DNA of 64,000 bases from an uncultured Mycoplasma sp. (GTDB lineage Bacteria > Bacillota_I > Bacilli_A > Mycoplasmatales > Mycoplasmoidaceae), in contig CANSNC010000001.1 of NCBI GenBank assembly GCA_947648205.1, forward strand, positions 124,001 through 188,000, written 5' to 3'. Shown here piece after piece: positions 1 to 64,000 of this stretch. Below the pieces are notes generated by a model. It ran no database searches and was not told the origin of the DNA. It saw only the letters and a program-made list of their open reading frames with translations. The stretch's first letter is position 1. The number at the start of each line of letters is the position of its first letter. The position numbers and the translations under genes were made by a program.

Positions 1-1
1 A

Positions 2-334
2 CAAAGTGATCTTATATCATCTCATAGTAATAGAGGTGAATCTCTACAAAAAGAAATGAAATTACAAGATTCTTCATCTCAATGAGATGAAATTAAAAAA
101 ATACATGAAAATGAAGTGAGTAGTGTAATTTTAGAGCAAGAAATTTTAAAACGTGAAAAAGAAGCTGAAATAGAAAAAAAGAAAATATTTATAGAGATGC
201 AAGAGCAAAAAATGACTCGTGAAGAAGATGAATTTAATAGAATTATAGATATTGAAAATAAAATTAAAAATAAGAAAAAAAGAGAAATGAAAAGAAGAGA
301 TATAGCTTTTAGAAATAAAAGCATTCTTGGATAA
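2..334 (+). CDS. C-terminal part of an unrecognised coiled-coil protein (5' end outside window)
   Basis: The reading frame is open from the window edge to TAA at 332-334, with one in-frame TGA read as Trp. The visible 110 residues are almost entirely charged (Glu, Lys, Arg, Asp) with regularly spaced Ile/Leu/Met, typical of a long alpha-helical coiled coil. The last part is strongly basic. There is no recognisable catalytic motif. It could be the tail of a cytoskeletal or surface-associated mollicute protein, but nothing here identifies a family. A tRNA array follows on the same strand. Confidence 0.6.
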
Positions 335-400
335 AATTGTTTTTATATCAATAAATTAACTATTTGTTAAAAGTATTTCTTATAAAAAGTAACTTAGTGA

Positions 401-406
401 TATAAT
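401..406 (+). promoter_or_regulatory. -10 box (TATAAT) upstream of the tRNA array
   Basis: A perfect TATAAT lies 22 bp before the first base of tRNA-Asn, so transcription would start about 12-15 bp before the tRNA. No convincing -35 element is visible, which is common in mollicutes. Confidence 0.5.
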
Positions 407-428
407 AGATATGTTTATTGATGATTAT

Positions 429-503
429 GGATACATAGCTCAGCGGTAGAGCAACCGGCTGTTAACCGGTTGGTCGTAGGTTCGATCCCTACTGTATCCG
501 CCA
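429..503 (+). tRNA. tRNA-Asn (GTT anticodon)
   Basis: The acceptor stem GGATACA pairs with TGTATCC, followed by discriminator G and an encoded CCA. The anticodon loop ctGTTaa sits on an ACCGG/CCGGT stem. The T-arm carries GGTTCGATCC. It is the first of six closely spaced same-strand tRNAs. Confidence 0.95.
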
Positions 504-506
504 TAT

Positions 507-583
507 GGCCTGTTGGTGAAGCGACTTAACACACACGCCTTTCACGCGTGCATTCACGGGTTTGAATCCCGTACAGGTCACCA
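507..583 (+). tRNA. tRNA-Glu (TTC anticodon)
   Basis: The acceptor stem GGCCTGT pairs with ACAGGTC (one G-T pair) and CCA is encoded. The anticodon loop ctTTCac lies on a CACGC/GCGTG stem. It starts 3 bp after tRNA-Asn. Confidence 0.93.
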
Positions 584-634
584 ATTAAATAAAATGAACT
601 AAAGTTTAGAGCTGTGAATCTCTAATCTTTTTCT

Positions 635-710
635 GGAGTGTTAGCTCAGTTGGGAGAGCATCTGCCTTACAAGCAGAGGGTCGGGGGTTCGAGCCCCTCA
701 CACTCCACCA
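635..710 (+). tRNA. tRNA-Val (TAC anticodon)
   Basis: The acceptor stem GGAGTGT pairs with ACACTCC, followed by A and CCA. The anticodon loop is ctTACaa. The T-arm GGGGGTTCGAGCCCC is intact. Confidence 0.95.
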
Positions 711-715
711 TTGTT

Positions 716-791
716 GCCGTCTTAGCTCAACAGGCAGAGCAACTGACTTGTAATCAGTAGGTTGTAGGTTCGATTCCTATAGACGGCACCA
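716..791 (+). tRNA. tRNA-Thr (TGT anticodon)
   Basis: The acceptor stem GCCGTCT pairs with AGACGGC, followed by A and CCA. The anticodon loop ctTGTaa sits on a CTGA/TCAG stem. It begins 5 bp after tRNA-Val. Confidence 0.95.
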
Positions 792-815
792 TTTTTATAA
801 CAAATACTATACTTT

Positions 816-891
816 GCTTTGTTAGCTCAGTTGGTAGAGCAAGTGACTCTTAATCACTGGGTCGGGGGTTCGAGCCCCTCACAAAGCACCA
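816..891 (+). tRNA. tRNA-Lys (CTT anticodon)
   Basis: The acceptor stem GCTTTGT pairs with ACAAAGC, followed by A and CCA. The anticodon loop is ctCTTaa. This is the AAG-reading isoacceptor. Confidence 0.94.
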
Positions 892-894
892 AAT

Positions 895-978
895 GCACTT
901 ATGGCGGAATTGGCAGACGCGTTAGACTTAGGATCTAATGCCTTTGGCGTGGGGGTTCGAGTCCCTTTAAGTGCACCA
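895..978 (+). tRNA. tRNA-Leu (TAG anticodon)
   Basis: The acceptor stem GCACTTA pairs with TAAGTGC, followed by A and CCA. The anticodon loop is ctTAGga. The long variable arm (tgcctttggcg) is typical of a class II tRNA. It is the last tRNA of the array. Confidence 0.95.
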
Positions 979-993
979 ATTACAGTTTATATC

Positions 994-1028
994 AACTCAT
1001 ATATCCTTATGATATGTGAGTTTTTTTT
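994..1028 (+). terminator. Rho-independent terminator of the tRNA array
   Basis: AACTCATAT-type arm pairs with ATATGTGAGTT, followed by an eight-T run. It lies 15 bp after tRNA-Leu. Confidence 0.8.
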
Positions 1029-1049
1029 AATTTATATTTTATCTTTTTG

Positions 1050-1055
1050 TATAAT
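1050..1055 (+). promoter_or_regulatory. -10 box (TATAAT) for asnA
   Basis: TATAAT lies 48 bp before the asnA start, just beyond the tRNA terminator. No clear -35 hexamer is seen. Confidence 0.45.
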
Positions 1056-1103
1056 TTTATCTAATAGACACTAAATCAAAAAAATTAGAAAAAAGGAGTA
1101 TTT

Positions 1104-2084
1104 ATGTACAAATTAAGTTTATTTGAAACACAAAAAGCAATCAAATATATTAAAGATAACTTTCAAAAATTATTATCAGAAGCTTTAAATTTACAGAGAA
1201 TTAGTGGTCCAATTATTTTATCTCAAAATAAAGGTATGAACGATGATTTGAATGGAGTTGAATCACCAGTAAGATTTGAATCAAATGTTAATGGATTAAA
1301 AGGTGAGGTTCCTCAATCTTTAGCAAAATGAAAAAGATATGTATTAAAAAAATATGATGTTCCAATTCACCAAGGGATTTATGTAGATATGAATGCAATT
1401 AGAAAAGATGAAACTTTATCATATAAACACTCTATTTATGTTGATCAATGAGATTGAGAATTAAGAATAAATAAAAATGAAAGAAATTTATTAGTTCTTA
1501 AAAAGGTAGTTTCAAAAATATATGAGGTAATTGTTGAGTGCCAAAAACTTGTTTATAAAAAATATAATTGACCTACTAATAATCTTTTGCCAAAAGATAT
1601 TGTTTTTATCACATCTCAGGAATTACTAGATAAATATCCAAATAATACTGCAAAAGAAAGAGAAGATTTAATAACAAAAGAACATAAAGCAGTTTTTATT
1701 ATAGGTATTGGGCATAATCTATCTAATGGAGAACAACATGATAATAGAGCTCCAGATTATGATGATTGAAACTTAAATGGCGACATTATAGTTTGGGATT
1801 ATCAAAATAATGCATCACTAGAACTTAGTTCAATGGGTATAAGAGTTGATTCATTAAGTTTAATTAAACAATTGGAAATAAAAAATCAAATTAGTAAATT
1901 ATCATATGACTTTCATTCAGATTTATCAAAAGATTTATTACCTTTTTCAATTGGTGGTGGAATTGGACAAAGTAGATTATGTTATTTTATGTTAAATAAA
2001 AAACATATTTCAGAAGTTCAAGTATCAATTTGACCTGATGATATATTAGAAGAATTAAAGAATAATGGCATAAATTTTTTATAA
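1104..2084 (+). CDS. asnA: Aspartate--ammonia ligase (asparagine synthetase A)
   Basis: This 326-residue protein makes free asparagine from aspartate, ammonia and ATP in the cytoplasm. It matches AsnA over its full usual length (about 330 residues). Visible landmarks are the N-terminal [10 protein letters not shown] region, HSIYVDQWDWE near residue 112 and a class-II-synthetase-like motif 3, [11 protein letters not shown], near residue 285. Several Trp codons are TGA. ATG at 1104 follows a good Shine-Dalgarno, AAAAGGAG. The gene stands alone between a terminator and a likely noncoding RNA. It complements GatCAB further along, which serves amidated-tRNA formation. Confidence 0.95.
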
Positions 2085-2128
2085 AATATAAAATTTTTAA
2101 ATTTAAAAGAGAAAAAATTAAAAAAATT

Positions 2129-2156
2129 TTACACATTTTAATTTTTATAGTATACT
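2129..2156 (+). promoter_or_regulatory. Promoter of the noncoding RNA (TTACAC-16-TATACT)
   Basis: TTACAC at 2129-2134 and TATACT at 2151-2156 are separated by 16 bp. The predicted transcription start is at about 2162-2164, where a GC-richer segment with no open frame begins. Confidence 0.6.
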
Positions 2157-2161
2157 TATAT

Positions 2162-2428
2162 GTAGGGTTAGCAAGTTAAATAACTTTAAACTAAATTGTA
2201 CTCGATCGCTCTTTATATAAAGTTATGCAATGGAATTAATCCACCTGTTTTTAAACAATGGTGTTTATTCAAGATTTGATCATATTGGATATCACTGTTG
2301 TGGTAGAACAAACCTTCAATGCGTAGCTAACATTGGGGGCAAAAAATCTTCGAGATTTTTCTAACAACGGATTTTATGAAGCTGGGATGATCGCCCTAGT
2401 GGAATATCTTTCGTTGTTTTTTTGTTTT
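2162..2428 (+). ncRNA. Probable structured noncoding RNA, about 265 nt, family not identified
   Basis: The segment between asnA and the next gene is visibly richer in G and C than its surroundings and has no sensible reading frame. It starts just after a good promoter and ends in a T-run at 2417-2428. Internal pairings are strong: ATAACTTTA (2180) with TAAAGTTAT (2218), GTTAGC (2167) with GCTAAC (2326), AAAAATCT (2342) with AGATTTTT (2353) across a TCG loop, TAGGG (2163) with CCCTA (2394), and AACAACG (2363) with CGTTGTT (2412) closing the 3' domain before the T-run. It lacks the tRNA-like end of tmRNA, the AGGAAA core of RNase P RNA and the SRP domain IV loop. It could be a 6S-like RNA or a lineage-specific RNA. 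Confidence 0.65.
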
Positions 2429-2497
2429 TATAATTTAAATTCCATTGCATATTTTATAATTATTAAAATGTTAATTAAAAAGATAGAGGTATAGTAA

Positions 2498-2977
2498 ATG
2501 AAGGACACAGTTTCTTTGTACATGGTAAAAACAATTGTCGGTAATAATATAGTTATTCAGCAAATATCTGCTGTATTTTGATATAAAAATAAATTTAAAT
2601 TTCTAACAAGATATGTAAAAAATGATATAAAAGAATCTTGAAATTCTGTAAGTTTATATGATGCATTAAAAGCATTTTATCCAATATTAAAAGACAAGAA
2701 AATTATTTTAAAAAATGATAATGGATATGATGTTGCATTATTAAAAAAATATTATCAAGAATATTTTAATGAGGATTTTAATAATCATATATATGATGTT
2801 TCACAAGGTGCTGTTGATTTACATTTTAAGAAAACAAATTTAGATTATTTAGTTAATAAATATAATACAAAAATATTAAATACAGAAAATTTTCCAATAT
2901 CTGTGACAAGAGCACAAAACTTATTTTTAGTTGCAATTAAAATGTTTGGGTTAAATTTAAAGAGTAACAATGAATAA
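2498..2977 (+). CDS. Small protein resembling a degenerate DnaQ-type (DEDD) exonuclease domain
   Basis: A 159-residue protein with two TGA-encoded Trp, starting at ATG 2498. It has no intact catalytic motif. Its layout matches the other small exonuclease-like protein in this window (52653-53186): a hydrophobic strand ending in the tripeptide x-K-T where DnaQ has D-x-E-T, a second strand block, then ILKNDNGYDVALLKKYY aligning with the exo II region, and a terminal helix. The acidic metal ligands are largely missing, so nuclease activity is unlikely. It overlaps pth by 8 bp, implying co-translation. The homology is inferred by eye. Confidence 0.5.
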
Positions 2978-3545
2978 TGTTTATTTAATAGTTGGTCTAG
3001 GAAATCCTGGTTTTGAATATGAAATGACTAAACATAATGTTGGTTTTAGAACTATAGATAAAATTTGCAATAAAATGCAAGTTAAATTAGATAAAGAAAA
3101 GTTTAATGGATTATTTACAAAAATAGCATATAAAAATAATAAAGAAATTATTTTATGTAAACCATTAACATATATGAACTTGTCTGGAGAGTGTGTAAAA
3201 AACATTGTTAATTTTTTTAAAATTAGTATTGATAATATAATAATAATTTATGATGATATAGATACAAACATTGGATTAATAAGAGTTAAATCAAAAGGAA
3301 GTTCTGGTGGACAAAATGGTATAAAAAATATTATTAGTTTATTGGGTACTGAGAACATAAAAAGAATAAGAATTGGTATTGGAAAACCTACAAATAAAAA
3401 TTTAGCAAATTATGTTTTATCAAAATTTGATATTAAAGATTTAGCATTTGTGGAAAAGTCTATTGATAATGCATCACAAGCTGCAATAGATTTTGTTGAG
3501 ACTAGTAATTTTGACAATGTGATAAGTAAATATAATTTAATATAA
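2970..3545 (+). CDS. pth: Peptidyl-tRNA hydrolase
   Basis: A 191-residue cytoplasmic enzyme that releases tRNA from peptidyl-tRNAs dropped by stalled ribosomes. GLGNPG at residues 9-14, catalytic His22 in the KHNVGF motif and YDDID near residue 93 are all in place, and the length fits the family. The usual GGHNG motif reads GGQNG (His to Gln), a departure in a residue normally near the tRNA-binding face. It overlaps the preceding gene by 8 bp and is followed closely by tilS, an order seen in several Firmicutes and mycoplasmas. Confidence 0.93.
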   Translation: MNNVYLIVGLGNPGFEYEMTKHNVGFRTIDKICNKMQVKLDKEKFNGLFTKIAYKNNKEIILCKPLTYMNLSGECVKNIVNFFKISIDNIIIIYDDIDTNIGLIRVKSKGSSGGQNGIKNIISLLGTENIKRIRIGIGKPTNKNLANYVLSKFDIKDLAFVEKSIDNASQAAIDFVETSNFDNVISKYNLI

Positions 3546-3555
3546 GGTGTTTTTT

Positions 3556-4440
3556 ATGAAGGAAAAATTGTTTATTGCTGCAGTTTCGGGCGGGCCAGAT
3601 TCTATGTGTATGTTGGATATTTATCGTGATAGGATAAAAGCTGTTTGCTTTGTAAATTATCATGATAGAGATGATACACATATTGATCAAAAAATTGTTA
3701 AAGAATATTGTAAAAAGCACAATGTAAAATTACACATTCTTGATGTTATTGAAGAAATTTATAATAAATATCCTTATAATAATTATCAAGATCAATGTAG
3801 AAGAATTAGATATAATTTTTTTAATCAAATAGCAAAAATTTATGGATTAATTGATGTTATTGTTGCACATAATTATAATGATTTTCTTGAAACAGCATAT
3901 TCTCAAATTTTATCTAATAAAAAAAATATGTTTTTAGGAATAAAAAAAATAAGTTATTACAAAAATATTAGAATTATAAGACCTTTAATTAATTTTCCAA
4001 AATCATTACTTCAAAAATACTGTGATACAAATTCAATTGAATATATGATTGATTCTACAAATTCAAAAGATATATATCAACGAAATATACATAGAAAATT
4101 ATTAGGAATTTTAGATGAAAATACATTTAGAAAATTAGTTAATTATATTAATTCATATAATGAGTTAAATGAACCATATGATTTAGAAATTAATAAATAT
4201 TATTTACTTTGAAAAAGTAAGAATTTTGATTTAAGTTATATTTTAGAAAAGGCTTATTTTTATCAATATCACATGGTGTATAAATACCTGTCAAATAATT
4301 TTATTTCTAGAATAAATAGAAATAAAATTAATCAAATAATTGATTTTATATTCTCTAAAAAACAAAATACATATTATAGATTATCAAATAACATATTTTT
4401 GACAAAGAAGTATAATGAACTAAAAATGGTTAGAGGTTAA
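3556..4440 (+). CDS. tilS: tRNA(Ile)-lysidine synthase
   Basis: It converts C34 of the AUA-reading tRNA-Ile to lysidine using ATP and lysine, preventing misreading as Met. The PP-loop SGGPDS is at residues 11-16, and the N-type ATPase core continues with HNYNDFLET. At 294 residues it is a short mycoplasma-type TilS lacking most of the C-terminal substrate domain. ATG at 3556 is preferred over the GTG at 3547 because AAGGTG just upstream acts as Shine-Dalgarno. It lies 10 bp after pth, and dxr follows after 5 bp. Confidence 0.9.
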
Positions 4441-4445
4441 TAGAA

Positions 4446-5525
4446 ATGAATATATTAATATTTGGAGCAACTGGATCAATTGGTATTCAATCAATTAATG
4501 TTGTAAGAAAATTGGGACATAAAATTGTTGGTTGTTCATTTCATAGCAATATTTCTCAAATGCAAAAAATTATTAAATCATTAAAATATGATATTGATGT
4601 TTTCAGTAGTAAAGTAACAGCTTTAAATACTGTAAAAACTATTGATCAATTATTTGAAAAAACTAAACCAGATTTAGTAATAAATGCTATATCCGGATTT
4701 GCTGGGCTAGAAATCACTTTAAAAACAATATTAAATAAAATTGATTTAGCATTAGCAAATAAAGAGTCATACGTCTTAGCTGGTTGAAAAATAAAAGAAA
4801 TAGCAAGAGCACAAGGAGTGAATATTTATCCAATAGATTCAGAGCATTGTGCTATTTATGACTTAATGAAGAATAAAAGAATTAATAAATTATTATTAAC
4901 TGCAAGTGGTGGGCCTTTTTATAATAAAGAAATTCATGAACTAAACAATGTTTCTTTTTATGAAGCAAAAAATCATCCTAATTGAAAAATGGGTTACAAA
5001 ATTTCAATTGATTCTGCAACATTAATGAATAAGTGCTTTGAAATGATTGAAGCATATTATATGTTTAATATTAAAAATATTGAAGCTATTTATCATCCAC
5101 AGTCAATTGTTCATTCAATGATAGAATTTTCAGACAATAGCATACATGCGCAAATGTCAACTACTGATATGAAATTGGCTATTGAATTGGCTATTTCAAA
5201 ATTTAAATCTAAAGTTCCAATTATTGAAAAATTATCTTTTGACAAACTAAACCTTTCTTTTGATTACATTGATGAAAATAAGTGACTACCTATTAAATGA
5301 GCAAAATATATTATTAAGAATGATGATAGAGTTTTGCCAGTAATTATTAATGCTGCAAATGATGCTGCAATTGAATTATTTAAGAATAAAAAAATTAAGT
5401 TTAATCAAATTATACCTATTATTTCTTTGGCTATTAATGATTTTAGTAATCAAAAAATAAATAATATAAAAGATATATTTATATTGAATAGTATAATTAA
5501 ACAATATATATTATCTAAGTTTTAG
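4446..5525 (+). CDS. dxr: 1-deoxy-D-xylulose 5-phosphate reductoisomerase
   Basis: It performs the second step of the MEP isoprenoid pathway, converting DXP to MEP with NADPH. The 359 residues include the Rossmann loop GATGSIG at residues 7-13, ANKESYVLAG, PIDSEHCAIYD with the metal-binding Asp/Glu, LTASGGPF, HPNWKMG and the ISIDSATLMNKCFEMIEA block. All expected active-site motifs are present once in-frame TGA codons are read as Trp. The following M50 protease and polC keep the Bacillus dxr-rasP-(proS)-polC order. Most mycoplasmas lack this pathway. Confidence 0.95.
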
Positions 5526-5536
5526 GAAATTTTTAA

Positions 5537-6439
5537 ATGATTACATTTATTTTAGTTGTGTTAATTTTAATATCTATATTAATTGGAATGACTATCCATG
5601 AATTAGGGCATTTTACATTTGCAAAAATTTTTAAAGTAAATGTAAAAGAATTTTCTATTGGAATTGGGCCAAAATTATTTCAATGGAAAACCAAAAAAAG
5701 TACTAGAGTTTCTTTAAGATTAATACCATTAATGGCTTATGTATTAATTGATAACCAAAAAACTGTGACATTATATAATGAAATATTAGTAGAACATTTA
5801 TCTCAAAAAGACAGTATTGATAAAAGATATAATTTAGTATCAAAAAGTGGAAATTTTTTTTCAAAATCATATATGAGTTATAGATATAAAAAGTATTATT
5901 CAGATTTATCAAACTATGAGTATATGTCATCTGTGCAAGAAAATAGTTTATTATTGGATGATGTTCAATTATGAAAAAAAAATATAATTTTTTTTGGTGG
6001 TGTTTTTTTTAATTTAATATCATTTTTTATTTTTTGGTTAATTCAATATTTTGGATTTAATGTTCATGATAATCCATTTGTACAAGTTGGTCAATCGCTT
6101 CTAACGCTTTTGAAGAATATGGTTTTCATGGGCAATGGGATAGGAACAGTCTTTGGTAGCATTGCAAATGTCAGTCAATCATCAAATGGCTTTCAAGGAA
6201 TAAGTGGATTTGATTTTTTTAAAATAATTTTTAATTTTTTAACACTATTTAGCATAATGTTATTTATTTATAATTTGCTACCAATCCCCCCATTAGATGG
6301 ATACAAAATTGTGATAGAAACACTACAAAAATGATTTAAATTTAAAATAAGTAAGAAGGCTGAAACTATTATTACTATAATTGGTTTTTTAATTTTAATC
6401 TATATTTTTATTACATCAATTATAGCTGATATTATTTAA
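5537..6439 (+). CDS. rseP: M50 site-2-type membrane metalloprotease (RseP/RasP-like)
   Basis: A 300-residue intramembrane protease. The N-terminal helix carries HELGH (residues 21-25), the zinc-binding catalytic motif, and a C-terminal helix carries LPIPPLDGYK near residue 252, matching the family NxxPxPxLDG motif. Hydrophobic segments lie at both ends and near residues 150-170. The usual PDZ domain is not recognisable. Instead there is a polar Tyr/Ser/Lys-rich stretch around residues 70-145. Position directly after dxr and before polC supports orthology with RasP. The likely role is cleavage of membrane-bound regulators or signal peptides; substrates are unknown. Confidence 0.85.
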
Positions 6440-6449
6440 CGGAGTTAAT

Positions 6450-9400
6450 ATGGATAAAGTATTAAATTTTTTGGAAAAAATAGACTTAGTTGATAGTAAA
6501 GACTTTGAATTATATAAAGAATGTAGTGATATCAAAATCACTAAATCAAAAAATGGAGATATTACTTTAGAAATAATTTTTGTTAAACCTATAGCACCTA
6601 AAATATATTTAAATCTTCTTGAAAATATTAAATCATTAGATAATTCTTTAAATTTTATAATAAAAAATAGATTTGTGGAATTTGATTCTGAAAATGTTGT
6701 AGATTATTTACTTTATTATCTAAAAAATAATTCTTTAGATGATAAAGTAATTTTAACTAATATTATAAAAAGAAAAACTTTAAATATTAAAAATCACATT
6801 TTGTATTTCACATACTTAAATCAAAATGAACTGTTTATTTTAAAAAAGAATGTAAATAAATTAAAATCTTTTTTAGATATTTGTGATTTTGATATTGATG
6901 ATATTGATTTTGAATTAGATATAAAAACAAAAGATATACAAAATTATAAAAAAGAACAAGAAAATACAACAGCTAATATTATTAGTAAATTTAAAAATGA
7001 TATTGGAAATAAATCAAATAGTAAATTTTATAAAGAATATAAAAATATAAATAAAATTGACGGAAATGTTACAAATATTTTTGATTTAATACCAGAACAA
7101 AGTGTAGCAATAATAGAAGGTGAAATATTTAAAATAGAATCCATTAATACAAGAAACAATTTTTTAATATATAAAATATATATTACAGATTATACAGATT
7201 CAATAATTGTTAAAGGTTTTCCAAAAGAAAAAGGATTATCAAAAGAAATTTTAAATTCATTAAAAGAAGGAGATTGAATAAGAACCAAAATCAATGTCCA
7301 AGTAGATATCTATGATGATAATTCTTTGTCTGGAATAATTTCTAGTTTAATGCTTATTGAAAAACCTAGCAAGTATTTAAAAAATGATAATAGTTTACAA
7401 AAAAGAATTGAACTTATTACACATACAAATATGACAGCATTTGAAGGTCTTGTAAATGTTGAAGAATTATTTAAACAGATGAATGATTTAGGTTATAAAA
7501 CTGTTGCAATAACTGATAAACTAAATTGTCAGTCCTTTCCTGAAACAATGCATTTGTCAAAAAAATATAATATAGATGTAATTTATGGTGCACAATTTGA
7601 AATGATTAACAATCCAATAGATATAGTTGTTAATTCAAAAGATATTTTATTATCAAAATGTTCTTTTGTAATATTTGACTTGGAAACAACAGGTTTATCA
7701 ATGTATTATGACAAAATAATTGAATTTGGAGCAATAAAATATGAAAAAGGTAAAATTGTAGATAAAATCCAATTTTTTATTGATCCTGAAATTAATATTC
7801 CAGATAATATATCTTCAATTACAAAAATATTTAATAAAGATGTTGAAGGTGCACCAAAAATAAAAGATGCACTTATAAAAATATTAGATTTTATAGGTGA
7901 TTCTGTATTAATAGCACATAATGGTATACGTTTTGATTTGCCTTTTTTAAATTGTAAGTTAGCAGAAAATAATATGCCTTTAATAAGAAACCCTTTAATT
8001 GATACTATGCAGTTATCTAGAGCACTTAATGAAAATATTTATAGTCATTCATTGGGTGGTATATGTAGAAAAATGAAAATTGAGTATAATGAAGATGAAG
8101 CACATAGAGCAGATGTAGATTCAGAATTTTTGTTACAAGTATGAAACAAAATGGCTAACAAACTTGAAATGGAAAGTATATTTAATCTTAGCGAAATTAA
8201 TGAAAAATTTCAAAATGACTTGTTAAAAGAAAGAAATCGTGGTTCTTGAGTAACAGTTTATTGTTTAAAAGCTGATTCAATGAAACATTTCTATAAGTTA
8301 ATTTCTCTATCATTAACAGATAATTATTATGGAAGTGCTAAGATATTTAGACATATTTTAAATGACAATAGAAAATATTTTTTAATTTCTAATTCACCAA
8401 CAGAAGGAGAAGTGCTTGAAAAAGCAATTTGTGGAACTGATGATGAATTAGAAGAAACTTTAAAGTTTTATGATTTTATTACAATTGCACCAATATCTTG
8501 TTTTTTGCATGACATTCATAGAAAAATATATTCTCAAGAAATTTTAGAAAATGCTACTAAAAGAATTATTAAATGTGCTAAAAAATTAAATATAAAAGTT
8601 GTTGCTTCATCAGACACATATTATTTGGATATAAATGATAAACAATTTTTTAATGTTTATGTTTATGCAAAATCTATTGGGGGAAAAAGACATAGATTTT
8701 ATAAATATGATGGTTTTAATGATGTAATGCCAAATTTACATTTTAGAACAACAGATGAAATGTTAGATGAATTTAAGTTTTTAAATAATAAGGATTTGAT
8801 AAAAGAAATAGTTATTGATAATACTATTGAAATAAGTAATAAATTTGAAAAAGACATAAAACCTATAAAAAGTAAATTATATTCACCATCTATTCCAGGA
8901 GCAGAAGATAAATTAAAATCAAAAATTTGAGATAGAGCAAAAGAAGTATATGGTGAAAAAATTAATGATTATATTTTAAATAGAATTAATCATGAAATTG
9001 ATTCAATAATTAATAATGGTTTTTCAATGATTTATTGATTTTCACATTTATTAGTAAAAAAATCTATGGATGATGGATATGTTGTTGGATCAAGAGGGTC
9101 TGTTGGTTCTTCTATTACAGCTTGATTGATAAACATCAGTGAGGTTAATCCACTTCCTGCTCATTATTTATGTAAGAAATGTAAATATTTAAAATTTATG
9201 TCTGAGTATGATAGTGGTTTTGATTTACCTAAACAAAATTGTCCATATTGCAATTTTCCTTTAATTGGAGATGGTCATAATATTCCATTTGAAACATTTA
9301 TGGGATTCAAAGGAGATAAAATTCCAGATATTGATTTAAATTTTTCTGCATTGTATCAAGCAAAAGCACATGAATTCATTAGAAATATGTTTGGTAAAGA

Positions 9401-10775
9401 TAAGGTGTTACGTGCAGGTACAATAAGTACAGTTGCCACAAAAACTGCATTTGGTTATGTTAAATCTTATTTTGAATCTATTGGTAGATCAGGTGTTAAA
9501 AATGCTGAAATTGCTAGAATTGCACATAAGTGTGAGAATGTAAAGAGAACAACTGGACAACATCCAGGTGGTATTATAGTTATTCCTAAAGAGTTAAGCG
9601 TTTATGATTTTACGCCTATAAACTATCCAGCTGATGATAAGTCTTTAGATTGATATACTACTCATTTTGCTTTTGAATCATTACATGATAGTTTGTTAAA
9701 ATTTGATATTTTAGGTCATGATAATCCAACTGTTCTTAAAATGTTAACTGAAAGAACAGGAGTGAATTCTGATGATATACCAAATTATGATACAGATGTT
9801 ATGGCTTTATTTAGTGGAACAAAAAGTTTAAATTTAAAATATGTTGATGTTGATGAAGTATTAAAAGTTGGAACAAATGGTGTTCCAGAGTTTGGTACAA
9901 ATTTTGTAAAAGAAATGCTTCTTGTAACTAGACCTCAAAAATTTTCAGATCTAATAAGAATTTCAGGATTATCACATGGTACAAATGTATGAACAGGTAA
10001 TGCAAAAAATATAATTGAAGAACAAGGTGTTAATATTTCTGATGTTATTTCTTGTAGAGATGATATTATGGTATATTTAATTAATAAAGGAGTAGAATCA
10101 TTAACTGCTTTTAAAATAATGGAGGATGTTAGAAAAGGAAAAGGATTAACTGAAGAATATATTAAAATACTTAATTCTAAAAATTTACCTAATTGATATA
10201 TTGATTCATGTTTAAAAATAGCATATTTATATCCAAAAGCTCATGCAACAGCATATGTAATCATGGCTTGAAAAATTGCTTGATTTAAAATTCATTATCC
10301 TTTGCATTTTTATTCATCATTTTTAACGATAAGAAGAGATTGTTTTGATCTTGAAACAATTCTTGAAGGTAAAAATGCTATTAATAATAAACTAGTTGAT
10401 ATAAAAAATAGAATGAATAATCCCAAAACAAAAGCATTAGTTAAAAATAAAGAAATTGATTTAATTCAGATATATGAAATAGTATTAGAAATGCTTGCAA
10501 GAGGATTTAGCATTAAAAATATTGATTTAAATAAATCATTAGAAAATGAATTTCTTGTTGAAGGAAATTCTTTAATTGCTCCTTTTTCTACAATTGATGG
10601 ATTAGGAGAATCAGTTGCTAAATCTATAGTTGAAGCTAGAAATCAACAACCATTTACTTCAAAAGAAGATTTATTAAATAGAACAAAAATAACAAAAACA
10701 CATTTTAAAAAATTTACTGATCTTGGAGTAATATCACATTTAGAAGAGGATAGTCAAATGACGTTATTTGGGTAA
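6450..10775 (+). CDS. polC: DNA polymerase III alpha subunit, PolC type
   Basis: The replicative polymerase of low-GC Gram-positive bacteria, 1441 residues, with many TGA Trp codons. In order: an N-terminal region with an OB fold, a PHP first half from about residue 325, an inserted proofreading exonuclease starting at FDLETTG (about residue 408), the PHP second half, palm motif GSRGSVGSS near residue 880, a zinc-binding CxxC pair (LCKKC ... CPYC), the catalytic PDIDLNFS near residue 958, TGQHPGGI, and a C-terminal helix-hairpin region. The upstream gene is the M50 protease and ispD follows 5 bp downstream. The start follows GGAG. Confidence 0.97.
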
Positions 10776-10780
10776 TAATT

Positions 10781-11482
10781 ATGAGAAGAAAAAATATAGC
10801 AATTTTATTGGGTAGTGGTAAAAGCGAAAGAATGAAAATGCCTACATATAAACAATTTATAAAAATACAAGATAAGTATTTATATGAGTACTCAATCTTC
10901 AATTTTTTAGATGTTGATTTAATTGATATTATTGTTCTTGTAGTGAATGAAGAGTTATTTGAAAAAACAAAAGAATATGTTCAAAATAAATACAAAAAGA
11001 TACATGTTTGTTCTGGTGGAGAGACAAGAAAAGAAAGCTTAGATAATGCAATAAATTATATTAAACAATTGTTTTATAAAGAGTTTGATAATATAAATAT
11101 AATTTCTCATGATGTGGCTCGTGCTTTTGTGAATCGAAGAATAATAGAAGAACATATTAAATCTTTAGATACTAATTTAGTTGTTAATACAGTTTTTCCA
11201 GTTGATGATTCAGTTGTTGTTATTGATAATAGAATCACAAAAGATTATCCAAATAGAAGTTTATATTATCAAGTACAAACACCCCAATCATTTAGACTTG
11301 ATAAATATATTATTGCTAATTTCAAGAAGTTGGATAGTCACCATGAATTAAATGATGTTGTTAAGATGTTTTATTTAAATAATGTTCCTATTTACAATGT
11401 TTTAGGAGAAAAAATAAATTTTAAAATTACATATCAAACTGATTTAAAAATTGCTGAAGCAATTATTAAAAAATGAGTTTAA
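10781..11482 (+). CDS. ispD: 2-C-methyl-D-erythritol 4-phosphate cytidylyltransferase
   Basis: It attaches CMP from CTP to MEP, the third MEP-pathway step. The 233 residues show a variant nucleotide-binding start ILLGSGKSERM (usually LAAGxGxRM), KQF, SHDVARAFV and VQTPQSFR, all diagnostic for IspD. The frame continues through a TGA to TAA, adding Trp-Val at the end. It is 5 bp downstream of polC and shares the pathway with dxr and ispH in this window. Confidence 0.9.
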
Positions 11483-11497
11483 TTATTAGAGGTATAT

Positions 11498-12343
11498 ATG
11501 CCATTTAAAGCACAACAAAATAAAGATTTTATAATTATAGATAATAGAATAAAGTTAACTGATGACTATTTTGAAAAAAATAAACTAAAGTTTAAAAAGA
11601 TAACAGGCAGTAGATTTGCTTCTGTTTTAAATCAAAACAAGTATACTTCTCCAGCTAAAATATGAGCAATAATGACAAATTTATATTATGAAGAGATGGA
11701 TGAAACATTATCAAAAGTAGGAAATATTATTGAACCCAAGATAAAAAAATATGTTGAAGATAAAACAAATATTAAATATAAGCAATATAACCCTTTTGAA
11801 ATTAAGTGAGATCTTTTCCAAACTGATAAAATATTTGGTGGAATTCCTGATGGAGAACCTTTGGATGAAAATGGTAATGTAAGTTATTCAAATGATTTAC
11901 CAATGTTAGAAATTAAAACTACTTCTATTGATTCTTTTGTTTATAGAACAGTTGATGGAACATTAAGAATGCAAAAAGATTCAAATGATATACCGTTAGT
12001 AAAACAAAAAAATCAAAAAAAAGAATCATGATATATTAATAATGAAATTGTTATTCCAGATGAATATAAGTTGCAATTATCATTGTATTTATATTTAAGA
12101 AATATTACAAAAGGATTATTTGCAATAGCTTTTCTAGAAAAAGAAGATTACGCTTTTCCAGAAAAATTTGATGTCTCAAAAAGAACAATAGAACTAGTTA
12201 AGTTAGATTTAGATAAAGATAATTTTAAACAAATAATAGATTATGGAATTAATTGATATAATACTCACATTAAAGAAGGGTTAAGTCCTGAATTATCACA
12301 ACAAGATATTTTGTGGCTAAAAGAAAATAATATAAATATCTAA
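11498..12343 (+). CDS. YqaJ-like PD-(D/E)XK nuclease (MAGa7180-type mycoplasma family)
   Basis: A 281-residue protein, found only by reading four TGA codons as Trp. The nuclease core is recognisable: an early GSRFASVL helix, VGNIIEPKI with a Glu, GGIPDGEP providing the metal-binding Asp, and LEIKTTS providing the E-x-K pair, followed by a helix with KLQLSLYLYL. This fits the phage-recombinase-like YqaJ fold and the conserved mycoplasma family annotated as a putative nuclease. The start ATG follows AGAGGT. Its role is probably in DNA recombination or repair; substrates are unknown. Confidence 0.75.
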
Positions 12344-12377
12344 AAACTATAATATTAAAAGTATTATAGTTTTTTAA
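12344..12377. terminator. Bidirectional terminator between the nuclease gene and rpe
   Basis: A near-perfect stem AAACTATAATA/TATTATAGTTT has T-runs on both strands. It serves the plus-strand nuclease gene and the convergent rpe gene, whose stop lies inside it. Confidence 0.75.
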
Positions 12378-13018
12378 TTTAATGCTTTTATAATTTCTTC
12401 AATATTATTGATATTATTGATTAGGAAACTTCCGCTTACAAACATGTCAATATCATTTTTTAGAAGTTTTATTACATCTAAATTCACTCCACCATCTATT
12501 TGTAAAATAGTGTTTTTATTAGCGATTTTTTTTATTTTTTTTATTTTATCTGTTGTAGATTCTATATATTTTTGTCCGCCAAATCCTGGCTCTACACCCA
12601 TAATTGTAATAATGTCACATTCTTTTATAACATTTTCATATAATCTGATATCAGTATTTGGTTTAATAGCTATGCCAGCCTTAATATTATGATCTTTTAT
12701 GTATTGAATCAGTTTTATGCCTTTTTCAATACTAATAGCTTCACAGTGAAATGTAAGATAATCAAATTTATATTTGTTAATATAATTTTCTACATATGTT
12801 TTAGGGTTAGCAACCATTAAATGTACACTGATTTGAAAACCTTTTCTTTTTAAAAATTTTAAATGTTCTCCATTAAAAGCAACATTAGGGACAAATATAT
12901 TATCCATAACATCATAATGAATATGATTTATTTTATTTTTAATTAGCGATTTAATTGTTTTATGAAATTCAAAATATTTATTACTAACTGCTAATAGTGA
13001 TGCTTCAATTATTTTCAT
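12374..13018 (-). CDS. rpe: Ribulose-phosphate 3-epimerase
   Basis: It interconverts ribulose 5-phosphate and xylulose 5-phosphate in the pentose phosphate pathway. The 214-residue TIM barrel shows ASLLAVS at the N-terminus, HYDVMDNIFVPN with the metal-binding His/Asp (family usually DVMDG), SVHLMVANP, GVEPGFGGQ and LQIDGGV. The only notable change is Gly to Asn in the DVMD(G) motif. It is transcribed alone, divergently from thiI. Confidence 0.93.
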   Translation of the reverse strand: MKIIEASLLAVSNKYFEFHKTIKSLIKNKINHIHYDVMDNIFVPNVAFNGEHLKFLKRKGFQISVHLMVANPKTYVENYINKYKFDYLTFHCEAISIEKGIKLIQYIKDHNIKAGIAIKPNTDIRLYENVIKECDIITIMGVEPGFGGQKYIESTTDKIKKIKKIANKNTILQIDGGVNLDVIKLLKNDIDMFVSGSFLINNINNIEEIIKALN

Positions 13019-13071
13019 AATTCATTCCTCAAAAAACTTTATCTTTAAATATGATATTTATATTAAAATTA

Positions 13072-13077
13072 TATAAT
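13072..13077 (+). promoter_or_regulatory. -10 box (TATAAT) for thiI
   Basis: TATAAT lies 16 bp before the thiI start, giving a very short 5' leader that still contains the TTTAGGAG Shine-Dalgarno. It sits in the divergent rpe/thiI gap. Confidence 0.5.
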
Positions 13078-13093
13078 ATGTTTTAGGAGTAAT

Positions 13094-14242
13094 ATGTGTG
13101 AATTTATTTACATTAAATATGCTGATTTAACTTTAAAAGGAAATAATAAAACATCTTTTATCAATTCTTTATATAACAATATTAAAAACGCATTTTGCAA
13201 CATGAAAATAAACATTGTTAAAAACTTTGATAACTTAAAAATATATTGTAACAATTCAGATGTTAATTATATTATTAGTATTTTAAAATATATGCCTGGA
13301 GTTTTATATATTATAAAAGCAGTAGAAATAAACACAGATATTGAAGAGATAAAAAAAGCGTCATTAAATTTTGTTAGTCCAAATTCAACTTTTAAAATTG
13401 AAGTTAAAAGAAAATACAAAGGATTTTTAGATCAAATTGAAATTAAAAAAAGTGTTGCTGGATATCTATTATCTAATGTTGAAAATTTACATGTAAATGT
13501 TCATAGTCCAAATACATATTTGTGAATAGAAATTAAGAAAAATAAATCAATAATATATTCAAATAAAACTAAGGGTATTGGAGGTTTACCAATAGGATTA
13601 AATGGTTCTTGTTTGTCATTGATTTCTGGTGGAATTGATTCTTGTGTATCATCTTTTTTAATGCAAAAAAAAGGAATGAAAGTAGATTATTTAACATTTG
13701 TAACTAGCGAAGTTACTCAAAAAACAATTAAAAAAATTATTGGAATAATTAATAGAATTGTTTTAACTGGGAAAATTTATAAACCAAAATTATATATAGT
13801 TGATTTTACAGCAATACAAAGAGAATTATCACATGCAAAAGATGTTAATTACAGAATAACATTAATGAGGAGATCTTTTTATAGAATAGCTGAAAAATTA
13901 GCCATAAAAAATAATTATGATTGTTTGTGTAGTGGTGATTCTTTGGGGCAAGTTGCCAGTCAAACAATTGAAAGTATTAATGCAATAAATAATGTCTTAA
14001 AAAATAAAATTGTCTTTAGACCTTTATTAACATATGATAAAAATGAAATAATAAACATTGCACAATATATTCATACATATGAATTATCAATAACAAACCA
14101 TGAAGATATATGTTCAATGTTTGCTCCTGAGTTTCCAATTACAAGACCTAGCATTGATAAAGCAATTAAAAATGAATCTGATTTAGATTTATTAGAAATA
14201 ATGGAAGATAGAACAATAAATAATGTTAAAATCTTTGAATAG
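13094..14242 (+). CDS. thiI: tRNA 4-thiouridine synthase ThiI
   Basis: It adenylates U8 of tRNA for sulfur transfer to form 4-thiouridine. The 382 residues comprise an N-terminal ferredoxin-like/THUMP region (about 1-165), then the PP-loop SLISGGIDS near residue 175, GDSLGQVASQT and FRPLLTYDKNEII of the AANH domain, and the C-terminal NHEDICSMF. There is no rhodanese domain, as in most Firmicutes. ATG at 13094 follows TTTAGGAG. nrnA follows after 12 bp. Confidence 0.93.
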
Positions 14243-14254
14243 TTTGGAGAATTT

Positions 14255-15223
14255 ATGAAAGAATTAATAAACATAATAATAGACAAAATAAAAAATTATG
14301 AAAATATATCTTTATTTTTTCATGAAAGACCAGATTTTGATGCTTTAGGTAGTTGCTTTGCATTAAGAGAATATATTAGAGATAATTTTCCAACAAAAAA
14401 TGTAAAAATTATTGGCTTAGATTCTTTGTCTCCAATATATGGATCGACACTATTTACTTTTGAATCAAAAATAAATGCAGCAAGTGATGATTATATAAAA
14501 TCATCATTAGGAATTATTTCAGATACAGCAAATTCATCACGTGTTTATTCTAGAAGAAATACATTATGTAAAGAAACATTAAGAGTTGATCATCATCCAC
14601 AAGTTGAGACAATTGCAGATTATGAATGAATTGACCCAATGATGCCAGCAACATGTGAAATGTGAGCAAAATTATTCTTTGAAAGTAAGCTTAAAGTTTC
14701 TGCATTATGTGCAAAATATTTGTATGCTGGAATAATTACTGATACAGGTAGATTTTTACATACTAATACATTGCCATCAACATATGAAATAACTGGGAAA
14801 CTTGTGGCAACTGGATTTAGTAGAGGGGATGTTCATGATGCTGTTTATTTAAGGGACAAAACTCAAATTATGTTTACTAATTTTTTGATGAAAAGACTAA
14901 AAATTGAAGATCATATTGCATATTTTGTTATCCCGAAAGGTGCTCATAAAAAATTTCATATATACCCACAACTTTCTATGGTTCATTTATTAAGTGATAT
15001 TAAAAATGTTAGTGTTTGAACAACATTGTATTTTGATGAACAAACAAAAAGTTGAAAGGGTTCATTAAGAAGTAAAGATATACAAATAAATCACATTGCA
15101 GCTGAATTTAATGGTGGTGGACATAAATTTGCAGCTGGATTCACATTAGATAGTGAGCATGATTTTCATAAAGTAATAAAGAAATTAAAACTCTATTTAA
15201 ATGACTTAAAAGTCAACAAATAA
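14255..15223 (+). CDS. nrnA: DHH-family oligoribonuclease / pAp phosphatase NrnA
   Basis: It degrades nano-RNAs and dephosphorylates pAp. The 322 residues contain the DHH domain with HERPDFDALGS (metal ligands), ISDTANSSR, the signature VDHHPQ and TDTGRFL, followed by a C-terminal DHHA1 domain with FNGGGHKFAAG near residue 290. Several Trp are TGA. It is 12 bp downstream of thiI with a GGAG Shine-Dalgarno. Confidence 0.93.
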
Positions 15224-15257
15224 TTTATAATTTTAAATGTATTGATGGTAATTGTTT

Positions 15258-15509
15258 ATGTTTAATAAAAATAGAAAAGAAAAATTAAAAAGACAAGAAT
15301 ATAGTGAAAAAATATTAAGAGATAATAAGCAAGAAGAAACTACAAAAATTGATATTCATAATTTTGATATTTCAAAATCTGAATATGATTTATCATATGA
15401 AAGATATTCTAGTCTTCCAACAAAAGAATTAAGATATAGATTAGAACATGGATTATTAACTAATCAAGAAAAAGATATTATTAAGAAAATTATCAATGAA
15501 AGAAAATAA
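15258..15509 (+). CDS. Small conserved-looking hypothetical protein upstream of dnaE
   Basis: An 83-residue, highly charged protein with Lys/Glu-rich ends and a central Tyr/Asp/Ser-rich part, then TKELRYRLEHGLLTNQEK. No motif is recognised. Its last 14 bases overlap the dnaE start, so the two are probably co-translated. ATG at 15258 is preferred over an in-frame TTG at 15252. No strong Shine-Dalgarno is visible. Confidence 0.55.
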   Translation: MFNKNRKEKLKRQEYSEKILRDNKQEETTKIDIHNFDISKSEYDLSYERYSSLPTKELRYRLEHGLLTNQEKDIIKKIINERK

Positions 15510-18480
15510 AAACTTGGTTGCTAATCTTAATACTTATTCACATTATTCTTTATTATCATCTTCTTTGTCATGTGATGATATTATTAAATTTGCTTTGGAT
15601 AACAAGCAAAAATATGTTTGCTTAACAGATACAAATTTATATTGTGCAATTGAATTTTATAAAAAAGCTATAAAATTCAATTTAAAACCTGTAATAGGTT
15701 TAGATATTAATTATAAAAATTTTAGTTTATTAATTATTGCTAAAAATTTTAATGGATATAAAAATTTGATAAAAATTTCTTCTCATATTTCAAAATCTGA
15801 AGATTTTGATTTGGAAAAATATTTATCAAATGTTTTTATTATCAATAAAATAGGTTCTGAATATTATGCAAATGATGTTAATATATATACTTTTGATCAA
15901 AAAAAAGATAATAGAATAGCTGTAAATACAGCAAAATATTTAAAACAAACTGATAATATAATAGTAACAGCTATGAAATATGTACTAGAATCTAAAGTTG
16001 TAGAACATTTAGATGATTTGGACATGTATAAAAATTTAGAACTAAAAAATTTTAGTTTTTTAGAAAATAATTTTGATAAAGTGTCAATAGAAAATTTAAA
16101 TAAAGAAATTCTAAATGTTAATTTGGATATACCATTAAATGAATTTCATTTAATTAAGTATCCCATTGATTCAAAACATACATCAAAAACATTTTTAAAA
16201 AAATTATGCGATGATAAATTAAATCAAAAAATACAAGATGGTATTGTAGATTCAAAAGATAGAAAAAAATATGAATCAAGAATTGAATATGAATTAGAAA
16301 TAATTAATTCAATGAATTTCAATGATTATTTTTTAATTGTTCAAGATTTTATATCTTATGCAAAGGATAATGATATTATTGTTGGACCAGGACGTGGATC
16401 ATCATCTGGTTCATTAGTTGCATTCATTTTAGGAATTACTGAAGTTGATTCTTTAAAATATAATCTTTTATTTGAAAGATTTTTAAATCCAGGTAGAGTA
16501 TCAATGCCAGATATAGATATAGATATTATGGACACTAGAAGAAATGAAGTGATTGAATATTTATTTGAAAAATATGGTTATAATCATGTTGCACATATTG
16601 TGACTTTTCAGCGTATTAAATCAAAAATGGCAATTAGAGATATTGGTAGAATATTAAATATTGATTTGAAAATAATTAATAATATTTCAAAATTACTTAG
16701 TCAAGAATTTGATGATGATTTATTAGGTGCCATTAAAAACATAAAAGGATTAAAACCCTATTATGATGAATATAAAGTTCTTTTTGATATTTCCTCTAAA
16801 ATAATTGGTGCTCCTAGACAAACTGGTTTACATGCAGCTGGAATAGTACTTTCAGATGTAAGTCTTGATGAAATTGTTCCAACACAATTTGGTGCCAATG
16901 GAGAAAATTCTACACAATTTTCAATGGATTATTTAGAAGAACTTGGATTGTTAAAAATGGATTTATTAGGTTTAACAAATTTATCAACTATAAGTAACAT
17001 TCAGAGATTGATTAAATATATTTATAAAAAAAATATAGATTTAAATAAAATTAATTTAAAAGATAAAAAGGTTTTTGATTATTTATCAAAAGGCAATACT
17101 ATAGGAATATTTCAATTAGAATCTCCTGGAATGACTAATTTAGTAAAAAAATTAAAACCTCAGTCAATAGAAGATATTTCTCTTTGTTCTGCAATGTTTA
17201 GACCAGGTCCGCAGCAAAATATACCATCTTTTTTAGCAAGAAGAAATAAATTAGAAGAGATAACATATGTACATGAAAGTCTAAAAGATATTTTAGAAGT
17301 AACTAATGGAATTATTGTTTATCAAGAGCAAGTTATTACCATTGTTCAAAGAGTTGGAAATTTCACTGCAAGTGAGGCCGATATTTTTAGAAGAATTATA
17401 TCTAAAAAACATGGGGATGAACTAGATGATTTTAAAAAACAATTTGAAAAAAGAGCATTAAAAAATGGTTATACAAAAATTGATTTTGATAAAATTTATA
17501 ACTATATTTATACATTTGCCAATTATGGTTTTAATCATTCTCATTCAATTGCATATTCTTTAATTAGTTATTGATTAGTTTATCTAAAATATTATTACAA
17601 AACTGAATTTATGATTACATTAATGATAGCTTTTGAGGGTACAAGTAGCAAAATTGAAATTTTTATTGAAGAATGTAAGAAATTAGATATAAAAGTTTTA
17701 CCTCCAAATATAAATCAGTCATTAAAGAATTTCTCATTGAAAGGAAGAGATATATTAATGGGATTTAATTCAATAAAAGGCATAGGTGAAGAGACATCAA
17801 AAAAAATAATTTCTGCCAGGGATAAAATAAAAAATAAAAAATTTAATAATTATATAGAATGTGTAAAAGAATTATCTATTTCTGGAGTTGGACAATCAAC
17901 AATTGAAACATTAATATATGCTGGAATGTTTGACTGTTTTGACTTGGAGAGAGAATATATGTTATTAAATCTTTCTCAACTTATTATGGATTGTAAGCAA
18001 ATAAAGAAAAATGGTGAATTTTTATTTGAACCAATATTACAAGATGTTTCATTATTTAAAGATAGAATAAAAAAAGAAATAATAAATAATAAGTTTATTG
18101 AATTAATAGGATATGATTTTTTTAATGAAAATGACATATTAAACAATGTTAATAAAAATGAAATAAATTTTACTAAAGCACAACAAAATATAATTGATAA
18201 ATACAATTTAGTTTGCTTAAATGATATTGATAATTCAAAAGAATTTGTTGAATGTTTAGTTAAAATAAAAGGAATAAGAAAAATAAAAACTAAAAATGGT
18301 AAGGATATGGCATTTATTTCTTTTACCGATAATAGTTCTACAAAATTGGATGTAGCTTGTTTTAATTCTTTATATTTAAATGACTATTTTAAAAATGATA
18401 TTTGGTATATTGTTTTATTAAAAACAGGAGATAGAGGATATCAATTACTAAAAGTAAAAGAGGAATTACAAAATGAATAA
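15496..18480 (+). CDS. dnaE: DNA polymerase III alpha subunit, DnaE type
   Basis: The second replicative polymerase, thought in low-GC Gram-positives to extend primers before PolC takes over. The 994 residues have an N-terminal PHP domain (NTYSHYSLLS, degenerate metal ligands), palm motif VGPGRGSSSGS near residue 296, the catalytic PDIDIDI near residue 338, QTGLHAAGIV, then helix-hairpin-helix and a C-terminal OB fold. One TGA at 17572 encodes Trp in an ISYWLVYLKYYY helix. It overlaps both neighbours slightly (14 bp upstream, 8 bp downstream), indicating a tight operon with the exonuclease gene. Confidence 0.96.
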
Positions 18481-19354
18481 AAAAGCTATTTTAATTGATG
18501 GAAATTCTTTGATGTTTAGAGCATATTATGGAACAATAAATCAAATTGCATTTTTTGAAAAAAATAACATTTTTCCAACAAATGCAATAAAAACTATGAT
18601 GCTTATAATTTTTAAAATTTTAGAAAATAATAAATATGATTATGCAGTAATTGCATTTGATCATAAAGACAAAAATTTTAGAAAAGAAGAATTTACTGAA
18701 TATAAAGGAAAAAGAAAATCTACTCCTGAATTATTAGTTAAACAAATACCAATTATTCAGGAAATAATGCCATTATTTGGGTTAAATACTTTTTGCATTT
18801 CTGGTATTGAAGCTGATGATGTGATAGGTTCTGCTTCAACTTTATTATCAAATCATAATATTTTTTGTGAAATTTATTCATCTGATAATGATTTATTACA
18901 ACTTGTAAATGAAAATGTTAATGTTATTCAATTTAAAAAAGGAATTACAGAATATATAACTTATACATTAGAAAATTTTGAATCAATGAATGAAGGTTTG
19001 AAGCCAAAACAAATTATTGACTATAAGGGTTTATGTGGTGATTCATCAGATAATATTCCAGGAATTAAAGGAATAGGTCACAAAACTGCAATTGAACTTT
19101 TAAAGCAATTTAATAATTTGGAAAATATTATTAACAATGTTGATTTTATTAAATCTAAATCTATAAAAGAGAAAATTGTAAGCGAAAAAGAAATGGGAAT
19201 AAAATGTAAAAAATTAGCAACAATTCTAACTGATTATTTTGCTAACAGTAAAGTTGATGAATTTGAAACTAAAAAATTAGATTTAGATAAAATAAGTGAC
19301 ATTATTAAAAAATATAATTTTTCTGGATTTAATAGATATATAAAAGGAGAATAA
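18473..19354 (+). CDS. 5'-3' exonuclease (PolA exonuclease-domain protein)
   Basis: A 293-residue flap-type 5' nuclease that corresponds to the N-terminal domain of DNA polymerase I without a polymerase. It would remove RNA primers and flaps. Motifs include LIDGNSLMFRAYYG at the N-terminus, GIEADDVIGSAS, YSSDNDLLQL with metal-binding Asp residues, and the helix-3-turn-helix GDSSDNIPGIKGIGHKTA. Stand-alone exonucleases of this kind are normal in mycoplasmas. It overlaps dnaE by 8 bp and is followed by mutM, matching the polA-mutM-coaE order of Bacillus. Confidence 0.93.
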   Translation: MNKKAILIDGNSLMFRAYYGTINQIAFFEKNNIFPTNAIKTMMLIIFKILENNKYDYAVIAFDHKDKNFRKEEFTEYKGKRKSTPELLVKQIPIIQEIMPLFGLNTFCISGIEADDVIGSASTLLSNHNIFCEIYSSDNDLLQLVNENVNVIQFKKGITEYITYTLENFESMNEGLKPKQIIDYKGLCGDSSDNIPGIKGIGHKTAIELLKQFNNLENIINNVDFIKSKSIKEKIVSEKEMGIKCKKLATILTDYFANSKVDEFETKKLDLDKISDIIKKYNFSGFNRYIKGE

Positions 19355-19355
19355 T

Positions 19356-20189
19356 ATGCCAGAACTACCAGAAGTACAAAGTATGATAGATACACTTATA
19401 GATGATGGATGTTTGAATCATAAAATAATTGGTGTTGAAACAATAATGCCAAAATTATTTAAAAATTCAAATTTTAAAGAATTTGAAAACCATATTATCA
19501 ATGAAAAAATTGAAAATATTTCAAGAATAGGAAAATATTTAATTTTTCATATATCACATAAAAAAGTGTTTGTAGTTCATTTGAGAATGGAAGGAAAATT
19601 ATTTTATGATGATGCTGATTTTCCATATAATAAAAGGCATACTTTAGTCAGAATAATTTTTAATAATAAAAAAGAATTAAGATACAATGACACAAGAAGA
19701 TTTGGAACATTCACAATATATAATGAGAATGATTATATTCATTCAAAAGAAATATCAAAATTAGCTTTAGATCCTTTAGATGAAAATTTTAATTGAAAAT
19801 ATTTGAAAAATAATATATCTAAGTCATCAAGACATATAAAAACTTTATTATTGGATCAAACAAATGTTGCAGGAATAGGAAATATTTATGCAGATGAAAT
19901 ATTACATGCATCAAATATTAATCCTTTGAAGCAAGGAAATAAAATAACAGATAATGAATTTAAAATAATTTCTGATAATGCTACTAAAATTTTACAACTT
20001 GCTGTTAAAAATAAAGGAACAACAATTTCTACATATTTTTTTAAAAGGGAAAAAAAGGGAGAGTTTCAAAATTTTTTAAAAGTGCATACAAAAAAAGATA
20101 AACCATGTACAAAATGCAAAACAACTATAGAAAAAATAAAAGTTAATGGAAGAGGAACATATTTTTGTCCTAAATGTCAAAATGAATAA
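19356..20189 (+). CDS. mutM: Formamidopyrimidine-DNA glycosylase
   Basis: It excises 8-oxoguanine and formamidopyrimidines and nicks the abasic site. The catalytic N-terminus MPELPEV (Pro2, Glu3) is intact, HLRMEGK carries the conserved Lys, and DQTNVAGIGNIYADEIL forms the helix-two-turn-helix. The C-terminal zinc finger has C-x2-C ... C-x2-C (CTKC ... CPKC). The 277-residue length is normal. It overlaps coaE by 8 bp. Confidence 0.96.
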
Positions 20190-20796
20190 TTATTCTAAAA
20201 AAGAACAAAAATTGAATTCTAAGTTAGTTTGCATCACAGGTTTTATGGGATCTGGTAAATCTACTGCTATTCAGCTATTAAGTGAAGAAGGATTTGAAGT
20301 ATTTGAAATGGATAAATACATTCATTCAATTTATAGCAGAAATAAAATAGGGTATGAAATAATAAAAAAAAATTTTGGTAATGACTTTGTTACTCCAGTT
20401 GAGGTAAATAGATTAAAACTTAGAGAACTTATTATTAAAGATAAAATAGCTAAAAAAAAACTAGACAATTTAATGTTGGAAGTAATGATAAATAAAATTA
20501 AAGAATTATATTCATTAGATAGATTTATAGTTGTAGAACTTGGCATCTATATATACAATCAAATAGAATTTTATTATCTATTTAAAAAAATAATTGCTGT
20601 ATATTCATGCAGAGAAAATATCAATGATAATTTTAATAAATTTCATCAAGGGTATAATTTTTCCACAAAAGATGTGGAAAACTCAAAAATGCTAGAAAAT
20701 TCACATATAGTTTATGTAGATTATATTGTGGAAAATAATGTTAATTTAGAATCTTTTTTTTCATCAATAAAAAACATTTTTAAAATATTAACTTAA
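20182..20796 (+). CDS. coaE: Dephospho-CoA kinase (divergent)
   Basis: The last step of coenzyme A synthesis, phosphorylating dephospho-CoA. The 204 residues show a Walker A, GFMGSGKS, near residue 20 and MDKYIHSIY, resembling the CoaE Asp-x-x-x-His motif. The C-terminal half is divergent, and the usual R-x-x-x-Q lid motif is not clear. The call is supported by the mutM-coaE-dnaB-dnaI gene order of Bacillus. ATG at 20182 is chosen over an upstream in-frame ATG at 20146 because it gives the usual 8 bp overlap. Confidence 0.8.
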   Translation: MNNYSKKEQKLNSKLVCITGFMGSGKSTAIQLLSEEGFEVFEMDKYIHSIYSRNKIGYEIIKKNFGNDFVTPVEVNRLKLRELIIKDKIAKKKLDNLMLEVMINKIKELYSLDRFIVVELGIYIYNQIEFYYLFKKIIAVYSCRENINDNFNKFHQGYNFSTKDVENSKMLENSHIVYVDYIVENNVNLESFFSSIKNIFKILT

Positions 20797-20942
20797 ATAA
20801 AGTAAACTCTTTTTGTGAAATATTCTAAATGAATAAATTAGATTTGTTTTTTATTTATGCTCCTTTATGTGATATAGATAGACACGTTTAATTAAATTAA
20901 TTAATTGCTGATCTTTATATGTTATTCATAAGGAGTTTTTTT

Positions 20943-22196
20943 ATGTCGTTATATACAAAAAATACTATTTATAATTATGTTAATTTTTATAACTATAATT
21001 TTAATTCTTTAGAATTATACAAATTATATATGCCTATTATTTCTTTAAAATCGATGAAATTATTTTTGCATTTATGTTCTGATATATCAACAATGAATTT
21101 TTTCAAATTTTCAAAAAAATATGTTTCTGATTTATTATCAAATTTAGATCTTTCTTTTTATGATTTTGATATTTCTAGAAAGAATCTTGAAGCTGTTGGT
21201 TTATTAAAAACATATTGTTCTAAAAATAAATCTGAATTGATTTTTGATGTAATACCCCCATTAAATTTCAGTAGATTTTGTTCGAATCAAAAACTTAAAA
21301 ATTTATTAATAGATAAAATTGGTAATAAAGAATTTGAGTTTTTAGAAATTTTATTTTCTAAAAATGAAATTCCTAATTATTATGATGATATTTCTAGTGA
21401 TATAAACGAATATTATGAAAATAGTTTTGATGGTATATATGAGTTTAATTTTGATGCTTTATATGAAAATTTGGCAAAAACGACATCTATAAGTTTAATA
21501 ATAGATGAGGATATTAAAAAATTAATTAATAAATATTATACAGATAAAAAATTCACCTTTGAACAGATCGAATCATTTATTTACAAATCTATTGTTATGG
21601 ATAATTCTAATAATAATTTTGTTATTTCATATAATGTTCTTGTTAAAAATCTAGAAGATAATTGTAAAGATAGAATTAAGCAAGACTTTAATAAAGTGAT
21701 TGAAATAAATAGACATAATGATTTATTTATGGAAAATACTTCTCTGTCTTCTTTGAACAAAGCTTATAAGGATTATTCATCATTTGATAGTGAACAATAT
21801 TTGTTTTTAATTACAAATACTGAATTAAATGCTGATGAAATAGAAGCAATAAATTTATTACGAAAAGAATATAGATTGAATGATATGTTAATTAATATGA
21901 TGATAGATTATTCTTTAGATAAAACTCATCATGTCCTTAATGCAAAATATTTAAAAAAGATGGCAAAAAGTTTTAAGTTAAAAAATATAAATTCATTAGA
22001 TGAAGCATATAATCATTTAATAAATTGAGGAAATAGCGATGTGAAAACAAAAAGATTTAAAAGTGCAAAGAATAATGATTCTATGTTTAAATGTGAAAAA
22101 AATTATTCTAACATTTCAGAATCTAATACTTTTTTAGATAATAACAATGATAAATATGTTCAAGAAGATTCTATAGATTGAAAGATATTTGAATAG
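20943..22196 (+). CDS. DnaB/DnaD-like replication initiation (primosome) protein
   Basis: A 417-residue protein with two TGA Trp near the end. Sequence motifs are weak, but the N-terminal winged-helix-like region (LYKLYMPIISLKSMKLFLHL) and a C-terminal DnaD-like helical block (LRKEYRLNDMLINMMIDYSL) match the low-GC Gram-positive DnaB/DnaD family. These load the replicative helicase. Its place directly upstream of dnaI and downstream of coaE is exactly that of Bacillus dnaB. ATG at 20943 follows AAGGAG. The final 50 residues are polar and low-complexity. Confidence 0.75.
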
Positions 22197-22212
22197 TTTT
22201 TAGGTATGTATA

Positions 22213-23148
22213 ATGAAAAAAGAACTTGATTCATTAAAAAAAATAATTAATAGTAGTTTTAATAAGAATAAATATGTATTAAATAATCATGAAATAGATT
22301 TTTATAAATATCATGAGCATTTTATACATCTTGATTTAACTGATGAAGAGATATATAAGAATATTGTTTATCTTAAAAAAATAATATTTGAAACTGAAGA
22401 ATGTGCAAAGAGAAGTAATGAATGCATAAATGCATTTAATATGCATTTAGATTTAAAAAGACATATGGGTAATATTTATGTTTATTATAAACCATGTGAA
22501 AAAATGAATATTATTTTAAATAAAAATAAATTTAAGGAATTATATTTATACAATTATTATGATAATAGTGATTTATTTGAATCAGTAATAACTCCAGAAT
22601 CAACTGAAATAAACACTAATCCTTCAAAAAAAGAAGCTGCAATTTTGTTTCAAAATAATTTTAAAAATGATGCCAATACTGGAATATATTTATATGGTAA
22701 GTGTGGTGTTGGAAAGACTTTTATGTCTTTTGCCTTTACAAAAGCATATGCTAAAAATAAGAATAAAACTATTTCTTTTGTTTATATGCCTGAATTCGTG
22801 AATATAATTAAGTTGGGTTTTAATAATAATTTAGATAAGGAAAAGGGAAACAAAATATTTGAAATTTCAAAAAGTTGTGATGTTTTAGTATTAGATGATT
22901 TAGGAGCAGAGTATGCGACAGATTGATTTTATTCAAATTATTTATTAAACATATTGAATATTCGAGTTGCCCAGAAAAAAATTACAATATTTAATTCAAA
23001 TTATTCAATAAACCAGTTTAAGCAATTATTAGTTAAAAGATGTAAAAGTAATGATTCTATGATAATTTGTGAAAGAATAGTAGAAAGAATAAAGCAATTA
23101 GTGAATAATTCTTTTGTTGAAATAACTGGAAAAAATATGAGATATTAA
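22213..23148 (+). CDS. dnaI: Primosomal helicase loader DnaI
   Basis: An AAA+ ATPase of 311 residues that loads the replicative helicase. The N-terminal 150 residues are divergent and Lys-rich. The ATPase core has Walker A, YGKCGVGKT, near residue 162, Walker B, VLVLDDLGAE, near residue 222, and NSNYSI at the sensor I position. It follows the DnaB-like gene by 16 bp, and the pair probably acts together. Confidence 0.9.
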
Positions 23149-23163
23149 AATGAAGGTAAACTT

Positions 23164-24825
23164 ATGATTAAGCAAACATTATTAAAAAAAATTGAAAAAA
23201 TTGTTAAAAAAATTATTTTAGAAAAGTATAAATTAAATGTAAAGAAAATAATTGTAGATAAAGCTAAAAACATTGATAATGGTGATTTCTTTACAAATGC
23301 TGCAATGATTGTTTCTGGAATTTTAAAAAAACCTATAACTGAAATTGGTGAGTATTTAACAAAAACTCTTAAAAAAGATGAATTATTTAAAGATGTAAAA
23401 TTATTAAATGGATTTATTAATTTTATATTGTCTGATAAAGCAAAATTTGTAGTAATTAGTCAAGCATCAAAAGAACAAAAAGAATACGGTCAATTTGCAC
23501 CAAAAAAACTTTGATACAATATTGAATATGTTTCAGCAAATCCTACAGGTTCTTTGCATATTGGACATGCAAGAAATGCTGCTTTAGGAATGACATTAAA
23601 TAATGTATGAAGAAAATGTGGTATTGAAGTTGATACAGAATATTATGTAAATGATGCAGGATCTCAAATTAATAAATTAGGTTTATCTGTATTTGTAAGA
23701 TATTTACAAGAACTTGGTGTCAAAGATGCAAAAATGGGAGAAGATTGATATCAAGGAGAAGAACCAAAACAAGTAGCTAGACAATTAGTTAGTGAAATTG
23801 GCAGTAAATATAAAAATGTTAAATATACTATGGAAAAAATAGATGATCCACAAGTGTATGAGTTCTTTAAAAATTATTCAAAAAAAGCTTTACTTGAAGT
23901 TATTAAGAAGGATTTATCATTATTTAGAACAAAATTTAAAAGATATTATCCTGAATCAAAAATATATGATTTAAACATAGTTCCTTCAACAATAAAAAAA
24001 TTAGGTAAAAATGTTTATGAAAAAGATGGTGCTACTTGATTAAGAACTAGTGACTATGGAGATGATAAAGATAGAGTAATAGTTAAATCAAATAAAGAAT
24101 TAACATATTTTATGCCAGATATTGCATATCATAACATTAAGTTAAGTCGTGGGTATAATATGATATTTAACATTTTTGGAGCTGATCACAATACATATGT
24201 CACTTCAATGAAAGCAGCAGTTGGATGTTTAGGACATAACCCAAATAAATTGCATGTTGTTATTATGCAAATGGTTAAATTAACAAAAAATGGTGAAGAA
24301 TTTAAAATGTCTAAAAGAACTGGTCAATCATTAACATTGAGAGATTTAATTAACACAATGGGTGTTGAAAGTGCTAGATGATCTTTAATATCGCAAGCAA
24401 GTGATACTCATCTTGAGATAGATATAAATCAATTTGAAGGAAAAAATCAAGATAATCATTTATTTTATGTTCTTTATGCCTATGCAAGAATCAATAAGAT
24501 TTTAGAAAAAGCTAAAAAATCTAAAATTTCTTTTGGAAAAAGTGCAAGTAAATTGACTTTAAGTACTGAAAGAGAATTAATTAATATGATTTATTATTAT
24601 CCTCATACTATTGAAAATATAGCAAATCATTATGAAACTCAAAAAATTCCAACATTCTTATATAATTTTGCTTCCTTGTTCAATACATATTATAATGAAG
24701 TAAAAATATTAGATTCTACAAATAAGGAATTAATTTCTCAAAGATTATTATTAATTGATGCTATAAGAGCTACAATAGCAAGTGGATTAGGTTTAATGGA
24801 TATTAAGCCAAAAAATAAAATATAG
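23164..24825 (+). CDS. argS: Arginyl-tRNA synthetase
   Basis: A class I synthetase of 553 residues that charges tRNA-Arg. The N-terminal Add-1 domain precedes [16 protein letters not shown] (HIGH motif), [16 protein letters not shown], and EFKMSKRTG (the KMSKS equivalent). The C-terminal DALR domain contains the tRNA-binding helices. It is the last gene of the dnaE-to-argS run, with a terminator after it. Confidence 0.96.
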
Positions 24826-24858
24826 ACTTATAAATATAAGTGATACAAAATATTCAAT

Positions 24859-25950
<1,092 letters not shown>

Positions 25951-25999
25951 TAATTTTAGATTTATAAATATATAATTTACTTAGTTTTAAATATTATAA

Positions 26000-26021
26000 A
26001 GTAGCTTAGGCTACTTTTTTT
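26000..26021 (+). terminator. Small hairpin with T-run between gap and pgk
   Basis: AGTAGC-TTAG-GCTACT followed by seven T. The stem is only six base pairs, so it may act as a partial terminator or processing site that lowers pgk relative to gap. Confidence 0.55.
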
Positions 26022-26035
26022 GAAAGGTTATTATT

Positions 26036-27403
26036 ATGATTTATGATAAAAAAAATATTACTGATATAAATGTTGATAATAAAAATGTAATTGTAAGAGT
26101 AGATTTTAATGTTCCAATATCTAATGGTGTTGTGGTTGATGATAAAAGAATTAAAGAAGCATTACCTACAATAAATTATTTATTGGAAAAAAATGCAAAG
26201 ATAATTCTTCTTTCTCATCTTGGTAGAGTTAAGACTTTAGATGATTTGAAAAAAAGAACATTAAAACCTGTTTACAATCATTTACAAGTGTTATTACCAG
26301 ATGTTAGTATTTCATTTGAAGAAAACAATACTAATGCAAAATTAGTTGATAAGATAAAGAAAATGTCTAGTGGATCAATTATTTTACTAGAAAATACAAG
26401 ATTTAATGATATTGATTCTAAAGGGCAAATTGTTAAAAAAGAATCTAAAAATGATCAAAAACTTGCAAAATTTTGAGCAAGTCTTGGAGATGTTTTTGTA
26501 AATGATGCATTTGGTACATCTCATAGAGCACATGCATCTAATGTTGGTATAGCATCAAATATTTCTGATTCATGTGTTGGTTTTTTAATTGAAAAAGAGT
26601 TAAAAATGTTATCAAAAGCTATTGATAATCCAAGTAAACCTGTTGTTGCAATTTTTGGTGGGGCAAAGATTTCAGATAAAATTAAATCAATTGAAAACAT
26701 AGCAGAAATAGCAGACAAAATTTTAATTGGTGGTGGAATGTCTTATACATTTCAAAAAGCACTAGGATATGAAATAGGAAAATCTATATTTGAAGAAGAA
26801 ACTTTTGATGTTGCTAAAGAATTATTAAAAAAATATGGAGATAAAATTATATTGCCAGTAGATATTAATGCATCTTTAGAATTTGCTGATACTAAACCTA
26901 AAAGATTTAAAGTTACAAATTTTGATAAATCTTATGAAGGATTGGATATTGGTAAAAAAACATGTAAAATTTTTATCAAGGAAATTAAAAAAGCAAAAAC
27001 TATTATTTGAAATGGGCCTTTAGGAGTTTGTGAATTTAATAATTATTCAGCTGGAACAAATGCAATTTGCAAAGCTATTGCTAAATATGGAAGTAAAAAT
27101 AATGCTTTTACATTAATAGGTGGTGGTGACTCAGCATCTGCAGCTATTAAACTTGGTTATGAAAATGGTTTTAGTCATATTTCAACAGGTGGTGGTGCTT
27201 CTATTCAATTTTTAGAAGGAAGTGATTTACCAGGTATTTCTATTATTAAAAATAGTGGTGATGTAGCAACAAATAAAAAAACAAATAATAAGTCAAAATC
27301 TACTGCTTCTTCAAAAAATAGTAAATCAGTATCTAAACAAAAAGAAATAAAAAAATCAGTTACAAAAAAATCTACTTCAAATAAAAAACAAAATAAAAAA
27401 TAA
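26036..27403 (+). CDS. pgk: Phosphoglycerate kinase with a Lys/Ser-rich C-terminal tail
   Basis: It produces ATP from 1,3-bisphosphoglycerate. The core shows [49 protein letters not shown] (TGA Trp) and the nucleotide loop GGGDSASA, ending in [13 protein letters not shown]. The family normally stops near residue 410. Here the frame runs on to residue 455 with about 45 residues of Lys, Ser, Asn and Thr. A terminator follows. Confidence 0.95.
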
Positions 27404-27430
27404 TCTTAGAAATATATATTTATAATTGAA

Positions 27431-27463
27431 AATACTTTTTAATAATTTAAAAAGTATTTTTTT
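27431..27463 (+). terminator. Rho-independent terminator after pgk
   Basis: AATACTTTTT pairs with AAAAAGTATT, followed by a T-run. Confidence 0.75.
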
Positions 27464-27465
27464 AT

Positions 27466-27471
27466 TATAAT
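27466..27471 (+). promoter_or_regulatory. -10 box (TATAAT) for the unknown gene at 27504
   Basis: TATAAT lies 32 bp before the start, immediately after the pgk terminator. Confidence 0.45.
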
Positions 27472-27503
27472 TTATTAGAGATTGTAAGGATGTAATAAAC
27501 TTT

Positions 27504-28568
27504 ATGGATAGAGTTACTTTTAAATCTTTATTTGATGTTGCTAATAAAGTAAAAAAAGATTTAAATTATTATTTTAATGATTTAGATTTTGAATTAGTTG
27601 AAAAATTTTATGAATTAAAATCTTTTTTGAATCAAATTAATTATCTTGATAATTATGTGTTTAGAAAAGTATCAAAAATGATAAATAATCTATTGTTAGT
27701 GTATGATTTTTCTAAATTACAAAATTATAAAATTGATTTATTAACATTAATAACCAGAGATTATCTTGTAAATAAAGAAGAAATAAATGGCATTGAAAAA
27801 AAATTATCTTATTTTACTTGATTTAATGATTGAATTAATTTTACAAAATTTGATCTATCAAAATTTGAATCATCTAAATTATTTATAAAATATATAAGAA
27901 AGGAATTAAACAATAATAATTTTGTAAGAAATTATAGAGACACTGATTATTACAAATTGCTAGATGATATTTTTGACTTCTTAAATTCAAAAGAATTAGA
28001 TGATTTTCCTATAATTAAAATATCAATCATTATGAAGCAGTTTTTTTATTTAACTCCTATCTTATCATTGGAAGTTCTTTTTACAATATTTGGTTTTTTA
28101 TTAAAAAAATATCATTTAGATATAAATTCTTCTTTTACATTATTAATTCCATTCATTTTTAATAATGATACTGAATATTCTTTGAAAGTAAATGAAATTC
28201 AACAAATGAATTTATTAGATTTTTCAAATTTTATAAAATCTAATTTAATTAAAACTATTTCTTTTACTTTAGAAATATATAATGACATTATTAATTTCAT
28301 GAATGAAATTAATAATACTGAAAAAATTGATTTAATATATGATGATAAATTTAAAGAATTAATGTCAAGTGAATTGATAATAGATTTTCCCAAATTGTAT
28401 TTATTTGAAATTTATTTTACAAGACATTTGTATAATCAAAAAATGAAAGAATTCATATCTATAGGATTAATTGATGATATTACAACTAATTCATCATCTA
28501 CTTTAGTGAATAAGAAGATGCTAGATTTAATATATTTAATAGAATATAAAAAGGCCAAATTTAAATAA
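27504..28568 (+). CDS. Unrecognised cytosolic helical protein
   Basis: A 354-residue protein with two TGA Trp and no signal peptide or clear membrane segment. The composition (Phe, Leu, Asn, Lys, Asp) and periodicity suggest an all-helical protein. A hydrophobic block near residues 175-215 (KQFFYLTPILSLEVLFTIFG) could be a buried or membrane-associated helix pair. No family motif is recognised. It has its own promoter and ends overlapping the convergent hemW by 8 bp. Confidence 0.6.
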
Positions 28569-29610
28569 GATTAATTAATAATGAATCCAACAAGTTAATG
28601 TTTTTTAGAATTAACTTGTTGTTTTTTATTTTTATCATTGATTTATTAATTTGATTTTTATAGAATTCATATGCTTTTTTATTTCTGCTATTTAAATTTA
28701 TACCATCTGTTAATCTTAGCCCCATCATGAGTATGTATAAGTAGTATTCTTTATCATCTAATATGTTATTTTTTACTTTGTAATTTTGATATGATCCTAT
28801 ATTTGTGTAATAGTTTTTGTTTTCTAATCCATATGCACCTATACCTATTGCCATTCAATCCTTTAAATTCCAATAAGCGAGATTATGATTACTTCTATAT
28901 TTTTTGGCAATAGATCAATTAGAAACCTCGTATCTTTTGAACTTTGTTTTTTTTAATTGTTTTATTATGTATTCTAATTGTTTTTCTTCTTCATCTGTAT
29001 TAATAATATATTTCATTTTTTTTAGAATAGAATTTTCTTTAATTTCTAATGAATAAAATGAAATATGATTGATATTGTTGTTTAGACAAAAATCAATAGC
29101 AGCATCTAAGTCTGATTTTTTCAATAAAGGTAAATTATAAATAAAATCACATGATATATTATTTATTCCAAATTTTTTCAAAATTTTAATTGCATCAACA
29201 GCATCTTGAATTGAATGTTTTCTATTTAATAATTTTAAAATATTATTATTTGTTGTTTGAACACCCAATGATATTCTATTGATATTATTTAACTTAAAAA
29301 TTTTTATTTGACTTTCTGTTACAAAATCAGGATTACATTCTATTGTAAATTCAGTATTACAACAAATATTTTTTTGAAGAGATAAAAGAAGTTTATTTAA
29401 CAAAGAATCAGACAAAAAATTTGGAGTTCCACCACCTATGTAAATTGTTTTGAATTTATTTTGAATTCTATTAATTTTGTTAATTAAATCATTTATATAT
29501 GATTCTACTTCAAATGTATTTTTTGGAATTTTTCTAACAAAATCACAATAAGTGCATATATACTTACAAAAAGGAATATGGATGTATAAATGTTTTGTAG
29601 ATTTATTCAT
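28561..29610 (-). CDS. hemW: Radical SAM protein HemW (CpdH-like)
   Basis: A 349-residue radical SAM enzyme of the HemW family, formerly annotated as oxygen-independent coproporphyrinogen oxidase. The cluster motif C-x3-C-x2-C reads CKYICTYC near residue 15. IYIGGGTPNFL, IECNPDF, RISLGVQT and CDFIYNLP follow in family order. Two TGA codons (Trp) lie in the C-terminal half. Mollicutes lack heme synthesis, so the name does not imply that pathway. It sits 3' of miaA on the minus strand, overlapping it by 8 bp. Confidence 0.9.
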
Positions 29611-30487
29611 TTAAAAAGTCCTTACATTTTTTTATAACTTCATTCAAATTATTTTTCTCTTTGTCATAAATAATGTCCACATTAAATTTATTTCTTATTC
29701 ATGTAATTTGTCTTTTTGCATAGTTTCTTGTCTTCTGTTGTATTTTTTCAATATTTATATTTGTATTTGAAATTATTGCTTCATATACATCATTATAACC
29801 AATAGCTTTTAGCGCATTATTATTTTTGTAATTTGAATCTTGTATTAAATTTTCAACTTCACCCTTTCAATTCATATTAATCATGTCTATTGTTCTATTG
29901 TTTATTTTTTCATATAATTTGTTTCTTTCCATGTATACAGAAATGATTATGTATTTAAAAATACATCCTTTATTTTTTTTGTCTTTTTCTGATTTAAGTT
30001 GATTAAGAGATAAAATAATTCTTAATGCTTGTTTTATTCTTTTTTCATTATTTATATTTATCTTTTTAGCTTCTTCTTTATCTAATTCATTCAACTTATT
30101 TCATAATTCAACAGTTGACATATTTCCAAATTCCATATTTCTATCTATTTCTTTTAAATCATAATTTTTAATTATAGAATCTATATACAAATTTGAACCA
30201 CCACATATTATGTAATTTTTGTTTGGATTATTTTCTATTAATAAGTTAATTTCTTTTTGAAATTCTTTTATATTTCATTCATCATTTATAGATTTATTAT
30301 TGATAAAATGATGTTTTACTTCTTTTAAATCTTGTAAAGTTGGTTTATTAATACCTGCATTAATTTCTCTATAAATTTGAAAAGCGTCAGCATTAATTAT
30401 TTCCAAATTTAATTCTTTTGCCAATATCATTGCTAAATCACTTTTTCCACTTGCAGTTGGACCAACAATAATTATCATTTTATTCAT
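29603..30487 (-). CDS. miaA: tRNA dimethylallyltransferase
   Basis: It transfers a dimethylallyl group from DMAPP to A37 of tRNAs reading UNN codons. The 294 residues carry the P-loop GPTASGKS at the N-terminus, NADAFQIYREINAGINKPT (family NADSxQVY...GTAKP), GGSNLYIDS (substrate loop), KRQITWIRNK and basic tRNA-binding segments. TGA codons encode four Trp. ATG 30487 follows TTGGAGATT. Its substrate would come from the MEP pathway genes in this window. Confidence 0.93.
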
Positions 30488-30632
30488 AATAATCTCCAAA
30501 ATTTATAAATGCTATATAACACACATAAATTCATTATATTGTAAAGACTAATATTATTAATTTCTTTTAAAAAAAATAAAAAATTATAATTTTCAAAATT
30601 ATTTTCGTTTTTATATATGGGGGATATTTAAA

Positions 30633-31295
30633 ATGTATGAATATATAGTAGGAAAAATAAATTACACAAATACAAATTATGTTATTTTAGAAAATAACTT
30701 CATAGGTTATAAAGTCTTTGTTAATGGAATAGATAATTTAGATTTAAATGCTTTTCATAGACTTTATTTATATACAAGAGTAACACAAAATAATAAAGGC
30801 AATTTTGTTTATGAATATTATGGATTCAAAACAATTAATGAAAAATTCTTTTTTGAATTATTATTAACTTTAAATGGTATTGGTCCAAAAACTGCAATGG
30901 CTATTTTAAAAAATGATGTTTCTTTATTGAAAAAACTAATAAAATCAAATGATATAAAAACATTAGAAACTTTACCAGGTTTCACAAATAAATTGTCTAT
31001 TATGATTGTTAATCAGTTGGGATATAAATTAAGAAATGAAATTGTTGATAATAAAAATAGTAGAATAAATTCTCAAGAAAATGATTCATTGGATAATAAT
31101 TGAATGGAAAAAATTCCAGATATTGTAAATTCTTTAAAAGTATTAGGTTACAAAAAACAAGATATAGAATATGCATTGAATGAACTTGAAAATAATTCAA
31201 ATACTAATAATGGTTTAGATATAAATGATTTAGTAAGTGAAGCAATAAAAACAATAATAAACAAAAATGGACATACTACAATTAAGGCCAACTAA
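30633..31295 (+). CDS. ruvA: Holliday junction helicase subunit RuvA
   Basis: A 220-residue junction-binding protein. It has an N-terminal OB fold (MYEYIVGKI, YEYYGF), the helix-hairpin-helix LNGIGPKTAMAIL near residue 88, and a C-terminal RuvB-contact domain with NSLKVLGYKKQDIEYAL. One TGA Trp occurs in the linker. It overlaps ruvB by 29 bp. Confidence 0.93.
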
Positions 31296-32184
31296 TTTTG
31301 ATGACTTTCAAGGTAAAACAAATTTAAAAAATAATTTAAAAATTTATATTTCTAATGCAATTACAAATAATAAAACATTAGATCATTGTTTATTTTATGG
31401 ACCACCTGGAGTTGGTAAAACAACTATTGCTAAAATAATTGCAAATGAAATGAAATCAAATATAAAAATTATTAAAGGTCCAGAAATAAAAGAGAAAGTT
31501 GATCTAATAAATTTGTTATATTCTATTAAAGAAAAAGATATTTTATTTATAGATGAAATTCATTCATTAGAACCAATGTGTTATGAAATGTTATATTCAG
31601 TAATGGAAGATTTTGTTATGAATATAAATATTGGTAAAGATTTTAATGCAAAAGTAGTGTCACTACAATTGCCAAAATTTACAATTATTGGAGCAACAAC
31701 AAAACTGGGAAACTTACCTGATCCATTTGAAGAAAGATTTGGAATAGTTGAACATATAGAGCCTTATAGTAATAAAGAAATATATGAAATATTAAAATTT
31801 ACAACAAGTAAATGTGATATAAAAATGAATAAATCAATTTTAAATGTTATTGCAAATCATTCAAAAGGAATACCACGTATTTCAAAAAGAATTTTATCTA
31901 GATTTAATGATCATTATTCATATCAAAAAGAAGAACCAAAAATAATATTAAAAAAAATAGGAATTTTTGAATTAGGATTAAATTCTATTGATTTGAATTA
32001 TTTAAGAGCAATTAACACCAATAAAAAAATGGGAATTAAGTCATTGTCACAAATTTTAAATATAGATGAAAAAACAATAATAAATAAAATTGAACCATAT
32101 CTTATACAATTAAATTTTGTTACTAAAGATAGCAATGGAAGATCTATTACTAAATATGGTAAAGACTATTTAGATGGTTTATAA
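31267..32184 (+). CDS. ruvB: Holliday junction branch-migration ATPase RuvB
   Basis: The AAA+ motor of branch migration, 305 residues. Walker A is GPPGVGKTT near residue 46, Walker B is FIDEIHSL, sensor I is GATTKLGNLPDPFEERF, and a winged-helix domain with GRSITKYG lies at the C-terminus. ruvC is not seen nearby, as is usual in mollicutes. The 3' end overlaps the convergent dinB by 19 bp. Confidence 0.96.
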   Translation: MDILQLRPTNFDDFQGKTNLKNNLKIYISNAITNNKTLDHCLFYGPPGVGKTTIAKIIANEMKSNIKIIKGPEIKEKVDLINLLYSIKEKDILFIDEIHSLEPMCYEMLYSVMEDFVMNINIGKDFNAKVVSLQLPKFTIIGATTKLGNLPDPFEERFGIVEHIEPYSNKEIYEILKFTTSKCDIKMNKSILNVIANHSKGIPRISKRILSRFNDHYSYQKEEPKIILKKIGIFELGLNSIDLNYLRAINTNKKMGIKSLSQILNIDEKTIINKIEPYLIQLNFVTKDSNGRSITKYGKDYLDGL

Positions 32185-33344
32185 TAATGTTTTTTTAATT
32201 CTGAAGCTTTAAATACTGCTTTACTACTTAAACTATTATTAACATTAACAATTATAGAATCAATATCATTATAGTTGTCATTAAACATATTCATCTGTTC
32301 TTGGGTGAATATGTTTCTTTTTATTGGTCATAAAGAAACACTAATATTTTTGATTTGATTATATTTTGTATTTGGTATATTTTTGTCAAATTCAAAAATT
32401 ATTTTATTTTCATTTAAATACTTTTGATTTGTATTATTTTTTATGTTTATTGTTTCAACGTCATTTGATATATATTTGATTTTTAATGTTATATTGTTAA
32501 AAGAATAATTACCTTCAATTAAATTTTTATTTAAACTATTTGTAATATTGCAAAACAACTTTTTATATTCATTAAAATCATAATAGTCAACAATGCTATG
32601 ACTTCTTCCAATTGATTTTGGATCTGCTGATGTTTCTATTTTTTGACTACCAAATCCTAATGCATTTCCTTTGATATTTATTCAATGAGAACCTATTTTT
32701 TTTTGAATTTCATTTTCATTGTACTGTTTTTTTACAATGTCACCAATTACATTTATTCCTAGTTCTTTTAGTATGTTTGATGTTGTTTTGCCTACTGAAT
32801 ACATTTTAGATATATCTAAATTATATATTTTGTCTTTAAAATTATTTTTATTTAAAATTCCAAAACCATTAGGTTTGGATAAATTAGTAGCCATTTTAGC
32901 TAAAAATTTATTCCAACTACATCCAATAGTGCATTTTAGTTTTCAATGCTTATATATGTACTCTTTAATGTAGTATGCAAATTCTTCTTCTGTTCATGAT
33001 TCATACTTTGTATTTTTTAATGAAATATATCATTCATCAATTGAACCAATTTCAACTAATTTTGTAATCGTTTTTAAAAAAGAATAAATTGCAAATGAAT
33101 AATAACTATAATCTTCAAAATGAGCATCAGCAATTATTAATTTAGGATAAATTTTTAATGCTTTACTTATTGGCATTGCAGATTTTATTCCAAGTTCTCT
33201 TGCAACATAATTTGCTGATGAGACTACACCTTTTTTTCCTCTTCCACCTACAACTAATGGTTTATTCTTAAATTTTATGTTTTTATTTTCTTCAATTGAT
33301 GCAAAAAAAGAATCCATATCAATATGAAAAATTATATACTCCAT
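32166..33344 (-). CDS. dinB: Y-family DNA polymerase IV
   Basis: A translesion polymerase of 392 residues, with many TGA Trp. Palm motifs HIDMDSFFASIE and GSIDEWYIS supply the three catalytic acidic residues. SSANYVARELGIKSAMP forms the fingers, SVGKTTSNILKELGI the helix-hairpin-helix, and a little-finger domain follows. The C-terminus lacks an obvious beta-clamp motif. ATG at 33344 lies 1 bp after the tlyA stop. Confidence 0.93.
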
Positions 33345-33345
33345 T

Positions 33346-34077
33346 TTATCACCTCAAGTATGTTAAAAATTCTATATTATTCTTTTTTGCTCCTTTTATT
33401 GGAGATTCACAAATATTTATTAAATCAAAATTATTATTTTTGCAAAATGTTTTAAAACTATTAATTACATCATTTAACAATTTTGGATGAACCTTTCCTT
33501 TTCCTTTAGATATTTCTTTTGGTGTTAATTCAAATTGAGGTTTTAATAAAAAAATTCCACTTATATTTTTTCAATTTAATTCTTTAATTTTATTTAGAAT
33601 TTTTTGTATAGAAATAAAAGAAACATCACAAGTTATAAAATTAACATCTTTAAAATCTAATGCATTTATATCTTTGAAGTTTGTTTGTTCATACAAATAA
33701 ACTTTTTTATTATCTTTTATTTTTGGTGATAATTGATTTTTTCCAACATCAATGCAATAAATTTTTTTAGCATTATTTTCTAAACATACTTGTGTGAATC
33801 CTCCAGTAGATGATCCAATATCAATAACTATTTTATTTGATATATCAATATTGAATTTTTCTAATGCAAATAAAAGTTTATATGCAGCTCTAGAGACATA
33901 CTTTTCTTCTTTTAATATTTCAATAATATCATTTTCATTAACTAAGAAATTTGGTTTATTGATGATATTTTTGTTAACTAAAACACAATTATTATTTATT
34001 AATTTTTGAGAAAGATTTCTTGAACTTACATTTAAATATTCAACAAGATATTTATCCAGTCTTTTTTTGATATCCAT
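33346..34077 (-). CDS. tlyA: TlyA-family rRNA methyltransferase (hemolysin A-like)
   Basis: A 243-residue protein with an N-terminal S4 RNA-binding domain (KRLDKYLVEYLNVSSRN) and a Rossmann SAM-binding domain with VIDIGSSTGGFTQ near residue 85. It would 2'-O-methylate ribosomal RNA. The C-terminus runs through a final TGA Trp to TAA. It is co-transcribed with dinB. Confidence 0.9.
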
Positions 34078-34129
34078 ATTATTACCAATTTATCAATAAT
34101 TTTACTATATCTTGTTTAAAATAATAGTT

Positions 34130-35686
34130 ATGAATAATAATACAGGTAATATAAAAAAAAATAATAAGAAATTAATTTATGATATACTATCAAAAATATT
34201 TCTAGGAATGTTTATGGGAATAAGTGATGGTATTCCAGGATATTCAGGTGGAACAACTCTATCACTTTTTAATTTCTATGATGTATTAATGAATAAAATT
34301 AAATTGCTTTTTAAAAAAAATAAATCATCAATTTGATTTTCAAACTTATTTTCTTTGCTTCCCTTTTTTATTACATGAATAATATTTCTAATTTTATTTT
34401 CTTTGTTTAGTTCTTTTATTTCAAAACAAGGAACTAATTATCAAATAGTACTATTTACTTTATTTTTTAGTTTCTCTCTTTTTTGTATTCCAATTTTTAT
34501 ATTAAAAAATATTTATTTTGATTGGAATAAAATAAAAAATAGTAATACAAAAAAGAAATTGTCTCTAACTGTAACAACTATAGCATTTTTTTTAATAATT
34601 GTTTCTATTGGAATATGTTTGTATTTTAATGGAGGAATTTCTTTAGAAAAAAAACATATTGGAAATAAAATAGAATTTAATCCATATGTATTATTGATAT
34701 TATTTACTTGTTTTTTATCTGGATTTTGTATGCTTATTCCTGGCATAAGTGGTAGTTTAATACTATTCTTGGCACAAACTTATGATGATGTTTATTGAGT
34801 TGCATTACAAAATCCTTTGGAAAATATAGGTTTATTGTTGTTAATTGTTTTATTTATTATATTAGGTGTAGTTACAAGTATATTCACAATTAATTTATTA
34901 ATAAAAAAATACTATCATTTTTTTAAATGCATTTCATTAGGTTTAGTTTGTGGTTCTCCAATAGCAATGATATTGAGTTTTTTAGGGAATAATTCATATT
35001 TAGTTTCTTTGCAATCAATGTTCATGCAATGAAATAATTCAATTATTTTTTTTATATTAGCAATTAGTTTATCAATTATTATTAATGCATTTTTATTATT
35101 TACATTTATTTTTAAAAATAAAAAAATAAAATTGAAATTTATGAATTTAGAATATTTAAAAAATTCAGCTCTTCTTGTTGTTGACTTGCAAAATGATTTC
35201 TATATTAATGGAAGTTTAGAGATTAAAAATAGTAATGAAATTGTTGATTATATAAGTGATGTAATTTATTTTTTTAAAATAAAAAATTTAAAAATAATTT
35301 TTTCTCAAGATTATCACCCTTCCAATCATTGCTCATTTTCATTGTGGCCCAAACATTGTGTTAAGGGAGAATATGGTAGTGAGTTTGTTGAAATAATCAA
35401 TAAACAAGATGCTGATATTATTATTAAAAAAGGTACAAGCATAGATGTTGATAATTATTCAGCGTTTTATGATGGTAATGATGAATCAAAACTTAATAAT
35501 TTCTTAAAAGAGAATGATATTGTAAATCTTTACATATTAGGATTAGCTGGCGACTATTGTGTTAAACAAACAGCGCTTGATGCATTGAAGTTTGGTTATA
35601 ATGTTGTTCTTTTATCTAATGGTATAAGATGTGTAAATAATAATTTCAAATTGTCATCTATTAGTGACAAAATTAGAGTAGTTTAG
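34130..35686 (+). CDS. DUF368 membrane protein fused to a nicotinamidase domain
   Basis: One uninterrupted 518-residue frame. Residues 1-335 form a DUF368-type polytopic membrane protein with its two paired hallmarks, GIPGYSGGTT near residue 34 and LIPGISGS near residue 203, and about eight hydrophobic helices. Residues 340-518 form an isochorismatase/nicotinamidase domain: Asp352 (VDLQND), metal ligands Asp394/His396/His400 (DYHPSNH), Lys near 434 and nucleophile Cys477 (AGDYCVK). No stop or Shine-Dalgarno separates them; an internal ATG at 35141 lacks a ribosome site. The membrane part could be a transporter and the enzyme would deamidate nicotinamide for NAD salvage. The main start also lacks a Shine-Dalgarno. 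Confidence 0.85.
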
Positions 35687-35696
35687 TAGGTAATTT

Positions 35697-36623
35697 ATGA
35701 ATGATTTTAAACATATATCAGTTCAAAAAGATAATGCAATTCAATTATTAAATATTAAACCAAATGGTATATATGTTGATTGTACATTTGGAAGAGGAGG
35801 CCATTCTATTGAAATATTAAAAAAATTAAATGGAAGTGGGAAATTGATATCTATTGATAAGGATATAGAAGCTTTTAACTATTATAAAAGTAATTTTGAA
35901 AAGTATGATAATCATTTATTTGTGCATGATACATTTTCGAATTTAGAGAAAATATTGGATAGTTTAAATATTAATTTTGTAGATGGTTTTCTTTTTGATT
36001 TTGGAGTCTCAAGTCCAATGTTTGATGATGGGTCTAGAGGATTTAGTTATAAATCAGAAGGTCCATTGGATATGAGAATGGATCAGAGACAAAAAATTGA
36101 TGCAAAATTTATTATTAATAACTATAGTGACAAAGAATTAGCAATGTTATTTAAAAAATATGGTGATATTAAAAATCCATATTATGTAGTAAAAGAAATC
36201 ATTAAATCGAGAAATGACAAACCAATATTAACGACAACTGATCTTGTTAATATTATAAGAAAATCAGTTAATATCAAAGAATTAAATAAAAAAAAGCATT
36301 TTGCAAGACAATATTTTCAAGCAATAAGAATAGAAGTAAATAATGAATTATATGAAATACAAAAGGCAATTATTGCAGCATTAAAAAAACTGAATTCTAA
36401 AGGAAGAATTGTTACTATCTCTTTTCATTCTCTTGAAGAAAAAGAAGTTAAGAAAGCATTTAAAAGTGTTTTAAATCATGAATATCCTAAAGAATTGCCT
36501 GTTAATAACATAAAAAATGAGTATAAAATTATTAACATTAAAGATAAATGAGCTACAGATGATGAGATACAAAAAAATCATAGAGCTAGAAGCTCTCTTT
36601 TAAAGATTATTGAAAGGAATTAA
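35697..36623 (+). CDS. rsmH: 16S rRNA (cytosine-1402-N4) methyltransferase
   Basis: It methylates C1402 in the ribosomal P site. The 308 residues include VDCTFGRGGHS near residue 28 for SAM binding, SIDKD, FDFGVSSPMFD, GFSYKSEGPLDMRMD and ISFHSLEEKEVKKAF, all diagnostic. It heads the division cluster rsmH-ftsA-ftsZ. The mraZ gene normally upstream in mollicutes is replaced here by the DUF368 fusion gene. Confidence 0.96.
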
Positions 36624-36624
36624 T

Positions 36625-37749
36625 ATGTTCAAAACTTATGCTGTTATTTCTTTTGGTAATTATGAAACTAAAATTCTTATTTCAAATTTTATAAATGGAA
36701 AAATATTTCCAGTCTATAAAAGTAGTTTTTTGACAAAAAATTGCTTTAGTAATTCAGTAATTGTTGATAAAGAATTGTTGATAAAAATATTAAGTGATCA
36801 AATTAAAAAAATTCCAATTAGTTTAGATAAAACAATATTGATATTTAATTTACCAATTAAAAAACTGAATATTAAAGATAATGTATCTAATGAAATAATT
36901 TTTAAAAATACACTTACACATAAAAAATGGGATGAAATTTTAAAAAATACAATGGTTAATAAGTCATCTAAAAAATTACTAGAATTATATTCAAAGTGTT
37001 TTTTGGTGAGAATAAATTCCAATAATTACTGACCAATACCATTTAATAAATATGTGGAAAAAATATCTTATACATCTAGGCATTATCTAGTTGATAGAGA
37101 TAATATGGAAGAATATTTTAAAATTGCAAATGAACTAAAATTAAATGTAAAATTATTTAGTTGTGATAGTTTGGTTATCAGTCACTTATTTGGTAATTTT
37201 GAAAGAAAAAGAAAACTGTTGTTAAACATTGGTCATTCTGAAACTTCTTTTGAGTTGTATGATAATATGATTTTAACTTATCAAATGACTTGCCCATTTG
37301 GAATAAAAAATTTAACATCAACTATTTGTGAATCAGCAAACATAGATGAAATTACTTCTATTGAATTGTTGAAAATATATAGAAATCTTTCTCCAATTGA
37401 TAATGATTTACCTCTTGTAAATCATTTTAAAGAAAAATTTTTAGATTATTCTCAAACAAAAATTAATGATATTAGTGCATTAATCACAAGCTGAATAATA
37501 AAATTAGTAAACCACATTAACAGTCATATCAAATTCTTTTTGGAAAAGAAAATTGAGATTGATGAGATATATATTTATTCTTCAACTAACATATTTAATA
37601 GTTGAATAGAGTTTATTAAGAAAAGATTAGTTAAATTTTCTGATGTAATATGTTTAGAATCAAAATATATTGGTGTAAGTGAATCCAAATTTCTTTCATT
37701 AATTGCAACAATGTTGCATTTTGATAAGGAATATAAAGAATATAAATAA
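36625..37749 (+). CDS. ftsA: Divergent FtsA-like cell division protein
   Basis: A 374-residue protein between rsmH and ftsZ, the standard ftsA position. It has an actin-fold beginning AVISFGNYETKILISN (phosphate 1 region), a second phosphate-like loop LLLNIGHSETSFELYDN, and IYIYSSTNIFNSW where the adenosine motif is expected. Sequence conservation is weak, as in other mycoplasma FtsA proteins. No C-terminal amphipathic membrane helix is obvious. It starts 1 bp after the rsmH stop. The assignment rests strongly on context. Confidence 0.72.
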
Positions 37750-37797
37750 ATATGAATAAAATATATTAAGATATATAAATGTATAATTGTGAATATG

Positions 37798-37828
37798 TTG
37801 AAAAATTATGGCTAAATTCTAATATAAT
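37798..37828 (+). promoter_or_regulatory. Possible ftsZ promoter (TTGAAA-19-TATAAT)
   Basis: TTGAAA at 37798 and TATAAT at 37823 have a slightly long 19-bp spacer. The -10 box is 18 bp before the ftsZ ATG, leaving room for the TTTAGGGAG Shine-Dalgarno. Confidence 0.45.
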
Positions 37829-37846
37829 TTTTTAGGGAGTTAAATT

Positions 37847-39694
37847 ATGAACAAAAGTAACATTGACAAAATTTTGAATTCAATAGATGAAACACCTAGA
37901 GTTAAAACAAATGCAAATTTTCAAAAACCAAGCATAGATGAATATTCTAGTAAAACATACAATAATTCAAATGCAGCAAACTATAGACCAATGCCTCAAG
38001 TTGAAGCAGAGTTTAAAAATAATTCTAATAGGATGCCTCAAGCAAAATATCAAAGAAACGAAGAAAATATGAGAAATGACAATAATACAAATTATAGACA
38101 AGCACAAACGCAAGTTAAACAAAAACAAGTTTCATTAGCAGATGATGATAGAATTTTTGCTAATGGTCAAAATGCTGAAGAATTAGAAAAAACTATTGAA
38201 AAACACTTTGGTAGTGGTTTTGATAGTAGTATTGATGAACCTACAAATAATGGTATAAAAATAAAGAAAAATGTAAACTCTATTCTTGCAGAAATTAATA
38301 AAAGAACATTTATTCAAACAATGTCTAAGGATAAAACACAATTTTCTAAGACATTCAACATTAAAGTAGTTGGTATAGGTGGTGCAGGTAACAATATTGT
38401 TAAGTATATGAAAACATCACAAGAATGACCTGATTTTGTTCAAATTATTGCTTTAAATACTGATTATGTGGCTTTAAGTGCAATGGGAGATTTAGCTGAT
38501 ATTTTTATTTTAGGAGCTAAAGAACTTGATGGTAATGGTTCAGGTGGAGACCCTAATGTGGGTAAAATGGCAGCTGAAGCAGATGCAGAAATAATTAAAG
38601 ATATGTTAAAAGGAACAGATATTTTGATTTTAACTGCAGGACTTGGTAAAGGTACTGGTACTGGTGCTACTCCAATTATTGCAAAAATTGCTCAAGAACT
38701 TGGAATTTTAACAATTGGTTTATTTAATCTTCCTTCAATTGGTGCAGAGGGTAATAGAACATATTCAAATGCATTAAGTGGTTTACAAAAGTTATCTTAT
38801 TTATGTAATGGTTTAACAACAGTAAATAATGATAAAATTATTTCTTTAGATAGAGAAAGAACATCTATTAAAAAAGCATTTGAAGGTGCTAATCAATATA
38901 TAAAAACAATTGTAGAAGAAATTATTAACATTATTACTAAACCAAGTGATATTAATATTGACTTTGCAGATGTTAGAAACTTTTTTGAAGATAAAAATGG
39001 TTTTTTGTTCATGAGAATAGATTTGACAGACTATACAAAGGATGCAATAAAAGAATCTTTGGAACATGCTATTAAAATGGGATTAAGTGATGTTAATATT
39101 AATGAATCACAAAAAGCACTTATTAATTTTAGATTAAATGAAAATGTTCCAAGTATTATTTTAGAAAATACAAGAAGTGCATTAAAAGAATTAGTTTCAG
39201 TTAATAATATTAACATTGTTCATGGTATTTCATATAATGATGTTTATGAAAATGCTCAAATTAATGTTTTATTAACAGGTTCATTTGAATTGGGTGCAAT
39301 TGATGATGAAGAAGAAATTTCTACATCACAACCAGCAATTGGAACTTCTTCAATTGATTTAAATGCTTTGAGTGAAGAGGAAGAAGAAGATGTTTTTCCT
39401 ACACCAAAAACTAATCCTACTCAAAATTCTGACACTTCATCATTGTCTCCTATTAAATCAACATCTAATGATTTTTATGATTACTACAATAGACCAAAAA
39501 CTTCATCTTACTCATTTGAAGATGATGACGATGAAACTTTAGATAATCAAAGATATGGTAATGGAAATCCAGTAATTAATAGAACTGTTCCTACAACTAA
39601 TTTAAGTAGAGAATATGATGATAAGCCTAAAAAGAAACTTCCATGATGAAAAAGACTTTTTGGTAGAAAAAATAGTAGAAGAGAAGAATATTAA
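37847..39694 (+). CDS. ftsZ: Cell division GTPase FtsZ with long N-terminal extension
   Basis: A tubulin homologue forming the division ring, 615 residues against a usual 350-420. The GTPase domain starts only near residue 169, with GIGGAGNN at about 177 and the tubulin signature GKGTGTG at 266-272, followed by a T7-like region and the C-terminal domain. The first 168 residues are polar and Asn/Gln/Lys-rich with no recognised domain. After the core comes an acidic Ser/Thr/Glu linker and a basic tip, KKKLPWWKRLFGRK, with two TGA Trp. That tip resembles a membrane-binding amphipathic helix more than the usual FtsA-binding peptide. Confidence 0.95.
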
Positions 39695-39704
39695 GAGTTT
39701 GTTT

Positions 39705-39735
39705 AATCTCATATAGAAATATATGAGATTTTTAT
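39705..39735 (+). terminator. Rho-independent terminator after ftsZ
   Basis: AATCTCATATA pairs perfectly with TATATGAGATT across a GAAA loop, followed by T-rich sequence. Confidence 0.85.
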
Positions 39736-39766
39736 TATTTTGTAACTATAAATTATATCTTAAATG

Positions 39767-39772
39767 TATAAT
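39767..39772 (+). promoter_or_regulatory. -10 box (TATAAT) of the rpsF-ssb-rpsR operon
   Basis: TATAAT lies 67 bp before the rpsF start, placing the transcription start near 39779, just before a structured leader. No good -35 hexamer is seen. Confidence 0.5.
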
Positions 39773-39778
39773 ATATAT

Positions 39779-39830
39779 GCATTCAATAAAAAATGCACTC
39801 TTTGCCGAGTTTAGGCTATATCCATAAAGA
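39779..39830 (+). promoter_or_regulatory. Candidate S6:S18-binding leader of the rpsF operon
   Basis: The leader forms GCATT/AATGC followed by an ACTC...GAGT stem enclosing TTTGCC, so that CCG sits at the bulge/loop edge. Leaders in front of rpsF-(ssb)-rpsR operons in many bacteria carry a conserved CCG-containing stem that mimics the 16S rRNA site of the S6:S18 dimer and gives autogenous repression. Placement and the CCG match; the detailed fold was judged by eye. Confidence 0.5.
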
Positions 39831-39839
39831 GGAGATAAA

Positions 39840-40277
39840 ATGGCTAAATATGAGATTATGGTTATTGTAAATGGTTCTATTAAAGAATCAGAATCTAACC
39901 AAGTGATTACTGAAATTAAAAATTTATTGAAAAATGCAAAAGAACTTAAAGTTACTAATATGGGCTTAAGAGATTTAGCATATCCTATTAACAAAGTTAA
40001 AAAAGGTTTTTATTTTGTTTTTAATTTTGTTTGTGACGACCCATCAATAATTGCAGAATTTAGAAGAGTAACTCTTTTAAACAAGCATGTTCTTCGTCAC
40101 TTAATTATTAATCTTGAAAAAGATTATGCATATAAATCAACTATTAACCCTAAAAAGATTGCAAGATCAAAATTTAGAGCTGATAGATATAAAAGAATTA
40201 AAGAGTCAATTTTGGCTGAACAAGAAAAAGCTAAAGTTGAAAGAGACACAAGTAGTGTAAAATTAACAGACATTTAA
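39840..40277 (+). CDS. rpsF: 30S ribosomal protein S6
   Basis: A 145-residue S6 that binds the 16S central domain together with S18. KYEIMVIV at the N-terminus, [17 protein letters not shown] and [10 protein letters not shown] are diagnostic. The last 45 residues are a basic/charged extension. ATG follows AGAGGAG. It is the first gene of rpsF-ssb-rpsR. Confidence 0.95.
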
Positions 40278-40315
40278 TAAATATTATTTTGAAGAAAAAA
40301 AGGATACAAATTATT

Positions 40316-40825
40316 ATGAACAAAGTATTTTTAGCAGGGCGTCTAGCAAGTGACCCACAACAATTTGTTACACAAAATGGAATAACTCAATCAAGAATTA
40401 GTATTGCATGTGCTGATAACTGAAATAAAAATGAAGCATATTTTTTCCCTTGTGTTGCATGACAATCAACTGCAAATTTTATAAATACTTATCTTAAAAA
40501 AGGTGATGCAGTTGTTGTTGATGGAAAATTAATTAGAAGAAGTTATATTTCAAAAGAAGGTAAAAAAGTATATATCATTGAAGTTGTTATTGAGACAATA
40601 AAGCCTTTTGGGTCAAGAAGAAATGTTGATTCAAATGATTTTGTTCCTTCTTCAAAAAATGTTGTTGACAAAACTAATAATGATTCTAGTGATAAAGAAA
40701 TTCAAGATTTATTACAAGAATTTGAAAACAATAATTTTGAAAATGGTGATTTTTTAGAAAATTCATCAAATAATCAAGAATCAGATGAAATTATTGATTT
40801 AGATTGAATGAATGACATTAATTAG
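40316..40825 (+). CDS. ssb: Single-stranded DNA-binding protein
   Basis: A 169-residue OB-fold protein. It starts MNKVFLAGRLASDPQ, continues with FFPCVAWQSTANF (two TGA Trp) and GDAVVVDGKLIRRSY, then has an Asn/Ser/Asp-rich linker and an acidic tip DEIIDLDWMNDIN. The tip replaces the usual DDDLPF partner-binding peptide but keeps its acidity. It lies between rpsF and rpsR as in most Firmicutes. Confidence 0.93.
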
Positions 40826-40839
40826 AAAGGAAAGAAAAG

Positions 40840-41469
40840 ATGGCTACTACAAAAAAAACTAGTATAAAGGCTACATCTGGTTTAGGTTCTGATAAAAAAG
40901 AATCTAAAACTACTAAAAAGTCTACTACTACAAAAAAAACTGCTGTTAAAAAAGAAGCAAAACCAGTAGTTAAAAAAGAGACAAAGAAAACTACTACTAA
41001 AAAAGAAACAACAAAGAAAGTTGTTGCAGTTAAAGCAAAAAAAGAAGAACCAGTTAAAAAAGAAGCAACAAAAAAAGTTTCTACAATTAAAAAAGAAGAA
41101 AAAGTTGAAAGCAAAAAAGTAGCAAAAACTTCTACTACAAAAGCAGATACAAAAGAAAAAAACGAAACTGTTAAACCAGCTAAGGTATTTAAAACTGGTT
41201 CATCTTCAAATGCTCCTTTAAAACATGAAAATAAGCATTATTCTTCTAATAGACACTTTAAGAAAAGAATTAAATTTTGTAAATTGTGTGCAAAAGGGAT
41301 TGAACATGTTGATTATAAAGATGTTGAATTATTATCAAAGCACTTAAGTTATAATTTGAAGATTTTGTCAAAGAAATCTACAAATACTTGTACATCTCAT
41401 CAAAGAAGAATATCAAATGCAATTAAAAGAGCAAGACTTGTTGCTTTGATTCCATATATAAAAGATTAA
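40840..41469 (+). CDS. rpsR: 30S ribosomal protein S18 with long Lys-rich N-terminal extension
   Basis: The conserved S18 domain (about 80 residues, from near residue 130) shows KKRIKFCKLC with a CxxC pair at about 147/150, DYKDVELLSKHL and CTSHQRRISNAIKRARLVALIPY. S18 is normally 75-105 residues; this protein has 209. The first 125 residues are a low-complexity repeat of Lys, Thr, Ala, Glu and Val resembling a histone tail. It is the last gene of the rpsF operon, and ATG follows AAAGGAAAG. Confidence 0.93.
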   Translation: MATTKKTSIKATSGLGSDKKESKTTKKSTTTKKTAVKKEAKPVVKKETKKTTTKKETTKKVVAVKAKKEEPVKKEATKKVSTIKKEEKVESKKVAKTSTTKADTKEKNETVKPAKVFKTGSSSNAPLKHENKHYSSNRHFKKRIKFCKLCAKGIEHVDYKDVELLSKHLSYNLKILSKKSTNTCTSHQRRISNAIKRARLVALIPYIKD

Positions 41470-41471
41470 TT

Positions 41472-41502
41472 AATAACACCTAATTTAGGTGTTATTTTTT
41501 TT
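41472..41502 (+). terminator. Rho-independent terminator after rpsR
   Basis: AATAACACCTAA pairs with TTAGGTGTTATT, followed by eight T. Confidence 0.88.
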
Positions 41503-41521
41503 AAATTTCTTTAATATTTTA

Positions 41522-41527
41522 TATAAT
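41522..41527 (+). promoter_or_regulatory. -10 box (TATAAT) for the DUF2188-like gene
   Basis: TATAAT is 27 bp before the start ATG, after the rpsR terminator. Confidence 0.45.
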
Positions 41528-41553
41528 AAATATATTGCTTAAGGAGTTTTACT

Positions 41554-41793
41554 ATGGTTGATAAAAAAGATGTAAAAGGTAGAAACATATATTATATTTC
41601 TGCAAGAAAAGAAGATGGTAAGAAAATTGGATGAGAAGTAAAAATGGAAAATTGTGAAAAAGTTTCAGCAGTTTGTGAAACTAAAGATGAAGCAATTAAA
41701 AGAGCTAAAGAACTTGCTGGAAAAAAATCCTCTACAATTATTATAAGAAAAGTTGACGGCACTATTCAAGATACTATAAAATTTGGTGATTAG
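41554..41793 (+). CDS. Small DUF2188-like protein
   Basis: A 79-residue protein with one TGA Trp. The pattern W-E-V-K ... KDEAIKRAKELAGKKSSTIIIRK-x-DGTIQ matches the DUF2188 type: beta strands followed by a helix and a strand ending in DG(T/R)IQ. Function is unknown. ATG at 41554 follows AAGGAG. It is flanked by a promoter and a terminator, so it is a single-gene unit. Confidence 0.7.
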
Positions 41794-41821
41794 TTAAAAA
41801 TAATTTTAATTTATAAAACTG

Positions 41822-41850
41822 AACTAATATCTTAAGATATTAGTTTTATT
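41822..41850 (+). terminator. Rho-independent terminator after the DUF2188-like gene
   Basis: AACTAATATCT pairs with AGATATTAGTT, followed by TTATTTT. Confidence 0.75.
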
Positions 41851-41855
41851 TTATA

Positions 41856-41861
41856 TATAAT
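41856..41861 (+). promoter_or_regulatory. -10 box (TATAAT) for the replicative helicase gene
   Basis: TATAAT lies 37 bp before the helicase ATG, beyond the preceding terminator. Confidence 0.4.
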
Positions 41862-41898
41862 TATTAAAGTGATTTTTATTTAAAAAAGAGAGGGCATT

Positions 41899-43320
41899 AT
41901 GAATAATACAAGTAAAAATGATTCTAAAGAAGAAATTAATGAAGAATCAGTATTTGAAATTGAAAGAATTGTCCTTTCTCACATTTTAAATAAAGGGAAA
42001 TTTATTGAAGATATATTTTTGCAATTGCAGCCATCAGATTTTGGTTCATATGAAAATAGAAATATTTTTATAAATCTTTTAAATTTTAAAATTGAAGGAA
42101 AAGATTTTGACCTTTTAAGTCTAATAAATTATTATGATGATAATAGTGAAATGCAATTTAATAATTATCGCGAATATATTATTCAAACTAATATAAAATT
42201 TACTCATCAACAAAATATTATTCAATTTATAGATATCATTAAAAATGCATCTATTAAAAGAAAATTTGTTGATTTTGCTCAAACTTTAAATTCTACAAGT
42301 ATTGACATAATCTCAAGTAGAGAAAAATTATGATCTTTAGAACAAGAATTTTTAAATATAACTAATAATAAAAAATCAAAAGAAATTGAAAGTATTGGAA
42401 AAATAGTACAAGAATTTAGTAAAAAATTAGAGCAAATATCTAATCAAACTGAATTGTTGACTGGAACAACATCAGGTTATGCCTCAATTGATAAAATTAC
42501 AAATGGATTTCAAGGTGGTGATTTAATTATTTTAGCTGCTCGTCCTGGAGTTGGGAAAACTGCATTAGCAATTAATTTTTTAGTTAATGCAACAAAGGAT
42601 ATTTTAGAAAACAGAAGTAATCAAGAAAATGATAAAGATAAAATTGCATTAATGTTTTCAATGGAAATGGGTAATTTGCAAGTTTGTCAAAGAATTGTTT
42701 CTATTGAATCTGGTGTGGAAATAAGTGCAACCAAAACAGGACAGTTAGATTCTTTACAAACAAGTTTAATTACTGATGCAATATCAAATTTATATAATCT
42801 TCCTCTATACATTGATGATTCAAGTGATTTATCTATTATTGATATACAGTCAAAAATAAAACAAATGTCAAATGATAAAGAAATTAAACTTCTAGTTATT
42901 GATTATCTTCAATTATTAAAGGGAGCAAAAACTAATATAAATATGAATAGACAACAAGAAGTTGCAAGTATTTCTCGATCATTAAAATCTTTAGCAAGAC
43001 AATATAATATACCAGTTATTGCAATAGCTCAATTATCAAGAAAAATAGAAGAAAGAAAAGCAGAAGGAAGAAAACCTATGCTATCAGATTTGCGTGAATC
43101 AGGAGCTATTGAACAAGATGCTGATTTAGTTTGCTTTATAAATTATAAGGATATGATTAATAATGAAAATAATTCTTCTAAGCAAGATTTAAATAATGTT
43201 GTAGTAGAATTTATTATTGCAAAAAATAGAAATGGAGCAATTGGAAGTGTTGATTTAGTGTTTAATAAATCGATAAGTAAATATATAGATGTTTCATTTA
43301 CAAATTTTAAAAATAATTAG
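41899..43320 (+). CDS. dnaB: Replicative DNA helicase (DnaB family, Bacillus DnaC)
   Basis: A hexameric 5'-3' helicase of 473 residues. The N-terminal DnaG-interaction domain (ERIVLSHILNKGKFIEDIF, PSDFGSYENRNIF) is followed by a RecA-like core: LIILAARPGVGKTALAIN (Walker A), MFSMEM, LLVIDYLQLL (Walker B), IAIAQLSRKIEER and the end RNGAIGSVDLVFN. It would be loaded by DnaI and the DnaB/DnaD-like protein encoded in the 20.9-23.1 kb operon. ATG follows AGAGGG. Confidence 0.96.
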
Positions 43321-43330
43321 GAGATATAGT

Positions 43331-44602
43331 ATGTCTAAAAAATTTGTTTTATTTTCTTCATGTGGAATTTTACTTGCAGTTCCAATTTTTGTATTAACAT
43401 CTTGTGGACAATTAAGTCAATATGTTCCTGCTGTCAAAATGAATATTGGTACTGAAAAATATTATGTTGGTTATGGATCTAATAATGTTATTTATAATGC
43501 AGACACAAAAGAACAATTAGATTCAAAAGCAACTAAAACAAAGGATTTAGTTAAATTTTATTTAACTGGTATTTTACCTTTTTTAACAATTGCTGATCGT
43601 TTAATAAATTTATCACATTTTAGTGAAGATAAATCAAATCAAAATTTAATATATGATAAAAATTTAGTTTTTGATACATCTGACACACTTACAAATAATG
43701 CTCCTAATCTATTGTTTAAAGAATTTATGTATGCTTCTTCTAATACATTAAATCAAGGTAGAAATGATCAAATAAAATTATACTTATCAGAAATTGGCAT
43801 AGATGGTTTATCAAATGGTTATTTACCTTATAATGATTCTGGTACAAATAGTAAGATATTTGTTGAAAAATTATCCACTCCAATTACACTAAAAGAAGAT
43901 CAAAAAATTTATATTTATGATCAGACAAATGGATATAAATTAGCTGAAAATCAAAATGGAGTATATTTTACAAATAAAGGATATTTAATTGGTGATGCTC
44001 CTACAATGAATTTACAGTTAACATATAGATATTATTATCCTGAAGATCAAAATAAATTTAAGGATTATATTACAAGCATTGATCCTATTAAAAATTATGT
44101 TAATAAATATAATGCATGAAATAAAGAAATAGAACCTTCAAAAACTGAGTTTAGTTTAAAAGTAAATGTTCAAATTACACTAAGACCAAAGTTTGAATTT
44201 TCTTCATATGTTATTAAATCTAAAGACCAAAAACCTACTGATGATGAAATAAAAAAATTGGTAGATTTAACTGAAATTACAAATAATGGAACAGCACATT
44301 ATGAAACAACATTAGATTTTAATAAGGATGGTGCTTCTGATAAATTTTCTAATTGACTTTATGAAGCAAAATTTTTGCCTGTATCTACTTTATCAATTTC
44401 AAAAGAAACTACACCTTTATTGTTTGCATTAAATGAAAATAAAGATAAAAATGGAATGAATGATTTTAGTAATTCAAATTTACTTAATACAGCTATGGGG
44501 AAAATAACTTCTACACCATCAATCAATACAGTTGAAGACTATTCAAAATTTATTAATAACATTAAGGAATTTAAAAGTTTTTTAACGACAGTTAAGGCTT
44601 AA
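43331..44602 (+). CDS. Putative lipoprotein, family not recognised
   Basis: A 423-residue exported protein. It has Lys3-Lys4, a hydrophobic stretch of about 16 residues and the lipobox LTSC with modified Cys25, so it should be cleaved by the LspA encoded later in the window and anchored outside the membrane. The mature part is polar, beta-rich in appearance and has no recognised domain. Two TGA Trp are present. It starts 10 bp after the helicase gene. Confidence 0.8.
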
Positions 44603-44605
44603 ACT

Positions 44606-45265
44606 ATGAATAATGTAAAACTTAAAACATCATGACAAAAAATATTAGAAAATGAATTTAAAAAACCATATTTTACAGATTTAATGTCATTTATTAATAA
44701 TGAATATAGAACAAAAAAAGTTTGTCCAAGGAAAGATGATATATTTAGATGTTTTAATTTTTTTGATTTTGAAAATACAACATTAGTGATTTTAGGCCAA
44801 GATCCATATCATGTACCACAAATGGCTGATGGGTTATCTTTTTCTACTCGTCTTAATATTAAACCAAAATCATTAATGAATATGTTTAATGAGTTAAAAA
44901 CAGATTTAAATATTACAAGAACTAATTGTGATTTATCTGATATTGCAAAGCAAAATGTTTTGCTCTTGAATACTTGTTTAACAGTTTTAGAAAATAAACC
45001 ATTGTCTCATGCAAATAAAGGGTGAGAAATTTTTACTGATAATATAATTAAAGAAATTGATTCAAATTTAAGGAATGTAATTTTTTTATTGATGGGAAAT
45101 AATGCAATAAGTAAAGAAGCATTAATTATTAATAATAAACAATTTATAATTAAAACATCTCATCCATCACCTTTTAGTTATCATATATCATTCAAGAATT
45201 CAAAAGTATTTTCAAAAATTAACAATCTACTTTTATCAATGAATAAAAGTATTATATTTTGATAA
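44606..45265 (+). CDS. ung: Uracil-DNA glycosylase
   Basis: It removes uracil from DNA. The 219 residues contain the catalytic water-activating loop LGQDPYH near residue 72, GLSFS, LLLNTCLTV, VIFLLMGNNA and HPSPFS, the minor-groove loop (usually HPSPLS). Several TGA Trp occur, including the last residue. The gene overlaps nothing and follows the lipoprotein by 3 bp. Confidence 0.95.
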
Positions 45266-45291
45266 AATATATTAATATAAAAGAAGTAAAT

Positions 45292-46374
45292 ATGAGTAAT
45301 AATAACAATATATTAAATGTCACTATTAGGAGTGGTAATCCTTTTGTTGATACTAATGGCCAATTAAATGTCATTGGTATTGTTTTAATATTTTGTGCTT
45401 TTTTTATTTCAATTGTAATTGCAAGTATTATTAAAAAAATTTATTATAGATTTTGATTAAAGAAAAAATACTTTGTTATACCAAGACCAAGTATAAAGGG
45501 TATAGCAAGCATTTCAATGACTATTGCTTTATCAGTTGCAGTTCTAATTTTAATGACAATAATTACTTCTAATTTGTTTTCTGTATTATTTAGGGCATTT
45601 CCAGGTACCAGGGTAACAATTGAAGGTATTTTAATTAAAATTGGGGGATTACTGTTTGGGCCATTTTTAGGGTTATTTATTGGTATGCTTACAGATTTAT
45701 TATCTGTATTAATGACAGCTGGTATATTTCATTATGGGTATTTTGTTGCAGCAATTGGATATGGTCTGATAGCTGGGCTTATTAGAACATTTGTGACTTT
45801 TAGTTCAAAAAATAAATTAAGATTTGCTATTTATTCAACAATTGCACTATTATTAACAGGTGTTATTACTTTTTATTATTTTTATACACAAACACCAGAA
45901 GTTGGTTTACAAATAAAATTTGGAGCAGATATATTAATTCCAAAGATGACAATGATTATAATATTGGTAAGCTTTTCAGGAATAACCATTATTATTCTAT
46001 GGACTTTTTATTTTCTTAATTTAAGATGAGTTAGAAATAGTATAGAAAAAAGAAAGTATTTTTCAAATACTAATCCAAATAGAAAAAAGAAAAAACAAAC
46101 ATCAGATAAATTTATTGCTTTTTGTGCAACAATAACATGTGTAGTTATAACAGAAATGTTTGTTAATGTTTTTGCAATGCCTCATTTTGATGCTGAGGTA
46201 ACATCTTTAGGTCCAACTGAATGGTTGGCAATAAGATCTGTTTTATTTATCCCTATGGTATTTTTAAATATGTTTATTATTTATCCAGTATACACAATTG
46301 TTACTCCATTAGTTACATATGATTATGAAAAAGAGTTAAGTGAAGCATTGCATATTAAATTACAGGAGGATTAA
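45292..46374 (+). CDS. ECF transporter S component (probably folate-type vitamin uptake)
   Basis: A 360-residue membrane protein with about seven hydrophobic helices, longer than a typical S component (about 180) because of N- and C-terminal additions. The core FPGTRVTIEGILIKIGGLLFG, then FIGMLTDLLSVLM and IGYGLIAGLI, matches the FolT-like S-component pattern. It would bind a vitamin and associate with the shared EcfT/EcfA module, not in this window. Substrate assignment is tentative. ATG at 45292 follows AGAAGTAAAT. Confidence 0.75.
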
Positions 46375-46379
46375 TTACT

Positions 46380-46676
46380 ATGAAAAAAAATATTACTATA
46401 TTTGACATGAAAAAAATTTCTTCAAATTTAATGATGAATATGAGTGATGATGAAATAGAAATTATTAAAGAAGAAATAAAGAAATCAGTTGATGATTTAA
46501 GTCATTTGGCTGTGTTTCATTCTGAAAAATATAATTTATTAAATGTTCAACCACTAGATTTTCCAGAAATTCAAACAAGTAATTGTTTTAGAGAAGATGT
46601 TATAAAAGATTTTAAAAACAAAGAGTTATTATTAAAACATCCAAAAGAAGTTATTAAGAATTTGATTAAGGTTTAA
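46380..46676 (+). CDS. gatC: Aspartyl/glutamyl-tRNA amidotransferase subunit C
   Basis: A 98-residue scaffold subunit. The helix SDDEIEIIKEEIKKSVDDLSHLAVF and the NVQPLDFPE segment resemble GatC, and its place before gatA and gatB confirms it. Sequence conservation alone is modest. It lies 5 bp after the ECF gene and 2 bp before gatA. Confidence 0.82.
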   Translation: MKKNITIFDMKKISSNLMMNMSDDEIEIIKEEIKKSVDDLSHLAVFHSEKYNLLNVQPLDFPEIQTSNCFREDVIKDFKNKELLLKHPKEVIKNLIKV

Positions 46677-46678
46677 TT

Positions 46679-48079
46679 ATGAGTAAAATTATTAATTTAA
46701 ATAAAAAAATAATTAATCAAGAAATAACTTCTCAAAAATTAATAAGTCAAACATTAAAAACATTAGAATCAAATAAAACTCTTAATGCTTACATTAATAT
46801 AGTAAATAAATATAGCAATAATAAAAATAATAAAACATCATTATTAAATGGCATCCCATATGCAATAAAAGATAACATAAATGTTCAAAACACTATTACC
46901 ACAGGTGGTTCATTATTTTTTAAAGATTATATAAGCCCTTATGATGCATATGTTGTAGAATTATTAAATCAAGCAGGTGCAATTCCAGTTGCAAAAGCAA
47001 ATCTTGATGAATTTGGATTAGGAGGAACAGGAACTTTTTCTGGATTTGGTCATGTTGTTAATCCATTTTTTAAAGAAAGAATAACATCAGGTTCTTCATC
47101 AGGATCTGCTGTATTGGTTGCAAATGATACTGTTCCATTTGCATTAGGTACAGATACTGGTGATTCAATCAGAAAACCTGCAAGTTATTTGGGAATAATT
47201 GGCTATAAACCAAGTTATGGGTATATTTCAAGATTTGGAGTATTCCCATATTCTCCATCTCTTGATCATGTAGGTATTTTAACAAAATCAGTTACAGATG
47301 TTGCAATAGTAGCAGATTGTATTTGTAAACATGATGAGCAAGATTTCACAAGTCAAATACAAGAAAAACACAATTTTTATAAATCATTGAATGATCCAAT
47401 TAAAGGAATTGTTAAAATGTGTTATTTGGAAAATATTTTAGATTTTATGCCATCTGAAAATAAAAACATCTTTTTAAATAGTATTAAGAAAATTGAAGGT
47501 AATAAAATTAAAATTAGACCTATTAATTTTCCTGTGGAATTAATTCAAGCAATTGCACCAGTATATAAAATAATAAGTTATTCTGAAGCTGTTAGTTGTT
47601 ATCAAAATATTACTGGAATTCCTTTTGGACAAAAAAATATTAAACAAAGTTTTCAAGAAACAATTTCTAGTACTAGATCAAAATATTTTGGTAAAGAATT
47701 AAAAAGAAGATTTGTGTTTGGTAGTTATTGTACACTTGTTGAAAATTATGATGATCTTTTCGTTTCTTCTAAAAAAATTAGAAGGCTTATTGTAGAGAAA
47801 GCTAAAGAAATATTTAAAGAATATGATTTTGTAATTATGCCAGGTAGTTCTACATGAGCTCCTACAAAAATAGATGTTGAAACAAAAAAATATAATGACA
47901 CATTAATTGATGATTATTTGCAAATTGCAAATTTCAGTGGATATCCATCAATTACATTGCCTATGTATAAAAATAACAATAATTTTATAGGTATAAATTT
48001 AATGGGTTACATGAATAATGATAAGCAGTTATTAACAATTGCAAAACATGTAAATTACATTTTAAACAATGGAGATTAA
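46679..48079 (+). CDS. gatA: Aspartyl/glutamyl-tRNA amidotransferase subunit A
   Basis: An amidase-signature subunit of 466 residues that frees ammonia from glutamine. LNGIPYAIKDNI holds the catalytic Lys, SGSSSGSAV and GTDTGDSIRKPAS the Ser pair; the usual GGS reads GDS. NLDEFGLGGTGTFS and LDHVGILTKSV follow. Together with gatC and gatB it converts mischarged Glu-tRNA-Gln to Gln-tRNA-Gln. Confidence 0.95.
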
Positions 48080-48083
48080 TAAA

Positions 48084-49505
48084 ATGAAAAATTTATTTAA
48101 CACAGTTATTGGAATAGAAGTTCATACTGTTATTAACTCTAAAACAAAAATGTTCTCAAGTTCAAAATCTGATCACAATTGTAAACCAAATGATAATATT
48201 TTTCCTATAGATTTAGGACATCCTGGAACAATGCCTCAACCTAATAAAACTTGTATTCAAAAGGGAATTACATTAGCATATGCATTAAACATGGACATTT
48301 CAAAAACAATATCTTTTGATAGAAAAAATTATTTTTATCAAGATTTACCAAAAGGATTTCAAATAACTCAACAATATAACCCAATAGGAAGAAATGGTGT
48401 TATTCAAATTGATGATAATGTGTCTATAGAAATTGAAAGAATCCACTTAGAAGAAGATACTGCTAAACAATTTATTGATGATAATAATAATGTTTTATTA
48501 GATTACAATCGTGCAGGAATGCCATTAATAGAAATTGTTACAAAACCTTGTATAAAAAGTGCAAAACAAGCTTGTGATTTTTTGAAAGAATTAAAAAGAA
48601 TATTAATATTTAATAATATTTCTGATGCAAAATTAGAAGATGGTTCAATGAGAGCAGATGTTAATATTTCAGTTAATCATGTTCTTTCAGATGAATATGG
48701 TACAAGAGTTGAAATAAAAAATATCAATTCTATTTCTAATGTTGAAAAAGCAATTGAGTATGAAGTTAATAGACAAATTAATTTAATTTTATCTAATAAA
48801 AATGTTCAACAGGAAACAAGAAAGTTTAATGATAAAACAATGCAAACAGAATTTATGAGATTAAAAACTGATGCTGTAGATTATCATTATATGACAGAGC
48901 CAAATACATATATTAGGGATATAAGTTCTGATTTTATTAATGAATCAATTAATATTTATTACACAAATATTAATGATATTAAAAATGAATTACTTTTATC
49001 TAATATATCAAATGAATTTATAAATATACTTTTAGATGATGTGAATTTATACAATGCATTTAATTATTTAGATGGTATTGTAAATAATAAACAAGAAGTT
49101 ATAAAATGACTATGTATTGAACTAGTTGGAATATTAGCTAAAAATAATTCAAGTATTAAAAATGTGTCAGTAGAAAAATTAGACAATATAGGTAATATGA
49201 TTAATTTATTATTAGCCAATAAAATAAATGGTAAACAAGCAAAAGAAATTATTAAGTTTATTTATGAAACAAATAAAAGTGTAGAACAAATAATTGAAGA
49301 AAATAATTTTAAACAAATTACAGATAAAAATATTATTAGAGATATTTTACAAAAATATATTGATAATAATCCTAATATGGTAGAACAATATAAACAAAGA
49401 CCTGAAAGAGGAGAAAAGTTTTTTATTGGCATGGTAATGAAAGACACAAATGGACAAGCAAATCCAGATATAGTTAATGAAGTTTTAAAAAATATACTAG
49501 GTTAA
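48084..49505 (+). CDS. gatB: Aspartyl/glutamyl-tRNA amidotransferase subunit B
   Basis: The kinase/tRNA-binding subunit, 473 residues. GIEVHTVINSKTKMFS near the start, GHPGTMPQPN, DRKNYFYQDLPKGFQITQ, LEDGSMRADVNISV and YHYMTEPN are diagnostic, and the C-terminal YqeY-like domain ends the protein. ATG at 48084 is preferred over an in-frame ATG at 48069 because GGAG lies between them at the right distance. The gatA stop overlaps that region. Confidence 0.96.
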
Positions 49506-49558
49506 AATAGTATATTTTTATTTATTTAATCTATTGATTTTGTTGTTGTTTTAAATGC

Positions 49559-49564
49559 TATAAT
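49559..49564 (+). promoter_or_regulatory. -10 box (TATAAT) for rpoD
   Basis: TATAAT is 34 bp before the rpoD GTG. TTG-rich sequence lies upstream but no -35 has ideal spacing. Confidence 0.45.
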
Positions 49565-49598
49565 AATAAAATGCTTGTATTATAATTAGGAGACAAAT

Positions 49599-50873
49599 GT
49601 GGCTTTTGGAAAGAAAAACAAAGATAAAGAATTATCTGCGACTTTAAATAAAGATTATATTAGTAGTGGTATTCTTGAAGGTAATATTTCAAGAGGGCAT
49701 GATTTAAGTGATATAGATGCTGCTAAAAATAAATTTATAAAAGACCATTTAAATAAGAAGAAAAAAAGAGCAAAAGTTTCTGCTGAAGAAATATTAGTTC
49801 ATTTTGATAAATATGGTTTATCTGATTCTGAATATGATGATTTATTCAAATGGTTTGAAGCTAATGGATTGACACTAGATTCAAATCCATTTAAATCTAA
49901 AAACTCATCAGTTATAAAATCATTAAAAAATACAGTTGCTGAGAGAATTGACTCAATGGTTAATGATCCTGTAACTTATGGTAGCACAACAAGAGATAAA
50001 GTTGATGATGGTATTAAATCGTTTTTAAATGTTTTAGGTTCATCAAAAATGTTAACAGCTGATGAAGAAAAAGAAATTGGAGCAATGCTTGATAGTGAAG
50101 ACCAATACATTAGAGACTATGCAATTAATCAATTGATGACTTCTAACTTGAGACTTGTAACTTCTATTGCAAAAAAATATTTAAATAGAGGTCTTGATCT
50201 TGAAGATTTACTTCAAGAAGGTTCATTGGGTTTAATGAAAGCTATTACTAAATTTGATTATAAATTAGGTAATAAGTTTTCAACTTATGCAACATGATGA
50301 ATTAGACAAGCAATTACTAGAGCAATTGCAGACCAAGCAAGAACAATTAGAATACCAGTTCATATGGTTGAAACAATTAATAAATTATCAAAAACTGAAA
50401 GACAATTAATGCAAGATTTAGGTAGAGATCCTACACCTGAAGAATTAAGTGATGCAATGGGTGGCAATGTAGCAGGATTCACTCCTAAGAAAATCATTAG
50501 TATTAAAAAATTAAATGTTGATCCAGTTTCATTAGACAAACCTGTTGGGAAAGATGAAGAATCTAAATTTGTAGATTTTGTTAGAGATAATGATGCATTA
50601 ACTCCAGAACAATATGTTGAAAAGGCTTTAATGGGAGAACATATTGATGATATTCTTAAAAAGAATTTAGCTGAAAAAGAAGAAAAAATAATTAGAATGA
50701 GATATGGTTTAACTCCATATGCAAATCCTATGACATTAGAAGAAGTAGGACAACATTTTAAAATAACAAGAGAACGTGTAAGACAAATAGAAGCAAAAGC
50801 TTTAAGAAAGATTAAACACCCATCAAAATCTGGTGTGCTTAAAGGATTTACTGAATCAAATCATGAGAATTAA
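49599..50873 (+). CDS. rpoD: RNA polymerase primary sigma factor
   Basis: The housekeeping sigma-70 factor, 424 residues. The N-terminal region resembles region 1.1. Region 2 shows [26 protein letters not shown] and KFSTYATWWIRQAI (two TGA Trp), which read and melt the -10 box. Region 3 begins near [17 protein letters not shown], and region 4 with [21 protein letters not shown] reads -35. The start is GTG at 49599, fixed by TTAGGAGA 7 bp upstream; the ATG two bases earlier is out of frame. It overlaps trmK by 11 bp. Confidence 0.97.
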
Positions 50874-51510
50874 AACAATAGCTTCTTTTATTGAAAAGGC
50901 AAATGTGTGTGTTGATGTAGGTAGTGATCACGCATATTTGTCTTTATTATTAGTTGAAAATAATAAATCAAATATTGTTTATAATATAGAAAAAAATCCA
51001 CAGCCATTACAAAATTCAATTAATAATACAAAACAGTATCATAATAGAATTTTCAATGTTTTAAGTGATGGTTTTAAATCTTTTGATAAGTCTATTGATA
51101 TAGATTATTGTGTTATTGCAGGAATGGGTTCAAATACAATAATAGAAATACTTTCTCAATGTTTTAATAATGTTAAACATTATATTATTTGTGCAAATAA
51201 TGGTTATGATAAATTAAGAGAATGAATTAAGAATAATAAATTCAAAATTTATAATGAAACTACTATTTTAGAAAACAATATTTATTATGAGATAATATGT
51301 TTTTCTAAATTTAAAGGTAAAAAACTTATTTTTAAAAAAGATATTGAATTTGGAATTAGAAAAATAAAAAAATCAGATAAATATTATATTGATAAATTAA
51401 AAGCAGAATTATTAAAAAAAGATTATGAATCATTAAAAGAAAAAAATAAAAATTTATATAAAAAATGCAAAAGAATAGAAAGATATATTGAAAAATATGG
51501 AACTTATTAA
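50863..51510 (+). CDS. trmK: tRNA (adenine-22-N1)-methyltransferase TrmK
   Basis: A 215-residue Rossmann methyltransferase for m1A22 of tRNA. CVDVGSDHAYLSLLL near residue 20 is the SAM loop, and VIAGMGSNTIIEIL near residue 80 is the family motif. The C-terminal third is a Lys-rich coiled coil. It overlaps rpoD at its 5' end (11 bp) and the NIF3-family gene at its 3' end (14 bp), the sigA-trmK-yqfO order of Bacillus. Confidence 0.9.
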
Positions 51511-52270
51511 ATTATTTGATTTATTTAACAAATTATATCCACTAGCTACACAAGAAGAATGAGATAATTCAGGTTTTTTTAATAAATATGAAAATTTTAA
51601 TGTAACAGATGTATTAGTTAGTTTAGATATTAATATTGATGTTGTAAATAAAGCAATTAACAATAATATAAAATTAATAATATCTCATCATCCAATTTAT
51701 ATTAATGAATCTGATTTAAAGCTTAATCATATTAAAAAGCTAATTAAAATAATTGAAAATAATAATATTACAATTTTAAGTCTTCATACAAATTTTGATA
51801 AAGCTAAAAAAGGCATGAATTATTCTTTATTAAAAGAACTTAAATTGAAAGAAATTAAACAATTAAAAGAATCTCCATATGTATTTTTTGGAGAATTAAA
51901 AAATAAATTAGATTTTAAATCTATTTTAAAATATATAAAAAATCATTTAGATTTAAATCATATAATTTATGATGAATATTCATATCATTTAATTAATAGC
52001 AAAAATATTAAAAGAATTGCTGTTGTTGGAGGGTCTGGAAGTAGTGATTTATATTTAATTAAAAATAAATATAAAATTGATTTATTTCTAACTGGCGAAA
52101 TTAAATGACATTTATATAATTTAGCTTTTAATAAAAGAATGTCATTAATAGATATTGGTCATATTTCTGAAAAAATTTTTATAAAAGTTATTGAAAGTGT
52201 TATAAATAAATTCTGCTCAGATATTAATGTTGTAACATGTGAAAATACAACATATTTAAAAATAATTTAA
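51497..52270 (+). CDS. NIF3/DUF34-family metal-binding protein
   Basis: A 257-residue member of the NIF3 family, YqfO in Bacillus, often annotated as GTP cyclohydrolase I type 2 homologue. Metal ligands are seen in ISHHPIY near residue 58, SLHTNFD and DIGHISEK near the C-terminus. VVGGSGSSD and FLTGEIKWH are also typical. The biochemical role is unsettled in the family. It overlaps trmK by 14 bp. Confidence 0.9.
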
Positions 52271-52273
52271 ATA

Positions 52274-52310
52274 AAAACTCTATCCACAGGTAATATGGAT
52301 AGAGTTTTTT
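52274..52310. terminator. Bidirectional terminator between the NIF3-family gene and rpsU
   Basis: AAAACTCTATCCA pairs with TGGATAGAGTTTT, with A- and T-runs on both sides, in a convergent gap. Confidence 0.88.
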
Positions 52311-52500
52311 AACGATTATTATTTCTTTTATTATATTTATTTCTTTTTTTAGCAGCAGCTTTTTCTTTTTCTTTTGCTCTTAACCCTGGTCTTAAATAGA
52401 ACTCGTGACGTTTTCTACACTTTTCAGTTTCTGATGTAATTCTCTTAAAACTTTTTAATGCTGCTTCAAGATCACCATTTTTTACTTCAACTTTTGGCAT
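52309..52500 (-). CDS. rpsU: 30S ribosomal protein S21
   Basis: A 63-residue basic protein, MPKVEVKNGDLEAALKSFKR, with the conserved KCRKRHEFYLRPG block and a Lys/Arg/Asn-rich end. Start ATG 52500 follows AAAGGTGGTGATT. It is transcribed alone on the minus strand. Confidence 0.95.
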   Translation of the reverse strand: MPKVEVKNGDLEAALKSFKRITSETEKCRKRHEFYLRPGLRAKEKEKAAAKKRNKYNKRNNNR

Positions 52501-52535
52501 ATAATCACCACCTTTCATCTATTTAACCAAGAATA

Positions 52536-52541
52536 ATTATA
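52536..52541 (-). promoter_or_regulatory. -10 box (TATAAT) for rpsU
   Basis: A minus-strand TATAAT lies 35 bp before the rpsU ATG. Confidence 0.5.
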
Positions 52542-52582
52542 ACATAGCTATATTAATAAATAATATGATTATGTATTTAGCG

Positions 52583-52622
52583 AAATATAAAAACCACACT
52601 CTAGATAATAGCGAATGTGGCG
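52583..52622 (-). terminator. Probable terminator of the DnaQ-like gene
   Basis: On the minus strand CCACATTCGC is followed by TGTGG and a TTTTT run. The stem is short (CCACA/TGTGG) with a long loop. Confidence 0.5.
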
Positions 52623-52652
52623 AATGTTTTATGTCTTTTATTAGATCGTTTT

Positions 52653-53186
52653 TTAGATGATGAATGATTTTAGTCTGAATCAAATTTTTTCAAGCACCAT
52701 AGTTGTGTATGGTGAACCTAATAATCTTTCTTCATCATATTTAATACCAAGTTTTGTAGCTAGTTCTTCTAATGAAATGTCATCATCAAAACCTATTATT
52801 TGCTTTGCAAGTTTTAATGCATCAATTTCTGATAATTCTAAATTATATCCATATTGGTGATAAATTTTTTCCAATAAAGGGTATGCAAAATTGTCACCAT
52901 TATATGTAAATAAAATAGCATCTTGAAAAATGAAAGCAATGTTTTCAAGAGCTGACATTTTGTCAATTCCTTCACTTTCAATTTTTTTATTAGTTATTCT
53001 ATATTTTCTAATAATTTTTCCATTGATCTTGTTATCAGTAGCAATAAAAAAATTGTGTTTAGAAACCATTTCATTATTGATGTAAACTCTAGCTGCAAAG
53101 TAAAGAATTTCTGAATTCATTCCCTCTTCAGTTGTCTTGATATCAAAAATAACGATTTTACGATCTTTGAATAAATCCCTTAACAT
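52653..53186 (-). CDS. DnaQ-like exonuclease-fold protein with degraded active site
   Basis: A 177-residue protein, one TGA Trp before the C-terminus. It follows the DEDD exonuclease fold: VIFDIKTTEEGMNSEILYFAA (exo I has D-x-E-T, here D-I-K-T), LFTYNGDNFAYPLLEKI (exo II, Asp kept) and LLGSPYTTMVLEKI (exo III, His and Asp lost). Two of four metal ligands appear missing, so nuclease activity is doubtful. It resembles the protein at 2498-2977. ATG 53186 has the unusually strong Shine-Dalgarno AAAGGGGGAG. Confidence 0.7.
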
Positions 53187-53248
53187 TACTCCCCCTTTGG
53201 GTATAAAAATAATATCTTATTATATTTTACATTATTTTTTATAAATTA

Positions 53249-53278
53249 TTGCACTTATAAATTGCATAATGGTATAAT
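53249..53278 (+). promoter_or_regulatory. Promoter of the MORC-Z1 defence cassette (TTGCAC-18-TATAAT)
   Basis: TTGCAC at 53249-53254 and TATAAT at 53273-53278 with an 18-bp spacer. Transcription from here gives a leader of about 190 nt before the first cassette gene. Confidence 0.55.
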
Positions 53279-53311
53279 AAATGATTTTTTAATACTTTTT
53301 TATTTCTATTG

Positions 53312-53366
53312 TTTTTAAAAAGTTAAAATTATCCAATCCAATTTTTAAAAATTTACTTTTTAAAAA
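53312..53366 (+). repeat. 12-bp inverted repeat in the cassette leader
   Basis: TTTTTAAAAAGT at 53312-53323 is repeated inverted as ACTTTTTAAAAA at 53355-53366, with 31 bases between. It lies downstream of the cassette promoter. It could be an operator or an RNA hairpin; each arm itself contains the palindrome TTTTTAAAAA. Confidence 0.6.
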
Positions 53367-53477
53367 ATGAATAATAAATTTCTTGTTATTGATTTTTAGA
53401 TCATATAGATGGTTGTATATAGATGTCAACTAAATAAAATCTAAAATGATTTCTTATATTTTATTTAGGAGAAAGAA

Positions 53478-55259
53478 ATGAGCTTCAAACAATTAGTTGC
53501 TACATATGGAATGATAAGTAATTATAAAAATGAAAAAACTAATTTATGATTAGCATTAGCAGAATTTATTGATAATTCTATTTCTTCATGACAAGGAAAA
53601 GATAATTTAGAAAAAAGTGTTGATGGTTTAAAAATATCAATTACATTTGATGAAAGAGATGAAACAAATAGAAAAGTTATAATTACTGATAATGCAAATG
53701 GTATGGATAGTGATGAATTAGTTAACTCAATGCAACCAAGTGATACAATAGGAAAAAAAGACACACATTACAACCAATTTGGTGTTGGTATGAAATTGGC
53801 CATTTTTTGACAAGGAAAAGATGGAATAGTTTTTTCTAAAACAAAAAATAATGATGAATATTATGTTGAATTAAGGACAAGTCAACATGAAAGTAATGAA
53901 GCAGTAAGTGTTGAATCAAAATTATCACCTTTTAATAAAGTCCAATATGATTCTGGTACAACTATAATTATTGAAAAAATATATGACAACAAATGAATAA
54001 AGGACTTGAATATAATTACTGGTGCATTTGGATGAAGATATAGAGAATTATTGAAGAATGATAAAAATAGTTTTAGTGGAATGGAAATTAAAATAAATTG
54101 ATTGACTTCAGATGTTAAGAAAATTAATTGTAATAATGACATAATGGTAAAACCAAAATTTATTTACCCATTTTTGTTAAGTGATTTTAAAGAGCATCAC
54201 TTTAATAAAAATGATTATGATAGAAATAGATTTTTAGATAATTATGAAAAAGACATAAAAGAATTAATGGAAGAATATCCAGAAAAAAAGATATTAAATA
54301 AGTTTTGTTTAAAATTACTAAATGGAGAGCCATTAGTTGATAAATTAGATATAGAATTTAAAGATTCTAACAAAACATCTACTTTAATTTATGGTGTAAT
54401 AGATGCCAAAATTGGTGGTGAATTAGCAGCAAATTGTGGTGTTACTACCTTCCATTTGAAAAGGGCAATAAATCATGGACCAAATTATAAAATAGAAGGG
54501 TCTTCTGGGTCTTCATGTATCCAATTTGATGATTATTCACAGAGAAATAAAAGAGCAAGTAGTGGGAAACCAACATGAAGACGTTTATTTGGTGAAATAG
54601 ATTTAACAGGAATAGAAGTACCAGATGTTAATAAAAGTCAATTTAATTGAAGTGTAAATGGTTATGATGATTTAACAAAACAATTAAAAAATATATGAGA
54701 TGAATTACATGATTTATTAATAAAAATAGTGGGTTGAGAAGGTTTTAGAATTTCTTCAACATTGGACAAAGAGTCAGAAAAGAAACAAAATAAAATAGTT
54801 AATAATTCAAAAAAAATATATAATCCATTTAAAATAGACACTAGTATTCAAATTGCTCCAAATGATAAAAATTTAAAACCGTGTTTTACATTAAAAGAAG
54901 AGAATATAAAAATTTGAATAAGTGAGTCTAATGAAAAAAATATTGATTTTATAAATGTATATGAGGATTATGATGGAGAATACAAAAACATATATGTTTA
55001 TATTGATGTTAATCATATATTTTGAAAACCTTTTATGGATGATGAAGATTCTAAAATTGATCTTAGGTCAAATGTTACATATCCAATCATTTTATTACTA
55101 GTAATTTCATATTTATATTTAAATGAGAATGATTTACTAAATGAAAACAAATTGTTAAACCATTTTTTAAATATAGAAAATGAACAAGAAGAACCAAAAA
55201 ATTTCTATGATGTCATAAATTGTGTAGTTCGTTCAATGGAAAATAAAAATGAAGAATAA
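53478..55259 (+). CDS. MORC/MutL-like GHKL ATPase of a defence cassette
   Basis: A 593-residue protein with many TGA Trp. The N-terminal Bergerat ATP-binding fold is complete: N-box LALAEFIDNS (Glu29, Asp32, Asn33), G1 box ITDNANGMD from Asp71 (DxGxG reads DNANG), and G2 box FGVGMKLA near residue 101. The remaining 400 residues have no recognised domain, as in bacterial MORC-type ATPases. In other bacteria these partner with a Z1 helicase and a PD-(D/E)XK protein in restriction-like, antiviral loci (Mza type). ATG 53478 follows TTTAGGAGAAAG. The Z1 gene overlaps its 3' end by 11 bp. Confidence 0.85.
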
Positions 55260-56703
55260 ACAAATGTTTGTTTTATTAGATAAAGTTACTAATGATTTAC
55301 CAATTAATGAAAACAATAATAATGATAGTTTTGAATTTCAAAATTGAAATAATATTTTATTAAATGATAATTTTGTTAATAAAGAACATGTTTTATGTGT
55401 AGGTCAAGTTCAATCAGGTAAAACAAAAAATATAGAGAATATTATTATTAATGGTATTAAAAATGAGTATTGCTTAATAATTGTTTTAGCTGGAATAAAT
55501 AAAATTCTTTTTACGCAAACAAATAATAGACTTCAAAATAATATTAATATGGCTAAAACTAGATTCATGGATAAATCTAGATTTGATAAGATAAAAATAA
55601 ATATTGAATCTGGAAATAATGTAATAGTTAATGTGTTAAAAACATATAAACAATTGAATGATTTATTTGCTTATATTGATAATATAAATCTTGTTAACAA
55701 AAAAGTTTTAATTATAGATGATGAATGTGATTTTGCTAGTGTTAATATATCAACTGAAAATGAATCAAAAATATATAGTTTAATATCTAAGTTATATAAT
55801 AGAATTCATAGTGGAAAATTACTTTCATTTACTGGTACACCATTTGCAAACATATTATCTAGCAATAGTAAAGAATTATATCCAGATAGAATAGTTGTTA
55901 TAAAACATTACAATAACTATTGTGGTTTACACTACTTTAATAATCATGATAATTATATTTTGACTGATTTTAAAAAAAATGATAATTACAACATTATTTA
56001 TCATAATATTTTTTTACAATGACTAATTTATACATCTGCTGGTTTACTTGATGATGAATATTTCAAGTCTGAATTATTAATCAATGTTGAAATAGAAAAT
56101 GATAAACAAGAATTAATATTTAATGAAATTATTAAAGTATTTGATGTGATATATAAAAACATTCAAAATGAAGAAAAAATGAAAAGAATTATTGTTAATT
56201 TTCGTAAAAATATACCCATTTTTGAAGAATATACAGTTGATTTAATTTATGACAAAATTAAAGAAATAATTATTTATTTATATAATAATATTGAAAATTG
56301 TTTTATTTTATTGAATGCAGATAATGATAGTGAAAAATTTAAAAGTGGAAAGAAGAAATTTTGTATCATTGTTGGTGGCTATATGGTTTCTAGAGGTTTT
56401 ACATTTGAACATTTAACTACAGAATTATTTTTAAATGTTCCTAATGAAAGTAAGGTAGCAGTTGATACATTATTACAAAGATGTAGATGATTTGGAAATA
56501 GAAAAAGCAATAACAGAATTAAGTTTTTAAAAATATTTATGAATAGAAAAGTTTTAGATTCTTTGAAAGAAGCTGAATTATATCTTGATTTATTTCAAGA
56601 GGGTATTTCTACAACAAATATAAATTATTATGTAGAAAAAATAAGTGAATTAGACAAAATAAATATTAATGTGGAGTCAACAAGTGCAGTTAAAAGAAAA
56701 TAA
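55249..56703 (+). CDS. Z1-domain superfamily II ATPase/helicase-like protein
   Basis: A 484-residue partner of the MORC-like ATPase. Walker A VGQVQSGKTKN lies at about 51-61, Walker B LIIDDECD near 154, motif III-like SFTGTPFANIL near 193, and the Z1 signature GGYMVSRGFTFEHL (about 375) with TLLQRCRWFGNR (about 407). This set is diagnostic for Z1 proteins in restriction-like loci. It is shorter than the 700-900 residues often seen. There is no separate Shine-Dalgarno; the 11-bp overlap with the previous gene suggests coupled translation. Confidence 0.88.
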
Positions 56704-57583
56704 TAACAGTGTAGTGTTTTTGTGAAACACTAATAATACAAATAAACCAATGATTACTGGACTGGGTTTTATTACAAATGATTTGAAATCAATTAAAAAA
56801 CTTCAAACAATAAATTATTCATTCATAAAATATAATGGTGTTTGAAATATTGCAGATAGTTTAAATCAATCTGAAAAAATAGAAGCCCATATAATAAAGT
56901 TTGAAAATATGCCTGAACAATTATTAAAATCGATTCATGAAACTATTGAACAAAAAATAGAAAATGAAAATATAGGTGAATATGATGCCATTGATTTTGT
57001 CATCAAGTTATTTAGTAAAATAAAATTTAAAAAAGAAGTTAAAGAAGAATTGCTTGGAGATATTGGAGAATTAGTTTTCATGCTTAAATGCAAAGATTTA
57101 GGCATTAAGGCCGATGAAAAAATAAGAAGCTTAGATACAAGTGTATATGATTTTAATTTTAATAGAGTATATGTTGAAGTTAAATCTACAACTAAAAATA
57201 TGTCAGAGATAGTAGTTGACGAAAGACAACTTGAAGAATGTAATGAAAAAATATTTGTTGTTTCTAAATATCAATTGTTAGAAAAGAATTCTATTGATAA
57301 AGTCTACAATATTTGTGAATTATATGATTTATTAAATTCATCAAATGAATTAATTTTATATAAAAAAAATAAATATGAATCTTGATGCTATGATGAAACT
57401 TTAAGAAAACTTATTGATGAATGTTGTTTGTTATTAGATAAAGTAGAATGTTTTATTTTAGATAATAATATTTTGCCTAAAATACATTTTATACACAAAG
57501 GTGGACTTAAGAAATTAAAGTGTCATATTGATGTGACAAATTGTAAAACAAATTCAATAGAAGGATTAAAAAAATATATCTAA
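56669..57583 (+). CDS. PD-(D/E)XK nuclease, DUF4420-like, of the MORC-Z1 cassette
   Basis: A 304-residue protein found by reading TGA as Trp. The nuclease core shows GDIGEL (Glu134), YDFNF (Asp161) and VEVKST (Glu170, Lys172), followed by a Gln-Leu-Glu helix (ERQLEEC). This E...D...ExK order and the trailing QL match the DUF4420 family seen next to Z1 and MORC/MutL ATPases. It is the likely DNA-cleaving component. ATG 56669 gives a 35-bp overlap with the Z1 gene; a later start at 56750 is possible. Neither has a clear Shine-Dalgarno. Confidence 0.82.
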
Positions 57584-57654
57584 ACCCAACTATATGTGGT
57601 TCTGCATTATTTTTATTTTTGTTATTATTTTTTGGAAGTAAATAATGAAAGGAG

Positions 57655-57690
57655 AATATTATTGATTTTTTTAATCAATAATATTTTTTT
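57655..57690 (+). terminator. Terminator-like hairpin between the nuclease and PAPS-reductase-like genes
   Basis: A perfect 13-bp stem, AATATTATTGATT / AATCAATAATATT, with a five-T loop and a T-run at 57686-57690. It would end or attenuate the upstream transcript before the next cassette gene. Confidence 0.75.
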
Positions 57691-57697
57691 GATCTAA
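57662..57697 (+). CDS. Possible 11-codon leader ORF overlapping the hairpin
   Basis: AAAGGAG at 57648-57654 is correctly spaced for TTG at 57662. The frame reads MIFLINNIFLI and stops at TAA 57695-57697, overlapping the ATG of the next gene (TAATG). Ribosomes translating it would open the hairpin and could restart on the downstream ATG, which has no Shine-Dalgarno of its own. Only sequence layout supports this. Confidence 0.35.
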   Translation: MIFLINNIFLI

Positions 57698-59037
57698 TGA
57701 ACTCTATTGAATCACGTAGAATCCATGTTGATGAACTTTCATCGCATATGCCATTAAAAGATAAAATTTATCATGCACAAGAAAAAATTAAAGAGTTTTT
57801 AACTTGATGTGAAAAGGATTTTTATAGCAACTCTAACAAAAGAAAAGAAGTATTGATTTCTTTTAGTGGTGGAAAAGATTCAACAGTATTGCTTGATTTA
57901 GTATTGAAAGTTCATAAGAAAATAAAATCAAAAATTGTATTAGTTCCAGCATATGCTATGGAAATAACATTTCCTGAAACTATTAGATTCATTAATCAAA
58001 CAGTTGAAAATTACAAGCAAAAATATAATTGTTTAACAAATGCTCTTTTAGTTAGACCAATTAAACCATGAAGTCAAATTTTGCACACTAAAGGCTTTCC
58101 AATTTATTCTAAACAAATATCTGTGATGATAAATCGTTTGAAGAGATTGAATAAAAAAACAGGTCTATCAAAATGAGCTTTTGGTATAGAAGATTCTGCA
58201 AGATTTAAATTATCAAAAAAAAGAGTTTTTTTGCTGGATGATGATATGACTTTTTATTTTGAGGAAAATAATGTAAAAGTACAATATGACTTTTCAGAAA
58301 AATGTTGTGATTTTGTAAAAGGAGGATTAAAGCATGATAAAAGACCTTCTTTTGTAGGAACAATGGCTAGTGAATCATTGCTTAGAAAAAAATCATGAAT
58401 TAAAAATGGTTGTAATGTTTTTACAAAAAACCATCCTATGAGTAGACCATTATCATTATGAACTAATAATGATGTTTGAGAATATATTAAAAAAAATAAT
58501 ATAGAAGTTAACCCAGCATATGATTACAATAGAGAAACACATAATATAGATAAATTAAGATTTTCAAGACTTGGATGTACTGCATGTCCATTTGGAAGTA
58601 GTCTTGAAGATTTAGTTCATAAAAAAATGTTAAAAGACAATGAAAAAATAAGTAATAATACTAAATACTGAAATCGTTTTGAAAAACTATATGTTTATAA
58701 TAAACCATTATATATTTCACAAGTTGTTAAAACTGGAATCATGTATATTTTAATGGACATGGATGTAAAAATAAGAAATGATCCAGATTATATGGAAAAA
58801 TACAATAAAAGAAGAAAAGAAATTGATGAGTGAAATAAAACTTTTAAAAAAAATTTTTTAAAAGTTCTTGTTAGACTTGAAAATTATAAAAATAGAAAAG
58901 AAAATTGACATTACACAAATGATGAAATAAATAAAGCTCTTGCTCACTATGGTGAAGAATTATTAAATGCAGAAGATAAAAAATTTATAAAACAGTATAG
59001 AAAAAAAATAAAGAATGTAAAGAAAACTATCAATTAG
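57697..59037 (+). CDS. PAPS-reductase-family PP-loop protein with candidate Fe-S cysteines
   Basis: A 446-residue protein. The PP-loop SFSGGKDSTVLLDL begins at Ser57, implying ATP-dependent adenylation of a substrate. Cys pairs at 203/204 (SEKCCDF) and 294/297 (LGCTACPFG), with GTMASES and RPLSLWTNNDVWEYI between, match PAPS-reductase-like proteins common on phages and integrative elements, which probably carry a 4Fe-4S cluster. DndC of DNA phosphorothioation belongs to the same superfamily. Sulfate reduction itself is not expected in a mollicute. It lies 113 bp after the PD-(D/E)XK gene on the same strand. The substrate is unknown. Confidence 0.8.
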
Positions 59038-59290
59038 TAAAATGCTCATTTATTAAATTTTTTATTTTAATTTTTTGTTCTTTTCAATGATCATAATAAT
59101 TCATAGCATGTTTTATACCACCAAAAATATAGTTAACTGTTGGATTACTATATTTTCTTTTTAGTGTTTTTTTACATATATAACCATTTACAATTTTAGA
59201 ATAATACTTGTCATTTGTTCATCCCATCTCCAATATTAATTGATTTATGGTAATGTCTCCTAAAATTTTTCTAAGTTCTATAATAAACAT
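59027..59290 (-). CDS. Small possible helix-turn-helix protein, currently out of frame with its upstream start
   Basis: From the internal ATG 59290 it encodes 87 residues with three TGA Trp. INQLILEMGWTNDKYYSKI resembles an XRE-type helix-turn-helix (compare the L-A-x-x-x-G-V-S-x-x-x-I-S-x-I pattern); the rest is Lys/Asn/Tyr-rich. The open frame continues upstream into a CT/GA tract. An ATG at 59391 with AGAGG upstream would be the natural start but is one CT unit out of frame at the present length. It converges on the PAPS-reductase-like gene with an 11-bp overlap. The HTH call is by eye. Confidence 0.5.
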
Positions 59291-59310
59291 GGATGTATCA
59301 ATAGAGAAGT

Positions 59311-59391
<81 letters not shown>

Positions 59392-59572
59392 ATTTTTTGC
59401 CTCTACTTTTAACATTTATAAAAATTGATTTTTAAAAATTATTAATGAAATTAATATAACTATCTTATTGTAAATGCAAATATTAATTTATATAGAATTA
59501 ATTAAATATTTTTATCATAGTTTAAAATTGGAGTTTAAAATTTACATATTATACAAAGGTTATGGTAATTTT

Positions 59573-60052
59573 ATGACAAAGATATTGATTATTTCTGATA
59601 CACATGGTGATAAAAAAGTATTTTTAGATGTAATTAATTATGAAAATCCTAATTATGTTATTCATGCAGGTGATTATGAGGTAGATGTTGCTTTCATTTC
59701 AAGGAATGTTGATTTTTTTGTTAAAGGAAATTGTGATTATGAAGGAGATCCAATTAAATTATTTAATATTGATGGAATTAATTTCTTTTTAACACATGGA
59801 AATCAATTTTCAATTTTTAAGGGATCAATTTCAAAACAAATAATTAAAACTGCAAAAATGTATAGAGCTAATGTTGCAATTACAGGTCATACACATAAAG
59901 AAGAAATTGAAAAAGAAGATGAAATTTTAAGAATTAATCCAGGATCATTAATTAGACCAAGAAATTCTAGAGGAATTCCAACTTATGCAATTTTAAATAT
60001 AAGTAATGGAGAAATTGCAAATTATGAATTAAAAGAATGAAATCCTATTTAA
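59573..60052 (+). CDS. YfcE/MJ0936-type metallophosphoesterase
   Basis: A 159-residue phosphodiesterase with all five metal motifs: ISDTHG (residues 6-11), HAGDYE, GNCDYEGD, LTHGNQF and ITGHTHKE. It ends NPGSLIRPRN, typical of the YfcE/YsnB group. The natural substrate is unknown. ATG 59573 is preferred over an upstream in-frame ATG at 59474, which would add a poorly conserved hydrophobic stretch. Its stop lies in a hairpin shared with the convergent GNAT gene (8-bp overlap). Confidence 0.9.
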
Positions 60053-60062
60053 GATTTCATTC
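60035..60062. terminator. Hairpin at the convergent ends of the phosphoesterase and GNAT genes
   Basis: GAATGAAATC pairs with GATTTCATTC. T-runs are weak, so termination efficiency is uncertain. Confidence 0.45.
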
Positions 60063-60467
60063 CATAACATATGCATTACTTTTGTCATTGTAATAATTTT
60101 TTCTTAAATGGATTAATTTAAATCCATTTTTTTTATAGAATTCAATAGTATCATCTCTATCACTAACTTCAATTGATATTTTTCTATTGTATTCTTTTTT
60201 TATACTTTCAATAATTTTAGTTGCAATTTGTTTTTTTCTATAATTTTTATCAACAAATATTTTATAAATTTCTATACATTCATCTGCAATAAATATTATT
60301 GAATATGCTACAAGGATATCATATTCTTTTGCTACAATTATTTTAAAATTATCATTATTATTAAAATTATTTAATTCATTATATGAATAATTATTGTTTG
60401 GAAAATTTATTAATTCTATTTCTTGTATTTTTTTAATATCATTATCATTAATTTTAGTTTTCAACAT
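60045..60467 (-). CDS. rimI: GNAT acetyltransferase, RimI-like
   Basis: A 140-residue acetyltransferase. IYKIFVDKNYRKKQIATKI is the acetyl-CoA binding motif A (family R-x-x-G-x-A; here RKKQIA) and EFYKKNGFK is the C-terminal strand. It could acetylate ribosomal protein S18 as RimI does; the neighbouring tsaB, 1 bp upstream in the operon, is the usual partner of rimI in bacteria. One TGA Trp lies near the end. Confidence 0.8.
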
Positions 60468-60468
60468 A

Positions 60469-61032
60469 TTAGACTGAATCCTTTATATATAAAGGTGTAA
60501 TTTTGTTTACCTTATTAAAACTATGTTTTATATAATTTCATTTATCAAACATAGCTTGTTTTTGACTACAATCTATAATTGAATAAAACTTGTGTTTTTT
60601 TATAAAATTATTTTTTTCAAATTCAAAATCACTATTTTCTAAAATACAAATAGGTTTTATTACACCATTTTCAACTTTTTGAACATATCATTTTGAACTT
60701 TTAGCATCAAGATATGAAAAACAATTAATGTTATTAACATTTCATAAACATGTATTTATTTCATATAAATTAATATTAGATGATATTTTTCAAACATTTG
60801 CTAAAATAGCTATTAATTTAATTGATGTAAATGAACCTGGACCATTAATGATATAAAGATTTTGAATTGAAAATTTATCTATATTATTTTTATTTAAAAA
60901 ATCATTTATTGAAGGAATTAATATTTTTGTTAAATTTTTATTTTGAATAACAAAAAATGTATCTACAATACTTTTATTATTAATTAATCCTATTTCTAAA
61001 TAGTTTAATGAACAATCAATTATTAAATCCAT
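60469..61032 (-). CDS. tsaB: tRNA threonylcarbamoyladenosine synthesis protein TsaB
   Basis: A 187-residue TsaB, the partner of TsaD in t6A37 formation. DLIIDCSLNYLEIGL is the ASKHA N-terminal strand and INGPGSFTSIKLI near residue 63 is the family motif GPGSFTGLR. Several TGA Trp occur in the middle. It sits between rluD and rimI. Confidence 0.87.
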
Positions 61033-61038
61033 AATTAT

Positions 61039-61950
61039 TTACCCATTCTTTTTTATATAATCATTAAATTCTTTTGGCAAATCAATACTTACACTAATCA
61101 ATTTATTGCTTATTGGATTAATAAATTTTATTTTATTAGCAACTAAGTACTGTCCATATTTTGTTGTGTTTTTACTTACACCATATATTGGATCATTAAT
61201 AACATTATGCTTAATATATTTAGCATGAACTCTTATTTGATGAGTTCTTCCTGTTTTAATTTTTATTTCTACTAAACAAAATTTTTCATATTGTTTTAAT
61301 AGTGTAAAACTTGAAAAAGAATCTTTTGCATCAGAATCAGTACTAACTTCTCTTTTGTTTGTGCCATCAATTCTTTTAATTGGAGCATCAACATCTAATT
61401 GCTTGCTTTCTAAATTCCCAAATAGCAAGGCAGTATAAGTTTTTTCTACTTTATTGTCTTTGAATAGATTAACCATTTTTTGATAAGTTAAATCATCCTT
61501 GGCAACTACAATAAGACCTGATGTATCTTTATCTAATCTATGACAGATCCCCATTCTAATATTATCTATTTTGCTATTAATATTATTTTTAGAAATATGA
61601 TATTTGATTATGTTAGCTAAAGTATTTGTTTCATTAAAAGTTGTTGGATGTACCATTATTCCACTATCTTTATTTACTATGAATAAATATTCATCTTCAT
61701 ATACTATTTCTAGATTGCTATTAAATGGTTTTATGGAAAAATTTATTTCATTTTTAGTATTTTCTTTTTTTGAATTAATTTTATTAATCTCAATTTTATC
61801 TACTAAAGGATTAATTAATTGATTATTTTTATTAATAATTTTGTTATTAACTTTTACACAACCATTAGAAATTAATTTTTGTGCTTCTGTTCTTGGTATA
61901 TTTGATATTTTTGCTAAATGCATATCAATTCTAATTTTTTGTATTTCCAT
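61039..61950 (-). CDS. rluD: 23S rRNA pseudouridine synthase, RluD/RluA family
   Basis: A 303-residue enzyme. It has an N-terminal S4 domain (RIDMHLAKISNIPRTEAQKL) and a catalytic domain with CHRLDKDTSGL containing the catalytic Asp near residue 134, then GRTHQIRVHAKYI. ATG 61950 is chosen for its match to family starts; ATGs at 61962 and 62001 are in frame but lie inside the 3' end of lspA. It overlaps lspA by 20 bp, as in the lspA-rluD pair of Bacillus. Confidence 0.93.
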   Translation of the reverse strand: MEIQKIRIDMHLAKISNIPRTEAQKLISNGCVKVNNKIINKNNQLINPLVDKIEINKINSKKENTKNEINFSIKPFNSNLEIVYEDEYLFIVNKDSGIMVHPTTFNETNTLANIIKYHISKNNINSKIDNIRMGICHRLDKDTSGLIVVAKDDLTYQKMVNLFKDNKVEKTYTALLFGNLESKQLDVDAPIKRIDGTNKREVSTDSDAKDSFSSFTLLKQYEKFCLVEIKIKTGRTHQIRVHAKYIKHNVINDPIYGVSKNTTKYGQYLVANKIKFINPISNKLISVSIDLPKEFNDYIKKNG

Positions 61951-62698
61951 CTTTAGAACCATTCTTTTTTTGTTTAGAAAGAAATTCTTGTATTTTTGCA
62001 CTATTTTCTTTTTTGATATTATCTTTTTCAGCTTCGCTTAGCACTTTATCTGTATTTTGATTTAACTTTGATTTATTTTTTCTATCTTCACTATCATTAA
62101 TTCATTCTTTAAAAAATTGAACAACAAGTGATATTCCAATAACAATTACACCTACAATTACAGTAACATCAGGAAAATTAAATATTGCTGAACCTTTGAT
62201 AAAAGAAAATTGTAAATAATCTACTACTGCATTTTCTCCATTAATTTGTAAATGTGTATAGTTATCAAATAAACTTCTATCAATTATGTTAGATAATCCA
62301 CCAGTTAATACCAATGATAAACCTATATCAATTGAAATAGATTTAGTAAATAGTAGAAAAGCAATTGAAATAATAATTGGTAATGATTGAACAAAATAAA
62401 CCACACCACTGCTTACATCACTTAAACCACTAAATGCTATACCAGTATTACCGATAATATATATATCTAAAAAACCAGGCATTAGTTGATAAGATTGTGT
62501 TGTACTATTCAACATTATATTTCTTAGCACAAAGGATATAGTAAAAACAATTAAACTTACTACTAAAAAAATTATTGCTTTTCAAATGATATATTTTGAT
62601 CTATATAGTTTTTTGACATGATTTGCAAAATCTACAAAAACATTTTTCATTTCTGTTTTTTGCAAATCATTATCTTTATTAACAATTATTTTTTCCAT
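61931..62698 (-). CDS. lspA: Lipoprotein signal peptidase (signal peptidase II)
   Basis: It cleaves prolipoproteins before the lipid-modified Cys. The 255 residues include four membrane helices, GNTGIAFS, GGLSNIIDR and VVDYLQF; the catalytic Asp pair is at about 139 and 160. A long N-terminal cytoplasmic segment (about 45 residues) and a charged C-terminal tail of some 60 residues exceed the usual 160-residue length. Two TGA Trp. The ATG lies 20 bp inside ispH. Confidence 0.93.
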
Positions 62699-63581
62699 TT
62701 TGCCCTCTTATGTATTCTTCTAATTTTGTAATAATTGAATTTGTAACTCAAGTTGGAGTTGAACATCCAGAAGTTATACCAACATGTTTTTTGTTGATAA
62801 ATCAATTATAATCAATTTCACTTAAATCACTTACCAAATATGTTTCAACATTTTTTTTAATTCCCATCTGACACAATTTATTTGTATTGTTTGATTTTTT
62901 ATCACCAACTACTAATAATAAATCTATTGTATCATCCATATTTATAACAGCTTCTTGTCTTTCTTTTGCAGCATTGCAAATGTCATTTTTAAACTCAATA
63001 TTTTTATATTTTATTTTAAGTATTTTCACTATGTCATAAAATTCATAAATTGATATTGTTGTTTGATTTGTTACAAATATTTTATTATTTGGATCAATTA
63101 CTATTTTATCAATATCATTAATATCAGAAACAAATTGTATTGATTGATGTAAAGAAAGTATACTATTGCTTTCTGGATGATTTCTTACTCCAATATAAAT
63201 GATTTGATAACCATTCTTTATCTTTTCTTTTATTAATTTTTGAACATTTGTTACATAAATGCATGTAGCATCATATACTTCTAATCCAATATTTCTTGCA
63301 TATTCAATAACTTTTGGATTTGTTCCATGAGCACTAAAAATAACAATAGGATTTTTGCTCTTATCTATGTTATTTATAATTTCTTCTCTTGAAATATGTA
63401 AGTCATCTATTGTTTTGATTGATAATTTTTCAATGTCTTCAATCATATTTTTATTATGAACTAATCATCCAATTAAATATATTTCTCTATTAGGATTTTC
63501 TTTAGCAACTTTTCTGCAAAGAGCTCAAGCATCCACAACACCTTTGCAAAACCCTCTAGGTGTTATTTTTGTTAATTTCAT
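62679..63581 (-). CDS. ispH: 4-hydroxy-3-methylbut-2-enyl diphosphate reductase
   Basis: The last MEP-pathway step, yielding IPP and DMAPP with a 4Fe-4S cluster. The 300 residues carry the three cluster cysteines: Cys12 (PRGFCKGV), DATC near 107 and CNAAKERQ near 205, plus the catalytic region NQTT and TSGCSTPTW near the end. SAHG and VRNHPES bind substrate. It is first in the ispH-lspA-rluD-tsaB-rimI minus operon, with 20-bp overlaps. Confidence 0.93.
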
Positions 63582-63623
63582 ATTTTTCCAACACCTTAAT
63601 AATAGAATGTAAAAATTATAATA

Positions 63624-63629
63624 TATAAT
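63624..63629 (+). promoter_or_regulatory. -10 box (TATAAT) for tpx
   Basis: Two overlapping TATAAT elements (63617 and 63624) lie 33-40 bp before the tpx ATG in the divergent ispH/tpx gap. TTTAGGAGAA is the Shine-Dalgarno. Confidence 0.45.
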
Positions 63630-63661
63630 GTTTAAACATAATTATTTAGGAGAATTATATT

Positions 63662-64000
63662 ATGGCAAATTTAATAAGCGAAAAATTAAAACTAGAAAAT
63701 AAAAAATTATTGGTTGGAGAAAAAGCTCCTGATTTTAAATTAACTAATAAAGATTTAGATGATGTTTCATTAAGCGATTTTGCAAATAAAAAAATTAAAA
63801 TTATTTCTTGTTTCCCATCAATTGATACAGGTGTATGTGAAGCTCAAACAAAAAAATTTAATGAATTATTTTCAGAAAATAGTGATGTTGTTGTTTTAAA
63901 TGTTAGTGCAGACTTACCCTTTGCACAAGGTAGATGATGTGGAAATAGTGGTTTAGATAATGTAATCACATTATCAGATTATAAAAATCATTCATTTGCT
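63662..64000 (+). CDS. tpx: Thiol peroxidase (3' end outside window)
   Basis: A thioredoxin-fold peroxidase that reduces peroxides. The visible 113 residues show GEKAPDFKLTNKDL, then FPSIDTGVCEAQTKKFNE with the peroxidatic Cys near residue 59, NVSADLPFAQGRWC with the resolving Cys, and the start of the following helix. One Trp is TGA. The frame runs off the window edge. Confidence 0.95.

Follow-up and report, generated by a model that had tools for sequence, protein, structure and literature searches.

Proteins of the DUF368 family move undecaprenyl phosphate to the inner leaflet of the membrane (PMC9876793; PMC12826051), and a few mycoplasmas retain just a DUF368 protein (PMC9876793). Fusions of DUF368 with other domains have been described in three arrangements, namely DUF368-PAP2, PAP2-DUF368 and DUF368-BacA (Sit et al., 2022, PMC9876793). 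Our own search of the literature returned nothing relevant on fusions between nicotinamidases and membrane proteins in mycoplasmas. Here we describe a gene (34130..35686, + strand) in which a DUF368 membrane domain and a nicotinamidase are joined in one predicted protein of 518 amino acids. It lies in a stretch of 64,000 nucleotides (the window) on a 211-kb contig from an uncultured species of Malacoplasma, a wall-less bacterium with a genome of 1.0 Mb that is available as a 28-contig draft. We consider it likely that the gene is a genuine fusion, which arose recently through genome rearrangement and is specific to this lineage, and that the enzyme forms a C-terminal, cytosol-facing extension of a membrane protein, with halves that are independent of one another and a tether that is neutral or tolerated.

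Two protein families in one reading frame

When read with genetic code 4, in which TGA encodes tryptophan, positions 34130-35686 form a single open frame of 518 codons followed by TAG, with a predicted product of ~58 kDa. Four tryptophans of the frame (W69, W83, W223 and W301) are encoded by TGA, and translation with table 11, the standard bacterial code, splits the gene into pieces. Code 4 is the right one for this host, since the organism is taken to be a Malacoplasma and reading with this code leaves 95% of the window open. The profile PF04018 (DUF368) matches residues 29-280 with 49.3 bits against a cut-off of 26, and PF00857 (isochorismatase family) matches residues 346-499 with 87.9 bits against a cut-off of 27. 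The claim of an earlier note on this DNA that one stop-free frame carries both domains thus holds and, because each half scores far above the curated cut-off of its family, a chance open reading frame is rejected. Both domains are complete, and the nicotinamidase (residues 338-518) directly abuts the membrane domain (~29-317), with no linker between them.

The DUF368 domain, of the polyprenyl-phosphate transporter family, was placed at residues ~21-317 (34190..35080, + strand) by profile match, motif alignment and structure model. It consists of hydrophobic helices and two PG-S-G motifs, P36-G37-S39-G40 and P204-G205-S207-G208, which had already been picked out in the earlier note and prove to be invariant across 12 aligned mycoplasmal sequences. 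The two halves were modelled separately; a full-length model used relatives of DUF368 alone and is weak in the enzyme half. The DUF368 half was modelled with good confidence (pLDDT mostly 80-96 over residues 11-330). It lies far under the cut-off of the PopT equivalog NF052563 (45.6 bits for the domain, in a range of 43-46 bits, against 400), and we therefore describe it as a member of the family and do not name it PopT. The fused gene is the sole copy of PF04018 detected in the genome, which encodes UppS on contig C1; neither BacA nor MraY/WecA was detected in this genome.

Across the order-wide set of genomes, DUF368 has a patchy distribution in the wall-less Mycoplasmatales, often alongside UppS. 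In the family to which this organism belongs, UppS is encoded by 13 of the 17 genomes that bear DUF368 and by about a third of the rest (Fisher p ~0.002, for a family total estimated at ~94 genomes and with relatedness uncorrected). The association is loose, and five genomes of another family (G066, G069, G114, G115 and G116) carry DUF368 with no detectable UppS. A DUF368 protein from another Malacoplasma (G004, L044:1957-3207, - strand) has its own C-terminal extension of ~80 amino acids beyond the last helix, in which no resemblance to nicotinamidase was seen. Within the same family, a genome of another genus (G034; L173 / L009) has a weak DUF368-like gene that adjoins tlyA and dinB, the same neighbours as in the window, but in a different orientation.

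Profiles, alignment and a structure model all place a PncA-type nicotinamidase in the second half of the protein (residues 338-518; 35141..35686, + strand). The catalytic triad proposed in the earlier note, Asp352, Lys434 and Cys477 (D15, K97 and C140 in domain numbering), falls at columns that are invariant in 10 aligned sequences. The metal site is kept as well, with Asp394, His396 and, as the likely third ligand, His409 of WPKHC in invariant columns and His400 of DYHPSNH likewise conserved. The model of this half has a pLDDT of 90 and a TM-score of ~0.79 to the solved nicotinamidases 2wta and 1ilw, and whether ranked by sequence or by fold, the closest solved structures prove to be nicotinamidases and not other cysteine hydrolases. 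The nicotinamidase equivalog NF008623 (PRK11609) gave 159.2 bits for the domain alone, which is under the cut-off of 174 and yet makes it the best family by far. No further copy of PF00857 was detected in the genome. The enzyme half presumably deamidates nicotinamide as usual, and the resulting nicotinate would have a user, since a homologue of nicotinate phosphoribosyltransferase is encoded on contig C2, although the Pfam NAPRTase models gave no match in the group.

Gene order in relatives and the junction

Both halves are found in one frame in a single genome among 320 of the order, the present one. At 16 DUF368 loci from named GTDB genomes, the ~6 kb covered contain no nicotinamidase. A check suggested in the earlier note, whether related genomes keep the fusion, thus came out negative, and a conserved fusion is rejected on the grounds that searches of the genus, the order and GTDB show no second case. 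A functional neighbourhood of DUF368 and nicotinamidase is rejected too, the genes being unlinked in the other genomes that carry both.

Two other species of the same genus, G006 and G008, have a stand-alone nicotinamidase gene that follows apt and precedes rsmH, an ftsA-like gene and ftsZ, with a Shine-Dalgarno site ahead of its ATG (-5.6 kcal/mol in G006 and -5.1 kcal/mol in G008); DUF368 was not detected in either genome. The order nicotinamidase-rsmH-ftsA-like-ftsZ is conserved in the window, where rsmH (mraW) lies at 35697..36623 (+ strand) and DUF368 stands in place of apt upstream of the nicotinamidase. The divergent upstream neighbour, a gene for a TlyA/FtsJ-like methyltransferase (33346..34077, - strand), has its G008 orthologue at 734 kb, compared with 960 kb for the enzyme. 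Since the orthologues of both this tlyA-like gene and the upstream dinB gene are at unrelated places in G008, and DUF368 is undetected in both relatives, a rearrangement adjoins the join. Residues 246-518 also have a partial match in G006, but this is no remnant of a fusion, as ahead of the stand-alone enzyme it crosses seven stops (TAA/TAG).

Further downstream, FtsZ (37847-39694) has an N-terminal extension of ~170 residues ahead of its GTPase domain, and long N-terminal extensions are present in G006 and G008 too. Outside the window, ribosomal proteins S20 and L22 of this genome (L167:4862-5617, - strand, and L166:493-1464, + strand) and L22 and S3 of G008 (L098:16406-17422 and L098:17446-18657) carry a similar C-terminal domain (roughly 150-165 amino acids aligned, ~66-69% identity between copies), the matches of which are to DUF365 alone and weak. 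This domain seems to move among the C-termini of ribosomal proteins in Malacoplasma.

The junction itself (35099..35140, + strand) comprises the end of the last hydrophobic helix and a basic tail, FIFKNKKIKLKF, and matches the C-terminal ends that occur naturally in stand-alone DUF368 proteins. The DUF368 part stops where its stand-alone relatives stop, in a short basic tail, and the enzyme half begins near the start of the stand-alone enzymes, with Met338 close to that point. Met338 (ATG 35141) lacks a Shine-Dalgarno site, as the earlier note had maintained: the duplex there is -0.9 kcal/mol, compared with a median of -5.6 kcal/mol over 41 start sites of the window and one of -1.4 for the background. 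A clear ribosome site is also missing from about a quarter of the genes here. Three runs, T5 (35109), A5 (35114) and A7 (35120), lie within the junction, and if one base too many were read in them, a stop would fall at 35127; if one too few, at 35113 or 35119.

Origin of the fusion and competing readings

On the simplest reading, the two genes were fused in frame by accident, and recently, where a rearrangement had its breakpoint. A rearrangement would have set the DUF368 gene directly ahead of the nicotinamidase gene in the nicotinamidase-rsmH-ftsA-like-ftsZ cluster, and the join would have deleted the DUF368 stop codon together with the enzyme's own leader, so that the enzyme would now be translated as a C-terminal extension of the membrane protein. 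Such an event at the start of the enzyme would account for the replacement of apt by DUF368, the displacement of tlyA and dinB, and the loss of both the ribosome site and the DUF368 stop. The product would be one stable membrane protein of ~58 kDa whose enzyme half faces the cytosol, as the lysine-rich tail suggests. The halves would work independently, with the DUF368 half returning polyprenyl phosphate to the inner leaflet in a cell that encodes UppS, and the enzyme half deamidating nicotinamide to supply the nicotinate phosphoribosyltransferase, whose gene lies elsewhere in the genome. The tether would then be neutral or tolerated and not a coupling device. Provided that the fused product is stable, the sequence implies that the only nicotinamidase detected in the cell sits at the membrane.

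The join is known from one draft genome and the genes are separate in all relatives, which would fit two separate genes brought into one frame by an assembly or sequencing error, with one base gained or lost in the T5/A5/A7 runs at 35109-35126; a change of one base would create a stop codon at 35113, 35119 or 35127 and leave ATG 35141 as a plausible start. However, when the contig was compared with the whole G008 genome, its ~147 conserved genes proved free of genuine frameshifts (a rate of at most ~2% per gene at the 95% bound), so that far fewer than one false join in frame would be expected. The contig has two apparent frameshifts, which are not assembly errors, since they involve open reading frames antisense to ribosomal-protein genes, and the window holds 132 homopolymers of 7-9 bases within intact open reading frames. 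Moreover, the ribosome site that precedes the enzyme in two relatives is absent here, and a one-base error does not account for its loss. We thus regard such an artefact as quite improbable, and the error at 35033-35141 that the earlier note had named among its refutations is made unlikely by the frameshift-free genes of the contig, though one indel within the A/T runs would still split the gene. It is conceivable, if unlikely, that the full-length fusion and a free enzyme are both made, the latter from a translation start at ATG 35141 or through slippage of transcription in the A/T runs. Met338 is close to where the stand-alone enzymes begin, slippery A/T runs lie ahead of it, and several genes here seem to start without a ribosome site; against this, ATG 35141 has neither a Shine-Dalgarno site nor an adjacent stop codon for re-initiation.

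A further proposal of the earlier note, that the tether couples membrane transport with the processing of NAD precursors, finds no support. With such a tether, the processing of nicotinamide would depend on transport across the membrane or on a membrane location, and it is in keeping with this that the cell's only detected nicotinamidase and only detected DUF368 protein are fused with both active sites intact. Yet no relative searched has the fusion, the two genes are not linked in other genomes, nicotinamide and polyprenyl phosphate have no known link, and DUF368 is a family of polyprenyl-phosphate and not of nicotinamide carriers. Known DUF368 fusions carry C55-PP phosphatases (PAP2, BacA) that act on the same lipid (PMC9876793). 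The fused protein has no match to PAP2 or BacA, its partner domain being PF00857, and because PAP2 and BacA share the lipid pathway and nicotinamidase does not, independent halves are favoured over coupling. We hold functional coupling to be extremely improbable, and think it very improbable that a membrane-tethered nicotinamidase has been selected at the inner face, tying NAD salvage from host nicotinamide to membrane or lipid-carrier traffic. The lack of detectable peptidoglycan-type carrier users (MraY/WecA and BacA) might suggest that the DUF368 half is a passenger or decaying gene that now acts as a membrane anchor only, but all of the motifs invariant among relatives are kept, the domain folds with good confidence and UppS is present, and we give this reading hardly any credence. 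Most likely, the fusion of the two genes is an evolutionary accident that has been tolerated.

Comparison with known systems

The protein brings known parts together in a new combination of domains, found in one draft genome. If made as read, it is a combination unseen elsewhere in the searched genomes and illustrates cleanly how, when a reduced genome is rearranged, unrelated neighbouring genes can be fused. The fusion also draws attention to the carrier lipid that the DUF368 proteins of wall-less bacteria move. The DUF368 half resembles the undecaprenyl (polyprenyl) phosphate translocases PopT and VCA0040 in matching PF04018 above the cut-off, in its two PG-S-G motifs, in being a multi-helix membrane protein and in having UppS encoded in the same cell. 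It differs from them in its low equivalog score, in a host with no detectable BacA or MraY/WecA, and in the enzyme attached to its C-terminus.

The enzyme half shares its fold, the Asp-Lys-Cys triad and the metal site with PncA-type nicotinamidases (those of P. horikoshii, 1ilw, and A. baumannii, 2wta, and the stand-alone enzymes of G006 and G008), and with the latter two also its genomic place ahead of rsmH. Unlike known enzymes of this type, which are free and soluble, it is joined to a membrane protein and lacks a ribosome site of its own. As in the DUF368-PAP2, PAP2-DUF368 and DUF368-BacA fusions, a DUF368 domain is joined to an enzyme domain in one protein; the enzymes of those fusions are C55-PP phosphatases that act on the same lipid, whereas the nicotinamidase of the present protein is metabolically unconnected with it.
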